Positions 1 to 64,000 of a stretch of DNA of 64,000 nucleotides are shown here, piece after piece. The stretch covers positions 62,001-126,000 of the forward strand of contig NZ_JACIJJ010000001.1 in NCBI RefSeq assembly GCF_014199325.1, read 5' to 3'. A model generated the notes under the pieces. It saw only the letters and a program-made list of their open reading frames with translations, searched no databases and was not told the DNA's origin. This DNA is from Sphingomonas yantingensis. Its GTDB lineage: Bacteria > Pseudomonadota > Alphaproteobacteria > Sphingomonadales > Sphingomonadaceae. Positions within the stretch are counted from its first letter, which is position 1. Each line of letters begins with the position of its first letter. Position numbers and translations under genes: made by a program.

Positions 1-383
1 ACCGTCCAGCCGCGCACCGATTCGCCCGCCCGGTGCACCGCCTCCGGATCGCCGCTGACGAGGTAGTGCCAGTCGGGTAGCGGCAGCCCCTCCCCGCGCA
101 GGCGATAGGCGCAGGTCGAGGGCAGCCAGGCGATCCCCTGCATCACGCCCCGCGCGGTCAGGCGCATGCAGTCGGGGACATAGGCGCGGCGGTTGCGATA
201 ATCCTTGCACCGCGCACTCTCGCGATCGAGCAGCCGGCAGGCGACGTTGGTCGCGGCCAGCTCGCCCGTATCCTCGTCCTCCAGCTTGTGCAGGCAGCAT
301 TTGCCGCACCCGTCGCACAAGGCCTCCCACTGCGCGCGGTCGAGCCGGTCGAGCGGCGTGTCTTCCCAGAAGCGGTCGCTCAC
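1..383 (-). CDS. YcgN/YkgJ-family cysteine-cluster protein (C-terminus cut by window edge)
   Basis: A GTG-started reading frame runs off the left edge of the window, so only about the first 127 residues are visible. The N-terminus has the cysteine cluster CDGCGKCC at about residues 22-29, followed by further cysteines in NVACRL, ARCKDY, VPDCM and PSTCAY. This pattern is that of the UPF0260 (YcgN) branch of the YkgJ zinc/iron-chelating cluster family, whose function is unknown. The GTG overlaps the TGA of the upstream Sco gene (GTGA), which fixes the start and suggests translational coupling. The pairing with a copper-handling protein may hint at metal handling, but that is inference. Confidence 0.85.
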   Translation of the reverse strand, partial: MSDRFWEDTPLDRLDRAQWEALCDGCGKCCLHKLEDEDTGELAATNVACRLLDRESARCKDYRNRRAYVPDCMRLTARGVMQGIAWLPSTCAYRLRGEGLPLPDWHYLVSGDPEAVHRAGESVRGWT

Positions 384-970
384 GACACCCATTTGTCGAG
401 CAGCTCGGCGACCGCCTTGCCGCTTTCGTCGGCGGGGATGAGCGCGATCGGCTTGCCCTCGCCGTCGATCAGATAAGTCTGGCGGCTGTGATCCATCAGA
501 TAGCTGCCCGGCGTCGACCCTTCCTTGCGCGCAGCAAAGATCGCGAACGCCTTTTCGACGCCCTCCATCGTCTTTGCATCCCCGGTCAGGCCGATCGTGC
601 GCGGATGAAAGTTGGAGACGAACTGCTTGAGCACCGCGGGCGTGTCGCGCGCGGGATCGACGGTGACGAAGATCGGTACGACCTTCGCCGCGCGCGCGGG
701 ATCGCTCGCCTCGAACGCCTTCAGCCCGGCGGTGATGTTGGCCATGTCGACGGGGCAGACATCGGGGCAGAAGGTGTAGCCGAAATACATGATCCGCCAT
801 TTGCCCGCGAGCTGCTTGTCGCTGAAGCTGCGGCCGTTCTGGTCGGTCAGCGTGAACGGCCCGCCGATCCGCGCGCCCTCCAGCGGCGGCGCTTCCTTCG
901 GCCCCCCACCGCAGGCGGACAGGGCAAGGATCAGCGGCGCGAGGAGCAGGCGAAAACGACGATCGTTCAT
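380..970 (-). CDS. SCO1/SenC-family copper chaperone lipoprotein
   Basis: A protein of about 196 residues with a lipoprotein signal: basic MNDRR start, hydrophobic stretch, lipobox LSAC with the lipidated Cys at residue 20. The thioredoxin-like domain carries the CPDVC copper-binding pair (about C68 and C72) and the conserved distal His in MDHSRQ. Sco proteins deliver copper to the CuA site of cytochrome c oxidase or act as thiol-disulfide reductases on the outer face of the inner membrane. An in-frame ATG 15 bases upstream (985) would add five residues; I prefer 970 because it gives a cleaner signal peptide, but no strong ribosome-binding site decides it. The YcgN-type gene follows with a 4-base overlap. 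Confidence 0.9.
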   Translation of the reverse strand: MNDRRFRLLLAPLILALSACGGGPKEAPPLEGARIGGPFTLTDQNGRSFSDKQLAGKWRIMYFGYTFCPDVCPVDMANITAGLKAFEASDPARAAKVVPIFVTVDPARDTPAVLKQFVSNFHPRTIGLTGDAKTMEGVEKAFAIFAARKEGSTPGSYLMDHSRQTYLIDGEGKPIALIPADESGKAVAELLDKWVS

Positions 971-1039
971 GGCGTCGCCAGCCATGATCTGTTAGCCGGT
1001 GATCCGCAAGCCACCGCCCGACAGGAACGTTTGCCCGTG

Positions 1040-1630
1040 ATGAAGTTCGCTTTCGCTCTCGCCGCCCTCACCCTTGCCGTGCCCGCCGGCGCGCAGCAAT
1101 TTTCGGAAGGGTACAAGTTTCTCGAGGCCGTAAAGAAGTCGGAGGCCAACAAGGTTAACGAAATCCTCGGCGCGCCCGGCCAGACGATCATCAACACCCG
1201 CGACCGCGTGAGCGGCGAGGGCGCGCTGCATATCGTCACCAAGCGCAGCGACCCGGTCTATCTGCGCTTCCTGCTGCAAAAGGGTGCGAATCCCGATATC
1301 GGCGATGCGCGCGGCGAAACGCCGATGCTGATCGCGGTCGCCAACGGCTTCGACGAGGGGGTCGAGATCCTCGTGCGGTACAGGGCCAATGCCGACGCCG
1401 CCAATTCGAGCGGGGAGACGCCGCTGATCCGCGCGGTGCAGATGCGCCGGTTCGACATGGTGCGCACGCTGCTCGCCGCCGGGGCCGATCCGGACAAGAC
1501 CGATATCGCTGCAGGCATGTCGGCGCGCGATTACGCCAAGCGCGACACCCGCTCGACCGCGATCGCCAAGCTGCTGGCCGACGCGCCGAAGAAGGCGGCG
1601 CGCCGTTCGGTGGGGCCGGTGCTGAAGTAA
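1040..1630 (+). CDS. secreted ankyrin-repeat protein
   Basis: A 196-residue protein starting MKFAFALAALTLAVPAGAQQ, a typical signal peptide with probable cleavage after AGA. The mature part holds three to four ankyrin repeats, visible as GALHIVTKRSDPVYLRFLLQ, then RGETPMLIAVANGFDEGVEIL, then SGETPLIRAVQMRRFDMVRTLL. It ends in a basic tail. Such proteins act as protein-binding scaffolds, here in the periplasm; the partner cannot be read from sequence. The frame stays open far upstream, antisense to the Sco gene, but that part lacks protein-like content, and the ATG at 1040 yields the signal peptide. It is divergent from the Sco gene. Confidence 0.85.
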   Translation: MKFAFALAALTLAVPAGAQQFSEGYKFLEAVKKSEANKVNEILGAPGQTIINTRDRVSGEGALHIVTKRSDPVYLRFLLQKGANPDIGDARGETPMLIAVANGFDEGVEILVRYRANADAANSSGETPLIRAVQMRRFDMVRTLLAAGADPDKTDIAAGMSARDYAKRDTRSTAIAKLLADAPKKAARRSVGPVLK

Positions 1631-1634
1631 GGCC

Positions 1635-1660
1635 GTCATCCCAGCGACGGCTGGGATGAC
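1635..1660. repeat. perfect GTCATCCCAG palindrome, likely terminator and dispersed repeat
   Basis: Arms GTCATCCCAG (1635-1644) and CTGGGATGAC (1651-1660) are perfectly complementary around a 6-base loop. The element lies between the convergent ankyrin and MmcB genes, so its hairpin could end transcription from both sides. No T-run follows. The sequence is of the GTCATCCC...GGGATGAC type scattered between genes in sphingomonads; longer relatives occur at 31392 and 39730. Confidence 0.7.
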
Positions 1661-1674
1661 GATCATCGTGATCG

Positions 1675-2163
1675 TCAGAGTCCGGCTTCGCGCGCGATGC
1701 CGTCCGGGTCGATCGCCGCCATCATCCGCCGTGCCGCCCGCCGCGCCAGTGCCAGCGTGCAGCGCTTGCGCGTTGCGGCGGCCAGCGCGTGCGTCGCCGG
1801 CTCGCGCAGCACCGCCGCGTCGTACCGATCGGCGACGATCACCCCCGTCCGCTCCGGCAGGAACGCCGGCCCGTCGAGCGGGCGCGTGTCGAACCCGTCG
1901 GGCACCGCCCAGTAGAAGCGGTCGCAGTGATCCAGATAGTCGGTCCATTTGCCGTCACCGAGCAGGTCGGCGCGCGACACCTTGATCTCGACGATCACCA
2001 GCCGCCCAGCGGCATCGATCCCCATCAGGTCGGCGCGCCGCCCGCCCTCCAGCGGCATTTCGGCGATCGCCATCACGTCGTGCCGGACGAGCAGCCGGCA
2101 CACGCCGCGCGCCACATCGGCAGCGATCATGGGGGCAAGGGTGTCGGCGGGCAGGGATGCCAT
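1675..2163 (-). CDS. mmcB: MmcB family DNA repair protein
   Basis: A 162-residue cytoplasmic protein matching the MmcB (DUF1052) family of restriction-endonuclease-like folds. The core ADLMGIDAAGRLVIVEIKVSRADL shows the nuclease-like D...ExK arrangement (the Glu and Lys of VEIKVS), followed by the aromatic YLDHCDRFYWAVP segment typical of the family. In Caulobacter MmcB belongs to the DNA-damage response with the ImuA/ImuB/DnaE2 mutasome. Here it is alone and convergent with the ankyrin gene. The exact biochemical activity is not established, so nuclease function is inference from the fold. Confidence 0.88.
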   Translation of the reverse strand: MASLPADTLAPMIAADVARGVCRLLVRHDVMAIAEMPLEGGRRADLMGIDAAGRLVIVEIKVSRADLLGDGKWTDYLDHCDRFYWAVPDGFDTRPLDGPAFLPERTGVIVADRYDAAVLREPATHALAAATRKRCTLALARRAARRMMAAIDPDGIAREAGL

Positions 2164-2201
2164 CGCCGACCTTTAGAACATTAACGGAACGCTGAAAAGG
2201 C

Positions 2202-2846
2202 TCAGCGATAGAAGATATGGTTGCCGAGCATCGCGATCTTGGCGCGATTCCAGCTCGGCGAGACGCTACGCGCGTGGAAGAACAGCGCCTTGCCGGCCTT
2301 GCTTTCCCACAGTTCGTTCTTCGCCACCTTGGCGACGGCGACGGCGGTGTGCCATGCCTGTCGCGCGGGCTGTGCCGCGGGAAGGCGGCCACCGCGCACG
2401 AAACTGAACTGGCCGGGCTGGGTCAGGACCTTGCACACGTCGGTGGGGAAGCGACCCGACCGCGTGCGGTTGAGGATCACTTCCGCAACGGCGAGCTGGC
2501 CGTGGAGCGGTTCGCCCTGCGCTTCGTAATAGATGCCGGTGGCCAGGCACTTTAGCTGGCGGTCCATGTCGCTCGGCACCGACTGGGCATCGACCGCGTC
2601 GCGCAGCGTATCGAAGCTGGCGGTTTCGGTCGGGGCGGGGGAAGAAGTGCCGGCTTCGGCGGGTTCCTCGCGCGTCCATTCCGCGGGCACGATCGGCGGC
2701 GGCGGCGTCGGAACCTGGCTGGGGTAGGGGGCGTTCATCACTTGCCCCGCGACGCCGGTCGCAAAACCCGGCGTCGAAACGCAGACAGAGACGCCTGCGC
2801 ATGAAGTCACCACCGCAAACATCGCGGCGCGTGCCCAAGATTTCAT
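2202..2846 (-). CDS. SleB-family cell-wall hydrolase, secreted
   Basis: A 214-residue protein with an N-terminal signal or anchor (residues 1 to about 30), a Pro/Thr-rich linker, and a C-terminal Hydrolase_2 (SleB/CwlJ) domain from about residue 95. Family motifs visible are LATGIYYEAQGEP, with the catalytic Glu, then VAEVILNRTRSGRFP and FFHARSVSPSW. In spore formers these enzymes digest cortex peptidoglycan; in alphaproteobacteria they are taken to be lytic transglycosylase-like wall-remodelling enzymes of the periplasm. It is transcribed alone. A TTGACA-type promoter candidate lies about 145 bases upstream, next to the end of the DUF1491 gene. Confidence 0.88.
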   Translation of the reverse strand: MKSWARAAMFAVVTSCAGVSVCVSTPGFATGVAGQVMNAPYPSQVPTPPPPIVPAEWTREEPAEAGTSSPAPTETASFDTLRDAVDAQSVPSDMDRQLKCLATGIYYEAQGEPLHGQLAVAEVILNRTRSGRFPTDVCKVLTQPGQFSFVRGGRLPAAQPARQAWHTAVAVAKVAKNELWESKAGKALFFHARSVSPSWNRAKIAMLGNHIFYR

Positions 2847-2990
2847 TTTCGTTCGTACATGTGCGGTTGGCGCGCGACACGGGCGGAGGGGCGATCAGGA
2901 CAGCCCATCGAACCGCGCCGGGCTTCCCCCCGACTGCGTAACCACCGGGATCGCACCCCGCCGGCACAACGCCATTAAGACAGGCGGTCG

Positions 2991-3019
2991 CCTATCCTTG
3001 TGCACTGCGGCATTGTCAA
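2991..3019 (-). promoter_or_regulatory. sigma-70-type promoter candidate for the SleB-family gene
   Basis: On the minus strand a perfect TTGACA (3014-3019) is followed after 17 bases by GATAGG (2991-2996), a weak match to TATAAT. It would give a leader of roughly 140 bases before the SleB-family start at 2846. The -35 box overlaps the stop codon of the DUF1491 gene. Confidence 0.45.
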
Positions 3020-3345
3020 GTCGAGGCGATGGTTTCGTCGGCGAGCCGGTCCCCGTCTGCGACATCGATCTCCACCACCCACAGATCGGGATCACGCGAC
3101 CGGCGCCGCTGCCAATATTCGGTGGCACCTAGCGAATCGAGCCCCGCCGGTCCCGACTCGATCAACTTGCCCGCTTCGCCAAGGCCGCGCTCGCGAAACC
3201 GCGGATTCTCGCCGCGGTCGAGCAACAGGACCAGGATCGCGCCGCCCGTCTCGTCGCCGCGCGCCAGCACCATCGCGCTGCCGCCCGCCTGATGCGCGCG
3301 CCGGATCAGCGCCGATACGCGCATCGCGCTGGTCAGGCGGCTCAC
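3016..3345 (-). CDS. DUF1491 family protein
   Basis: A 109-residue protein with the DUF1491 pattern: RLTSAMRVSALIRRAHQAG at the start, then AMVLARGDETGGAILVLL, and a C-terminal WQRRRSRDPDLWVVEIDV. The family is restricted to alphaproteobacteria and has no known function. The start is a GTG overlapping the TGA of the thioesterase gene (GTGA), placing it as the last gene of the hpf-ptsN-thioesterase run. The frame stays open further upstream, but that stretch is only the other frame of the thioesterase gene. Confidence 0.85.
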   Translation of the reverse strand: MSRLTSAMRVSALIRRAHQAGGSAMVLARGDETGGAILVLLLDRGENPRFRERGLGEAGKLIESGPAGLDSLGATEYWQRRRSRDPDLWVVEIDVADGDRLADETIAST

Positions 3346-3815
3346 GGCCTCGCGTAACCGGGTAGCGAGGCAAGGGCGATGCGGCTGCGCATGAAGGTAC
3401 CGGTGCCACGCGCGACCTCCTCCCCCTCCTCGTCGATCAGGCGCGCGTCGGCGACGAACACGCGCCGCCGGCCGCTGATCCAGCGCCCCTCCGCGGTCAC
3501 CGGCCCCTCGCCTAGCGGGCGGGTGAAGAGGAGGTTGAACTGCGTGGTCAGCAGGAATCGGTCGGTGACGAGGCTGTTGCACGCATAGAAGGCGGCGTCG
3601 TCGAGCATCTTGAAATAGCTCGTCCCGTGCGCCGCGCCACCGGCGTGGAAATAGCGCTCGTCGATCGTGAAGCGGATGCGTGCAAGACCGGGCTCGACGA
3701 TCTCGAGCGAGGAATCGAACAGCCGGTTGATCGGCGCGGCGGCATAGAGCGATTCGAGCGCGCGGAAATGCGCCGCTTCTCCCCCACCGCCACCCGCAGC
3801 GGGTTCAGGCGGCAT
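3342..3815 (-). CDS. PaaI-family hotdog thioesterase
   Basis: A 157-residue protein of the hotdog fold. The segment YFHAGGAAHGTSYFKMLDDAAFYACNSL is the PaaI/4HBT helix with its preceding loop, and RRRVFVADARLIDEEGEEVARGTGTFM is the final strand pair. It should hydrolyse an acyl-CoA thioester in the cytoplasm, but the substrate is not readable. It overlaps ptsN by 11 bases upstream and DUF1491 by 4 bases downstream, so all three are probably translated from one message. Confidence 0.85.
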   Translation of the reverse strand: MPPEPAAGGGGGEAAHFRALESLYAAAPINRLFDSSLEIVEPGLARIRFTIDERYFHAGGAAHGTSYFKMLDDAAFYACNSLVTDRFLLTTQFNLLFTRPLGEGPVTAEGRWISGRRRVFVADARLIDEEGEEVARGTGTFMRSRIALASLPGYARP

Positions 3816-4272
3816 CGCGCGCCTCGACCCCCGTCAGCAGCGCATAGATGGCATCGCGCGAGCCGGCGCCGCGCAACTTGTCGGCGAACGCCGTATCGCG
3901 AAGCCGCCGCGACACGCGGGCCAGTGCCTTCAGATGCTCGCCGCCCGCATCGACGGGCGAGACGAGCAGCAGTACAAGGTCGACGGGCAGGCCGTCGACT
4001 GCCTGGAAATCGACGCCGCCCGACAGCCGCGCGAACAGGCCCCGGACGCGAGTCGCGCTCTCAATCCGCGCGTGCGGGATCGCGATGCCGCCGCCGAACC
4101 CGGTCGAACCCAGCTTCTCACGCGCCGTAAGGCGATCGAGCAGCAGCTTGGGCTCCACGTCCAGCGGGCCTGCGGCCGCGGCCGCAAGCTGCTGGAACAG
4201 GGCTTTCTTGTTGCCGGGGGCGAGGTCGACGACCACCGCCTCCGGCGCGATCAGGTCACTAAGGTCGGTCAC
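3805..4272 (-). CDS. ptsN: nitrogen-regulatory PTS enzyme IIA (PtsN)
   Basis: A 155-residue EIIA-Ntr protein. The phosphorylated histidine is H67 in GGGIAIPHARI. The fold is intact from the N-terminal LSDLIAPEAVVVDL to the C-terminal AIYALLTGVE. In the nitrogen phosphotransferase system it accepts phosphate from PtsP through NPr and regulates potassium, nitrogen and stress functions rather than importing sugar. It begins with GTG one base after the hpf stop; the hpf-ptsN pairing is common in proteobacteria. No rpoN lies beside it here. Confidence 0.93.
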   Translation of the reverse strand: MTDLSDLIAPEAVVVDLAPGNKKALFQQLAAAAAGPLDVEPKLLLDRLTAREKLGSTGFGGGIAIPHARIESATRVRGLFARLSGGVDFQAVDGLPVDLVLLLVSPVDAGGEHLKALARVSRRLRDTAFADKLRGAGSRDAIYALLTGVEARDAA

Positions 4273-4273
4273 G

Positions 4274-4873
4274 TCATCCCGCGCGGTTGGGCTCGACCCA
4301 TCCGATCGTGCCGTCGTGGCGCCGATAGACCATGTTGTAGGCGTCCGTCCCGCTATTCTTGAACAACAGCGCGTTGGTGTTGCGCAAGTCGAGCATCATC
4401 ACCGCGTCGCTGACGCTGGCGCTGGGCACGTCGACGCGGGTCTCGGCGATGACGAGGGGGGCGTCGGCGACTTCCTCCTCATGCTCGCCGCCGTCGCCGA
4501 ACACGGTGTAGCCGGCATCGAAGTTCGCGTTATCATACGCCATCGAGTCGGCCACCGCATTCGCCTGGCCGGCGTTACGATCCTTCAGCCGGCGCATGTA
4601 GCGGCGAAGCTGCTTCTCGATCTTGTCGGCGGCGCCGTCGAACGCGCCGTGTGCGTCCTGGCCGGTGTTCGCGCTCTTCAGGATGAGGCCCTGCATCACA
4701 TGCGCGACGATGTCGCAGGTGAAGCCGTGGTCGTGCGGTCCCTTGCCGAACACCACCTGGGCCGAGATCGCGCGACTGAAATATTTGTCGGCGATCCCCT
4801 GAAGACGGTCGGTCACGTGGGTCTTGAGGGCATCGCCGGTTTCCACCTGATGTCCCGAAACACGGACGTCCAT
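4274..4873 (-). CDS. hpf: ribosome hibernation-promoting factor, long form
   Basis: A 199-residue long-type HPF/RaiA protein. The N-terminal domain (about 1-105), starting MDVRVSGHQVETGDALKTHV and ending in the basic KQLRRYMRRLKDR, binds the 30S decoding site. A variable linker leads to the C-terminal dimerisation domain (about 140-195) with DLRNTNALLFKNSGTDAYNMVYRR. Long HPF pairs 70S ribosomes into inactive 100S dimers in stationary phase. It sits 35 bases downstream of dnaQ and directly before ptsN. Confidence 0.93.
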   Translation of the reverse strand: MDVRVSGHQVETGDALKTHVTDRLQGIADKYFSRAISAQVVFGKGPHDHGFTCDIVAHVMQGLILKSANTGQDAHGAFDGAADKIEKQLRRYMRRLKDRNAGQANAVADSMAYDNANFDAGYTVFGDGGEHEEEVADAPLVIAETRVDVPSASVSDAVMMLDLRNTNALLFKNSGTDAYNMVYRRHDGTIGWVEPNRAG

Positions 4874-4908
4874 CTTCTTTCTCCTTCTTGTTGGGCGCCG
4901 CGGACCTT

Positions 4909-5613
4909 TCAGCCCGCGGCGACGGGATCGGCTTGGCCCCAGAGCGGGTCCTTGAGGCCCGCAACAAAGGCTGCGTGGCGCTCAAGTTCCGATGGCGTGG
5001 CGGAAAAGAGTCGCGGCGCGCGGACATTCGCGGCGGTCGGGGCACCCGCCGCGACCGGCGACACCGCCGCAACCGGCTCGGCGACCAGGCCGAGGCCGAT
5101 CTGCCGCCCGCCCGACAGCTCGACATAGACCTGCGCCAACAACTGCGCGTCGAGCAGCGCGCCGTGGAGCACGCGGCGGCTGCGGTCGATGCCGAAGCGG
5201 GAGCAGAGCGCGTCGAGCGTGTGCTTGGCCCCCGGCAACCGCTGCCGCGCGATGGCGAGCGTGTCGACCATGCGCGACGTGCAGACCAGCGGGCGGCCGC
5301 ATTTGCCGAGCTCGCCGTTGATGAACGCGAAGTCGAAGCCGGCATTGTGCGCGATCAGCGGCGCATCGGCGATGAACTCGAGGAACGCCTCGCACTCCTC
5401 GTGGAACCGCTTCTTGTCGGAAAGGAACGCGTCGGACAGGCCGTGCACCGCCTGCGCCTCGGCCGGCATCGAGCGTTCGGGATTGAGATAGACGTGGAAG
5501 ACGCGGCCGGTCTCGACCCGGTTGACCAGTTCGACGCAGCCGATCTCGACGAGGCGGTCGCCGCCGGGGAAGCTCAGTCCCGTCGTTTCGGTGTCGAAGA
5601 CGATTTCACGCAT
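4909..5613 (-). CDS. dnaQ: DNA polymerase III epsilon subunit (proofreading exonuclease)
   Basis: A 234-residue DnaQ-type 3'-5' exonuclease. ExoI is DTETTG at residues 7-12, ExoII is HNAGFDFAFI, and ExoIII is HGALLDA. The C-terminal 50 residues are the variable Ala/Pro-rich tail that would contact the alpha subunit. It proofreads for the replicase in the cytoplasm. It lies 6 bases after coaE in the ori-proximal run maf-aroE-coaE-dnaQ, an order also seen next to the Caulobacter origin. Confidence 0.93.
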   Translation of the reverse strand: MREIVFDTETTGLSFPGGDRLVEIGCVELVNRVETGRVFHVYLNPERSMPAEAQAVHGLSDAFLSDKKRFHEECEAFLEFIADAPLIAHNAGFDFAFINGELGKCGRPLVCTSRMVDTLAIARQRLPGAKHTLDALCSRFGIDRSRRVLHGALLDAQLLAQVYVELSGGRQIGLGLVAEPVAAVSPVAAGAPTAANVRAPRLFSATPSELERHAAFVAGLKDPLWGQADPVAAG

Positions 5614-5619
5614 GCCCCC

Positions 5620-6213
5620 TTATCGACCCTGCGACGAAGCGAGGCAAGCGATGAGGTCGCGAACGGCGGCGCGCGTCTCATCGAGGCTGTCGCCGGTCGG
5701 GATGACGTGATCGGCTCGCGCGCGCTTTTCCGCATCGGGCATTTGGCGCGAAAGGATCGCCGCGAAAGCCGCTTCGGTCATGCCGGGGCGGGCGAGGACG
5801 CGGGCACGCTGCACCTCGGGCGGGGCGGAGACGACGGCGATGCGATCGACGCCGCGCCACCCGGCCTTTTCGAACAGCAGCGGCACGTCGAGGACAACGA
5901 GGGGGGCGTCGGCATGGGCCGCCAGAAACGCCTCGCGCGCGGCGGCGACGGCGGGGTGGACGATCCCCTCCAGCCGGGCAAGCGCGCCGTCGTCGCCGAA
6001 TACCGCCTGCCGCAGCGCCGCGCGGTTGAGGCCCGCGGGGCCGGTGGTACCGGGAAACGCCGCCTCGATCTCGGGGAGCAGCGCACCGCCGGGGCCTTGC
6101 AGCCGATGCACCTCGGCATCGGCGTCGAAAACCGGCACGCCCGCCTCGCGGAACATCGCCGCGACGGTCGACTTGCCCATGCCGATCGAGCCGGTCAGGC
6201 CCAGCCTCATCAT
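5620..6213 (-). CDS. coaE: dephospho-CoA kinase
   Basis: A 197-residue P-loop kinase for the last step of coenzyme A synthesis, phosphorylating the 3'-OH of dephospho-CoA. The Walker A is GSIGMGKST near residue 8, and DVPLLFE is the typical substrate and lid region. The ATG overlaps the aroE stop in ATGA, indicating coupled translation. Confidence 0.94.
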   Translation of the reverse strand: MMRLGLTGSIGMGKSTVAAMFREAGVPVFDADAEVHRLQGPGGALLPEIEAAFPGTTGPAGLNRAALRQAVFGDDGALARLEGIVHPAVAAAREAFLAAHADAPLVVLDVPLLFEKAGWRGVDRIAVVSAPPEVQRARVLARPGMTEAAFAAILSRQMPDAEKRARADHVIPTGDSLDETRAAVRDLIACLASSQGR

Positions 6214-7016
6214 GCGGTCAGGCGCGCGCGCAGCTCGTCGTCGCGATCGCGCGGGGGCTCGGCGCCGAAGAACAACCCGAAAGCCGCCGCCGCCTGGCCG
6301 ATCAGCATCTCCAATCCGTCGATCGTCGCCAGCTCACGCGCCCGCGCCGCGGCCAGCAGCGGGGTTTCGAGCGGGGCGTAGACGATGTCGTAGACGATCG
6401 CGTGCTCGGGCAGATCGTCGAGGTCGAGGACCAGCGGCGGCTGCCCGGTCATGCCGAGCGGGCTGGCGTTGACGACCAGATCGACCGGCGGCAGCGGTGT
6501 GGCGAAATCGACCACGTCGCCCTTCAGCCCGAACTTGGCGAGCAGGCCGGCACCTTTCAGCGGATTGCGCGCCATCAGCGTCACCGCCCCGATCCCCATC
6601 CGCGACAGCGCGAACAGGATCGCGCGCGCCGCGCCGCCCGCCCCGATAACGACGGCATGACCGCCCGCCAGATCGGTGTCGGCAAGCGGCGCGTAGAAGC
6701 CCGCCGCATCGGTGTTAGTGCCGATGAGCTTGCCGTCGTCGCCGCGGAACACGGTGTTGATCGCGCCGATCGACCCGCGCACGTCGCCAGGGTCGGGGAC
6801 GTGATCGAGCGCGGCTTCCTTGTGCGGGATCGTCACGTTGCAGCCGCGCCAGCCGGAATCGGCGGCACGCGCGGCGAAGAAGGTGGCGAGCCCATCCGCC
6901 TCGACGCGCGTCGCGCGATACTCGGCCTCGATCCCCAGCGCCTCCAGCCAGAAGCCGTGAATTACCGGCGACTTGGAATGCACGATCGGATCGCCGATCA
7001 CTTCGGCATAAGTCAT
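6210..7016 (-). CDS. aroE: shikimate dehydrogenase
   Basis: A 268-residue enzyme reducing 3-dehydroshikimate with NADPH. The start is set at the ATG giving MTYAEVIGDPIVHSKSP, with the substrate-binding SKS. NVTIPHKE carries the catalytic Lys, GTNTDAAGF contacts substrate, and GAGGAARAI is the NADP-binding glycine loop. The frame continues open upstream within maf, but residues before this Met are not homologous. It overlaps maf by ATGA on one side and coaE by ATGA on the other. Confidence 0.94.
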   Translation of the reverse strand: MTYAEVIGDPIVHSKSPVIHGFWLEALGIEAEYRATRVEADGLATFFAARAADSGWRGCNVTIPHKEAALDHVPDPGDVRGSIGAINTVFRGDDGKLIGTNTDAAGFYAPLADTDLAGGHAVVIGAGGAARAILFALSRMGIGAVTLMARNPLKGAGLLAKFGLKGDVVDFATPLPPVDLVVNASPLGMTGQPPLVLDLDDLPEHAIVYDIVYAPLETPLLAAARARELATIDGLEMLIGQAAAAFGLFFGAEPPRDRDDELRARLTA

Positions 7017-7609
7017 GACGTCAACACCCCGCGCGTGCGCAGATAACCGATAAGGGGAAGGAGCGGCAGGCCGAGGATCGTGAAATGGCTTCCCTCGATC
7101 CGGCTGAACAGTTGCACCCCCGGCCCCTCGATCCGGTAGCAGCCGACGCAGCCCGCGATCGCCGGCCATTCGGCATCGAGATACGCGTCGATGAAGGCGG
7201 GCGAGAGCGGGCGGACATGCATCCGCGCGCGCTCGACATGCCGCCAGACCGGCCGCGTCCCCTCGACGATGACTGCGGCGCTCCACAGGTCGTGGACCTG
7301 GCCCGACATGGCGGTCAGGTGCTCGGCGGCATCTTTGCGGCTCACCGGCTTGTCGAGCAGGCGGCCGTCGTGAAGGGCGACGATGGAATCGCAGCCGAGG
7401 ATCAGGCCGGGTGCGCCGAGTGCGGCGACCTTCGATGCCTTGAGCTCCGCCAGCGCATCGGCGGTGTCGCGCGCGCTCAGCCCCTGTGCCGCGAACGTCG
7501 CCTTGGCCGCATCCTCGTCCACCAGTGCCGCCACCGCTTCGTGGGGCACGCCGGCGTCGGTGAGCATCGCGCGGCGGCTGGCGCTTTGCGAGGCGAGCGT
7601 GAGCCTCAC
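7013..7609 (-). CDS. maf: Maf-family nucleoside triphosphate pyrophosphatase
   Basis: A 198-residue Maf/Ham1-like protein. LTLASQSASRRAML is the N-terminal signature (usually LASxSPRR), DEDAAKA carries the conserved acidic pair, GLILGCDSIV the catalytic Asp, and KPVSRKDAAEHL the substrate contacts. These enzymes hydrolyse non-canonical or pyrimidine nucleotides such as dTTP, UTP and modified forms as house-cleaners. The GTG start overlaps the ppsR stop in GTGA, and the stop overlaps aroE. Confidence 0.9.
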   Translation of the reverse strand: MRLTLASQSASRRAMLTDAGVPHEAVAALVDEDAAKATFAAQGLSARDTADALAELKASKVAALGAPGLILGCDSIVALHDGRLLDKPVSRKDAAEHLTAMSGQVHDLWSAAVIVEGTRPVWRHVERARMHVRPLSPAFIDAYLDAEWPAIAGCVGCYRIEGPGVQLFSRIEGSHFTILGLPLLPLIGYLRTRGVLTS

Positions 7610-8415
7610 TTGCTCCGCTCCTGATAGAGGGTGATGACCGCTGCCGCCGTCTCCTCGATCGAGCGGCGGGTGACGTCGATCACCGGCCAGCCATTGTCGG
7701 CGAACATCCGCCGGGCATAGGCTACCTCGCGCGAGACCGCTTCCTGATCGACATAGGGGGTCTCGGGCGCCTGGTTGAGGCTGAGCAGGCGATTGCGGCG
7801 GACCTGGATCAACCGGTCGGCGCTGGTCGTCAGGCCGACGACCATCGGGTTCTTGAGGTTGAAGAGCTTGTCGGGCGGCGGGCTCTCGACGACGATCGGG
7901 ATGTTCGCGACCTTGTAGCCGCGGTTTGCGAGATAGATCGAGGTCGGCGTCTTCGACGATCGGCTGACGCCCGCCAGCAGGATCTCCGCCTCCTCCCAAT
8001 TCTCCCAATTGAGCCCGTCGTCGTGCGCGATCGTGAACTGGATCGCATCGACGCGCGCGAAATAGGCCGCGTCGAGCATGTGCTGCCGCCCCGGCCGCGC
8101 CTTTGCCGCCTGCCCCAGCAGCCCCGACAGCGCCGCGTTCACCCCGTCGAGCGGCGCCACCGCGGGCAGCCCCATCGCCCGGCACCGCGCCTCCAGCGTC
8201 CGGCGCACGTCGGGATTGACCAGCGTGAACAGGACGAGGCCGGGATTCTGCGCGATCTCCTGAAGGATGCGCTCCAGATGCGCCTCGGACCGCACCATCG
8301 GCCAGAAGTGCCGCAGCGTCTCGACATCGTCGTACTGGGCCAGCGCCGCCTTGGCGATGTTCTCCAGCGTCTCTCCGGTCGAGTCAGACAGGAGGTGAAG
8401 GTGCAGGCGGTTCAC
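7606..8415 (-). CDS. ppsR: pyruvate phosphate dikinase / PEP synthase regulatory protein (DUF299)
   Basis: A 269-residue bifunctional serine/threonine kinase and Pi-dependent pyrophosphorylase of the DUF299 family, which reversibly inactivates PPDK or PEP synthase. The start is the GTG giving NRLHLHLLSDSTGETLE, the family's usual N-terminus. GVSRSSKTPTS is the P-loop-like ADP-binding motif, and NPMVVGLTTS follows. The frame runs open upstream across the origin and hemE, but that is antisense and not protein-like. The gene is the first one left of the putative origin and reads away from it. Confidence 0.92.
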   Translation of the reverse strand: MNRLHLHLLSDSTGETLENIAKAALAQYDDVETLRHFWPMVRSEAHLERILQEIAQNPGLVLFTLVNPDVRRTLEARCRAMGLPAVAPLDGVNAALSGLLGQAAKARPGRQHMLDAAYFARVDAIQFTIAHDDGLNWENWEEAEILLAGVSRSSKTPTSIYLANRGYKVANIPIVVESPPPDKLFNLKNPMVVGLTTSADRLIQVRRNRLLSLNQAPETPYVDQEAVSREVAYARRMFADNGWPVIDVTRRSIEETAAAVITLYQERSK

Positions 8416-8429
8416 CGGCTGGACCGATC

Positions 8430-8438
8430 TGTGGACAA
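8430..8438 (-). promoter_or_regulatory. near-consensus DnaA box
   Basis: TGTGGACAA reads TTGTCCACA on the minus strand, one mismatch from TTATCCACA. Confidence 0.6.
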
Positions 8439-8480
8439 CATGGGGAGAGGCGCTAGCGCAACTTCGCGGCGCCGCCAAGG

Positions 8481-8489
8481 CGTGGACAA
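8481..8489 (-). promoter_or_regulatory. degenerate DnaA box
   Basis: CGTGGACAA reads TTGTCCACG on the minus strand, two mismatches from TTATCCACA, in the same orientation as its neighbours. Confidence 0.45.
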
Positions 8490-8552
8490 CCACCCCATCC
8501 GTCCCCAACCCGTCCACATTTCCTGCCCGTGCGCATGGTTCCATCCCCAGCC

Positions 8553-8561
8553 TGTGGATAA
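8553..8561 (-). promoter_or_regulatory. perfect DnaA box
   Basis: TGTGGATAA is the exact complement of the consensus TTATCCACA. It is followed directly by another TGTGGA core (8562-8567), giving two closely spaced same-direction sites. Confidence 0.75.
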
Positions 8562-8715
8562 TGTGGACGCGCTTTCCGAATCCGCGGGGTTCTGCGGGGC
8601 CGAAAGGGTCAAGCTGTTGGCATTTCCGGCACCGCGATCTAAGCCACGCTACCCACGCGCCATCCTCTTTCAACATCCATCTTAGATTCTTCTTATTTGT
8701 TTGAAGGGACCCCGA

Positions 8716-9753
8716 TTGCGCCGTTCCGACACGTTCAAGCCGCTCCTCGCCACGCTCAAGGGTGAGCGCCAGTCCGTCCCGCCGATGTGGCTCATGCGAC
8801 AGGCCGGGCGATACCTTCCCGAATATCGCGCGCTGCGTGAGGAGAAGGGTGGCTTCCTGGCGATGGCGATGGACCCGGAGGCGGCGTGCGAGATCACGCT
8901 CCAGCCGATCCGCCGGTTCGGGTTCGACGGGGCGATCCTCTTTTCCGACATCCTCACCGTTCCGATGGCGCTCGGCCAACAGCTCTGGTTCGAGACCGGC
9001 GAAGGCCCGCGGCTTGCCCCGCCGCTGGCCGATGCCGCCGCGATCGACGCGTTGCAGCCGGGGGCACCCGACACGCTCGACCCCGTCTATGCCGCGGTGC
9101 GTCGGATCGTCGCGGTGCTGCCGGACGGCGTGACGATGCTGGGCTTCGCAGGATCGCCCTGGACGGTCGCCACGTACATGATCGCGGGGCAGGGGAGCCG
9201 GACCCAGGACGCCGCCCGCCGCCTCGCGTACCGCGATCCGGAGGCGATGCAGCGGCTGGTCGATCGCATCGTCGCCACGACGATCGACTATCTCGCGAAG
9301 CAGCACGAGGCGGGGGTCGAGGCGGTGCAGCTGTTCGACAGCTGGTCGGGCAGCCTTAGCCCCGAACAGTTCGAGCGCTGGGTGATCGCGCCCAACAAGG
9401 CGATCGTCGCGGGCCTGCGCGCGCGCTGCCCGAACCTGGTCATCATTGGCTTTCCGAAGGGGGCGGGTGCCAAGCTTGCCGACTATGCCGAGCAGGTCGG
9501 CATCGACGCGGTCGGCGTGGACGAGACGATTGCCCCCGAATGGGCCGCGCGTGCGCTGCCGGCCGATATGCCGGTACAGGGCAATCTCGACCCACTCGCG
9601 CTGATCGCCGGCGGCGACACGCTCGCGCGTGCGGTCGACCGCATCCTCGCGGCGTTCGAGGGGCGGCCGCATGTCTTCAACCTCGGCCACGGCATCCTGC
9701 CCGACACGCCGATCGCGCATGTCGAGGCACTGATCGCGCGGGTGCGGGGATGA
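8716..9753 (+). CDS. hemE: uroporphyrinogen decarboxylase
   Basis: A 345-residue HemE converting uroporphyrinogen III to coproporphyrinogen III in haem synthesis. PPMWLMRQAGRYLPEY is the substrate-binding signature; ILFSDIL and GFAGSPWT contain active-site residues, and HVFNLGHGILPDTP is the C-terminal motif. I chose the TTG at 8716 because AAGGGA (8704-8709) sits 6 bases before it. A TTG at 8701 would add five residues but lacks such a site. It is the first gene right of the putative origin and overlaps hemJ by 4 bases. Confidence 0.93.
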   Translation: MRRSDTFKPLLATLKGERQSVPPMWLMRQAGRYLPEYRALREEKGGFLAMAMDPEAACEITLQPIRRFGFDGAILFSDILTVPMALGQQLWFETGEGPRLAPPLADAAAIDALQPGAPDTLDPVYAAVRRIVAVLPDGVTMLGFAGSPWTVATYMIAGQGSRTQDAARRLAYRDPEAMQRLVDRIVATTIDYLAKQHEAGVEAVQLFDSWSGSLSPEQFERWVIAPNKAIVAGLRARCPNLVIIGFPKGAGAKLADYAEQVGIDAVGVDETIAPEWAARALPADMPVQGNLDPLALIAGGDTLARAVDRILAAFEGRPHVFNLGHGILPDTPIAHVEALIARVRG

Positions 9754-10205
9754 CCGGCTGGCTCGGCAGCGCCTATCTGTGGGTAAAGGCGGTGCACGTC
9801 ATCTTCGTCATCTTCTGGATGGCGGGGCTGTTCATGCTGCCGCGCTACCTCGTCCATCATCAGGAGGGGCTGCCGATCCCCGGCGAGCCGGAGCGCTGGA
9901 TCAAGCGCGAGGCGCTGCTGCGCCGGATGATCCTCACCCCGTCGCTGGTGATCGTGTGGGTGCTGGGCCTCATGCTGGCGGTGAATCTGGGGCTGCTGGA
10001 CGGGCAGCCGGGGCTCGGCTGGCTCCATGCCAAGCTGCTCTTGGTGATCCTGCTGTCGGGCTATCATGGCTGGGCGGTGGGCTATGCGAAGAAGCTCGCC
10101 GCCGGCCGGCCGACGCTCGCGCCGCGGACGCTGCGGCTGGTCAACGAGGTGCCGGCGCTCGGGGCGATCCTGATCGTCATCCTGGCTGAGGTGAAGCCGT
10201 TCTGA
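9750..10205 (+). CDS. hemJ: protoporphyrinogen oxidase HemJ
   Basis: A 151-residue membrane protein of the HemJ (UPF0093) family with about four transmembrane helices. The conserved His (H16 in VKAVHVIF) and the MLPRYLVHH and WIKREALLRRMI segments match the family. HemJ oxidises protoporphyrinogen IX to protoporphyrin IX in bacteria lacking HemG or HemY. The ATG overlaps the hemE stop (ATGA), putting two haem-pathway genes in one operon and supporting the call. Confidence 0.9.
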   Translation: MTGWLGSAYLWVKAVHVIFVIFWMAGLFMLPRYLVHHQEGLPIPGEPERWIKREALLRRMILTPSLVIVWVLGLMLAVNLGLLDGQPGLGWLHAKLLLVILLSGYHGWAVGYAKKLAAGRPTLAPRTLRLVNEVPALGAILIVILAEVKPF

Positions 10206-10358
10206 CGTTGACTTGAGGAGCGCACGCGCTTAGTTGCCGACGACGTGTTGCGTTGCCGTCTTGGCATCCTTTTGCACGTCCTCCCTCCAGCATCGACGCC
10301 GGCGCATCCGCTGAGCCGCACGACGCCACCCTCCCAACGCCCGCACCGGACGACCCCA

Positions 10359-11615
10359 ATGCACCTCAAGGACTTGAAGAAGAAAGCGCCCGCCGAACTG
10401 GTCGAGATGGCCGAGGCACTGGGCGTCGAAGGCGCGTCGACGATGCGCAAGCAGGACCTGATGTTCGCCATCCTCAAGGTTCAGGCCGAGAATGGCGAGC
10501 AGATCATGGGCCTCGGCACGATCGAGGTGCTGCCCGACGGCTTTGGCTTCCTGCGCAGCCCCGAGGCGAATTATCTCGCCGGTCCCGACGACATCTACAT
10601 CTCGCCCAATCAGGTTCGTAAGTTTGGCCTGCGCACCGGCGACACCGTCGAGGGCGAAGTCCGAGGGCCGAAGGACGGCGAACGCTATTTCGCGCTCACC
10701 AAGCTCATCAGCGTCAATTTCGACGATCCCGATGCGGTCCGCCACCGCGTCAATTTCGACAACCTGACGCCGCTCTATCCCGAGCAGAAGCTGAAGCTCG
10801 ATCCCTTCGATCCGACGCAGAAGGACAAGTCGGCGCGCGTCATCGACATCGTCAGCCCGCAGGGCAAGGGCCAGCGCACGCTGATCGTCGCCCCGCCGCG
10901 CGTCGGCAAGACGGTGATGCTCCAGAACATCGCCAAGGCGATCACCGACAACCACCCGGAAGTGTTCCTCATCGTCCTGCTCATCGACGAGCGGCCCGAG
11001 GAAGTCACCGACATGCAGCGCAGCGTGAAGGGCGAGGTCGTCAGCTCGACCTTCGACGAACCCGCACAGCGCCACGTCCAGGTCGCGGAGATGGTGATCG
11101 AAAAGGCCAAGCGCCTGGTCGAGCACAAGAAGGATGTCGTCATCCTGCTCGACTCCATCACCCGCCTCGGCCGCGCCTACAACACCGTCGTCCCGTCGTC
11201 GGGCAAGGTGCTGACCGGCGGCGTCGATGCCAACGCGCTCCAGCGCCCCAAGCGCTTCTTCGGCGCGGCGCGCAATATCGAGGAGGGCGGTTCGCTGTCG
11301 ATCATCGCGACCGCGCTGATCGACACCGGCAGCCGCATGGACGAGGTGATCTTCGAGGAGTTCAAGGGCACCGGTAACTCGGAAATCGTCCTTGATCGCA
11401 AGGTCGCCGACAAGCGCATCTTCCCGGCGATGGATGTCGGCAAGTCGGGCACCCGCAAGGAAGAGCTGCTGGTCGAAAAGCCGATCCTGTCGAAGATGTG
11501 GGTGCTGCGCCGCATCCTCATGCAGATGGGCACCATCGATTCGATGGAGTTCCTGCTCGACAAGATGAAGGATTCGAAGACCAACGAGGATTTTTTCGAC
11601 TCGATGAATTCCTGA
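10359..11615 (+). CDS. rho: transcription termination factor Rho
   Basis: A 418-residue Rho. The N-terminal helical domain ([19 protein letters not shown]) is followed by a cold-shock RNA-binding domain with DGFGFLRSP and [16 protein letters not shown]. The RecA-like ATPase has Walker A APPRVGKT near residue 185, and [13 protein letters not shown] and [20 protein letters not shown] near the Q- and R-loops. The ATG at 10359 gives the canonical N-terminus; the frame is open 38 codons further upstream. A weak promoter candidate, TTGACT at 10208-10213, lies in the 153-base leader. Confidence 0.96.
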
Positions 11616-11690
11616 TCGAGCGCGCACGGGCGCAGCGTCGCTGCACCCGAGACGCGCCGATCCGGCCGGCGGGACATAGTCCCGTTCGAC

Positions 11691-11711
11691 GATGCGGGCT
11701 TTGCCCGCATC
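11691..11711. other. hairpin downstream of rho
   Basis: GATGCGGGC (11691-11699) and GCCCGCATC (11703-11711) pair perfectly across a 3-base loop. No T-run follows. A smaller hairpin, CGGGAC/GTCCCG, lies at about 11670-11684. Both precede the stronger terminator at 11752 and may stabilise the rho 3' end. Confidence 0.5.
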
Positions 11712-11751
11712 GGGACCGAAACAAACACCGCCTTCGGGCATTGGAACGAAT

Positions 11752-11784
11752 AACGGCGCGGGCCTCTTGTCCGCGCCGTTTTCC
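11752..11784 (+). terminator. intrinsic terminator of rho
   Basis: Arms AACGGCGCGG (11752-11761) and CCGCGCCGTT (11771-11780) are perfectly complementary with a 9-base loop. The second arm ends in TT and runs on into TTCC, a short T-run. Confidence 0.7.
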
Positions 11785-11800
11785 TGTCTAGGACCGGCCC

Positions 11801-12529
11801 ATGCTCGAGCTTCTCTATAGTGCCGCCGCCGCGACCGGCGGGATCGGATCGCCTGCCGATATCTGGCAGCACATCCTCGCCGATTTCAGCGACATTACCG
11901 AACCGGCGGCACTCGCCGCGTTCGGATCGGTGCTGATGATCGACCTCGTCCTTGCCGGCGACAATGCGATCGTCGTCGGCGCGCTCGCCGCGGGACTGCC
12001 CGCCGACCAGCGCAAGAAGGTCATCCTGATCGGCATCGGCGCTGCGCTCGTCCTGCGCATCGCGTTCGCGCTGATCGTCACCTGGCTGATGGGGATCGTC
12101 GGCCTGATCTTTGCGGGCGGGCTCCTGCTGCTCTGGGTGAGCTGGAAGTTCTGGCGCGAGATCCGGAGTGGCGCGCATAGCGAGGGGTCGGATGAGATCG
12201 TCGGCGACGAACGCTCGGGCCTCAATTCGTCGAAGAGCTTTGCCGGCGCCGCCTGGTCGGTGGCGGTCGCCGATGTGTCGATGAGCCTCGACAACGTCCT
12301 TGCCGTCGCGGGTGCAGCGCGCGAACATCCGGGCATCCTAGTCGTCGGCCTGCTCCTGTCGGTCGCGCTGATGGGCCTCGCCGCCAACTTCATCGCCCGA
12401 CTTATCGATCGCTATCGCTGGATCGCCTATGTGGGCCTGGCGATCATCGTCGTGGTGGCGCTCAAGATGATCTACGAGGGCTGGGTGGGGACGCCCGAGA
12501 CGCTTGGCCTTGCCAGCCTGTTCATGTGA
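11801..12529 (+). CDS. TerC/YjbE-family integral membrane protein
   Basis: A 242-residue membrane protein with about seven transmembrane segments. SVLMIDLVLAGDNAIVVGALAAGLP and its repeat VAVADVSMSLDNVLAVAGAA carry the Asp/Asn residues that define the TerC family. Members export metal ions such as Mn2+ or Ca2+, or act in tellurite resistance and membrane-protein metalation; the ion cannot be assigned here. The gene stands alone between the rho terminator and its own strong terminator. I saw no yybP-ykoY riboswitch in front. Confidence 0.87.
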   Translation: MLELLYSAAAATGGIGSPADIWQHILADFSDITEPAALAAFGSVLMIDLVLAGDNAIVVGALAAGLPADQRKKVILIGIGAALVLRIAFALIVTWLMGIVGLIFAGGLLLLWVSWKFWREIRSGAHSEGSDEIVGDERSGLNSSKSFAGAAWSVAVADVSMSLDNVLAVAGAAREHPGILVVGLLLSVALMGLAANFIARLIDRYRWIAYVGLAIIVVVALKMIYEGWVGTPETLGLASLFM

Positions 12530-12554
12530 CCTGACGGGCTTCTGAAGCGAAATA

Positions 12555-12585
12555 GGGGGGGAGCGGGCGACCGCTCCCCCTTTTT
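12555..12585 (+). terminator. strong intrinsic terminator after the TerC-family gene
   Basis: GGGGGAGCGG (12557-12566) pairs with CCGCTCCCCC (12571-12580) around a GCGA tetraloop, followed by TTTTT (12581-12585). The convergent hydrolase gene stops at 12590, so it may serve both directions. Confidence 0.85.
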
Positions 12586-12589
12586 CGTG

Positions 12590-13288
12590 TCAGCCGAGGT
12601 TCTTGGCGAAGAACCCGCGCGTGCGCGCATCGGCCTCGTCCGCCGCCTGCGGCGAGCGGCGATTGCCGACTTCGGTGGCGAAGCCGTGATCCTCGCCTGG
12701 ATAGTCGTGCAGCGTCACCTTGGGGTGGTGGTCCAGCCCCTCGTGCATCTTCGCCTGCGTCTCCTTGTCGACGAAGCCGTCGTCGCCGGCGATGTGCAGC
12801 ATCAGCGGATTGGCGATCGCGTCCTTCTCACCCAGCAGCCCGTCGATCCCGACCGCGTAATAGCCGACCGACGCATCCACATCGGTCCGCGCCGCGGTCA
12901 TGTAGGCGAGCCGTCCGCCCAGGCAGTAGCCGACGACGCCGACCTTGCCGCCTTCGGGCAGGTGCGTGCGCGCGGCGCGGATTGTCGCCTCGATATCCTT
13001 GATCCCCTGATCCTGGTCGAACTTGCCCATCAGGCCGAGCGCCTGGTTCATTTCCGCCTCGACATCAGGGTCGAGCTCGATCCCCGGCTCGATCCGCCAG
13101 AACAGGTCCGGCGCGATCGCGAGATACCCGTCGGCGGCGAGGTGGTCGCACTTCTGACGGATGCCGCGATTGACGCCGAAAATCTCCTGGATCACCACGA
13201 TCGCGGCGCGGGGGCTGCTCTCGGGCTTGGCGACATAGGCCTTGAAGCGGCCGTCGCCGTCCAGCGTCTCGATCTCGATTTCGCTCAT
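12590..13288 (-). CDS. dienelactone hydrolase family protein
   Basis: A 232-residue alpha/beta-hydrolase. The nucleophile is the Cys of VGYCLGGRLAY, with acid AGDDGFVD and the catalytic His in YPGEDHGFA, the order of dienelactone hydrolases. The oxyanion region is VVIQEIFGVN. It probably acts on a lactone or ester in the cytoplasm; no aromatic-degradation genes lie nearby, so the substrate is open. I prefer the ATG at 13288: GAGGAAG lies about 10 bases before it, while that site abuts the alternative ATG at 13297. Confidence 0.88.
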   Translation of the reverse strand: MSEIEIETLDGDGRFKAYVAKPESSPRAAIVVIQEIFGVNRGIRQKCDHLAADGYLAIAPDLFWRIEPGIELDPDVEAEMNQALGLMGKFDQDQGIKDIEATIRAARTHLPEGGKVGVVGYCLGGRLAYMTAARTDVDASVGYYAVGIDGLLGEKDAIANPLMLHIAGDDGFVDKETQAKMHEGLDHHPKVTLHDYPGEDHGFATEVGNRRSPQAADEADARTRGFFAKNLG

Positions 13289-13370
13289 GGGTGTCATCTT
13301 CCTCTCGGTTGCGTGCGCGGGCTGAACGCGCCTATCGTGATCGGGTTCGCGGCAAGTCGGGGGTCGGTCC

Positions 13371-13607
13371 ATGAAAATCAATGTCGAGGTCGACTGCACG
13401 CCGGAGGAAGCGCGCCGGGCGATGGGCCTGCCCGACTTCACCCCTGTCCACGAACGCTATGTCGCGATGATCCAGGAAACGATGGAGAAGGGTGCGAGCC
13501 CCGAACTGATCGAATCGATGATGAAGAGTTGGGCACCGATGGGGGAGGCGGGGATGACCTTCTGGCGGCAGATGTTCGATATCTCGGCCAAGGGCTCGCG
13601 CGACTGA
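13371..13607 (+). CDS. DUF6489-type small conserved protein
   Basis: A 78-residue soluble protein: MKINVEVDCTPEEARRAMGLPD, then a helical part with MIQETMEKG and WAPMGEAGMTFWRQMF. I recognise the pattern as the DUF6489 family of sphingomonads; function unknown. It ends two bases before the mnmE start and is probably co-transcribed with it. The helix rich in Met, Trp and Phe suggests a protein- or membrane-surface-binding role, which is speculative. Confidence 0.75.
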   Translation: MKINVEVDCTPEEARRAMGLPDFTPVHERYVAMIQETMEKGASPELIESMMKSWAPMGEAGMTFWRQMFDISAKGSRD

Positions 13608-13609
13608 GC

Positions 13610-14890
13610 ATGGGCGACACGATCGTCGCGCTGTCGAGCGGGCCGCCGCCCGCGGCGATCGGCGTGATCCGGCTGAGCGGTCCGCAGGCGATTGCCGCCG
13701 CCACCGCCGTAGCCTTCCCGCTACCCGAACCGCGCCGAGCCGGGCTTCGTGCGCTGCGTCATGACGGTCGGCTGATCGATCGGGCGCTGACACTGGTCTT
13801 TCCCGGACCCGACAGCGCCACGGGCGAAGATCTCGTCGAATTTCATGTACATGGCGGCCTTGCGGTCGTGCGGGCCGTCGAGAATGCGCTGCTCGCGCAA
13901 CCGGGAGTCGTCCGTGCCGAACCCGGCGGCTTTACCCGCCGCGCGCTGCTCAATGGGCGGCTCGACCTGGCACAGGTCGAAGCGCTTGGCGATCTGCTCG
14001 CCGCGCAGACCGACGCGCAGGCGAGGATGGCCGTACTGGGTACCGAAGGCTTGCTGCGCCGCAACATCGACGCGTTGCAGCGTGAGGTGCTGATGGCCGC
14101 TGCTGACGTCGAGTTGGCATTGGACTTCGCCGACGAGGATGATGGCGGAGCGTTCGATCGAGATGCGCTGCAATCGAGACTACACGCGCTCGAGAACCGA
14201 ATACGGGGCTGGCTGGCACGCCCCCGTGTCGAGATGCTCAACCGGGGCTTTCGCATCGTGCTGGCGGGTAGGCCGAATGCCGGCAAGTCTACGTTGCTCA
14301 ATGCCCTGGCGGGGCGCGACGCTGCAATTGTGTCACCGATCGCGGGAACGACACGCGACCGGATCGAAGTGTCGGTCGCGCACAGGGGGATCCCGTTCGT
14401 CCTTACCGATACCGCCGGTCTCGTCAGCGCCAGCGACGATCCGATCGAAATGATCGGGGTCGAGCGTGCCCGTGATGCCATGGCACAGGCCGACGTGGTT
14501 CTTTGGCTGGAGGATTCGGCGCCCTTGCCGCGCGCCGATGCCGTCAGGGTAGCGGCGCAGCTCGATCGGCCCGATCGCCCGGCGCCGCCTGCCGAGGCGG
14601 TTGGCGTGTCCGGGCTGACCGGCGAGGGGCTGGAGTGCCTTTGGTCCATTGTTCATGCGCAGATCGCCGGCCGCTTGCCGCCAGAAGACGGAAGCGCGCT
14701 GAACGAGCGCCAGCATGCGCTTCTAAACCGCGCAAGGGGCGCGGTCGTTGCTGCCCGCCAGGAGCAGGAGTTGCTTCTAATTGCGGAGCAGTTGCGGGCT
14801 GCGCGGTACGCACTTGACCAGATCACCGGTGCTGCCGGGACCGAGGCTATGCTCGACCAACTCTTCGGACGCTTTTGTATTGGCAAATAG
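13610..14890 (+). CDS. mnmE: tRNA-modifying GTPase MnmE
   Basis: A 426-residue MnmE. The N-terminal formyl-THF-binding domain starts [22 protein letters not shown] helical domain carries the inserted G domain, with G1 [10 protein letters not shown]2 around AGTTRD and G3 DTAG. The C-terminal FCIGK is the conserved CxGK motif holding the essential Cys. With MnmG it installs the carboxymethylaminomethyl group at wobble U34 of certain tRNAs. mnmG follows after a 56-base gap containing a parS-like palindrome. Confidence 0.95.
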
Positions 14891-14893
14891 CTG

Positions 14894-14909
14894 TGTTCCA
14901 CGTGGAACG
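14894..14909. promoter_or_regulatory. parS: parS-like centromere site 1
   Basis: TGTTCCACGTGGAACG holds a perfect 14-base palindrome, GTTCCACGTGGAAC (14895-14908). It closely matches the chromosomal parS consensus TGTTNCACGTGNAACA. It lies between mnmE and mnmG, about 3.3 kb from parB and 6 kb from the putative origin, as expected for a ParB nucleation site. Confidence 0.85.
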
Positions 14910-14946
14910 TTTTGACCGCAGTCGAAGAGCGGCTTACGGCAACCTC

Positions 14947-16779
14947 ATGCAATTCGACGTGATCGTGATCGGCGGGGGCCACGCCGGCACCGAGGCCGCT
15001 GCCGCATCGGCACGGCGCGGTGCCCGCACGGCGTTGGTCAGCTTCGACCCGGCAACGATCGGGGCGATGTCCTGTAATCCTGCCATCGGGGGTTTGGGCA
15101 AAGGGCATCTTGTTCGCGAAGTCGACGCGTTTGATGGGCTGATCGCCCGCGCGGCCGACGCCGCGGCGATCCACTATCGGATGCTTAACCGCAGCAAGGG
15201 GACCGCTGTTCAGGGTCCGCGCGTTCAGGCCGACCGGCGTCGTTACGCGGCCGCGATTCAGGGAATGCTCGAAGCCGAAGCCAATCTGTCGATCGTCAGC
15301 GGCGAGGCTTCCGCGCTCGTTCTCGGTACCGGTGGCAGGATCGCGGGTGTCGCGCTTGCCGATGGTACGGTCCTGTCGGCTCGCGCGGTCGTGCTGGCGA
15401 CGGGTACGTTTCTGGGCGGTCGTATCTTCCGTGGCGAAGATCGGGAGGCCGGGGGACGCGTAGGGGAGCGGGCCGCGAGCCGGCTGTGCGAACAGCTCCG
15501 CGCACTTTCGCTGCCGATGGCGCGGCTGAAGACCGGCACGCCGCCGCGGCTCGATGGCCGGACGATCGACTGGGCGCGGCTCTCGACGCAGCCGAGCGAC
15601 GACGAGCCGTGGACCATGTCGCCGATGACCGGGCGTCGTCTGCTCCCACAGCTTGCCTGCGCCGTGACACGGACGAATCCGCAAACGCACGGCATCATTG
15701 CCGCCTCCCTCGATCGGTCACCGCTGTTCTCTGGCGCGATCGGCGGGCAGGGGCCACGCTATTGCCCGTCGATCGAGGACAAGATCCACCGCTTCGCCGA
15801 TCGCGACGGGCATCAGGTGTTCCTTGAGCCCGAAGGACTGGATGATCCGTTGGTCTATCCCAACGGGATTTCGACGTCGTTGCCGGTCGATGTGCAGGCG
15901 GGGTTGATCGCCAGCATTGAGGGGCTGGAACGGGCCCGGATCGTCACGCCGGGCTATGCGGTCGAATATGATTATATCGATCCGCGCGCGCTCGATCATT
16001 CGTTGGCGCTGGATGCGATGCCAGGTTTGTATATGGCCGGTCAGATCAATGGCACGACCGGCTATGAGGAAGCGGCCGCACAGGGGCTGGTGGCCGGTCT
16101 GAACGCGGCGGCGTATGCGTGCGATCTCGCGCCGGTGCCGTTCGAACGGCAGAGCAGCTATATCGGCGTCATGATCGACGACCTGACGCTACAGGGCGTG
16201 ACAGAACCGTATCGCATGCTCACCGCGCGCGCAGAGTACCGCCTGCATCTTCGCGCCAACAATGCGGAGACGCGCCTGTCCCCGGTTGCCGCCGCGGCTG
16301 GATGCCTTTCACTCGCGCGTCTCGAACGGCTGCGGGTACGGCAAGAAGCCCGCACCGAGATCGACCGCGAATTGAGTCAGACGCGCACGCCGCACGAGAT
16401 GCGCCTGATGGGAGCCGACGTGACGCAGGACGGGGTGCGCCGCTCGCTCACCGAATGGCTGCGCTTCGCACAAGTCACCGCGGAACAGGTGGTGCCGGAC
16501 AGTCATGTCGACCCGGCCATCCTTGCCGAGGCGGTCGAGGACGCACGCTACGCGCCCTATCTCGATCGCCAAGCGAGCGAAGTCGCCGCGCTCGGTGATG
16601 CAAAGATCCGGCTCGCGTCGTCAATCGACTACAAAGCGATCCCCGGCCTCTCGAATGAAATGGTCGAGCGATTGTCGGCGGCGCGACCCGACACGCTTGC
16701 GACGGCATCACGCGTTCGCGGAGTCACCCCGGCGGCGCTGACCGCGATCCTCCTCCACGTCCGGAAGCGCGCGGCATGA
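14947..16779 (+). CDS. mnmG: tRNA uridine-34 modification enzyme MnmG
   Basis: A 610-residue FAD enzyme, partner of MnmE. The start is the ATG giving [18 protein letters not shown], whose [10 protein letters not shown] binds the [32 protein letters not shown], and [10 protein letters not shown] are family signatures, and the C-terminal helical domain (from about residue 540) binds tRNA and MnmE. The frame is open 24 codons upstream, across the parS palindrome, but those residues are not part of the fold. Its stop overlaps rsmG in ATGA. Confidence 0.95.
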
Positions 16780-17390
16780 CTGAGGTCGAGGCCCGTACCT
16801 GGATCGAGGAGCGCTTTGGAGAAGCGGCAGTCAAGCGGCTGGAGGCCTATGGCGTGCTGTTGATCGAGGAGAGCGAACGACAGAATTTGATCGCACGGTC
16901 GACGATGGACCAGCTCTGGACTCGCCACCTGCTCGACTCGGCGCAGCTCGTGCCGCTTGGGCGAGATGCTGGCGATGGCGAGTGGATCGATATTGGGACC
17001 GGCGCGGGCCTGCCCGGTATCGTTGCGGCGATCCTCCAATCTCGCCATGTCGTGATGATCGAGCCGCGGCGTCGCCGTGCCGACTTCCTCGATCGAGTCG
17101 TGCAGGCGTTGGAACTCGATGCGGAAGTCCTTTGTACGTCTGCCGCTCGATGTCAGCGCGCGCCTGCAGCGATTGTCTCGGCGCGCGCGGTCGCATCGCT
17201 CGACATGTTGCTGATGGACGCAGCTGGTTTCAGCGACTTATCCACGCTTTGGTTGTTGCCCAAAGGGCGTTCGGCGCAAAGCGAACTGGCCGATGCTCGA
17301 CATGCATGGCATGGAGTGTTCCACGTGGAACCCAGTTTGACCGCCACCGATTCCTCGATCGTGGTTGCGCGGAATGTGAGGCGCCGATGA
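16776..17390 (+). CDS. rsmG: 16S rRNA (guanine-527-N7)-methyltransferase RsmG
   Basis: A 204-residue GidB/RsmG. The SAM-binding motif is [11 protein letters not shown] near residue 73; [22 protein letters not shown] and the VSARAVASL motif are typical. It methylates G527 of 16S rRNA. Both ends overlap neighbours in ATGA (mnmG upstream, parA downstream). Codons for the C-terminal VFHVEPS overlap a perfect parS-like palindrome, so this part of the protein may be constrained by DNA function. Confidence 0.94.
17317..17332. promoter_or_regulatory. parS: parS-like centromere site 2, inside rsmG
   Basis: TGTTCCACGTGGAACC repeats the 14-base palindrome of site 1 (core 17318-17331), here within the rsmG coding sequence 60 bases before parA. 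Two identical palindromes within 2.5 kb beside parAB strongly suggest a ParB-loading cluster. Confidence 0.82.
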
Positions 17391-18166
17391 TCATCGTAAC
17401 CGTCGCCAATCAAAAGGGCGGGGTAGGCAAGACCACCAGCGCCATCAACGTCGGCACCGCGTTGGCGGCGACCGGCCAGCGCGTGCTGCTCATCGACCTC
17501 GATCCGCAGGGAAATGCGTCTACGGGTCTCGGCATCGGCCGCAACGAACGCGAGCGGTCGAGCTACGATCTGCTGCTTGGCGATATGACAGTGGACGACG
17601 CCGCAATCCCGACGCGGGTGCCGAACCTCGATATCGTTCCCGCGACGCAAGATCTGTCCGGTGCGGAGATCGAATTGATCGAGTTCGAGGCGCGCACGCA
17701 TCGCCTCGATCAGGCGATCGAGCGCGGAAGCAAGCGGTGGGACGTCGTGCTGATCGACTGTCCCCCGTCGCTCGGCCTGCTGACGATCAACGCGATGGTG
17801 GCGAGCCATGCGCTGCTCGTCCCGCTGCAATGCGAGTTCTTTGCGCTCGAGGGGCTCAGCCAGTTGCTCACGACGGTCGAGCGGATCCGCGAGCGCTTCA
17901 ATCCTGGCTTGTCGATCCTGGGCGTCGTGCTGACGATGTACGACCGGCGCAACCGGCTGACAGATCAGGTTTCCGATGACGTGCGCGCGGTGCTCGGCCG
18001 CGTCGTGTTCGACACGGTGATTCCGCGCAACGTCCGGCTGTCGGAGGCGCCCAGCCATGGCGTGCCCGCGCTGATCTACGACCATCGCTGCGCCGGGTCG
18101 CAGGCCTATATCGCGCTTGCCCGCGAAGTGATCGGCCGCCTGCCGCGACTGGCGAAAGCGGCATGA
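17387..18166 (+). CDS. parA: chromosome-partitioning ATPase ParA
   Basis: A 259-residue ParA/Soj of the short chromosomal type without an N-terminal DNA-binding domain. The deviant Walker A is KGGVGKTT near residue 10, with LLIDLDPQGNAST as A' and VVLIDCPPSLGL as Walker B. ATP-bound dimers coat the nucleoid and are released by ParB, moving the origin. The ATG at 17387 overlaps the rsmG stop (ATGA), and parB overlaps its own stop in the same way. Confidence 0.95.
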   Translation: MIIVTVANQKGGVGKTTSAINVGTALAATGQRVLLIDLDPQGNASTGLGIGRNERERSSYDLLLGDMTVDDAAIPTRVPNLDIVPATQDLSGAEIELIEFEARTHRLDQAIERGSKRWDVVLIDCPPSLGLLTINAMVASHALLVPLQCEFFALEGLSQLLTTVERIRERFNPGLSILGVVLTMYDRRNRLTDQVSDDVRAVLGRVVFDTVIPRNVRLSEAPSHGVPALIYDHRCAGSQAYIALAREVIGRLPRLAKAA

Positions 18167-19077
18167 GCGATCCCGTCGCCCGCAAACCGCGTCCAGGCGG
18201 GCTGGGCCGCGGCTTGTCCGCGCTGCTCGGCGACGCCGCCCCCCGTACGGTACCGACCGAGGAGGGCCTGCCTGCGGTCGGTTCGAGCGTGCGGATGCTG
18301 CCCGTCAGTTCGCTCGCGCCGCATCCGGGGCAGCCGCGCCGTCATTTTGACGAAGGCGCGCTCGAAGAGCTTGCCCAGTCGATCGCGCAGCGGGGCATCA
18401 TCCAGCCGATCGTCGTGCGCCCGCATGGCAAGGATTATCAGATCGTCGCGGGCGAGCGGCGCTGGCGCGCGGCCCAGCGGGCGCGGCTGCACGAGGTCCC
18501 CGTCATCGTCCGCGATCTGGACGACGCCGAGACGCTCGAAATCGCGCTGGTCGAGAATATCCAGCGCCAGGACCTCAACGCGATCGAAGAGGCCGACACC
18601 TATTCGAAGCTGATCCAGGAGTTCGGCCACACGCAGGAGGCGCTGGGCAAGCTCGTCGGCAAGTCGCGCAGCCATGTCGCCAACCTGTTGAGATTGCTCG
18701 ATCTTCCGATCAATGTGCAAAAGATGGTTATCGATGGTGCGCTCAGCATGGGGCACGCTCGCGCGATCATCAATGCGCCCGATCCCGAGACGCTGGCCGA
18801 ACGGGTGGTCGAGCGCGGCCTGTCGGTGCGCGATACGGAGAAGCTGGCCCGTGGCGGCGCGCCTGCGGGCGGCACGGGGCGTGAGCGGCGTGAGGCAGGG
18901 CCGGCGGCGCCCTCCGAAAACGCGGACATCGCCGCGCTCGAGCGTCAGATCGGCGACGTGCTGGGCCTCAACGTGCGCATCAGTTTCGGCGAGGGCGGCG
19001 GCACGCTGACAATCGCTTACTCAACGCTCGATCAGCTCGACATGGTCTGTCAGCGGCTGTCCGGCGAGGTGATCTGA
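18163..19077 (+). CDS. parB: chromosome-partitioning protein ParB
   Basis: A 304-residue ParB/Spo0J CTP-switch DNA-binding protein. The start RKPRPGGLGRGLSALLGD is the ParA-stimulating N-terminus. The CTPase/ParB domain has PHPGQPRRHFDE, GIIQPIVVRP and AGERRWRAAQRA; the helix-turn-helix that reads parS follows around GKLVGKSRSHVANLLRLLDLP. The C-terminal dimer domain holds ISFGEGGGTLTIAYST. Its likely targets are the two palindromes at 14894 and 17317. Confidence 0.95.
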   Translation: MSDPVARKPRPGGLGRGLSALLGDAAPRTVPTEEGLPAVGSSVRMLPVSSLAPHPGQPRRHFDEGALEELAQSIAQRGIIQPIVVRPHGKDYQIVAGERRWRAAQRARLHEVPVIVRDLDDAETLEIALVENIQRQDLNAIEEADTYSKLIQEFGHTQEALGKLVGKSRSHVANLLRLLDLPINVQKMVIDGALSMGHARAIINAPDPETLAERVVERGLSVRDTEKLARGGAPAGGTGRERREAGPAAPSENADIAALERQIGDVLGLNVRISFGEGGGTLTIAYSTLDQLDMVCQRLSGEVI

Positions 19078-19133
19078 CGCCGCCTGAGCGCGGCACCTGA
19101 TGGCCCGTCAGCTGCGGTGACGCTACCCGCGGC

Positions 19134-19415
19134 TTAGCGGAAATTGTCGGCGTAGGCCTGAAGCTTGAGCTTGCGGACGGGGGCGGGGACCACATGCGCC
19201 TCGATACCCTCGCGCGTGGCATAGGCTTGCGCCGCTTCGGCGGTTGGAAATCGCAGCTTCACCTGCTCGCGCGTGTCGCCCGAGCCCGCCCAGCCTGTCA
19301 GTGGATCGGCGCGCTTGGCGTCGGACGGTTCGAACTCGAGAACCCAGCGATGCGTCAGTGCTTTGCCCGACGACATGGCGCTCTTGGGCTGCTGATAGAT
19401 GCGTGCAGTTGGCAT
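19134..19415 (-). CDS. ETC complex I subunit (NDUFS4-like)
   Basis: A 93-residue protein of the ETC_C1_NDUFA4/NDUFS4 family (PF04800): ARIYQQPKSAMSSG, HRWVLEFEPSDAKRADPLTGWAGSGDT (the most conserved block), FPTAEAAQAYA and NFR at the end. In alphaproteobacteria and mitochondria this is an accessory subunit on the matrix-side arm of NADH:quinone oxidoreductase. It lies 10 bases after the hrpB stop, far from any nuo operon in this window, which is usual for this subunit. Confidence 0.88.
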   Translation of the reverse strand: MPTARIYQQPKSAMSSGKALTHRWVLEFEPSDAKRADPLTGWAGSGDTREQVKLRFPTAEAAQAYATREGIEAHVVPAPVRKLKLQAYADNFR

Positions 19416-19425
19416 GAGCGGCTTC

Positions 19426-21870
19426 CTAATCCGATTTGCGCCGACGCGCATCCGCATTTTTGGTCCGTAGCGTCGGATCGGCGGCGGCGGGGTCGTCGGG
19501 CCAGGGGTGGCGGGGATAACGACCGCGCATCTCCTTCGCCACCGCTTGCCAGCTGCCGGCCCAGAAACCGGGCAGGTCGCGCGTCGTCTGGATCGGCCGC
19601 CCGGCGGGGGAAGTAAGGCTGAGGACCAGCGGCACGCGGTCGCGCCCGATGACCGGATGCGCCGCCAGGCCATAGAGCGCCTGTACGCGCAGCTCGACGC
19701 GCGGGCCACCCTCTGCCGCATAGTCGATCGCATGGCTCGACCCGGCGGGGCTTTCGAACCGGGCCGGAGCGATCTGGTCGATCTCGCGCATTGCGTCCCA
19801 GCCGAGCACGCCGCGCAGCGCCTCGCTCAGCGCGCCCGGCGCGATCGCGTCGAGCCGTCGCTTGCCGGCAACCAGCGCCGGCAGCCAGTCGTCGAGCCGC
19901 TCGATCAGCACGGCATCGTCCAGCGGATGGCCGGCATAGGCAGCGCGTGCCCTAAGGGCCGCAGCGCCCGCATCCCACGGCAGGAGCGATAGGCCATACC
20001 GGCGGACACCCTCGACCAATGCCGCCTCGATCGCGTCGGTGGATGCGCCCGAGTCGGGGCCCCGCGACAGTGTGATCGCGCCGAGCCGTCGCGTCCGCTC
20101 CGCCACGACGCCGCCCGTCGCGGGATCAAAGCGCACCTCGCGCCGCGTTTCGATCCGATCCGCAAACAGCGCCTCCACGGCGGCGGCGTCGAAGGGTGCC
20201 GCTGACAGAATGCGTGCGCCAGCCGCAGACCCTTGGGTTTCGGCCACCGCCAGCCACTCGGCCCCGGCGAGGCTCGACGCGGGATCGAGGATGAAGCCGC
20301 GCCCGCCGACACTCGCCCAGCGTTCGCCCGCGGGGTCGCGGCGGCGGGCGATGCGGTCGGGATAGGCGAGGGCGATGCACGCGGCGACCGGGTGGTCGAA
20401 TCCTTGGGCACCCGCGCCCGCAACGAGGCCAGCCCAGCGTCCCGCTATCCGCCGTGCTGCCTCTGCCCGCTGGCCGCGCTCGGTCCGCCAGCGGCGTAGG
20501 CGCATTTCGAGATCGGGATCGTTGCCGCCAAGGCCCCGCTCGCCGAGCAGCACCGCAATCTCCGCCGCGGTGTTGGCTAGCCCCAGTTCTCCCGCGCGCA
20601 CCAGCATATGGGCAAGGCGGGGGGGGAGCGGCAGCCGGGCGATCCGCCGGCCATGCGCGGTCGGCCGGCCGCCCTCATCGAGCGCATCGAGGCGCTTCAG
20701 CCGTGCCCGCGCCTCCTCGACCGCGGCGACGGGCGGCGGGTCGATCCATTTGAGCTCGCGCGGGTCGGCGACGCCCCAGATCGCGCAGTCGAGGACGAGC
20801 GCCGACAGGTCAGCCTCGAGCATCTCGGGCGGGTCGAACCGCGGCATGCCCGCGGTCGCGGCGGCTTCCCAAAGGCGATAGGCGGTGCCCGGCCCCTGCC
20901 GCGCGGCGCGCCCGGCCCGCTGCGCCGCCGACGCCTGGCTCGCGCGTTCGGTAACGAGCCGCGTCATCCCCGCCGCCCGGTCGTAGCGGGGGCGGCGGGC
21001 CAGCCCCGAATCCACGACGATGCGGATCGAATCGAGCGTCAACGACGTCTCGGCGATCGAGGTGGCGAGGACGAGCTTGCGTTGTCCGTCAGGCTCGGCC
21101 GCGATCGCCGCGCGCTGGCGCGCGGGATCGACGTTGCCGTGCAGCCTGTGGACGCGCACCCCCTCGGGCTCGCCCAGCCGTTCGGCCACCCGCTCGATCT
21201 CGGCCACGCCGGGCAGGAAGGCGAGGAGGCCGCCCTGACGCTCGCGCATCGCTTGGCGGATCACCGACGTCATGGCATCCTCTATCCGCCCGTTGCCGTC
21301 GCGACCGAGATGAACAAGCTCGAGCGGATGGCTACGGCCTTCACTCTCGATCACTGGCGCGCCGTCCATCAACGCGGCGAACCGCGCGCCGTCCAGCGTC
21401 GCCGACATCGCGACGATGCGCAGGTCGGGCCGCAGCGCCGCCTGCGCATCGAGCGCGAGCGCCAAACCGAAATCGCTGTCGAGGCTGCGTTCGTGCACTT
21501 CGTCGAACAGCACCGCCGACACGCCCGCCAGTTCGGGATCGGCCTGGATACGCGCGACGAATATCCCCTCGGTCATCACCGTCACGCGCGTCGCCGCCGA
21601 CCGCTTGGTATCCAGCCGGGTGGCATAGCCATAGGTGCGCCCAACCGGCTCACCCGCCAGTGCGGCCATCCGCTCGGCCGCGGCGCGGGCCGCGATGCGG
21701 CGGGGGGACAGGAGCAGGATTTCGCCCGCACACCATGTCTGGCTCAGCAGCGCAGGGGCGACCGCCGTCGTCTTCCCCGCACCCGGCGGCGCCACCAGCA
21801 CCGCCGCGCTCGTCTCGCGTAGCGCGGCGAGCAGCTGCGGCAATACGGCGTGGATCGGCAGGGCACTCAT
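19426..21870 (-). CDS. hrpB: ATP-dependent helicase HrpB
   Basis: An 814-residue DEAH-type helicase. Motif I is APPGAGKTT near residue 28, motif II LFDEVHERS, motif III SATLDGARF, and motif VI SAAQRAGRAARQGPG. The rest is the HrpB-specific C-terminal region ending RYPRHPWPDDPAAADP. Its cellular role is poorly defined, with RNA metabolism suspected in other bacteria. The frame is open further upstream; the ATG at 21870 gives MSALPIHAVLPQLLAAL, the normal family start. Confidence 0.92.
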   Translation of the reverse strand: MSALPIHAVLPQLLAALRETSAAVLVAPPGAGKTTAVAPALLSQTWCAGEILLLSPRRIAARAAAERMAALAGEPVGRTYGYATRLDTKRSAATRVTVMTEGIFVARIQADPELAGVSAVLFDEVHERSLDSDFGLALALDAQAALRPDLRIVAMSATLDGARFAALMDGAPVIESEGRSHPLELVHLGRDGNGRIEDAMTSVIRQAMRERQGGLLAFLPGVAEIERVAERLGEPEGVRVHRLHGNVDPARQRAAIAAEPDGQRKLVLATSIAETSLTLDSIRIVVDSGLARRPRYDRAAGMTRLVTERASQASAAQRAGRAARQGPGTAYRLWEAAATAGMPRFDPPEMLEADLSALVLDCAIWGVADPRELKWIDPPPVAAVEEARARLKRLDALDEGGRPTAHGRRIARLPLPPRLAHMLVRAGELGLANTAAEIAVLLGERGLGGNDPDLEMRLRRWRTERGQRAEAARRIAGRWAGLVAGAGAQGFDHPVAACIALAYPDRIARRRDPAGERWASVGGRGFILDPASSLAGAEWLAVAETQGSAAGARILSAAPFDAAAVEALFADRIETRREVRFDPATGGVVAERTRRLGAITLSRGPDSGASTDAIEAALVEGVRRYGLSLLPWDAGAAALRARAAYAGHPLDDAVLIERLDDWLPALVAGKRRLDAIAPGALSEALRGVLGWDAMREIDQIAPARFESPAGSSHAIDYAAEGGPRVELRVQALYGLAAHPVIGRDRVPLVLSLTSPAGRPIQTTRDLPGFWAGSWQAVAKEMRGRYPRHPWPDDPAAADPTLRTKNADARRRKSD

Positions 21871-21965
21871 CGCACCGGGCGATACAGGGGAGGGAGCCAA
21901 GCCACAATTCGTGCGTATGCCACCCTCGCGCGGACGCCCCCGCCGCGCGTGTTGGAGATTGGAAA

Positions 21966-22160
21966 ATGGCAGCAAAGGCACTGGCAAGCCTCGCGATCAG
22001 CCCGACCGGCGACGGCTACCTTCTCATGATCGAGGACGAGGATGGCGAGACGATGGAGCTCACCGCCACGTTCGAGCAGCTCGACCTGATCGCCGAAGCG
22101 GTCGACCAGCAGCTGAACAGCGACGAAGAGGACGCTCTCGGCATCGACGAGGACGAATAA
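21966..22160 (+). CDS. small acidic conserved protein of unknown function
   Basis: A 64-residue protein starting MAAKALASLAISPTGDGYLLMI and ending with the acidic tail NSDEEDALGIDEDE. About a third of residues are Asp or Glu. The middle EDEDGETMELTATFEQLDLIAEAVDQQL looks like a short beta-hairpin followed by a helix. I do not recognise a named family. Codon use is that of the neighbourhood and a good terminator follows at once, both supporting a real gene. It may be a small adaptor; no function can be assigned. Confidence 0.75.
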   Translation: MAAKALASLAISPTGDGYLLMIEDEDGETMELTATFEQLDLIAEAVDQQLNSDEEDALGIDEDE

Positions 22161-22164
22161 GCGA

Positions 22165-22196
22165 AAGGGGCGGCCCTTTCGAGCCGCCCCTTCCTT
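22165..22196 (+). terminator. intrinsic terminator after the small acidic protein gene
   Basis: AAGGGGCGGC (22165-22174) and GCCGCCCCTT (22183-22192) pair perfectly around an 8-base loop, followed by CCTT. The convergent gene stops at 22203, so it may work both ways. Confidence 0.75.
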
Positions 22197-22202
22197 CAAC
22201 GA

Positions 22203-22529
22203 TTACCAACCGCGGTTGTAATAGCCGCGATCATAATAGCCCCGGTTGTAGCCGCGGCGGTCATAGCGCCAATCGCGGCGCGCCTCGCGCCAATGGCGGC
22301 GGGCGCGGCGGTCGTCACGCCAGTTGCGGCGATGGTCGCGCCAATGACCGCGACCGCGATTCCAGTCGCGGCGGTCCCAACGGTCGCCGCGCCAGCGCTG
22401 GCCGGGATGCGCAAAGGCAAGCGTGGAGGCCGCAGTGATCGCGGTGGCGGCGGGCGCGGGTGCCGCAGTGGCAGCGGCAGCGGGAACGATCGTGGCCGCA
22501 AGTGCCGCGGCAATGGCGAAGATACGCAT
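22203..22529 (-). CDS. secreted small Arg/Trp/Asp-rich repeat protein
   Basis: A 108-residue protein with a clear signal peptide (MRIFAIAAALAATIVPAAAA) and an Ala/Pro spacer. Its low-complexity basic tail is built from variations of WRDHRRN, WRDDRRARRHW, WREARRDW, then RGYNRGYYDRGYYNRGW. This layout resembles small RcnB-like or hypothetical periplasmic proteins of sphingomonads, but I cannot name a family. The charge and aromatic content suggest binding to nucleic acid, polysaccharide or envelope. On the minus strand TATAGT (complement of 22562-22567) lies about 35 bases before the start and could be a -10 box. Confidence 0.75.
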   Translation of the reverse strand: MRIFAIAAALAATIVPAAAATAAPAPAATAITAASTLAFAHPGQRWRGDRWDRRDWNRGRGHWRDHRRNWRDDRRARRHWREARRDWRYDRRGYNRGYYDRGYYNRGW

Positions 22530-22639
22530 CTTACTCTCCTCAGCGAAGGCTTCTGGAGATGACTATAATCGCCGCGCCTGAACGGGTTCCGACCCCGCCG
22601 TTCACCTGAGGTTGTTCGGCATGAACCTGCCGCGCGGGA

Positions 22640-23653
22640 TCAATAGGCGCGGGCGACCGCGAACTCGACTGCCTCGATCATCGCATCTTTCGCCGCGCCG
22701 CTGGCGAAGGGGCCGATCGCGTCGATCGCGCGCTGGCCGTAATGGCGCGCGCGCGCCATCGTATCGTCGACCGCGCGCGTATCGCGCATCCGCTGCACCG
22801 CCTCGGCCAGCATCGCCTCGCCATTCTCGCCCTCGCGGATCGCGCGCAGCCAGAAGGCGCGCGCTTCGGCATCGCCGCGGGCATAGGCGAGGATGACGGG
22901 CAGCGTCATCTTGCCCTCGCGGAAGTCGTCGCCGGCGTCCTTGCCCATCGTGCCCGCGTCGCTGACATAGTCGATCGCGTCGTCGACCAGCTGGAACGCG
23001 ATGCCGAGGTTGCGGCCATAGGAATCGAGTGCGGCTTCCTCACCCTCGGGTCGTTCGGCCACCACCGCGGCGATGCGGCACGCGGCGGCGAACAGCGCGG
23101 CGGTCTTGGCGCCGATGATCTCGAGATAGCGCTCTTCGGACAGGTCGAGGCGGCGGATGGCGGTCAGCTGATTGACCTCGCCCTCCGCGATCACCGCGCT
23201 GGCATTCGACAGGATCTTGAGCACCTTGAGGCTGCCGTCCTCGACCATCAGCTCGAAGCTGCGGCTGAACAGGAAATCGCCCACCAGGACGCTGGCCGGG
23301 TTGCCCCAGATGATGTTCGCAGTGCGCTTGCCGCGGCGAAGGTCGCTGCCGTCGACAACGTCGTCGTGGAGTAGCGTCGCGGTGTGGATGAACTCGACCG
23401 CGGCGGCGAGCCGGTGGTGGCGGGTGCCGCCATAGCCGAGCAGGCTGGCGCTCGCGAGCGTCAGCATCGGCCGCATCCGCTTGCCCCCGCCCGCGATCAG
23501 GTGACCGGCGAGCTTGGGAATCAGCGGAATGTCGGACTGCATCCGGTCGAGGATGACCGTGTTGACGCAGTTCATGTCATGCGCCGTCACCGCGACCATG
23601 GGATCGAGCGAGGCGGGCGGGCGCGACCCCAGGCGATGCACGGAAGCATTCAT
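22640..23653 (-). CDS. long-chain polyprenyl diphosphate synthase
   Basis: A 337-residue trans-isoprenyl diphosphate synthase making the side chain of ubiquinone, probably decaprenyl or octaprenyl. The first Asp-rich motif is LLHDDVVDGSDLRRG, the second QLVDDAIDYVSD; GGGKRMRPML binds isopentenyl diphosphate. The residues before the first Asp motif (FIHTATLLHDD) are small, consistent with a long product, but chain length cannot be fixed by eye. The ATG at 23653 gives MNASVHRLGSRPP; further upstream the frame is non-homologous. It is divergent from the chorismate mutase gene. Confidence 0.9.
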   Translation of the reverse strand: MNASVHRLGSRPPASLDPMVAVTAHDMNCVNTVILDRMQSDIPLIPKLAGHLIAGGGKRMRPMLTLASASLLGYGGTRHHRLAAAVEFIHTATLLHDDVVDGSDLRRGKRTANIIWGNPASVLVGDFLFSRSFELMVEDGSLKVLKILSNASAVIAEGEVNQLTAIRRLDLSEERYLEIIGAKTAALFAAACRIAAVVAERPEGEEAALDSYGRNLGIAFQLVDDAIDYVSDAGTMGKDAGDDFREGKMTLPVILAYARGDAEARAFWLRAIREGENGEAMLAEAVQRMRDTRAVDDTMARARHYGQRAIDAIGPFASGAAKDAMIEAVEFAVARAY

Positions 23654-23753
23654 TGCCCTGCGACTTGGCCTTTCACCATGACAAACGCAAGTCGCTTGCG
23701 CCCTTCGTGACCAAAGGCCATCACCCCGCCGGACCGTAAGGGAAGGGGCCGGC

Positions 23754-24032
23754 ATGACCGACGAGACGCTGGGACGCTATCGCCAGAGCATCGACAATAT
23801 CGACATGGCGCTCGTCTGCCTCCTCGCCGAGCGGTTCAAGGTGACGCAGGCAGTGGGCCGCTACAAGGCCGAGCAGGGCCTGCCCCCAGCCGATCCGGGC
23901 CGCGAGGAAGCGCAGATCGCCCGCCTGCGCCGGCTGGCGGCCGAGGCCGATCTCGACCCCGAGTTCTCCGAGGCGTTCCTGCGCTTCATCATCGACGAGG
24001 TGATCCGCCACCACGAGCGGCTGCGGGGGTAG
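23754..24032 (+). CDS. chorismate mutase, AroQ type
   Basis: A 92-residue single-domain AroQ chorismate mutase: LGRYRQSIDNIDMALVCLLAERFKVTQAVGRYKAEQGLPPADPGREEAQIARL. The Arg of GRYRQSID, the Lys of RYKAEQ and the Arg/Glu of GREEAQ are the expected active-site positions. It converts chorismate to prephenate for Phe/Tyr synthesis. GGAAGGGG stands 5 bases upstream of the ATG. It is a free-standing domain, not fused to prephenate dehydratase. Confidence 0.9.
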   Translation: MTDETLGRYRQSIDNIDMALVCLLAERFKVTQAVGRYKAEQGLPPADPGREEAQIARLRRLAAEADLDPEFSEAFLRFIIDEVIRHHERLRG

Positions 24033-24094
24033 GGCGAAGCAAGGGAACCACCGCCCCCCTCGCATCGTCTGTTGGCCGAGCGAGCGGAGGGCCA

Positions 24095-25188
24095 ATGCGC
24101 GACGATTTCCTGATCTTCGAACCCGGCGACGTAGACCTCGCCCGGTCGCCGCTGCGCGGGAAATGCGAGGCGGAGACGTTCGTGCTCGGCGCGTTCAATC
24201 CGGGCTTCACGCGGCTTCCATCGGGTAACCTGCTGATGATGGTGCGCGTGGCCGAGGGGCTGGTCGATGCCGGCACGCGGTCGCTGCGCTGGGAGGACGG
24301 TCGCTATCTCGTCGACGAATGGCCCGCCGATCGGGTCGACGCCAGCGACCCGCGCATCCTGAAGATCACCGGCGATCCGTGGCGGCCGCTCGCGCTCACC
24401 TCGCTGTCCTGGCTGCTCCCGGTGGAACTGTCGCCCGATGGCGAGCGGGTGGAGGCGGTGTATTACGAGCGCGCGATTGTCCCCGCCGCCGGCTATCAGG
24501 CGTACGGCGTCGAGGACCCGCGTATTAGCCGAGTGGGCGACGAATGGGTGATGACGACCTGTTCGGTCAGTCCCGAGCGGCTCTGCACCACGCTCCACCG
24601 CTCGCGCGACGGGGTGGACTGGACGCTGGAGGGGATCGTCCTCGACCATCAGAACAAGGACATGCTGGTGTTCGAGGGGCAGTCGGGCGGTCGCTATTGG
24701 GCTCAGACCCGCCCGCTTGGCGAAACCTGGTTCGCCTATCCGCCGGGCAGCGAATGGCGCGCGGGGCCGGCGATCAACCTCGCCACCTCGCCCGACCTTC
24801 TCCACTGGAAGCCTTATGACAAGCCGGGCCTCCGGCCCCATGCCGCTACCGTCTCGACCGCGCGGATGGGTGGGGGGACGCCGCCGATCCTGACCGACCG
24901 CGGCTGGTTGACGCTGTGGCACGGGGTAGAACCGGGGGCGGAGGTCGGCATCTATCGCACATATTGGTCGATCCTCGACCGCGACGATCCCTCGATCACC
25001 GTCGCGACCGAGCATGATCCGCTGATCGAGCCTGCGCCGCACCTGACCCGACATCTCGATTCGCTCAAATATCTCGACAGCGTGGTGTTCACGACGGGGA
25101 TCGTCGATGCCGGTGACCATTATCTCGTGGCGAGCGGGGAGGCCGATCTCGCCTGTCGCCTGACCCGGATCGACAGGGGCTGGTTCGC

Positions 25189-25192
<4 letters not shown>
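24095..25192 (+). CDS. GH130-family glycosidase / phosphorylase
   Basis: A 365-residue five-bladed beta-propeller of family GH130. Visible motifs are AFNPGFTRLPSGNLLMMVRV, YGVEDPRISRVGDEWVMT (the Asp is the probable general acid), CSVSPERLCTT, HQNKDMLVFEG and MGGGTPPILTDRGWLTLWHGV. There is no signal peptide, so it is cytoplasmic. GH130 members phosphorolyse or hydrolyse beta-mannosides; the exact linkage is not readable. CGGAGG lies just before the ATG. It heads an overlapping three-gene unit with the GH13 and GT4 genes. Confidence 0.87.
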
Positions 25193-26768
<1,576 letters not shown>

Positions 26769-26772
<4 letters not shown>

Positions 26773-27782
26773 AGATCGCGATGATCGCGCCGATCGCGTG
26801 GCGCACCCCGCCGCGCCATTACGGCCCGTGGGAGCTGGTGACGAGCCTGTTGACCGAGGCGTTGGTCGCCAAGGGCGTCGACGTGACGCTGTTCGCCACC
26901 GCCGATTCGCTAACCGCCGCGCGACTCGACGCGGTCGTGCCCGCGCCTTACAGCGAGGACCCCTCGGTCGATGCCAAGGTTTGGGAGCACCGCCACCTGG
27001 CGCATGTGTTCGAGCGGGCGGGCGACTTCGACCTCATCCACAACCAGGCCGATTTTCCGGCGCACGCCTTTGCCAACCTCGTCGACACGCCGATGGTTAC
27101 GACGATCCACGGCTTCTCGTCGGACCGCATCCTGCCGATGTACGCACCCTATCAGAACCGCGTGCATTATGTCGCGATCAGCGATGCCGACCGGCACCCG
27201 GCGCTCCGCTATGCCGCGACGATCCATCACGGCATCCCGGTGGAGGACTTCGCGTTCGATCCGAGGGGCAGCGACGACCTTCTCTTCTTCGGCCGGATGC
27301 ATCCCGACAAGGGCGCGGGCGAGGCGATCGCGGTGGCGGAGGCGACCGGCCGCCGCCTGTCGATATACGGCATCGTCCAGGACGCCGCCTATTACGAGCG
27401 CGAGGTGGCGAGCCGCCTGTCGGATCGCATCCGCCATCCCGGCGCGGTGGGCGGGGCCGAGCGGATCGCGGCGCTGGGCGGCGCGGCGGCGCTCCTGCAC
27501 CTCATCAACTTCGACGAACCGTTCGGGCTGTCGGTGGTCGAGGCGATGGCGTGCGGTACCCCCGTCATCGCGATGAACCGCGGATCGATGCCCGAGCTGA
27601 TCGAGGACGGCGTCACCGGCTTCCTCGTCGAGTCGCTCGACGAGGCGATCGACGCGGTCGCGCGACTCGGGGAGATCGACCGCGCCGCGTGTCGCCGCGC
27701 GGTTGAGTCGCGCTTTTCGGTCGAGCGGATGGCCGGCGACTATATCGCGCTTTACGAACGCGTCCTGTCTCAGCCGCGATAG
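26769..27782 (+). CDS. family 4 glycosyltransferase
   Basis: A 337-residue GT-B enzyme of the GT4 group. MKIAMIAPIAWRTPPRHYGPWELVTSLL is the N-terminal loop. LLFFGRMHPDKGAGEAIAVA begins the donor domain, and FGLSVVEAMACGTPVIAMNRGSMPELIEDGVTGFLV holds the conserved E-x7-E donor-binding motif. It has no membrane segment and no secretion signal. ATGA overlap with the GH13 gene makes it part of the same unit, so enzymes that break and make glycosidic bonds share one message. Donor and acceptor are unknown. Its 3' end overlaps the convergent MAPEG gene by 13 bases. Confidence 0.9.
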
Positions 27783-28204
27783 ACGCTGGGCACCACCGGC
27801 CCGTCGGTCGCCATGATCGGCTTTGCAACGAAGGGCAGGGCGAGTGCCGTCAGCCCGAGCACGGCAGTGACGCCGAACGTCGTGAGCGTCCCGAACTGCC
27901 GCGCCGGTAGCCACCCGTCCATGCCGATCGGATGGGCGATTCGCCCGGCGAGATAGAGTGTCGCCGCGCCGGCCAGCCAGATCGAGCTGCCGACATTCCA
28001 CTCGATCGCGGCGATCAGGATGAGGATGATCGGCGTATATTCGGCGAAGTTGAGCTGCGCGCGCATCCGCGCCGCCAGCTTCGAATCGCCGCCGTCGCCG
28101 TGCAGGATCTTCTGCCCCAGGCGGATGCGCACGATTCGCACCGCCAGCCACAGGTTGATGAGCGCCGCCGCCCCCGCCGCCGCCAACGTCACTGGTAAGG
28201 CCAT
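27770..28204 (-). CDS. MAPEG family membrane protein
   Basis: A 144-residue membrane protein with four hydrophobic segments. [23 protein letters not shown] is the MAPEG signature (Asn, Glu and Tyr in the second helix), followed by [22 protein letters not shown]. Bacterial MAPEG proteins are glutathione-transferase-like or of unknown activity in the inner membrane. The start ATG at 28204 gives [17 protein letters not shown]. It is convergent with, and overlaps, the glycosyltransferase gene. Confidence 0.88.
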
Positions 28205-28250
28205 ACCGATCCCCCTAAGGTGCCCCGACCGTGCCACCGGGCGGCAACGC

Positions 28251-28278
28251 TTGCAACGCGCGGCGAAATCGCTATAGG
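28251..28278 (+). promoter_or_regulatory. promoter candidate for rpmF-plsX-fabH
   Basis: TTGCAA (28251-28256) and TATAGG (28273-28278) are separated by 16 bases in the 201-base gap before rpmF. This leaves a leader of about 120 bases. The rest of the gap shows nothing I can identify. Confidence 0.45.
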
Positions 28279-28405
28279 CGCACGCTCGCTTCGCGACCTG
28301 CCCCGGCCACGTGGTGGTGCGGGCGCGCATCTGTTTGCGCGCTTGCCCGTTCCGCGCGAGGGGGGTATCGCGACCTCGAATCCACGACGAAGAAGGTTTG
28401 CCGAA

Positions 28406-28585
28406 ATGGCCGTTCCCAAGAGAAAGACCTCGCCCTCGCGGCGCGGCATGCGTCGTTCGCACGATGCGCTGAAGGTCGAGTCGTTCCAGGAGTGCCCGAA
28501 CTGCGGCGAACTCAAGCGTCCCCATATCCTGTGCGGGTCGTGCGGCCATTATAACGGCCGTGAGATCGTCGCGATCGAGGCCTGA
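28406..28585 (+). CDS. rpmF: 50S ribosomal protein L32
   Basis: A 59-residue L32 with the standard start [23 protein letters not shown] zinc ribbon is formed by CPNCGE and CGSCGHYNG (four Cys), so this is the zinc-binding form. The rpmF-plsX-fabH order is widely conserved, linking ribosome and membrane-lipid synthesis. Confidence 0.96.
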
Positions 28586-28624
28586 TAGGGCACCGACGTA
28601 AGCTTTAGGGAACGACAAGCGGAT

Positions 28625-29656
28625 ATGGCGGAGAGCACGCGGATCGCCGTCGATGCGATGGGCGGCGACGGTGGTCTCGCCGTCATCCTCGACGGTGCCG
28701 CGCGTGCCGCCGCCGATCGGCCCGACCTGTCGTTCCTATTAGTGGGTGACGAGGCGGCGATTCGCGCCGCGCTCGAATCGCATCCGGCGCTCGGCCCGCG
28801 GGTCGAGATCGTCCACGCCCCCGAAACCGTCGGCTCGGACGAGAAGCCGAGCACGGCGATTCGCCGCGCCCGCGTCACCTCGATGGGCCTGACCATCGAT
28901 GCCGTGAAACAGGGGCGCGCGGGTGCGGCCGTGTCCGCTGGCAATACCGGCGCGCTGATGGCGATGGCGAAGCTGTCGCTGCGCACCATCCCGGGCATCG
29001 ACCGTCCCGCGCTTGCCGCGCTGCTGCCCAGCCTTGGCGACAACGACACGGTGATGCTCGACCTCGGCGCGAATACCGAGTGCGATGCCCGCAACCTCGT
29101 CCAGTTCGCGGTGATGGGCGCGGCCTATGCGCGCACCGCGCTCGATCTCGACCGGCCGCGCGTCGCGCTGCTCAACATCGGCACCGAGGATCTGAAGGGC
29201 ACCGACATCATCCGCGATGCGGCGCAGCGACTGCGCAGCGCATCGCACCTGCCGATGGCGTTCACCGGCTTCATCGAGGGCGATCGCCTGTCGCGCGGGC
29301 AGGTCGACGTGATCGCCTGCGACGGGTTTTCGGGCAACATCGCGCTCAAGACGGCGGAGGGGACCGCGCGCTTTGTCGCCGACCTGCTGCGCCGCGCGTT
29401 TTCGAGCTCGATCCGGTCGAAGATCGGCTTTCTGATCTCGCGGCCCGCGACGCAGTTGCTGCGCGATCATCTCGATCCGAACAACCACAACGGCGCGATC
29501 TTTCTCGGCCTCAACGGGCTTGTCGTGAAGAGCCATGGCGGCGCCAACGCGATCGGCATCGCCAACGCGCTGAAGCTCGCCGCCAAGCTGGTCGACGACG
29601 ACCTGACCCGCCGCATCGGCGAGGACCTCGGCAATATCGAGGCGCGCGCGGCATGA
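28625..29656 (+). CDS. plsX: phosphate acyltransferase PlsX
   Basis: A 343-residue PlsX making acyl-phosphate from acyl-ACP for phospholipid synthesis. [11 protein letters not shown] opens the protein; [30 protein letters not shown] and [15 protein letters not shown] are family blocks. It follows rpmF by 39 bases, and its stop overlaps fabH in ATGA. Confidence 0.95.
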
Positions 29657-30615
29657 GCATCCGCGCGGTGATCGCTGGCACCGGCGCGGCGCTGCCCGCC
29701 CGGCGCGTGTCGAACGAGGAGCTGTCGCAGACCGTCGACACGACCGACGAATGGATCGTCGAGCGCACCGGCATCCGCTTCCGCCACCTGGCGGGCGAGG
29801 GCGAGACGACCTCGACACTCGCCACCGACGCCGCGCGCCGCGCGCTCGAGGCGGCAGGGATCGAGGCGCAGGCGATCGACCTCATCGTGCTGGCGACCGC
29901 CACCCCGGACCAGACCTTTCCCGCAACCGCCACCCGCGTTCAGGCGGCGCTCGGCATCGACGATTGCGTCGCGTTCGACGTGGCCGCGGTCTGCTCCGGC
30001 TTCCTCTACGCGCTCCAGGTCGCCGACACGATGATCCGTGCGGGCGCGCACCGCCGCGCGTTGGTGATCGGGGCGGAGACGTTCAGCCGCATCCTCGACT
30101 GGGAGGATCGCACGACCTGCGTCCTGTTCGGCGACGGCGCCGGCGCGATCGTGTTGGAGGGGCGCGAGGTCGAGGACGAAGGGATCCTCGCCGTCCGCCT
30201 GCATGCTGATGGGCGGCACAACGAGCTTCTCTATGTCGATGGCGGCCCGTCGACTACGGGCACCGTCGGCAAGCTGCGCATGAAGGGGCGCGAGGTGTTC
30301 CGCCACGCCGTCGTCAACCTCGCTGCCGTGCTGCGCGAGACGATGGCAGTGACCGGCCACGATCCGTCCGAGATCGACTGGCTGATCCCGCATCAGGCGA
30401 ACGCCCGCATCCTAGACGCCACCGCGCGCAAGCTCGACCTGTCGCCAGAGCGCGTGGTCGTGACCGTCGATCAGCACGCCAATACCTCGGCCGCATCGGT
30501 CCCGCTCGCGCTCGACACCGCGGTTCGCGACGGGCGAATCCAGCGCGGCCAGCTCCTCGTGCTGGAGGCGATGGGCGGCGGCTTCACCTGGGGCGCCGCC
30601 GTCGTCCGCTATTGA
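29653..30615 (+). CDS. fabH: beta-ketoacyl-ACP synthase III
   Basis: A 320-residue KAS III that condenses acetyl-CoA with malonyl-ACP to start fatty-acid synthesis. The catalytic triad is C114 (AAVCSGF), H247 (IPHQAN) and N277 (HANTSAA). [14 protein letters not shown] is the N-terminal signature. The ATG overlaps the plsX stop. Confidence 0.95.
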
Positions 30616-30703
30616 AACATCGTACTAACGCGGATTTGGTTTGGGCCGGGACCGCTGTTACGATAACATCCCTTTTACAAAACAGGTTGGGGAGCAATTC
30701 TCG

Positions 30704-31000
30704 ATGCAGGCCGGAACTCTCACTCGCGCCGATCTTGCCGAAGCGCTGCACAGCGAAGTCGGCCTGTCGCGCAACGATTCGTCGAAGCTGGTCGAGCAGA
30801 TCCTCGGCCATCTGTGCGAGGCGCTGGCCAAGGGCGAGAATGTCAAGATTTCCGGCTTCGGCAGCTTCATCCTGCGCGACAAGGGCGAGCGGATCGGCCG
30901 CAATCCCAAGACCGGGGTCGAGGTGCCGATCGCGCCGCGCCGCGTGCTTACCTTCCGCGCCAGCCAGATGATGCGCGACCGCATCGTCGCGGGCGCCTGA
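30704..31000 (+). CDS. ihfA: integration host factor alpha subunit
   Basis: A 98-residue HU/IHF protein: [29 protein letters not shown], then [33 protein letters not shown], where the NPKTG loop holds the intercalating Pro on the DNA-binding arm. IHF bends DNA sharply and supports replication initiation and transcription. I start at the ATG giving [11 protein letters not shown], with GGGGAGC upstream; the frame is open a little further. The merR-type gene follows after 8 bases, the same order as in many alphaproteobacteria. Confidence 0.93.
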
Positions 31001-31008
31001 ACGCTGCC

Positions 31009-31368
31009 ATGACGGGCCGGGCGAAGGCCGAAAACGCCTTTCGCACGATCGGCGAGGTCGCCGAGGAAACCGGCCTGCCGCAGCATCGCCTGCGTTACTG
31101 GGAACAGCGATTTCCCGAACTCCGGCCGCTGACCCGCGCGGGCCAGCGCCGCTATTACCGGCCCGAGGATGTGGCGCTGGTCCGCCGCATCGACGACCTG
31201 CTCAGCCGACAGGGCTACACCATCCGCGGCGTGCAGCAATTGCTGGCGAGTGAGGCGGGCTCGCGGCGGAAGGCGGCGCCTGAAAAACCTACGCTCGACC
31301 CGAAGCGCGGCCCGCTCCATATCCTGCGCGATCACCTTGCCGCCGCGCTCGACCACGACGCGCGGTAG
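31009..31368 (+). CDS. MerR family transcriptional regulator
   Basis: A 119-residue regulator with a MerR winged helix: FRTIGEVAEETGLPQHRLRYWEQRFPELRPLTRAGQRRYYRPEDVALVRRI. The short C-terminal part lacks metal-binding cysteines, so it belongs to the non-metal branch. Its place after ihfA is conserved in alphaproteobacteria. The target is unknown. Confidence 0.87.
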   Translation: MTGRAKAENAFRTIGEVAEETGLPQHRLRYWEQRFPELRPLTRAGQRRYYRPEDVALVRRIDDLLSRQGYTIRGVQQLLASEAGSRRKAAPEKPTLDPKRGPLHILRDHLAAALDHDAR

Positions 31369-31391
31369 CGCGGTTCGTTCGTCGTAACATG

Positions 31392-31486
31392 CCGTACCTC
31401 GGCGAAGGCCGGGTCCAGATGGGAAGGCGTCGGTGGCTGACTGGCAAAGGCATCGAAACTGGACCCCGGCCTTCGCCGGGGTACGG
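31392..31486. repeat. long imperfect inverted repeat between merR-type gene and rsmB
   Basis: A 27-base arm at 31392-31418 and a 28-base arm at 31459-31486 are complementary apart from one mismatch and one extra base, with a 40-base loop. The core is GGCGAAGGCC / GGCCTTCGCC. It fills much of the 190-base gap after the MerR gene and resembles the dispersed GGCGAAGGCCGGG palindromes of sphingomonads. It may also end transcription. Confidence 0.75.
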
Positions 31487-31558
31487 ACAAGCGTGGCGTC
31501 GGCACCGTGCTTCCACGAGGCCCTTCACCTCCGCGCCGCTTGGCACTAGAGCGACGGC

Positions 31559-32848
31559 TTGCCACAGCACCGTCACCCCAATCGCCCCCGTTTCGATCCC
31601 GTCGGCACCGCGCCGCGTCGTGCGGCGCTGCGCATTCTCGATGCCGTGCTGCGCCGCGGACAGGCGCTGGAGGCGGCGCTGCCGCGCGCGGGCGAGGGGC
31701 TGTCGCCCGCCGATCGCGGCCTCGCCCACGCCATTGCAGCAGAAGCGCTCCGCCGGCTGCCCGATCTCGACGCACTGATCGACGGTGCGACACGCCAGCG
31801 GCTACCCGACGATGCCAAGGCGCGCACGGTGCTGCGCATCGCGCTGGTCCAGGCGCTGCGCCTCGACACGCCGCAGCATGCCGCGATCGCGACCGTGCTG
31901 CCGCTGGTCGATGGCGGTCCGCGCAAGCTGGTCCATGGCGTCTTCGGCGCGCTGATGCGCGGGCACGCGGCGCTCCCCGACCTGCCCGCGCTGCCTGAAG
32001 CGGTCGAGACGCGCTGGCAACAGGCGCACGGTCCCGCGATGGTCGAGGCCGCGCGCACCGCGATCGCCGCGCCGCCGCCCGTCGACCTCACCCTGCGCGA
32101 TCGCACGACGACTGCGGCCATCGCCGAGCGGCTCGGCGGCGTCAGCCTCGCCCCCGGTCATGTCCGCCTCGCCCCCGGCACCGACGTCGCCGCGCTGCCC
32201 GGCTATGCCGAGGGCGAGTGGTGGGTGCAGGACCTCGCCGCGACGATCCCCGCGCGGCTCATCGGCAGGGGCGCCGGCACCGCGCTCGACCTGTGCGCCG
32301 CGCCCGGCGGCAAGACGATGCAGCTCGCCGCGGCCGGCTGGCGCACGGTCGCGCTCGACATTGCCGAGAATCGCCTCACGCGGCTGCGCGCGAATCTGGA
32401 GCGCACGCGCCTCGACGCCGAACTGGTCGCCGCCGACGCGTTGAGGTGGCAGCCGGAGGCGCCGCTCGACGCGATCCTGCTCGACGCGCCGTGCAGCGCG
32501 ACGGGCATCTACCGCCGCCATCCCGACGTGCTCCATCGCGCGCATCCCGGCCTGATCGCCGAGACGGCGGCGCTACAAGCCGCGATGCTCGCGCGCGCCG
32601 CCGACTGGGTGAAGCCGGGTGGCCGCCTCGTCTACGCCGTCTGCTCGCTCGAACCGGCGGAGGGCGAGGAGCAGCTCGCCCGCTTCTTGTCGGACCGATC
32701 GGACTATGCGATCGAGCGGGCAACTGCCGACGAGCTTCCCGCCGGCATTGCGCCGCGCGAAGATGGCACGGTACGCACGCTGCCGACGATGCTTGCCGGT
32801 GCCGGCCGACTCGACGGCTTTTTCATCGCGCGACTTCGCCGGACGTGA
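31559..32848 (+). CDS. rsmB: RsmB-family 16S rRNA / RNA (cytosine-5) methyltransferase
   Basis: A protein of up to 429 residues. The N-terminal NusB-like helical domain (about 15-140) has RRAALRILDAVLRRG and DRGLAHAIAAEALRR. The methyltransferase domain has SAM motif DLCAAPGGKTMQLAAAG, and LLDAPCSATGIYRRHPD holds the PC catalytic motif; YAVCSLEPAEGEEQ carries the second conserved Cys. It should make m5C967 in 16S rRNA. The start is uncertain: the TTG at 31559 has only a weak ribosome-binding site, and no in-frame ATG exists nearby. Confidence 0.88.
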   Translation: MPQHRHPNRPRFDPVGTAPRRAALRILDAVLRRGQALEAALPRAGEGLSPADRGLAHAIAAEALRRLPDLDALIDGATRQRLPDDAKARTVLRIALVQALRLDTPQHAAIATVLPLVDGGPRKLVHGVFGALMRGHAALPDLPALPEAVETRWQQAHGPAMVEAARTAIAAPPPVDLTLRDRTTTAAIAERLGGVSLAPGHVRLAPGTDVAALPGYAEGEWWVQDLAATIPARLIGRGAGTALDLCAAPGGKTMQLAAAGWRTVALDIAENRLTRLRANLERTRLDAELVAADALRWQPEAPLDAILLDAPCSATGIYRRHPDVLHRAHPGLIAETAALQAAMLARAADWVKPGGRLVYAVCSLEPAEGEEQLARFLSDRSDYAIERATADELPAGIAPREDGTVRTLPTMLAGAGRLDGFFIARLRRT

Positions 32849-32892
32849 ATGAACATTGCCGCCGCGGCTCGCGCTGCTAAGGAAGCGCGATC

Positions 32893-33555
32893 ATGGCCAA
32901 CCCCGTCCGTATCGCCCCCTCGATCCTGTCCGCCGACTTCGCCAGGCTGGGCGAAGAAGTGCGCGCGATCGACGCGGCTGGCGCGGACTGGATTCATGTC
33001 GATGTCATGGACGGCCATTTCGTCCCCAACCTGACGATCGGCCCGGCGGTGGTGAAGGCGCTGCGCCCGCATTCGGCCAAGCCCTTCGACGTCCATCTGA
33101 TGATCGAGCCCGTCGATCCGTTCCTGGAGGCCTTTGCCGAGGCGGGCGCCGACTGCATCAGCTTCCACCCGGAGGCCGGGCCGCATTCGCACCGCACCGT
33201 CCAGCGGATCAAGGCGCTGGGCAAGCGTGCGGGCGTCGTGCTTTGCCCCGCCACGCCCGCCAAGATGCTCGACTATCTGCTAGAGGACATCGACCTCGTC
33301 CTCGTGATGAGCGTCAATCCCGGCTTCGGCGGGCAGAAGTTCATCGAAAGCCAGCTTCGCAAGATAGAGGCGATCAGGAAGTCGATCGACAAGCTCGGCA
33401 AGCCCATCGACCTCGAGGTCGACGGCGGCGTCGATGCCTCAAACGCTGCGCGGGTGATTGCGGCCGGCGCCGATGCACTGGTCGCCGGCACCGCGGCCTT
33501 CCGCGGCGGGCCCGAGCATTACGCCGCCAACATCGCCGCGTTGAGGGCGGGTTGA
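32893..33555 (+). CDS. rpe: ribulose-phosphate 3-epimerase
   Basis: A 220-residue TIM barrel. [17 protein letters not shown] is the N-terminal strand, [16 protein letters not shown] and DVHLMI carry metal ligands (His and Asp), [13 protein letters not shown] is the flexible loop, and [13 protein letters not shown] the C-terminal phosphate and catalytic Asp site. It interconverts ribulose-5-P and xylulose-5-P in the pentose phosphate pathway. Its TGA overlaps the next gene's TTG start. Confidence 0.95.
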
Positions 33556-35288
33556 ACGACCTGCCCCCGCTCGATCCCGGCGCCGACGGGATCGAGGAGG
33601 GCAAGCGGCTGATCCGCCAGGGCGGCGACGGTGGCCTGTCGCTGTCCGAGCGGATTGCCGAGCGGTTTCACCGCCTGACCTGGCGCACGCCGATCCATAC
33701 GCTGAAGCTGAAGGGCCGGCACCCGCTCAAGCTGCTGACCGTCGCCGACGATCCGTTCTTCGGTGATGTCGAGCGCGGGCAGGCGCTGCTCGACGGAGAG
33801 CTGAGTTTCCGCGGCGAGGCGCTACCCGTGGGGATGCTCGGCCTCGACAAGCCGAGCTTTTCGAAGAGCTATGGCGAGCATCTCCACGCCTTTGCCTGGC
33901 TGCGCGACCTGTCGAGCGTCACGACGCGTCAGGTCGGCGCGCCGATCGCCGAGGCGATCATGCGCCAGTGGATCGCCGCGCACGGGGCGACGATCTCCGA
34001 GCCCGCGTGGCGCCCCGACCTGTGGGGTCGGCGGATCCTCTACTGGACCGCGCATGCGCCGCTGATCCTGTCGTCGACCGACCTCGTCTATCGCTCGAAC
34101 GTCCTCCACGCGCTCGCCCGCGGCGCGCGGCATCTGGATCGCACGGCGGACAAGGCACCGGCGGGCGCGCCGCGGATCGCCGCGTGGTGCGGCGTCGTGG
34201 CCGCCGGCCTGATGATCCCCGGCGGCGATCCGCGCCGCGTGTTCGGAGAGGCGGGGCTCATCAAGGCGCTTGCCGCCTCGCTGACCGATGACGGCGGCAT
34301 CGTCGGCCGCTCACCCGCCTCGCTCTACGACGCCATCCAGCTCGTGACGATGCTGCGCGGTACCTATGCCGCGCGCCGCATGGACCTGCCCGAGCCGGTG
34401 GCCGAGCGGCTGCCCAAGATGGTCTCCGCGCTGCTCGGCGTGATGCATGGCGACAAGGCGTTGTCGAGCTGGCAGGGTAGCTGTCCGCAGGATCCCGAGC
34501 TGATCGTCCAGACGATCGAGGCGACCGGTGCGCGCGTCCGCCCGCTGCGCCAGGCACGCGACTGGGGGTATCAGCGGCTGTCGGCGGGCAACACGCTGGT
34601 CATCGTCGATGCCGCGCCGCCGCCGGTCGCGCGGATGGTCGATGGCGGTTGTGCCTCGACGCTCGCTTTCGAGCTGTCGGACGGGGTGAGCCGCATCGTC
34701 GTCAATTGCGGCGGCGCGCGCTCCGCGGTGGCACAGGTGCCCGCATCGCTGGCCGAGGGGCTGCGCACGACCGCGGCCCATTCGACGCTGGTGCTGGGCG
34801 ATTCGAACTCCACCGCGCTCCACGCCGACGGCACGCTCGGCAAGGGCGTAGCCGAGATCGAACTGTCGCGGCAGGAGAGTGAGGCGACGAGCCGGCTGGA
34901 GGCGAGTCACAACGGCTATGTCCGCCGCTTCGGCCTCGTCCATCGCCGCCTGCTCGCGCTCGGCAATGACGGCCGCGACCTGCGCGGCGAGGACATGCTG
35001 CTGCCCGAGGGGCGGCGTCGCCGCCGCGATCCGGTGCCGTTCGCGATCCGCTTCCACCTCGCCCCCGATGTCGAGATCGCGCCGACCGCCGATGGCCAGG
35101 CGGCGTTCCTGCGCCTGCCGGGACAACTCCTGTGGCAGTTTCGGGCAAAGGGCGCCGCGCTGACGATCGAGGAAAGCCTCTGGATCAACGCGTTCGGCCG
35201 CCCGATCGCGACGCGCCAGCTCGTCCTCACTGGCGAGGCGCCGCCGGGGGGTGCGAGCATCAGCTGGGCCTTCCACCGCTCGCGCTGA
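33552..35288 (+). CDS. heparinase II/III family protein
   Basis: A 578-residue protein. The N-terminal part (about 1-300) is an all-helical toroid-like domain with [22 protein letters not shown] and [15 protein letters not shown]. From about residue 350 the heparinase II/III-like beta-sandwich contains [22 protein letters not shown] and [14 protein letters not shown]. No signal peptide is evident. Polysaccharide-lyase activity is possible but unproven; the catalytic Tyr/His set cannot be verified by eye. The TTG start overlaps the rpe stop (TTGA), which fixes it. The substrate may be a self-made exopolysaccharide. Confidence 0.82.
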
Positions 35289-35334
35289 TCCTGACGGGTT
35301 GCGCGCCCGGCGCCATCGGCCTAACCGCGCGCGC

Positions 35335-36906
35335 ATGACCAGCATTCCCATCCGCCGCGCGCTCCTGTCCGTCTCCGACAAGACGGGCATCGTCGATCTG
35401 GGCCGCGCGCTCGCCGCGAGGAACGTGGAACTCGTCTCGACCGGCGGCACGGCCAAGGCGCTGCGCGACGCTGGGCTCGAGGTGCGCGACATCGCCGACC
35501 TCACCGGCTTTCCCGAGATGATGGACGGGCGGGTCAAGACGCTGCACCCGATGGTGCATGGCGGCCTGCTCGCGGTGCGCGACGATGCCGAGCACGCCGC
35601 GGCGATGGCGACGCACGGAATCGGCGCGATCGACCTTGTCGTCGTCAATCTCTACCCGTTCGAGGCGACCGTCGCGAAGGGGGCGGGGCGCGACGAGGTG
35701 ATCGAGAATATCGACATCGGCGGCCCGTCGATGGTCCGCTCGGCCGCGAAGAACCACGCCTATGTCGCGATCGTCACCGACCCCGCCGACTATGCCCTGG
35801 TCGAGGGCGGCGAGACGACGCTGGACCAGCGCCGGATGCTCGCGGCTAAGGCGTACGCCGCAACCGCCGCCTATGATTCGGCGATTGCGCAGTGGTTCGC
35901 CTTCGCCGATCAGGGCGAGCGGTTCCCGGCGACCCTGCCGCTCGCCTTCACCCGCGCCGACGAGCTTCGCTATGGCGAGAACCCGCATCAGTCGGCGGCG
36001 CTCTACATCCCCCGCGGCCCGCGCGCGAACGGCATCGCGCAGGCGGCGCAGGTGCAGGGCAAGGCGCTCAGCTACAACAACTACAACGACGCCGACGCTG
36101 CGCTCGAACTGGTGAGCGAGTTCCGCGACGGCCCGCCGACCGTCGTCATCGTCAAGCACGCCAATCCCTGCGGCGTCGCCACCGGCGAGACGCTGATCGA
36201 AGCGTATCGCGCCGCCTTCGCCTGCGACACGGTGTCGGCGTTCGGCGGCATCGTCGCGGTCAACCGCCCGCTCGACGGCGAGACCGCGCGCGCGATCAGC
36301 GAAATCTTTACCGAGGTCGTCGCCGCCCCCGATGCGGATGACGAGGCGAGGGCGGTGTTTGCGGCCAAGAAGAACCTGCGCCTGCTCCTGACCGGCGACC
36401 TGCCCAACCCGGCGCGCCCGGGCCTTGCGATCAAGTCGATCGCCGGCGGCCTGCTGGTCCAGTCGCGCGACGGCGGCACGCTCGCGGATCTCGACCTCAA
36501 GGTGGTGACGAAGCGGCAGCCGACGCAGCAGGAACTCGCCGACTGCCGCTTCGCCTGGACCGTCGCCAAGCACGTCAAGTCGAATGCGATCGTCTATGCC
36601 AAGGGCGGCGCGACCGCGGGCGTGGGCGCGGGGCAGATGAACCGCCTCGAATCCGCGCGCATCGCCGCGTGGAAGGCACGCGACGCCGCCGAGAAGGCCG
36701 GCTGGGCCGAGGCGCGCACGATCGGCTCAGCGGTCGCCTCCGACGCGTTCTTCCCCTTCGCCGATGGCCTGCTCGCGGCGGTGGAGGCGGGGGCGACCGC
36801 GGTCATCCAGCCCGGCGGCTCGATCCGCGACGAGGAAGTGATAGCCGCCGCCGACGAAGCGGGGCTCGCGATGGTATTCACGGGGATGCGCCACTTCCGG
36901 CACTGA
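35335..36906 (+). CDS. purH: bifunctional AICAR transformylase / IMP cyclohydrolase
   Basis: A 523-residue PurH performing the last two steps of IMP synthesis. The N-terminal cyclohydrolase/MGS-like domain has [26 protein letters not shown] and [16 protein letters not shown]. The transformylase part has [28 protein letters not shown], the [19 protein letters not shown] block and [10 protein letters not shown]. The ATG at 35335 gives [10 protein letters not shown]. Confidence 0.95.
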
Positions 36907-36962
36907 GCGCGCCGCGCGAACGCCCGTCGCAATCGGCGGCGGGCGCTGCTATCTCTCGCGCC

Positions 36963-39713
36963 ATGCCACATCTCTATCTCGTCGACGGCTCGGGCTATAT
37001 CTTCCGCGCCTATCACCGCCTGCCGCCGCTCACCAACAAGCATGGGGAGCCGGTCGGCGCGGTCTATGGCTATACGACGATGCTGTGGAAGCTCGCCGAC
37101 GAGCTGCACAAGGCCGACGGCCCTACCCACATGGCGGTCATCCTCGACAAGTCGTCGCACACCTTCCGCAACGCGATGTACGACCAGTACAAGGCGCATC
37201 GCCCGCCGCCGCCCGAGGACCTGGTCCCTCAATTCCCGATGATCCGCGACGCGACGCGCGCCTTCAGCCTGCCGTGCATCGAGGAGGAGGGGTGGGAGGC
37301 CGACGACCTGATCGCCAGCTATGCCAAGGCGGCGCTCGCGCAAGGCTGGCAGGTGACGATCGTCAGCTCCGACAAGGACCTGATGCAGCTGGTCGAGGAC
37401 GGCAGCCTCGACCTCTACGACACGATGAACAACCGCCGGCTGGGGCGCGAACACGTCGTCGAGAAGTTCGGTGTCGGGCCGGAGAAGCTCGGCGACGTGC
37501 TCGCGCTGATGGGCGACAGTGTCGACAATGTGCCGGGCGTGCCGGGCGTGGGGCCGAAGACCGCGGCCAAGCTGATCCTCGAACATGGCGACCTCGAGGG
37601 GGTGCTGGCCGCCGCGCCCGAGATGAAGAAGGGCAAGCTGCGCGACAACCTGATCGAGCATGCGGAGATGGCGCGGCTGTCGCGCCGGCTGGTCGCGCTG
37701 TCGTGCGACGTGCCGCTGCCCGACCCGCTCGACGCGCTGGAGATGCAGGGGATTCCCGAGGCGCCGCTGCGCGCCTTCCTCGACCATCACGGCTTCCGCT
37801 CGCTGCTCGCCAAGCTGTCGTCCGTCGCCGATGCGCCGGCCGCGACCGCCGCCGCGCCGGTCGCGCAGCAGGAAGAGGACCCGCCCTGCAACCATGACGG
37901 CTACGAGACCGTGGTGGACGAGGGCGCGCTCGATCGCTGGATCGACGAGGCGCGCGCGCAGGGCTGGGTCGCGGTGGATACCGAGACGACGGGCACCGAT
38001 CCGATGCGCGCCGAGCTGGTCGGCGTCAGCCTCGCGCTTCAGCCAAACCGCGCCTGCTACATCCCCATCGCACATGGCGGCACCGACATGTTCGCGGAGA
38101 AGCCCGAGCAGCTTCCGCGCGAGACGGTGCTGGCGAAGCTCAAGCCGCTGCTGGAGGACGAAAGCGTCCTCAAGATCGGCCACAATCTGAAATACGACTA
38201 CATCATGCTCGCCCGCGCGGGGATTCGCGTGGGGCCGTATGACGACACGATCGTCATGAGCTTCGACCTCGATGCCGGGCTGCACGGGCACGGCATGGAC
38301 GAGCTGGCCGCGACGCACCTGTCACACGCGTGCATCGCGTACAAGGACGTGGTCGGCACGGGCAAGAAGCAGCTCGGCTTTCACGAAGTCGATCTGAAGG
38401 CCGCGACCCGCTACGCCGCCGAGGATGCCGACGTCACGCTGCGCCTGTGGCGGCGGTTCAAGCCGCGGCTCCCTTATGAGCGCGCGACCACCGTCTACGA
38501 GCGCGTCGACCGCCCGCTGGTGCGCGTCATCGCCGAGATGGAGATGGCGGGCGTCAAGGTCGATGCCCCGACGCTCGCGCGCCTGTCCGAGCAATTCTCC
38601 GGCCAGATGGCGGCGCTGGAAACCGAGATCCACGGCCTTGCCGGCGGTCCCTTCACGATCGGCAGTCCCAAGCAGCTTGGCGACGTGCTGTTCGACCGGA
38701 TGGGGCTGAAGGGCGGGCGCAAGGGTAAGTCGGGCGTCTATTCGACCGACGTCAACGAACTCGAACGCCTGGCGAGCGAGGGCGTCGAGATTGCGCGGAA
38801 AGTGCTCGACTGGCGTCAGCTCTCGAAGCTAAAGTCCACCTATACCGACGCGCTACAGGAACAGATCAACCCCGAAACCAACCGCGTCCACACCAGCTAC
38901 TCGCTGACCGGCGCGCAGACGGGGCGGCTGTCCTCGACCGACCCCAATCTCCAGAACATCCCGATCCGCACCGAAACCGGCCGCCAGATCCGCGACGCGT
39001 TCGTGGCGGAGCCGGGCAATGTCATCCTCGCCGCCGATTATTCGCAGATCGAGCTCAGGCTCGCCGCGCACATTGCCGACGTGCCGCAGCTTCGCGATGC
39101 GTTCGCGCGCGGAGACGACATCCACAGCCTGACTGCGACCGAATTGTTCGGGGAGGTCAACCGCGACACGCGCGGGCGGGCCAAGACGATCAACTTCGCC
39201 ATCCTCTACGGCATCAGCCGTTGGGGCCTCGCCGGTCGTCTCGGCGTCACGGCGGAAGAGGCGCAGGCGATGATCGACCGCTATTTCGAGCGGTTCCCCG
39301 GCATCGGCAATTACATCATGACGACGACCGAGGCGGTGCGCGCCAACGGCTTCACCGAAACGCTGTTCGGGCGAAAGACGCACTTCCCGCGCATCCGCTC
39401 CAAGGTCCAGCACGAGCGACAGGGGGCCGAGCGAGCCGCGATCAATGCGCCGATTCAGGGGACGAGCGCCGACATCATCAAGCGCGCGATGGCGCGGATG
39501 GGCCCGGCGTTGGCCGAGGCGGGGCTGCCCGACGTGCGGATGTTGATGCAGGTGCACGACGAACTTGTCTTCGAACTGCCCGAGGGCGACGTGGACGCGG
39601 CCCGGCCCGTGATCGAGCGCGTGATGGCGACGGCGGCCGAGCCTTTGGTCGAGCTCACCGTCCCCCTCGGCGTCGAGATCGGTGTCGGGCCGAGCTGGGG
39701 CGCGGCGCACTGA
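36963..39713 (+). CDS. polA: DNA polymerase I
   Basis: A 916-residue PolA with all three domains. Residues 1 to about 290 are the 5'-3' exonuclease ([46 protein letters not shown]). A 3'-5' exonuclease follows with its acidic motifs intact ([33 protein letters not shown]). The polymerase has [16 protein letters not shown] (motif A), [16 protein letters not shown] (motif B) and [11 protein letters not shown] (motif C). It fills gaps in repair and Okazaki-fragment processing. Confidence 0.96.
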
Positions 39714-39729
39714 CCTTGCCTCTTGCTTC

Positions 39730-39820
39730 GTCATCGCGGGCTTGACCCAGGATCCCGCTTCTTCCTTCTTCTTTGGTCTCGACAAGAAGAAGTGGGACCC
39801 CGGATCAAGTCCGGGGTGAC
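39730..39820. repeat. long imperfect inverted repeat after polA
   Basis: Two 35-base arms, 39730-39764 and 39786-39820, are complementary with some mismatches; outer ends GTCAT and GTGAC, inner ends CTTCTTC and GAAGAAG. It belongs to the GTCATCCCGGACTTGATCC-like dispersed repeats of sphingomonads and may act as a terminator. The remaining sequence up to 39931 shows nothing else. Confidence 0.75.
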
Positions 39821-39931
39821 GGGGATAGTGGAGCGGCCCACCGACCCACCGTTGCGCGATTGCCGCAACGGTGCGGCAATCGTGACGCGGGGCTTTGGCG
39901 ACGCGCGCGTTTCGCCTAGAGGCGGGCGACC

Positions 39932-41461
39932 GTGACAGTGCCCGCCGCCCCCACGCCGTCCGACGGCGCCGAAGACGATATCGCGGCGCTGGCCAAGGGC
40001 GGGCGCACCAATGTCATCGGCTTCGGCCTGCGCCTTGCCGCGCGGCTGCCGTTCCTGTTCATCGCGGGCCGCGTCTATGGGCCGGAGATCGTCGGGCGGT
40101 TCGCGATCGCGGTGCTGGTGGTCGAACTGGCGGCGCTGCTCGCCACGCTGGGCCTCAAGCGTGGGCTGGCACAGGCACTGGCGGCGACCGACCGGCCGCA
40201 CGCGCACGTCGTCTGGGACGCGCTCGCCGTCGCGCTGATCCTGTCGCTGATCGCCAGCGGCGTGCTCTTCGTCTTTCCGGAGATCATGTACCCCAACAGC
40301 CAGGTGATCGGGCTGGAGCGGCTGCTGCCGCTCGTCGTCTTCGCCGTCGCCTGCTCGGACGTGTCGCTGGCCGCGCTCGCCTATCGCCACAACGTCAAGG
40401 CGGCGGTGACCGCGCGCGCGGTGATCGAGCCGTGGACGATCAGCATCGCCGCCTGGGGCCTGTCCTATGTCTCGTCGCGTGATGGGCTCATCATCGCCTA
40501 TGTGCTGTCGATGGCGGCGGCGCTGGGGGCGAGCATCGTGCCCTTCGTCAAGAGCTACGGCCTGCCCGCCGGCTGGCGCCCGCATCTGACGCCGATGTTC
40601 GCGCTGGCGCGCCAGAACGCGCCGCTTGCCGGTGCCGACGCGATCGAATGGGGGACGCGCAACGTCGACCGCTTCATCCTCGGCCTCGTCTTCCCGCCCG
40701 CTGTCGTCGGCATCTACTACATGGCGCAGCAGGTCGCCTCGCTGCCGCAGAAGCTGAAGACCAGCTTCGACCCCGTGCTCGGCCCCGTCATCACCCACCG
40801 CCTCTCCGAAAACGACCGCGCGGCGGTGGCGGCACAGATTCGACAGGTCGGCTTCTGGATCATGGCGGCACAGGCGGCGCTGGCGCTGATCGGCGGTATT
40901 CCGGCCGAGGGCGTGATGGGCGTCGTCGGACCGGAGTTTGTCGCGGGATCGGGAGCGCTCTGTTTCCTCCTGCTTGCCGAAGTGCTGGCGGCGAACGGCG
41001 CGGTGGCGGAAGCGGGGCTGGTCTATGTAGCGCGCCACCGCAACCTGATGCTGTCGCTGGCGGTCATCGGCCTTCAAGTGGCCCTGACGTTCGTGCTTCT
41101 GTTCGTTGCGCGCCAGCTTGCCTGGCCGCAGGGGTGGGCCGCGGCGATGCCAGCGGTCGCCCTCGCGCTGTCGTTGGGCGTCGGATCGATCCTCAAGTCG
41201 CGGCTGCTTGCCCGGCTGCTCGGCGCGCCGGTATCGGCTTGGCGCTGGCCGTGGGCCTGGGCAGTGCTCGCCACCAGCCTCGTCGGCTGGGCGTTCGTGC
41301 AATTGCCGAAGCGGCTGGAGTGGCTCGAGCTGTCGGCCGGCATCCCTGCGATGCTGCTCGTCTACGGCGTCATCCTGTGGCGCTGGGCGTTCAAGCGCGA
41401 GGATCGCGCGCTGTTCGCCCGGAAACCAACCCCTGAAACGATGCCGCAACGATCAGTCTGA
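39932..41461 (+). CDS. polysaccharide biosynthesis flippase (MOP superfamily)
   Basis: A 509-residue inner-membrane protein with about 12-14 hydrophobic segments. GRTNVIGFGLRLAARLPFLFIAGRVYGPEIVGRFAIA is the N-terminal pattern of Wzx-like oligosaccharide flippases, and NVDRFILGLVFPPAVVGIYYMAQQVASLPQKL in the second half is the equivalent repeat. It should move a lipid-linked glycan across the membrane. No polymerase or glycosyltransferase genes are adjacent, so the glycan is unknown. The start is GTG; a second GTG two codons on is equally possible. Confidence 0.85.
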   Translation: MTVPAAPTPSDGAEDDIAALAKGGRTNVIGFGLRLAARLPFLFIAGRVYGPEIVGRFAIAVLVVELAALLATLGLKRGLAQALAATDRPHAHVVWDALAVALILSLIASGVLFVFPEIMYPNSQVIGLERLLPLVVFAVACSDVSLAALAYRHNVKAAVTARAVIEPWTISIAAWGLSYVSSRDGLIIAYVLSMAAALGASIVPFVKSYGLPAGWRPHLTPMFALARQNAPLAGADAIEWGTRNVDRFILGLVFPPAVVGIYYMAQQVASLPQKLKTSFDPVLGPVITHRLSENDRAAVAAQIRQVGFWIMAAQAALALIGGIPAEGVMGVVGPEFVAGSGALCFLLLAEVLAANGAVAEAGLVYVARHRNLMLSLAVIGLQVALTFVLLFVARQLAWPQGWAAAMPAVALALSLGVGSILKSRLLARLLGAPVSAWRWPWAWAVLATSLVGWAFVQLPKRLEWLELSAGIPAMLLVYGVILWRWAFKREDRALFARKPTPETMPQRSV

Positions 41462-41533
41462 CCACAAGGATCGATTGGCAATCAGTCGTTTGATGCGCAT
41501 GATATCCCCAACGAAAAAACGGAGGGGCGCTTG

Positions 41534-41647
41534 ATGACGAAATATTCAGGGCGGCGGACGATCGCGATCCTTGCCGGCGGGACGGTCGCAGGGTGGGGCT
41601 TGGTCGCTCTGGTCGCAGACGCGGTCTGGATCGTGATGCAGCGTTGA
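41534..41647 (+). CDS. 37-residue single-span membrane peptide
   Basis: The frame runs ATG to TGA and encodes MTKYSGRRT, then a hydrophobic stretch IAILAGGTVAGWGLVALVA, then DAVWIVMQR. This is one transmembrane helix with a basic N-terminus, predicted N-in. GGAGGGG (41521-41527) sits 6 bases before the ATG, among the best ribosome-binding sites in the window. It is too short for most gene finders. No family is recognised. It lies between the flippase and the convergent serine hydrolase gene and could be a small modulator of either. Confidence 0.6.
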   Translation: MTKYSGRRTIAILAGGTVAGWGLVALVADAVWIVMQR

Positions 41648-41658
41648 ATGCGCGCGCC

Positions 41659-42780
41659 TCAGCGGGCCATCAGCCGCTGGGGTGCCTCGCTGTCGTGATA
41701 GGCGACAACGCGCGCGACGACGTTCTGCATCAGCTTCTGCCGCTCCTGGGTCGGACGCCGCGTATCGCCGATCATCACCGCAATGGCATAGGCGCGGCCG
41801 TCGGGCGCGGTCAGGATGCCGACATCGTTGAAGCCCGCGGTGCGGCCCATCAGGTCCTGACCCGTGCCGGTCTTGTGCGCCAGCCGCCAGCCCGGCGGTA
41901 CGCTGGCTCGTAGCCGCGCATGGCCGGTGCGCGAGCTTTCCATGACGTTGATGAGATAGCTGGTCGACTGCGGCGACAGGAGCTCGCCCCGGCGCAGCTT
42001 GGTCAGCGCATTGGCGATTGAGGCGGCGGCGGCCCCGTCGATCGGATTAGCGACATAGGCATTGAACGCCGCCTGTCGTACGCCCGGCGCCAGCTTGGCT
42101 CGCGCCGCCTGGAACGCGCGTCCCATGGCATAGTCCTGACGCCACTGAAGGCCCGCGGTGCGGCTCTGGAGCAGCCGCTCGCCCGGTCCGAACCGGATCG
42201 CGCCCAGCGAATGGCGCGCGATGAACGCGTTGACCGCCGGCGGCCCGCCGACGTGGCGCAGCAGCCGGTCGTTGGCGGTATTGTCGCTCATCGTCATCGC
42301 GCGGCGGATGAGTTCGCGCACGGTCGTGTTGTAGACGCCGTTCTGAAGCAGCGAGGCGATCGGCTGGTGGAACAGCGTCAGGTCGTTTCGCGTGATCGTC
42401 AGCGGATCGTCGAGGGTGATGCGCCCCTGATCGATCTGGTCCATCGCGGTCAGCGTGACCCACAGCTTGCTGACCGATTGCTGCGGCATCGGCACGTCGC
42501 CGTTCTTCGACACCATCCAGCCGGTATCGATGCTCTTGACCGCCACGCCGACCTTGCCGCCGAACGCGCCGACGAGGCCGTCGATATCGGTGACGAGCGG
42601 GGTGGGGGCGGGGACGACGACCTGATTCTGCGGTGCCGCGCTGCCATGGACGTAGCCGGGCGGCAGCAATTCGGTGATGCGCCCGCCCTGATGCTGGGGC
42701 GCAGCCCCGATCAGCGCTAGCGGCGCGAGGCCGGCCAGCGTCAACGCACGCTCGATCACCGAAAAACGCGAAAATACCAT
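41659..42780 (-). CDS. class A beta-lactamase-like serine hydrolase
   Basis: A 373-residue protein with an N-terminal hydrophobic signal (about 8-27). The penicilloyl-serine transferase motifs are present in order: S102-V-S-K105, S165-D-N167 and K303-T-G. A Glu at residue 201 lies 36 residues after the SDN serine, the spacing of Glu166 in class A enzymes, but in PGERLLQ rather than the usual RxEPELN. The stretch between it and KTG is about 35 residues longer than in TEM-type enzymes. It could be a periplasmic beta-lactamase or a related peptidase or esterase. The ATG at 42780 is chosen over an upstream TTG. Confidence 0.82.
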   Translation of the reverse strand: MVFSRFSVIERALTLAGLAPLALIGAAPQHQGGRITELLPPGYVHGSAAPQNQVVVPAPTPLVTDIDGLVGAFGGKVGVAVKSIDTGWMVSKNGDVPMPQQSVSKLWVTLTAMDQIDQGRITLDDPLTITRNDLTLFHQPIASLLQNGVYNTTVRELIRRAMTMSDNTANDRLLRHVGGPPAVNAFIARHSLGAIRFGPGERLLQSRTAGLQWRQDYAMGRAFQAARAKLAPGVRQAAFNAYVANPIDGAAAASIANALTKLRRGELLSPQSTSYLINVMESSRTGHARLRASVPPGWRLAHKTGTGQDLMGRTAGFNDVGILTAPDGRAYAIAVMIGDTRRPTQERQKLMQNVVARVVAYHDSEAPQRLMAR

Positions 42781-42941
42781 AAGCGTCGACAAGCCCCCTG
42801 ATGGGCGAAACCATGACGCAGCGCGGGCAGTGGCGGCAACAGGCCGCGCGCGCGGCTGCGACGAACCTTTCTACCTTAGCGACAGGACGTGAACAACGCC
42901 CGAACGAGTACGCTTTTCAGCGGTTTCGTCGCCCCTTTGGG

Positions 42942-44531
42942 TCAGGGGATCAGGATCGTATCCTGCGGCCGCTCGACCGTCCTGGGATAGTCTAGCGTAT
43001 AATGCAGCCCCCGGCTCTCCTTGCGGTGGAGCGCCGACTTCACGATCAGCTCGGCCGACTGGAGGAGGTTGCGCAGCTCGATCAGGTCGGGGGTGACGCG
43101 GAAATGGCCGTAATAGTCGGCGATCTCCTCCTGCATCATCTTGATCCGGTGCGCGGCGCGTTCCAGCCGCTTGGTGGTGCGCACGATGCCGACATAGTTC
43201 CACATGAAGCGCCGGATCTCGGTCCAGTTCTGCTTGATGACGACTTCCTCGTCGCTGTCGGTGACGCGGCTTTCATCCCACGGCCGGATCGAGGGCGGGC
43301 GCGGCAGGTCGTCCCAATGCGCGGCGATATGCGCCGCCGCCGCCTCGCCATAGACGAAGCATTCGAGCAGCGAGTTTGACGCGAGGCGATTGGCGCCGTG
43401 CAGCCCCGACTGGCTGACCTCGCCCGCCGCATAGAGCCCGGGCAGGTCGGTACGCCCGTCGCGATCCACCACGACGCCGCCGCAGGTGTAATGCTGTGCC
43501 GGCACCACGGGGATCGGCCCGGTGGTCATGTCGATGCCGAGGCCAAGCAGCTTGGCATGGATCGTCGGGAAGTGCGCCTTCACGAAATCAGCCCCGCGAT
43601 GGCTGATGTCGAGATGGACGTAATCGAGGCCGAACCGCTTGATCTCCGCATCGATCGCGCGCGCCACCACGTCGCGTGGAGCCAGCTCCATGCGGTCGGC
43701 GTCGTAATAGGGCATGAACCGCTTGCCGGTCTGCGGGTTGACGAGCCGGCCCCCTTCGCCGCGCACCGCCTCGGTAATCAGGAAGTTCTTGACCTCCAGA
43801 TTGTAGAGGCAGGTCGGGTGGAACTGCATGAACTCCATGTTGGAGACGCGCGCCCCCGCTCGCCATGCCATCGCGATGCCGTCACCCGTCGCCCCGCGCG
43901 GCGCGGTGGAGAACAGGTAGGTGCGCCCCGCGCCCCCCGTCGCCAGAATCGTCGCGCGCGCGGTGTAGAGCTCGACCTTCCCGGTCGCGCGGTTGAAGGC
44001 ATAGACGCCCCAGACATTGCCCGCGCCCGAATAGCGAAGCTCGTGCCGGCTGGTCGCCAGGTCTACCGCCACCATGTCGGGGACGAGGGTGATGTTGGGA
44101 TGCGCCTCCGCCGCGCGGATCAGCGCGACCTGCACGGCCCAGCCGGTCGCGTCGTCGACATGGACGATGCGGCGGTGGCTGTGCCCGCCCTCGCGCGTCA
44201 GGTGCCAGCCGTTCCCGCCATTCTCGGCCGCATTGAAGGGGACGCCGAGTTCGGCCAGCCGCTCGATCGCGGCGGGCGCGCGCTCGACCACGAACTCGAC
44301 CACGTCGCGGTCGTTTAGGCCCGCGCCCGCGACCATCGTGTCCTCGACATGGTTCTCGAACGTGTCGCCGGGTTCGAGCACCGCGGCGATCCCGCCCTGC
44401 GCCCAGGCGGTCGAACCCTCGTCCAGCCGCCCCTTGGCGAGCACCGTGACGCGGAAGCGATCGGCAAGGTTCAGCGCCGCGGTCAGCCCGGCCGCGCCCG
44501 ATCCGATGATGAGGATATCGGTCTCAGCCAT
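42942..44531 (-). CDS. nadB: L-aspartate oxidase
   Basis: A 529-residue flavoprotein that oxidises aspartate to iminoaspartate, the first step of de novo NAD synthesis. DILIIGSGAAGLTAALN binds FAD; EGSTAWAQGGIAAVLEPGD, HTREGGHSHRR-like residues (HLTREGGHSHRRIVH) and YTCGGVVVDRDGRTDLPGLYAAGEVS match the family, distinguishing it from succinate dehydrogenase by the ASNSLLECFVYG block. nadA and nadC are not in this window. The gene overlaps the ABC ATPase gene upstream by 8 bases. Confidence 0.94.
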   Translation of the reverse strand: MAETDILIIGSGAAGLTAALNLADRFRVTVLAKGRLDEGSTAWAQGGIAAVLEPGDTFENHVEDTMVAGAGLNDRDVVEFVVERAPAAIERLAELGVPFNAAENGGNGWHLTREGGHSHRRIVHVDDATGWAVQVALIRAAEAHPNITLVPDMVAVDLATSRHELRYSGAGNVWGVYAFNRATGKVELYTARATILATGGAGRTYLFSTAPRGATGDGIAMAWRAGARVSNMEFMQFHPTCLYNLEVKNFLITEAVRGEGGRLVNPQTGKRFMPYYDADRMELAPRDVVARAIDAEIKRFGLDYVHLDISHRGADFVKAHFPTIHAKLLGLGIDMTTGPIPVVPAQHYTCGGVVVDRDGRTDLPGLYAAGEVSQSGLHGANRLASNSLLECFVYGEAAAAHIAAHWDDLPRPPSIRPWDESRVTDSDEEVVIKQNWTEIRRFMWNYVGIVRTTKRLERAAHRIKMMQEEIADYYGHFRVTPDLIELRNLLQSAELIVKSALHRKESRGLHYTLDYPRTVERPQDTILIP

Positions 44532-45450
44532 TCGCCGCCGCCCGCGTGAGGTTCAGGAACACGTCCTCCAGATCGGCCTCGCGCGTCGTCACGTCGACGA
44601 TAGCGAAACCGCCCTCGCTTACCGCGGTCAGCACCTCGCCCGCGTTCGTGCGATCCTTGCGATAGGTGATGGCGAGCGTGCGCGGGTCGATCGCCTCGAC
44701 CTTTTCGAAGCAGCGTGCCTGCGGCGGGGCGGTCACGTCGCGATCGAGCGTGACGACGACCTGCTTCTCCTGCGCCATGCCGAGCAGTACGCGCGTGGGT
44801 TCGTTGGCGACGACGCGGCCGTGGTTGATGATCGCGATGCGATCGCACAGCTCCTCGGCCTCCTGCAGATAATGCGTCGTCAGCACCACCGTCACGCCGC
44901 GCGCGTTGAGGCCGCGGACATAGTCCCAGAGCTGGCGGCGAAGCTCGATATCGACGCCCGCGGTCGGCTCGTCGAGGACGATGACGGGCGGCGAATGCAC
45001 CATCGCCTTGGCGACCATCAACCGCCGCTTCATGCCGCCGGATAGCGTGCGCGAATAGGCGTTCGCCTTGTCCTCCAGCCCCATCGCGCGAAGGAGGTCG
45101 AGGCTCCGGCGCTTCGCCTTAGGCACGCCGTAGAAGCCCGCCTGATTCTCCAGCGTCTCCAGCGGCGTGAAGAAGGGGTCGAAAGTGATCTCCTGATTGA
45201 CGATGCCGATCGACGCCTTGGCATTGCGCGGATGCTCGTCGATGTCGAAGCCCCAGATCGACGCGCTGCCGCTCGTCTTGTTGACGAGCCCGGCGAGGAT
45301 GTTGATGAGCGTCGACTTGCCCGCGCCATTGGGGCCGAGCAGCCCGAACACCTGCCCCCGCGGCACGTCGAATGTCACTCCGTCGAGCGCGCGCTTGCCG
45401 CCCGCATAGGTCTTGCACAGGTCGCGGATCGCAATGGCGGCTTCGGTCAT
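44524..45450 (-). CDS. ABC transporter ATP-binding protein (YadG-like)
   Basis: A 308-residue ATPase: Walker A GPNGAGKST near residue 40, Q-loop NQEITFDPF, signature LSGGMKRRLMVAKA, Walker B VIVLDEPTAGVD and H-loop TTHYLQEAEEL. The C-terminal extension resembles the DrrA/YadG class that pairs with ABC-2 permeases in export. No permease gene is adjacent; the overlap is with nadB instead. The substrate is unknown. Confidence 0.9.
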   Translation of the reverse strand: MTEAAIAIRDLCKTYAGGKRALDGVTFDVPRGQVFGLLGPNGAGKSTLINILAGLVNKTSGSASIWGFDIDEHPRNAKASIGIVNQEITFDPFFTPLETLENQAGFYGVPKAKRRSLDLLRAMGLEDKANAYSRTLSGGMKRRLMVAKAMVHSPPVIVLDEPTAGVDIELRRQLWDYVRGLNARGVTVVLTTHYLQEAEELCDRIAIINHGRVVANEPTRVLLGMAQEKQVVVTLDRDVTAPPQARCFEKVEAIDPRTLAITYRKDRTNAGEVLTAVSEGGFAIVDVTTREADLEDVFLNLTRAAANG

Positions 45451-45508
45451 GGCGGTGGAGGTAGTGCGGATGACGCGGCGGGGGAAGCGGCTTGTCCCCC
45501 GCCCTTCG

Positions 45509-48184
45509 TCACCCGCTGTTCCTCAGCGCCGTCGCGATCGCGTTGATCGACAGGAGGATGCCCTCGCCGATCCGCGCATCGCTCTCGCCCGCGCGGTGGC
45601 GCTTCAGAAGTTCGATCTGGAGGAGGTTGAGCGGCTCGATATAGGGGAGGCGCAGCCGGATCGACGCTTCCAGCGCCGGGCTCTTTTCCAGAAGCCGCGT
45701 CTGGCGGGTGATCGTCAGCAGCCCGTCATGCGTCGCCTGCCAGCCGTCCCGGATGCGCCCGAAGATCGCCTCGCGCTGGCCGGCATCCTCGACCAATTGG
45801 GCGTACCGCGCAGCGATGCCCATGTCGGACTTGGCGAGCACCATCTCCATGTTGGCGAGCATCGCCGAGAAAAAGGGCCAGCCCGCCGCCATCTCGCGCA
45901 ACAGGCCTTTGTCCGCGAAACTCTCGATCGCGGCGCCGACGCCGTACCAGCCGGGCAGCATCACACGCGCCTGTGCCCAGCTGAACACCCAGGGGATGGC
46001 GCGCAGATCCTCGATCGCGTCCGACTTCTTGCGGCTGGCGGGGCGCGAGCCGATCTTGAGGCCGGAGATTTCGGCGATCGGCGTCATCTGGCGAAAGAAT
46101 TGCCGGAAGCCGTCGGTGCCGTAGACGAGGTCGCGATAGGCCCGGAACGCGGTCGCCGAGAGTTCGTCCATCGCCGCCCCGAACCGCGCGGCATCGTCCG
46201 CCGACAGCCGCTCGGGCTCGAGGCTGGCGAGCAGCGTCGCCGAGGTCACCGCCTCGAGGTTCGCCATCGCGCTGGCCCGCGTGCCGTATTTGGCGGCAAT
46301 CACCTCGCCCTGTTCGGTGATGCGGATGCGGCCCTGGACGGCGCCCGGCGGTTGCGCCTGGATCGCGGAAAAGGACGAGCCGCCGCCGCGCCCCACCGAG
46401 CCGCCGCGGCCGTGGAACAGCTGCATCCCCACGCCCGCCGCCTCGAACACCGGCGCCAGCGCCGCCGACCCGCGCGACAATTGCCAGGTGGAGGTGAGGT
46501 AGCCGCCGTCCTTGTTCGAATCGGAATAGCCGATCATCACTTCCTGATGCCCGCGTGCGGTCGCGGTCGCGGCAATCTCCGGCAGCGACAGATAGTCGCG
46601 CATGATGTCGGCCCCCGCCTCAAGATCGGCGACGGTCTCGAACAGCGGTACGACCATCAGGTGCGACGTCGGCGTGTCGCCGGGCACCCAGAGCCCGGCT
46701 TCCTTGAGCATCAAGTGGACTTCCAGCAGGTCGCTGACCGACTGCGCCATCGAGATGACATGCTGGGTGATGCATTGCCGGCCATAGCGCGCATGCGCGG
46801 CGGCGGCGGCGTGGAGGATCGCGAGCTCGCCCGCCGTCTCCTCCGAATAATCGGCATAGGGGCTGGTCAGCGGGCGGGGGCTCGCCAGTTCGCGGCGAAG
46901 GAGCGCGACGCGCGCGTTCTCGTCCAGCGACAGGTAATCGCCCTCGACCCCCGCCGCCTTGAGCAGTTCGGCGACGACGCGCTCGTGCACCGCCGAGTTC
47001 TGACGCAGGTCGAGCGTGGCGAGGTGGAAGCCGAAGATCTCGACCGCGCGGATCAGCCGACCGAGCGCGCCGCCGGTCGCCAGTGTCCCTTCGCCCGCCG
47101 CCGACAGGCTGCGCGCGACGGCGACGAGGTCGTCGCGAAGCTCGCCCGGTCCGGCATAGGCCTCACCCGTCAGCGGGCCGGGGCGCGGCGCGGGCTTGCC
47201 CACGAGCGCGCGGTGCGTGGCGGCGAGGCGTGCGTAGATGCCAGACAGCGCGCGGCGATAGGGTTCGTCCGCCCGGCTGGCGGCATCGTCGCCGCTCGCC
47301 TCGGCCAGCCTGCCCACATCGCCGTTCACATGCGTGATCTCGGTCGAGATGGACAGTTCGGCGCCCAGCGCATGGACCGCGTCCATGTAATGAACGAGCG
47401 CCGCCTCCGCCGCCTTGCCGAGCGCGAGCGTCAGCGACTCGGCGGTGACATAGGGGTTGCCGTCGCGATCGCCGCCGATCCAACTGCCGCAGCGCAGGAA
47501 CGCGGGCAGCCGCTCGCCCATCGCCCGGTCCCAGCGCGCGTAGAGCGCGGGTAGCGCCGGCAGGAATACGTCGCGAAGGTAGGAAAGCGCCGTCTCCACC
47601 TCGTCGGCGACGTACAGCCGCTCGCGCCGCAACACGCGCGTCTGCCAGAGAAGCGCGATCTGGCGCACCAGCGCCTCGTCGATGCGGTCGCCGTCGGGCG
47701 TCTCCTCCAGTTCGCGATCCTTGAGCGCGAGCAGGTCGGCGATCCGGTTGCGGTGATCGATCATCGACTTGCGCCGCACCTCTGTCGGGTGGGCGGTGAG
47801 GACCGGGACGATCAGCGCATGATCGAGCAGGCCGATTACCGCCTGTCGGTCGATGCCGTGTTCGGCGAGGCGCGCGAGCGCATGGGCGACATCGGCCCCC
47901 TCCTCCCGCGCGACGCCCTGCCGGTCCTCGGCCAGGTTGGCGAGCATCGAGAACAGCATGAACCCGCGGACGAAATCGAGCGTCTCGTCGAGCGTCAGGC
48001 GATCGAGGCCGGGGTCGATCGCGTCGGCGCCCGCGACGCCGCGATGGCGGTCGACTGAGGTCGAGCGGATATACTCGATCCGCTTGAACAGCGCCTCGCC
48101 GCCATAGGCGCGGATGACGTCGCCCAGCATGCGGCCGAGCAGGCGGATGTCGGGATTGTTCGCGATCGGGGGAAGCGTGGCCAT
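45509..48184 (-). CDS. ppc: phosphoenolpyruvate carboxylase
   Basis: An 891-residue PEPC making oxaloacetate from PEP and bicarbonate. VLTAHPTEVRRKS holds the catalytic His, CGSWIGGDRDGNPYVT and MIGYSDSNKDGGYLTS are signature blocks, FHGRGGSVGRGGG is the mobile loop, and the protein ends in the allosteric TALRNSG. Length is normal for the family. I start at the ATG giving MATLPPIANNPD; a GTG five codons upstream is possible. Confidence 0.95.
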   Translation of the reverse strand: MATLPPIANNPDIRLLGRMLGDVIRAYGGEALFKRIEYIRSTSVDRHRGVAGADAIDPGLDRLTLDETLDFVRGFMLFSMLANLAEDRQGVAREEGADVAHALARLAEHGIDRQAVIGLLDHALIVPVLTAHPTEVRRKSMIDHRNRIADLLALKDRELEETPDGDRIDEALVRQIALLWQTRVLRRERLYVADEVETALSYLRDVFLPALPALYARWDRAMGERLPAFLRCGSWIGGDRDGNPYVTAESLTLALGKAAEAALVHYMDAVHALGAELSISTEITHVNGDVGRLAEASGDDAASRADEPYRRALSGIYARLAATHRALVGKPAPRPGPLTGEAYAGPGELRDDLVAVARSLSAAGEGTLATGGALGRLIRAVEIFGFHLATLDLRQNSAVHERVVAELLKAAGVEGDYLSLDENARVALLRRELASPRPLTSPYADYSEETAGELAILHAAAAAHARYGRQCITQHVISMAQSVSDLLEVHLMLKEAGLWVPGDTPTSHLMVVPLFETVADLEAGADIMRDYLSLPEIAATATARGHQEVMIGYSDSNKDGGYLTSTWQLSRGSAALAPVFEAAGVGMQLFHGRGGSVGRGGGSSFSAIQAQPPGAVQGRIRITEQGEVIAAKYGTRASAMANLEAVTSATLLASLEPERLSADDAARFGAAMDELSATAFRAYRDLVYGTDGFRQFFRQMTPIAEISGLKIGSRPASRKKSDAIEDLRAIPWVFSWAQARVMLPGWYGVGAAIESFADKGLLREMAAGWPFFSAMLANMEMVLAKSDMGIAARYAQLVEDAGQREAIFGRIRDGWQATHDGLLTITRQTRLLEKSPALEASIRLRLPYIEPLNLLQIELLKRHRAGESDARIGEGILLSINAIATALRNSG

Positions 48185-48258
48185 GAACGCTTGCTGCACC
48201 GCAGCGGTGGCCGGGTCAACGCATCAATACGAATGCGCAGGCCCGATTTCGCGCAATC

Positions 48259-48669
48259 TTAGTTGCGCGAGACGAGGTTCATGATGACGCGGGCGGTCCC
48301 GCGGCCGACGATGCCGAGCTCGGCGGCGGCCGCCTTCGACAGGTCGATAACGCGCTTGCCGGAGAAGGGGCCGCGGTCGTTGATACGGACGATGACACTG
48401 TTGCCGGTCAGCGCGTCGGTCACGCGGACGAGGCTGCCGAAGGGAAGCGTGCGGTGTGCGGCGGTCAGCGTGGTCGGATCGCACTTCTCGCCGCTGGCAG
48501 TGCGCGCACCGGCGATTTCGCGGCCGAAGAAACTGGCAAGGCCTTCGCCCACCTTCTCGATCACCGAAGGGGTCTCGGTCGCGGCCGGCGTCTCCTCTGC
48601 CCAGGCGGGCGTGGCGACGAACAGGGCGATTCCGGAACCGAGCGCGGCGATCGAGAGTTTCAACGACAC
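48259..48669 (-). CDS. RlpA-like double-psi beta-barrel protein
   Basis: A 136-residue secreted protein. The GTG start (GGGGGA 6 bases upstream) gives a signal peptide [22 protein letters not shown]. The barrel has [34 protein letters not shown] and [24 protein letters not shown], with the conserved His and Asp of RlpA. RlpA proteins cleave denuded peptidoglycan at the septum; there is no SPOR domain here, so septal targeting by that route is missing. Confidence 0.88.
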
Positions 48670-48807
48670 ATGCGGTCCCCCACGGCACCCGCGACACTGG
48701 GCGGGCGTCGATTGACTAGCATGACGCCGCGATGACTGCCTGAACGACCAACTCGTTTCGCCGCCGGAATCCAACCGGCGAGCCGAAAACTGTAAGGTGG
48801 CGTTAAG

Positions 48808-48822
48808 GTTCGGACGGTGTTT
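48808..48822 (+). promoter_or_regulatory. LexA-box-like sequence before dinB
   Basis: GTTC-N7-GTTT differs by one base from the alphaproteobacterial SOS box GTTC-N7-GTTC and lies 43 bases before the dinB start. The single mismatch makes it only a candidate. It sits in the 196-base divergent gap between the RlpA-like gene and dinB. Confidence 0.35.
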
Positions 48823-48865
48823 CGCCTCTCCCGCATCGCAAACCGACTGGCTAGAACGGGGCCAC

Positions 48866-49939
48866 GTGACTGCCGAGTCCCCGCCCGTCCGCAAGATCAT
48901 CCATGTCGACATGGACGCCTTCTACGCGTCGGTCGAACAACGCGACGCGCCTGAACTGCGCGGCAAGCCCGTGGCGGTAGGCCATGGCGAGTCGCGCGGC
49001 GTCGTCGCGGCGGCGAGCTACGAGGCGCGGGCGTTCGGGGTGAAGTCGGCGCTGCCATCGGTCACGGCGAAGCGGCGCTGTCCCGACCTCATCTTCGTGC
49101 CGCCGCGGTTCGACGTCTATCGCGCGGTCAGCCAGCAGATCCACGGCGTCTTCGCCGAGTTCACCGACCTCATCCAGCCGCTCTCATTGGACGAGGCGTA
49201 TCTCGACGTGACCGCGGACCGGCGCGGGCTCGGCACCGCCTGGGCGACGGCCAAGGCGATCCGCGCGCGCATCGCCGAGGAGACCGGCCTCACCGCATCG
49301 GCGGGCATTTCGTACAACAAGTTCCTCGCCAAGCTCGCCTCCGACCAGAAGAAGCCCAACGGCCAGTTCGCGGTGACGCCCGAGATGGGGCCGGCCTGGG
49401 TCGCGTCGCTGCCGGTCGAGCGGTTTCACGGGGTCGGCCCGGTGACGGCGGCAAAGATGCGGCGGCTTGGGATCGAGAGCGGTGCCGACCTCGCCGCCAA
49501 GTCGCTCGCCTTTCTTGCCGAGCATTTCGGCAGTTCGGCCGAATGGTATCACGGCATCGCGCGCGGCATCGATCACCGCCCGGTCGAGCCCAATCGCGTG
49601 CGCAAGTCGTCGGGCTCCGAGACGACCTTCGCCCGCGACCTGACCGATCCGGCGGAGATCGAGGCGGCGGTGGCGGGGCAGGCGGACGAAGTCTGGGACT
49701 GGTGCGTCTCGCGCGGCCGCTATGGCCGAACGGTGACGGTGAAGGCGAAGTACGCCGATTTCCGCCAGGTGACGCGCAGCCGCAGCACCCCCGCGCCGGT
49801 CCGCGATCGCGAGCAACTGCACGCCACCGCCCGCGCGCTGATCGCGACGCTCTATCCGCTCGACCGGGGCCTGCGCCTCGTCGGCGTTACCGTGTCGGGA
49901 TTTCCGCCCGAAGATCAGGCGCCATCACTGTTCGACTAA
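48866..49939 (+). CDS. dinB: DNA polymerase IV
   Basis: A 357-residue Y-family translesion polymerase. [18 protein letters not shown] holds the first catalytic Asp, and [11 protein letters not shown] the second acidic pair. [23 protein letters not shown] and the helix-hairpin-helix [17 protein letters not shown] follow, then the little-finger domain. The C-terminal QAPSLFD resembles a beta-clamp-binding tail. I take the GTG at 48866, preceded by ACGGGG; the frame is open upstream. Confidence 0.93.
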
Positions 49940-49978
49940 ACCGGCTTGTCGCCGCGCGGCCGATCTGCGAAATCAGAT

Positions 49979-49989
49979 TTGTCAGACAA
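49979..49989. promoter_or_regulatory. GTCAGAC operator-like palindrome 1
   Basis: TTGTCAGACAA is palindromic around its central A and matches the FadR/GntR-type pattern TNGTNNNACNA. It lies 30 bases before the sugar dehydrogenase start. The GTCAGAC core recurs before the next two genes. Confidence 0.6.
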
Positions 49990-50018
49990 GCCGCTTCAGC
50001 GGCATCGGGAGAGTGACG

Positions 50019-50939
50019 TTGAGCCATGCCATCGCGATCGTGGGCCTCGGGAAGATCGCGCGCGACCAGCATCTGCCGACGCTCGCTGCCAGCGACCGAC
50101 TGCACCTTGCCGGCATCGTCAGCGGCCATGCGCGGGACGAGGGCGCGCCGGTCGCCGCAACGATCACCGAGTTGAAGCGCCAAGTCCCCGAACTTGCCGC
50201 CGTGTCGCTCTGCACCCCGCCGATGGCGCGCACCGCGCTGATCAAGGAGGCGCTCGCTCTCGGTCTCGACGTGATGGTCGAGAAGCCGCCCGCCGCCAGC
50301 GTCAGCGTCGCCGAACGCTATGCCGGCATGGCGCGGGAGGCGGGGCGGGCGCTCTACCTCACCTGGCATTCGCGCGAGGCGAGCGGGGTGGAGCCGGCCG
50401 CACAGTGGCTGTCGGGCAAGACGCTCCGCCGCGTGTCGGTCGCGTGGAAGGAAGACGTGCGCGTCTGGCATCCGGGACAGGAATGGATCTGGGAGCCGGG
50501 AATCGGTGTATTCGATCCGGGCGTGAACGCGCTGTCGATCCTGACCCGGCTGGTCCCCGGCACCGAGCTTCACGGCGCCACCCTCAAATACCCCGCCGAT
50601 CGCGAGGCGCCGATCATGGCCGACCTGACGATGGCGCACGGGGATACCGCGATTGAGGCGGCGTTCAGCTTCGACCAGCGCGGACCGCAGACCTGGTCGA
50701 TGACGCTCGAGACCGACGAAGGCACCGCCGAACTTCGCGAGGGCGGCGGGCGGTTGTTCGTGGACGATGCCGAGGTCGCGGTGCCCGAGGGGACCGAATA
50801 TGGCCGGCTCTATGCCCGCTTCGCCGACATGATCGGCACTGGCGCGATCGATGCCGATCTCTCGCCTTTCCGCCTCGTCGCCGATGCCTTCATGCTCGGG
50901 CGGCACGAGCGGGTCGGTGCGTTCCGCTGGGACGATTGA
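50019..50939 (+). CDS. D-galactose / L-arabinose 1-dehydrogenase (Gfo/Idh/MocA family)
   Basis: A 306-residue NAD(P)-dependent oxidoreductase. IAIVGLGKIARDQHLPTL is the Rossmann loop and VMVEKPPAA holds the EKP motif. KEDVRVWHPGQEWIWEPGIGVFDPGVNALSILT closely resembles the same region of bacterial galactose 1-dehydrogenase, the basis for the call. Such enzymes oxidise galactose and often L-arabinose to the lactone in non-phosphorylative routes. The TTG at 50019 is chosen because GGGAGA lies 6 bases before it; a GTG at 50013 abuts that site. Its neighbours favour arabinose. Confidence 0.85.
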   Translation: MSHAIAIVGLGKIARDQHLPTLAASDRLHLAGIVSGHARDEGAPVAATITELKRQVPELAAVSLCTPPMARTALIKEALALGLDVMVEKPPAASVSVAERYAGMAREAGRALYLTWHSREASGVEPAAQWLSGKTLRRVSVAWKEDVRVWHPGQEWIWEPGIGVFDPGVNALSILTRLVPGTELHGATLKYPADREAPIMADLTMAHGDTAIEAAFSFDQRGPQTWSMTLETDEGTAELREGGGRLFVDDAEVAVPEGTEYGRLYARFADMIGTGAIDADLSPFRLVADAFMLGRHERVGAFRWDD

Positions 50940-50959
50940 CCGCCCTTTTTCCAAACATA

Positions 50960-50970
50960 TAGTCAGACCA
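50960..50970. promoter_or_regulatory. GTCAGAC operator-like site 2
   Basis: TAGTCAGACCA fits TNGTNNNACNA exactly and lies 20 bases before the transporter start. Confidence 0.55.
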
Positions 50971-50990
50971 AGTTTCAGGAAGGATCGCCG

Positions 50991-52310
50991 ATGGCCCTGC
51001 CGCCGAGCCAGCCCGCACCGGGCGCCCACACTTCGCCGGCAGGGGGCAGGGGCGCATCCTACGCCCCCGCGCTGACGCTGCTTGCCAGCCTCTTCTTCAT
51101 GTGGGGCTTCATCACCGTCATCAACAACACGCTGCTGCCGCACCTGAAGAGCGTGTTCGACCTCAACTACACGCAGACGACGTTGATCGAGAGCGTGTGG
51201 TTCATCGCCTATTTCGTCGCCTCGATCCCCTCGGCCAAGCTCATTGAGCGGATCGGCTATCAGAAGTCGCTGGTGACCGGCCTGCTCGTCATGGCGGCGG
51301 GCGCTGCGGGCATGACGCTGGCGGCGAGCCTGCCGTCCTACGGCGTCACGCTAGTCATGCTGTTCGTGATCGCCAGCGGGATCACGCTGCTCCAGGTCGC
51401 GGCCAACCCGTACGTCACCGTCATCGGCCCGCCGGAGACGGGATCGTCGCGCCTCAACCTGGTTCAGGCGTTCAATTCGCTCGGCACGACGCTGGCGCCG
51501 ATCTTCGCGGGCTACCTCATCCTCGGCCGCTCGGTCGGCGGCACGACGCAGGGGCGCGTGCTGACCCCGGCGGAGCGGCTGGCCGATGCGCAGTCGGTGA
51601 TCCTGCCCTATGTCCTCGTCGCGATCGTGCTGGTCGTGCTCGCGGTCGTCATCGCGCGCTTCCCGCTGCCCGCGATCGGCCAGTCGACGCAGCGCGTGAC
51701 GCGCGAGGAGCGCAAGCGTCTGTCGCTCTGGAAGCACCGCAATCTCGTCTTCGGCGTGCCGGCAATCTTCATCTACCTGATCGCCGAGATCGGCGTCGCC
51801 AACCTCTTCATCAACTTCGTCTCCTCGCCCGACATCGCCAACGTGACGCAGGAACAGGCGTCGCATTATCTCGCGCTGCTCTGGGGCGGGATGATGGTCG
51901 GCCGTTTCGCCGGCTCGCTCATCATGCAGAAGATTCCGGCCGAAACCGTGCTCGCCGGCTTCTCGATCGGCGCGTTCGTGGTGATGCTGGGGGCGACGTT
52001 CCTGACCGGGCCGGCGGCGATGTGGTCGCTCATCCTTGTGGGCCTGTTCCACTCGATCATGTTCCCAACGATCTTCTCGCTCGGCATCAAGGGCCTCGGC
52101 CCGCTGACCGAGGAGGGGTCCGGCCTGCTCATCATGGCGATCGCCGGCGGCGCGCTGGTGGTGGTGCAGGGGTGGCTGGCCGACCGCTACGGCCTCCAGA
52201 CCTCGTTTCTACTGACCGTGGTGTGCGAGCTCTATATCCTCTTCTACGCCGTCTGGGGCGCGAAGACGACCAACGCGCTGCCCGAGCCGGAAGTGGTTGC
52301 GGCGGAGTAG
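50991..52310 (+). CDS. FucP-type sugar:proton symporter (MFS)
   Basis: A 439-residue inner-membrane transporter with 12 predicted helices. LASLFFMWGFITVINNTLLPHLKSVFDLNYTQTTLIES is the hallmark N-terminus of the fucose/galactose/glucose (FucP/GluP) family, and QVAANPYVTVIGPPETGSSRLNLVQAFNSLGT its second signature. It probably imports arabinose, galactose or fucose. It carries the same operator-like motif as the genes on both sides. Confidence 0.9.
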   Translation: MALPPSQPAPGAHTSPAGGRGASYAPALTLLASLFFMWGFITVINNTLLPHLKSVFDLNYTQTTLIESVWFIAYFVASIPSAKLIERIGYQKSLVTGLLVMAAGAAGMTLAASLPSYGVTLVMLFVIASGITLLQVAANPYVTVIGPPETGSSRLNLVQAFNSLGTTLAPIFAGYLILGRSVGGTTQGRVLTPAERLADAQSVILPYVLVAIVLVVLAVVIARFPLPAIGQSTQRVTREERKRLSLWKHRNLVFGVPAIFIYLIAEIGVANLFINFVSSPDIANVTQEQASHYLALLWGGMMVGRFAGSLIMQKIPAETVLAGFSIGAFVVMLGATFLTGPAAMWSLILVGLFHSIMFPTIFSLGIKGLGPLTEEGSGLLIMAIAGGALVVVQGWLADRYGLQTSFLLTVVCELYILFYAVWGAKTTNALPEPEVVAAE

Positions 52311-52331
52311 ACAAGCCAGACGCCTCCGAAT

Positions 52332-52342
52332 ATGTCTGACTA
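52332..52342. promoter_or_regulatory. GTCAGAC operator-like site 3
   Basis: ATGTCTGACTA reads TAGTCAGACAT on the other strand, nearly the same as site 2. It lies 52 bases before the GH51 start. Confidence 0.55.
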
Positions 52343-52372
52343 ATGGAGAGGGCGGCGAGACCATCGTCGCCC

Positions 52373-52383
52373 CGGTCAGACGG
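52373..52383. promoter_or_regulatory. GTCAGAC operator-like site 4
   Basis: CGGTCAGACGG keeps the GTCAGAC core but not the outer T/A bases. It lies 11 bases before the GH51 start, overlapping the ribosome-binding site, and 41 bases from site 3 centre to centre. Confidence 0.45.
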
Positions 52384-52394
52384 GAGGATTGCGC

Positions 52395-53954
52395 ATGATC
52401 GGACGGACGGCGAAGCGAATGTTGCTAGGGGCGGTCGCGTTGACGCTCGCGGCGCCGGCCATGGCGCAGGAGCCGGCCAAGCCCACCGAGATCACCGTCC
52501 GCGCCGACACCCCCGGCCCGACCTATGACAAGGCGATCTTCACCCAGTTCGCCGAGCATCTGGGCACCGGCATCTATGGCGGGCTGTGGGTCGGCGAGAA
52601 GTCGAAGATCCCCAATGTCCGCGGCTTCCGTAGCGACGTCGTGGGCGCACTCAAGGACCTCGGCGTGCCGATCATCCGCTGGCCGGGCGGCTGTTTCGCC
52701 GACGAATATCACTGGCGGGAGGGCGTCGGCCCGCGGGCCAAGCGTCCGGTCAAGATCAACACTCATTGGGGCGGCGTGACCGAGCCCAATACCGTCGGCA
52801 CGCACGAGTTCTTCGACCTGGTCGGACAGGTGGGGGCGGAGGCGTACATCTCCGGCAATGTCGGCAATGGCACGCCGCAGGAAATGGCCGAGTGGGTCGA
52901 ATACATGACGGCGCCCGCCGGCAGCCTCGCCGACGAGCGCGCGAGGAACGGCCACAAGGAGCCGTGGAAGCTCCCCTATTTCGGCATCGGCAACGAGCTG
53001 TGGGGCTGCGGCGGCAACATGCGCGCCGAATATGCCGCCGACGTGACGCGCCGCTATGCCACCTTTGTCAAGGCGCCGGCGGGCACCCGCATCCTCAAGA
53101 TCGCGTCGGGCGCCAACAACGACGACTATAACTGGACCGAGGTGATGATCCGCGAGAGCGCGTCGACGATCGATGCGCTCTCGCTCCATTACTACACCGT
53201 CCCCGGCGGCTGGCCGCCGCGCGCCTCCGCCAGCGAGTTCGACGAGGCCGGCTGGGCACAGACGCTGGCCGCCACGTGGAAGATGGACGAGTTCGTCGGC
53301 AAGCACACCGCGATCATGGACAAATACGATCCGCAGAAGCGCATCTGGCTGGCGGTGGACGAATGGGGCACCTGGTATGCGGGCGATCCGGGGACCAATC
53401 CGGGCTTCCTGCGCCAGCAGAACACTTTGCGCGATGCGATGGTGGCCGCAATCAACCTCAACATCTTCGCCAAGCACGCCGACCGGGTGAAGATGACCGC
53501 CATCGCGCAGATGGTGAACGTCCTCCAGGCGATGATCCTGACCGACGGCGCGAAGATGGTGAAGACGCCGACCTATCATGTCTTCCACATGTACAAGCCG
53601 TGGATCGATGCCACCGTGCTGCCGATCGAGCTGAAGGGCGGCTGGTATTCGAAGGACCAGTATGTCGTGCCTGCGGTCAGCGCCTCGGCGATCCGGGGCA
53701 AGGACGGGGTGGTACGCATCGCGCTCGCCAATGCCGATCCGAACCGGCCGAACAGCGTGACCGCGGACCTCGCCGGGGTGCAGGCCTCGGCGGTGACGGG
53801 CACGGTGCTGACCGGCGATGCGATCACCGCGCGCAACGACTTCGACGCGCCGAACCGGGTCGCGCCGCAGGCGTTCACTGGGGCGACCGTCGCGGGCGGC
53901 AAGCTGTCGGTGACGCTGCCGGCCAAGTCGGTGGTGGTGCTCGAACTGCGCTAA
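52395..53954 (+). CDS. secreted GH51 alpha-L-arabinofuranosidase
   Basis: A 519-residue enzyme with a signal peptide cut after AMA (residue 24). The TIM barrel has IIRWPGGCFADEYHWREGVGP, the acid/base E201 in GIGNELWGC, and the nucleophile E323 in AVDEWGTWY; a C-terminal beta-domain follows. It removes arabinofuranosyl groups from plant hemicellulose or pectin, here in the periplasm. GGGAGG lies 7 bases before the ATG, which excludes the TTG two codons upstream. It fits with the transporter and dehydrogenase as one arabinose pathway. Confidence 0.92.
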   Translation: MIGRTAKRMLLGAVALTLAAPAMAQEPAKPTEITVRADTPGPTYDKAIFTQFAEHLGTGIYGGLWVGEKSKIPNVRGFRSDVVGALKDLGVPIIRWPGGCFADEYHWREGVGPRAKRPVKINTHWGGVTEPNTVGTHEFFDLVGQVGAEAYISGNVGNGTPQEMAEWVEYMTAPAGSLADERARNGHKEPWKLPYFGIGNELWGCGGNMRAEYAADVTRRYATFVKAPAGTRILKIASGANNDDYNWTEVMIRESASTIDALSLHYYTVPGGWPPRASASEFDEAGWAQTLAATWKMDEFVGKHTAIMDKYDPQKRIWLAVDEWGTWYAGDPGTNPGFLRQQNTLRDAMVAAINLNIFAKHADRVKMTAIAQMVNVLQAMILTDGAKMVKTPTYHVFHMYKPWIDATVLPIELKGGWYSKDQYVVPAVSASAIRGKDGVVRIALANADPNRPNSVTADLAGVQASAVTGTVLTGDAITARNDFDAPNRVAPQAFTGATVAGGKLSVTLPAKSVVVLELR

Positions 53955-53991
53955 GGTTGCGCATGATGGGCCGGCGGCTAGGGTGGGGTGC

Positions 53992-55626
<1,635 letters not shown>

Positions 55627-55676
55627 AACCGGCCGCGCTGTCACAATCGAGTTTCTCGCCGAGTGTAAGCGAGACA

Positions 55677-55691
55677 ATTGGCTAAACCGAT
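55677..55691. promoter_or_regulatory. OxyR-like half-site pair before katG
   Basis: ATTG-N7-CGAT is a near-palindrome similar to one half of the OxyR pattern ATAG-N7-CTAT. It lies 50 bases before katG. Only one such pair is visible, so this is tentative. Confidence 0.3.
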
Positions 55692-55740
55692 CGCGCCGGA
55701 GCGCGTAGGGGGAAAGCCTGATTCTAGTTGGAGACCCTGA

Positions 55741-57975
<2,235 letters not shown>

Positions 57976-57982
57976 CGAACGG

Positions 57983-58014
57983 GGCGCGGGGATCGCTCCC
58001 CGCGCCGACATTTT
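57983..58014 (+). terminator. intrinsic terminator of katG
   Basis: GGCGCGGGG (57983-57991) and CCCCGCGCC (57998-58006) pair perfectly around a 6-base loop, followed by GACATTTT. Confidence 0.75.
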
Positions 58015-58021
58015 CGATTGC

Positions 58022-58059
58022 GACGACGCCCCCGCGCCCCTCGGTTCGGGGGCGTCGTT
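58022..58059. terminator. second hairpin after katG
   Basis: GACGACGCCCCC (58022-58033) and GGGGGCGTCGTT (58048-58059) pair with one G-T wobble at the outer end around a 14-base loop. It may back up the katG terminator and insulate the riboswitch-controlled unit. Confidence 0.6.
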
Positions 58060-58102
58060 CGTTTGTGACGCGTCATGTCCTGCACTTCGACGCTCGCATC
58101 AG

Positions 58103-58124
58103 GATATAAGCATATCTTTATATC
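58103..58124. promoter_or_regulatory. AT-rich repeated half-sites upstream of the B12-controlled operon
   Basis: GATAT, a 4-base spacer, ATATC, a 3-base spacer and a second ATATC form a palindrome plus direct repeat in otherwise GC-rich DNA. It ends 4 bases before the -35 box. It may bind a regulator of sulfur-amino-acid genes, perhaps ArsR-type, but no regulator gene is nearby. Confidence 0.45.
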
Positions 58125-58128
58125 AGTA

Positions 58129-58157
58129 TTGACAGGCGTTATCCGAGCGTGTTGAAC
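58129..58157 (+). promoter_or_regulatory. promoter of the riboswitch-controlled methionine operon
   Basis: Perfect TTGACA (58129-58134), a 17-base spacer and TTGAAC (58152-58157), a weak -10 box. Transcription would begin a few bases before the conserved riboswitch sequence, as expected. Confidence 0.5.
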
Positions 58158-58161
58158 GGGT

Positions 58162-58357
58162 GCGTCAAGGTTCCCCATCCCAGGCGTGGCGATGGGGCTA
58201 AGACGGGAAGCCGGTGGCGTCCTTCGGGACGGAATCCGGCGCTGCCCCCGCAACTGTAAGCGGCGAGCGGCGGCTTCATCTCGTGTCACTGGGTGCCCGC
58301 AAGGCGCCCGGGAAGGCCGGAGCCACCGCGTTGACCCGTGAGCCAGGAGACCTGCCT
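58162..58357 (+). promoter_or_regulatory. cobalamin (B12) riboswitch
   Basis: The leader shows the conserved elements in order: GGTTCCCC start, GGGAAGCCGGTG, GGAATCCGGCGCTGCCCCCGC followed by AACTGTAAGCGG, a GGGAAGGCCGG stem, GACCCGTGAGCC and the B12 box AGCCAGGAGACCTGCC (58341-58356). This is a full adenosylcobalamin-type aptamer. It precedes a B12-independent methionine synthase unit, so binding should repress it. Hairpins between the aptamer and the start codon, such as 58396-58423, probably form the expression platform; no U-run follows, so translation control is more likely. Confidence 0.92.
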
Positions 58358-58497
58358 TCGACGCCATAACGTTCCTCGGACGGGGGTTCCTCCGGTGGAT
58401 CGCGCTTGGAAAGCGTCGATCCAAGGCGACCCACCGCCGGGATCGCCGTCGCCGGGTGCGCTTTCGCCTGACTTCCGTCCGCCAAGACAGGTGAGTC

Positions 58498-59481
58498 ATG
58501 ACGGACAGCGGCTTCAGGTTCACGATCGACAGCATCCCGTTCGACGAGGATTATCGCCCCGCCGAAAACACACGGATCACCACCAACTTCGCCAATCTGG
58601 CGCGCGGGGAAAGCCGCCGGGCGAACCTCTCCAACACGCTCGTCATGATCGACCGGCGGTTCAACGCGCTGATGCACTGGGACAATCCCCGGGGCGATCG
58701 CTATTCGCTGGCGCTCAGCATCGTCTCGGCCGCCCTCACGCTCGGCGATGGCGCGGCGGACGAACCGTTTCCGCTGATCGAGATCCTACATAGCGAGGTG
58801 ACCGACCGGATCAGTGGCGAGCGCCACGACGGCATGACCGGCAACAATTTCTCGTCCTATGTCCGCGACTACGACTTCAGCGTCGTCCTGCCCGATCATC
58901 TCCGCGCCGGGGGCCGTGACGCGCCGGAAGGGTTCGGCGACCTCCACGGCCAGCTGTTCCGGCAGTTCGTCGGCTCCGCCGCCTATCGCGACCGGTTCCG
59001 CAAGCCCCCGGTCATCTGCCTCAGCGTGTCGAGCAAGGCGGTCTATAATCGCACCGCCAACGTCCATCCGATCCTCGGCGCCGAATACCGCACCGACGCG
59101 CTGTCGCCGACCGATCGCTATTTCGAGAAGATGGGGATGAAGGCCCGCTACTTCATGCCGCCGCACAGCGTCGCGCCGTTCGCCTTCTATCACATCGACG
59201 ATCTGGTCGGCGGCTACAGCGACCTCGAACTCGCCAGCGCGATCGCGGTGATGGAGACGTTCCAGAAGATCTACCGGCCCGAAATCTACAACGCCAACTC
59301 GGTGGCCGCGGAACATTATCAGCCGAGCCTGACCGCGCAGGACTATTCGCTGACCCGCATCGTCTACGACCGGGAGGAGCGCAGCCGCCTCGCCGTCGAG
59401 CAGGGCCGGTTCGCCGAAGCGCATTTCATCAGGCCGCATGCCGAAGCGCTCCGCCGCTGGTCAGCGACCGCCGGCCGCTGA
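58498..59481 (+). CDS. DUF1852 protein, MesX-like partner of core methionine synthase
   Basis: A 327-residue cytoplasmic protein of the DUF1852 family: FTIDSIPFDEDYRPAENTRITTNFANLARG, then DYDFSVVLPDHL, ICLSVSSKAVYNRT and a His-containing MPPHSVAPFAFYHIDDL. DUF1852 is nearly always next to a short MetE-like protein. This pair has been described as MesX/MesD, a folate-independent methionine synthase system of aerobic bacteria; MesX is needed for MesD activity but its chemistry is not settled. GGTGAG lies before the ATG. It is the first gene under the B12 riboswitch. Confidence 0.85.
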   Translation: MTDSGFRFTIDSIPFDEDYRPAENTRITTNFANLARGESRRANLSNTLVMIDRRFNALMHWDNPRGDRYSLALSIVSAALTLGDGAADEPFPLIEILHSEVTDRISGERHDGMTGNNFSSYVRDYDFSVVLPDHLRAGGRDAPEGFGDLHGQLFRQFVGSAAYRDRFRKPPVICLSVSSKAVYNRTANVHPILGAEYRTDALSPTDRYFEKMGMKARYFMPPHSVAPFAFYHIDDLVGGYSDLELASAIAVMETFQKIYRPEIYNANSVAAEHYQPSLTAQDYSLTRIVYDREERSRLAVEQGRFAEAHFIRPHAEALRRWSATAGR

Positions 59482-59508
59482 TCCCCCGCATTCACGAAGG
59501 TATTTCCC

Positions 59509-60537
59509 ATGACGACCTTGTTGCCGACCACCACCGCGGGCAGCCTGCCCAAGCCCGCCTGGCTCGCACAGCCCGAGACCCTCTGGTCCCCCTGGAAACT
59601 GTCCGGCGAGGAACTCGCCATGGGCAAGCAGGATGCGCTGCGCCTCGCGGTCGACGACCAGCGGCAGGCGGGCATCGACATCCTCGGCGACGGCGAACAG
59701 ACGCGCCAGCATTTCGTCACGACGTTCGTCGAGCAACTGGACGGCGTCGACTTCGAGAAGCGCGAGACGGTGCGCATCCGCAATCGCTACGATGCCAGCG
59801 TGCCGACGGTCGTCGGCGCCGTCTCGCGCCCGAAGCCGGTTTTCGTCGAGGATGCCCGCTTCCTGCGCGCGCAGACCGATCGGCCGATCAAATGGACGCT
59901 GCCCGGGCCGATGACGATGATCGACACGCTGTACGACGCGCACTACCGAAGCCGCGAAAAGCTGGCCTGGGCATTCGCCGGCATCCTCAACGAGGAAGCG
60001 CGTGAGCTGGAGGCCACCGGCGTCGATATCGTCCAGTTCGACGAGCCGGCCTTTAACGTCTTCTTCGACGAGGCGAACGACTGGGGCATCGCCGCCCTGG
60101 AACGCGCGGCCGAGGGGCTGAAGGCCGAAACCGCGGTCCACATCTGCTACGGCTATGGCATCAAGGCGAATACCGACTGGAAGCAGACGCTCGGCAGTGA
60201 ATGGCGTCAGTACGAACGGACCTTCCCCAACCTGCAAAAGTCGGCGATCGATATCATCTCGCTCGAATGCCGGAACTCGCGCGTGCCGATGGAGCTGATC
60301 GAGCTCGTCCGCGGCAAGAAGGTGATGGTCGGCGCGATCGACGTGGCGATCCACGACGTCGAGACGCCGGAGAAAGTCGCCGAGACGCTGCGCGCCGCGC
60401 TTGCTTATGTCGATGCGGACAAGCTCTATCCCGCCACCAATTGCGGGATGGCACCGCTGCCCCGCGCGGTCGCGCGCGGCAAGCTCGCGGCGCTGGGCGC
60501 CGGCGCGGCGATCGTCCGTGCCGAGCTGTCGGCCTGA
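59509..60537 (+). CDS. core (MetE-like) methionine synthase, MesD type
   Basis: A 342-residue protein equal to the C-terminal catalytic half of MetE; the N-terminal folate-binding half is absent. LPTTTAGSLPKPAWL is the start motif. Zinc ligands are visible as VHICYG (His, Cys), ISLECRNS (Glu) and ATNCGMAPL (Cys). It should transfer a methyl group to homocysteine. Without the folate domain the donor must differ from that of full MetE, which fits pairing with DUF1852, 27 bases upstream. The B12 riboswitch suggests use when a B12-dependent synthase is inactive. Confidence 0.87.
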   Translation: MTTLLPTTTAGSLPKPAWLAQPETLWSPWKLSGEELAMGKQDALRLAVDDQRQAGIDILGDGEQTRQHFVTTFVEQLDGVDFEKRETVRIRNRYDASVPTVVGAVSRPKPVFVEDARFLRAQTDRPIKWTLPGPMTMIDTLYDAHYRSREKLAWAFAGILNEEARELEATGVDIVQFDEPAFNVFFDEANDWGIAALERAAEGLKAETAVHICYGYGIKANTDWKQTLGSEWRQYERTFPNLQKSAIDIISLECRNSRVPMELIELVRGKKVMVGAIDVAIHDVETPEKVAETLRAALAYVDADKLYPATNCGMAPLPRAVARGKLAALGAGAAIVRAELSA

Positions 60538-60571
60538 TCGAGGCCGCCACGGCTTCCATAAGGGAGCCACA

Positions 60572-61645
60572 GTGGCCAAGGGGGACGCCCTGACACGCAC
60601 GACCGAAAGATCGACGATGAACGCCATCTTCCGCCGACTGCGGATCGACACCTATATCCTCGCGATCATGGGGATGGTGGCGATCGCCGCGATCCTGCCC
60701 GCCCGCGGCGCGGGGAAGGACGTGCTCGACATCATCGTCCACGCCGCCATCGCGCTCCTGTTCTTCCTCTACGGCGCGCGGATTTCGCGTCAGGCGATCT
60801 GGGCGGGCATCCTCCACTGGCGGCTGCAATCGCTCGTGTTCGCGACGACGTTCGTCCTCTTTCCGCTGCTGGGCTTCGGGATCGCCAAGCTCGCCGCCGG
60901 GCATCTCGACCCCGGCCTCGTCACCGGGCTCATGTTCGTTTCGCTGCTGCCCTCGACGGTGCAGTCGTCGATCGCCTTTACCTCGATCGCGCGCGGCAAC
61001 GTGCCCGCGGCGCTGTGCTGTGCTTCGCTCTCGAACCTGGCGGGCGTGGTCATCACCCCGCTGCTGGCGACGATGGTTCTGAGTGCCGGGGGCGGCGGCA
61101 TGTCGCTGGATGCGGTGGGAGAGATTGCGCTCCAGATCCTGCTGCCGTTCGTGATCGGCCAGTTCGCCCGCCCGCTGATCGGCGAATGGCTGGAGCGCCG
61201 GCGGATGTTGACGATGGCCGTCGACCGCGGCTCGATCCTGCTCGTCGTCTATTCGGCGTTCAGCGCGGGCGTCGTTGCCGGCATCTGGGGCCGGGTCACG
61301 CCGCAGAGCCTGGCGCTCGTCATCGTCCTCGACCTCGTGCTGCTGGCGATCGTGCTCGCCGCGACCACGGCGGCCAGCCGCCTCCTGCGCTTCACGACCG
61401 AGGACGAGGTCGCGATCGTGTTCTGCGGATCGAAGAAGAGCATGGCGAGCGGCCTGCCGATGGCCAACATCATCTTTCCGGCAAGCGCTGTCGGCCTGAT
61501 CGTGCTGCCGCTGATGCTGTTCCACCAGATGCAGCTCATGGTCTGCGCCGCGCTCGCCCGGCGCTATGCGCAGCGGGCCAAGGATCCCGCCCCGGCAATG
61601 ACGGCAACAGCGGCGGGCGCGCCGGTTCGCGCCCACCGCCGGTGA
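60572..61645 (+). CDS. bile acid:sodium symporter family transporter
   Basis: A protein of about 357 residues with nine or ten hydrophobic helices of the SBF-like family (PF13593). RLRIDTYILAIMGMVAIAAILPARG is the first helix, and FCGSKKSMASGLPMANIIFP the conserved crossing region. Despite the name, bacterial members carry varied organic anions. It lies 34 bases after the methionine synthase gene, likely in the same riboswitch-controlled message. AGGGAG stands 5 bases before a GTG at 60572; the ATG at 60617 would shorten it by 15 residues and is the alternative. Confidence 0.82.
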   Translation: MAKGDALTRTTERSTMNAIFRRLRIDTYILAIMGMVAIAAILPARGAGKDVLDIIVHAAIALLFFLYGARISRQAIWAGILHWRLQSLVFATTFVLFPLLGFGIAKLAAGHLDPGLVTGLMFVSLLPSTVQSSIAFTSIARGNVPAALCCASLSNLAGVVITPLLATMVLSAGGGGMSLDAVGEIALQILLPFVIGQFARPLIGEWLERRRMLTMAVDRGSILLVVYSAFSAGVVAGIWGRVTPQSLALVIVLDLVLLAIVLAATTAASRLLRFTTEDEVAIVFCGSKKSMASGLPMANIIFPASAVGLIVLPLMLFHQMQLMVCAALARRYAQRAKDPAPAMTATAAGAPVRAHRR

Positions 61646-61649
61646 TCCG

Positions 61650-64000
<2,351 letters not shown>

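Follow-up and report, generated by a model that had tools for sequence, protein, structure and literature searches.

A cobalamin riboswitch precedes and probably represses the mesX-mesD methionine synthase genes in a Sphingomonas genome

Introduction

Cobalamin (B12) riboswitches are known to silence metE or the gene for a B12-independent ribonucleotide reductase. The 64-kb stretch of Sphingomonas yantingensis DNA analyzed here (the window) raises the question of whether such an RNA sensor can also govern another type of methionine synthase. Its initial annotation placed the elements of a cobalamin aptamer ahead of a pair of genes resembling mesX (DUF1852) and mesD (core MetE-type synthase) and argued that the pair is used when B12 is scarce. 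MesD requires MesX and O2, and neither MetF nor B12 (Price et al., 2021, PMC7857596). The O2-dependent support of MesD by MesX was obtained with the Sphingomonas koreensis genes in E. coli, and that study treats the methyl donor and the chemistry of MesX as predictions only. According to the same source, S. koreensis carries mesD, mesX and a split metH but lacks metE and the genes needed to make cobamides de novo. In the open-licence literature we found neither a report of a B12 riboswitch on mesX-mesD nor a paper on MesX function later than Price et al. (2021).

Results

A cmscan search of the window identified a full-length match to the cobalamin riboswitch aptamer (RF00174) at positions 58152-58373 on the forward strand, the sole Rfam match at the gathering threshold in the 64 kb. 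The whole genome (3.56 Mb, 11 contigs) contains a single further RF00174 match. At 108.7 bits (E = 2.7e-26), the match in the window exceeds the gathering score of 31.5, and its alignment spans all model positions (1-189 of 189), including the conserved core letters and the B12 box. The sequence that we take to be the B12 box, GAGCCAGGAGACCTGCC, is located close to the 3' end of the aptamer. The aptamer postulated in the initial annotation is therefore real; its left edge is at 58152, 10 bases before the position of 58162 given originally.

Profile searches bore out the reading of the downstream genes as a DUF1852 gene and a core MetE-type synthase gene. The product of mesX (58498-59481, forward strand; 327 amino acids) matches PF08908 (DUF1852) over 320 of 323 positions with 518.3 bits against a gathering score of 25 (Pfam E = 8.9e-156), and its nearest sequences are from Sphingomonas. 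The adjoining mesD (59509-60537, forward strand) encodes 342 amino acids scoring 661.8 bits with NCBIfam model NF006589 (cut-off 392). The closest solved relative of MesD is PDB entry 3RPD (611 bits, E = 3.5e-183), which Price et al. (2021) treat as MesD, and the window MesD shares 79% identity with that of Acinetobacter nosocomialis in locus L043. Only the Meth_synt_2 domain (Pfam E = 2e-36) is present in the protein, without Meth_synt_1, in agreement with the original description of a synthase that has the zinc ligands and lacks the folate-binding half of MetE. The zinc set HCEC is retained as H211, C213, E253 and C312, and the homocysteine-binding places named in PMC7857596 are found at S12, E63 and D178, both sets being assigned by motif and offset rather than by superposition.

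The pair was compared across 115 mesX loci and the window, the former consisting of 80 named loci and 35 loci taken from whole genomes; the named loci are biased towards the kin of the window because they were those matching the window's protein best. In all 116 loci, mesX is immediately followed by mesD. Further downstream in the window, a gene for an SBF-like transporter (PF13593, Pfam E = 1.2e-95) is located at 60617-61645 on the forward strand, taking the ATG at 60617 as the start of an ORF that is open from 60401, and is perhaps co-transcribed with mesXD. As a long SBF-like match 3' of mesD was limited to 5 of 80 related loci (L003, L004, L005, L007 and L037, in the last behind a flavin reductase gene; L031 has a 30-residue piece only), this gene was considered a lineage-specific neighbour instead of a conserved third gene and left out of the system. 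A flavin reductase partner as in Acinetobacter was also rejected. In a tblastn search with the L043 protein, which in the 35 whole-genome-derived loci extended no further than about 2.5 kb from the start of mesX, such a gene was found within 5 kb of the pair in 16 of 116 loci and not beside the window's pair; the two Flavin_Reduct proteins of the window genome are encoded away from mesXD.

The other methionine and B12 genes of the window genome were analyzed as well. A metH gene is present elsewhere in the genome; it is split and located at 22401-25981 of contig C4, with metF alongside. The single stop within the second metH match fits the gap between two intact ORFs (end at 1489, start at 1555, L083). 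A full-length MetE (Meth_synt_1 plus Meth_synt_2), the alternative basis of B12-free growth considered in the initial annotation, is absent: Meth_synt_1 is missing from MesD, the MetE N-terminal domain (PF08267, Meth_synt_1) gave no match in the genome, and apart from MesD there is just one weak Meth_synt_2 match (28.9 bits). The presence of metH and the absence of metE both favour the reading in the initial annotation. For cobI/cbiL the best score was 60 bits, below the cut-off of 163, so that de novo B12 synthesis is unlikely as judged by this one marker. The second RF00174 match precedes an ORF resembling a TonB-type receptor, an assignment made by eye against the L006 protein (Pfam TonB receptor and plug). 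A B12 salvager with a backup circuit would be expected to have such a gene set.

The 124 nt between the aptamer and the mesX start are GC-rich, and the region 58374-58520 folds strongly (z -2.43). On the forward strand, this region contains a candidate L13 arm of the expression platform with a G-run (CGGACGGGGGTT, 58377-58388), a candidate switching strand with two alternative pairings (GACTTCCGTCCG, 58470-58481) and the Shine-Dalgarno region CAGGTGAG with the mesX start codon (58488-58500). In 17 aligned leaders, all of the Sphingomonas type, the L13 arm is kept (one base short in L009), a near-invariant block CGTTCCTCGGACGGGGGTTCCTCCGG is located 3' of the aptamer, and 12 leaders have the exact start region CAGGTGAGTCATG. 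The L13 arm and the switching strand can form 12 consecutive pairs in the window, which was equalled in 9 of 200 shuffles, and the consensus fold of the aligned leaders also pairs these two strands. When 58374-58520 is folded alone, 58469-58479 pairs with the Shine-Dalgarno/start region and the L13 arm pairs elsewhere.

A contact between L5 and L13 is known from cobalamin riboswitches. In the window, the G-run of the L13 arm could either kiss the C-run of L5 or pair with 58470-58481, and the latter strand could in turn pair with the L13 arm or, largely, with the Shine-Dalgarno/start region. Cobalamin would dock L13 onto L5, by which the second strand would be freed and the start site closed. 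This competing-pair arrangement is the simplest model and would fit repression, and is held loosely because just 6 of the 34 leaders tested showed a complementarity of the arms above that of shuffled sequences (at most 10 equally good shuffles in 200); two further leaders do not have the G-run. Covariation was considered as proof of the expression platform and rejected: the L13 side shows hardly any variation, which leaves only the other strand of the pairs to vary, and shuffles often pair equally well. No intrinsic terminator-like site was detected in the leader, the sole match lying upstream of the aptamer behind a katG-like ORF, which is in line with translational control. Regulation is most likely exerted at the translation start and may act through the competing pairs.

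To find related riboswitches, we aligned 16 leaders and searched with the resulting covariance model. A riboswitch directly upstream of mesX and on the same strand was detected in 35 of 115 loci; with the window this makes 36 cases, of which 16 match by construction because they are in the alignment of the model. These loci include Sphingomonas, Sphingopyxis, Brevundimonas, Aureimonas, Devosia and Ochrobactrum, a few further alphaproteobacteria and one entry titled Arthrobacter. The Rfam model RF00174 confirmed all 12 direct cases that were submitted (the window, L020, L021, L031, L037, L056, L060, L088, L091, L099, L131 and L132) and gave no mesX-strand riboswitch upstream of mesX in the remaining loci submitted. 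A looser scan for the B12 box yielded 38 of 115 loci, and the three extra matches (L039, L044 and L059) have two mismatches and no model match on the mesX strand. With our model, no riboswitch was found near mesX in the alphaproteobacterial loci L054, L062 and L072 or in the Acinetobacter loci L043, L046, L065 and L067, none of which is from A. baumannii itself; L043 was also negative with Rfam.

A switch that arbitrates between MetH and MesXD would be pointless without MetH. In the family to which the window belongs, a mesX match was present in 12 of 397 genomes, one of which, G548/L133, has only a mesX fragment of 73 positions and neither riboswitch nor MetH, and was excluded. Among the genomes with intact mesX, the riboswitch was found on mesX in 5 of 5 with MetH, as recognized by its reactivation domain PF02965 (the window genome G000, G045, G134, G566 and G774), and in 0 of 6 without MetH (G032, G102, G144, G558, G695 and G770), within roughly 1.5 kb upstream of mesX. 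The search for MetE in the MetH-free genomes covered G032, G102 and G144 and found none. PF02965 was also present in 27 of 28 direct-riboswitch genomes checked (28 of 32 named loci), the exception being L060. L060 and L099, from an alphaproteobacterium, have the riboswitch yet no PF02965 match; with identical MesX and genomes of both 1.9 Mb, they probably represent one organism. G417, of the same class and outside the riboswitch comparison, has both MesX and MetH. Of 49 genomes encoding MesX, PF02965 was found in 44 and the MetE N-domain in 20.

A MesX tree was made from 74 of 121 MesX rows, with gamma and beta rows thinned by hand. The MetH-free sequences L087, L089 and L128 are nested in a riboswitch-bearing clade (support 89), a placement that fits one loss of the riboswitch, and the MetH-free L090, L129 and L130 group with riboswitch-free sequences. 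Once relatedness is accounted for, the tree holds two independent pairs only, with MetH going in the same direction in an average of 1.2 of them, too few for any sign test to reach 0.05. The contrast of 5 of 5 with 0 of 6, striking as a raw count, is therefore consistent but does not constitute statistical proof, as it reflects no more than one or two events in evolution.

Riboswitches in divergent orientation, on the strand opposite to mesX, were found with our model in 10 Rhizobiales loci (L032-L036, L038-L040, L042 and L059) and, in addition to the direct one, in the Sphingomonas loci L005, L006 and L009; Rfam confirmed those in L032 and L040, the two of 13 that were submitted. A gene for a tandem 4HBT acyl-CoA thioesterase is located behind the divergent riboswitch in L005, L006, L009, L032, L033, L035, L036, L038 and L042, assigned by ORF and shared sequence (by Pfam for L005 and L035 only), and a gene for a LysR regulator, recognized by shared sequence, in 10 of 10 Rhizobiales loci. 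The best NCBIfam match of this regulator in L039 and L040 is MetR, with 200 and 191 bits against a cut-off of 382. These results suggest a relay in Rhizobiales from B12 through a MetR-like regulator to mesXD.

Within 600 nt of mesX, a simple MetR consensus, which we take to be TGAA-N5-TTCA, occurred in 0 of the 10 Rhizobiales divergent loci. Of the 80 loci lacking a direct riboswitch, 20 had it in the 300 nt upstream, compared to 11 of 800 random stretches from the same loci; of the 35 loci with a direct riboswitch, none had it within 400 nt. A MetJ-like site was observed in 3 of 80 loci and in 1 of 800 random stretches. A common upstream LysR gene was rejected as a candidate: the Acinetobacter gene was found near mesX only in L065 and, as a partial and a weak match respectively, in L067 and L125, and the best NCBIfam match of its product is GcvA, not MetR.

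The structure of MesX was predicted with AlphaFold2 from 88 sequences (pLDDT 86.4, pTM 0.88). None of the 493 Foldseek matches obtained with this model at E 10 reached E 0.001. With VIA, the best match had a Z of 3.9 (rmsd 4.8, 120 aligned) and none was above background. The better VIA rows were mostly GNAT-type proteins (Z at most 3.9), an alignment that may reflect a common arrangement only. No sequence relative of MesX was found in the PDB (best profile match E 0.088), and a weak structural match is no demonstration of a new fold. In the window MesX, 109 positions are conserved in at least 115 of 116 sequences, and the residues invariant in the 88-row alignment include H150, H190, E196, C174, D124 and D126. 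The current Pfam name of PF08908, putative oxygenase MesX, agrees with the O2 requirement, yet it is a name.

Discussion

The most satisfactory reading of the locus, and in our view a highly probable one, is that the mesX-mesD operon is repressed by B12 and encodes a methionine synthase that depends on neither B12 nor folate. The riboswitch would bind cobalamin and repress both genes. When cobalamin is plentiful, it would bind the leader RNA and turn mesX-mesD off, and the split MetH would make methionine. When cobalamin is scarce, the leader would be open, MesX, the O2-dependent partner, would provide a methyl group, and MesD would move this group onto zinc-bound homocysteine. The proposed use of the pair under B12 scarcity gains support from the S. 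koreensis genetics (PMC7857596) and from A. baumannii RNA-seq data (PMC12892962). The enzyme pair and its B12-free role were already known; as far as our searches go, the riboswitch and the relay arrangement are apparently unreported instances.

The operon might instead mainly answer signals of the methionine cycle, homocysteine via MetR or SAM/SAH, with the riboswitch being secondary or decayed. This would agree with the MetR sites found above background at loci without a direct riboswitch, and Leyn et al. (2014, PMC4239095) count the pair PF08908-metE2 among the well-conserved targets of MetR. The full-length aptamer, the highly conserved block behind it and the lack of the simple MetR consensus within 400 nt at direct-riboswitch loci make this improbable for the window. 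It is even harder to believe that MesD still uses methyl-tetrahydrofolate with a folate site contributed by another protein: metF is present in the genome, but it adjoins metH and not mesXD, no Meth_synt_1 domain is encoded, and relatives of MesD function without metF (PMC7857596). Transcription termination, Rho-dependent or otherwise, instead of an effect on the Shine-Dalgarno region, could be at work given the strong fold of the GC-rich stretch between aptamer and start, and we consider it the less likely mode, as no intrinsic terminator-like site was detected in the leader and the Shine-Dalgarno region is predicted to be paired.

If mesX-mesD is repressed by B12 as proposed, the natural switch would offer a clean on/off handle for probing MesX chemistry, which bears on the origin of the methionine methyl group when neither methyl-folate nor B12 supplies it. 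The riboswitch also hints at where MesXD is a backup and where it is possibly the only synthase. A more tentative proposal has two parts, which we put forward jointly and consider doubtful as a whole. MesX could be an enzyme of a type without a recognized solved relative, which in an O2-dependent reaction, independent of folate and corrinoid, turns a central metabolite into a methyl donor. mesXD could further belong to an alphaproteobacterial B12-scarcity module, in which B12 riboswitches control mesXD directly or the adjoining thioesterase/MetR-like unit, plus B12-independent ribonucleotide reductases. An acyl-CoA as the methyl source is speculation that the weak GNAT-like alignments and the riboswitch-controlled thioesterase neighbour would allow.

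The window contains the same two families as the MesD/MesX systems of S. koreensis and Acinetobacter baylyi (Price et al., 2021), and its genome resembles that of S. koreensis in having a split metH and no metE. A possible difference is that the window pair lies behind an intact RF00174 aptamer; the word riboswitch does not occur in the main text of PMC7857596. With the PF08908-metE2 MetR regulons of PMC4239095 it shares the gene pair and control within the methionine pathway, but those systems, mostly from beta- and gammaproteobacteria, use a homocysteine-responsive DNA regulator and the window a cobalamin RNA switch. In A. baumannii, a gene of the same DUF1852 family, ABUW_3198, is strongly repressed by B12 (log2 -8.33 and -8.07, RNA-seq, PMC12892962). 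In contrast to the window, no riboswitch was found in the Acinetobacter loci examined (L043 with Rfam, and all four with our model), and repression in A. baumannii is probably by an indirect route; B12 repression alone is thus no proof of a riboswitch. Together, the comparisons suggest that one need is served by three wirings in proteobacteria: a direct riboswitch, a riboswitch on a MetR-like regulator, and MetR. The arrangement in the window is like that of the B12 riboswitches on metE and ribonucleotide reductase genes, in which a B12 sensor silences a B12-independent isozyme, and unlike them in its target, mesX-mesD, which includes a separate O2-dependent partner.

B12 riboswitches in the neighborhood of mesXD

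In the window, the riboswitch-mesXD locus is immediately preceded by an ORF on the plus strand (55741-57975) that was named catalase-peroxidase (katG)-like from a reading of its sequence, and a terminator-like site (58034-58055) is located downstream of this ORF. A B12 riboswitch divergent from mesX was found on the minus strand in three Sphingomonas loci (L005, 4273-4531; L006, 4259-4516; L009, 4293-4550) and in ten Rhizobiales loci, exemplified by L035 (4463-4729, minus strand). A tandem hotdog acyl-CoA thioesterase lies downstream of the divergent riboswitch in 9 of these 13 loci. The Rhizobiales loci carry a MetR-like LysR gene either after the thioesterase or in its place; replacement was seen in L039 and L059, and also in L040, where a short remnant precedes the LysR gene. 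Locus L034 was assigned to neither arrangement (thioesterase present or replaced). Our guess is that the riboswitch-linked thioesterase could relieve acyl-CoA accumulation when a B12-dependent mutase fails. A literature search on this pairing of riboswitch and thioesterase brought up a cyanobacterium genome paper.

Additional B12 riboswitches are present at about 5 kb or less from mesXD in four loci. The one in L021 (61-329, plus strand) precedes a ribonucleotide reductase large chain, as identified by Pfam. Those in L035 (7786-8050, plus strand), L039 (1666-1943, minus strand) and L059 (3148-3425, minus strand) are followed by a glutaredoxin-type gene and nrdI; Pfam identified the glutaredoxin in L035 and NrdI in L059, and the remaining identities come from shared sequence. 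In these loci, mesXD clusters with B12-independent isozymes.

mesX fragments and organism labels

Genome G229 contains two additional mesX fragments (G229:C1:2175963-2176446), one with an internal TGA, and an intact mesX elsewhere. L011, labelled Arthrobacter, and L012, from Sphingomonas aquatilis, have nearly identical MesX sequences, and MesX, MesD and flavin reductase of L047, labelled Bacillus subtilis, are close to proteobacterial counterparts. Judged by these sequences, both organism labels look wrong.

Conserved block upstream of mesX

Gammaproteobacterial loci without the direct riboswitch (e.g., L044 and L057) share a long conserved block upstream of mesX, which reads TCATGAA ... TTCATG ... 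TGAAATTAAATCACTTTT ... GGCATAAA. Its 9-mers are common to as many as 24 of 80 loci. The block includes a MetR-type palindrome, which accounts for only part of it.
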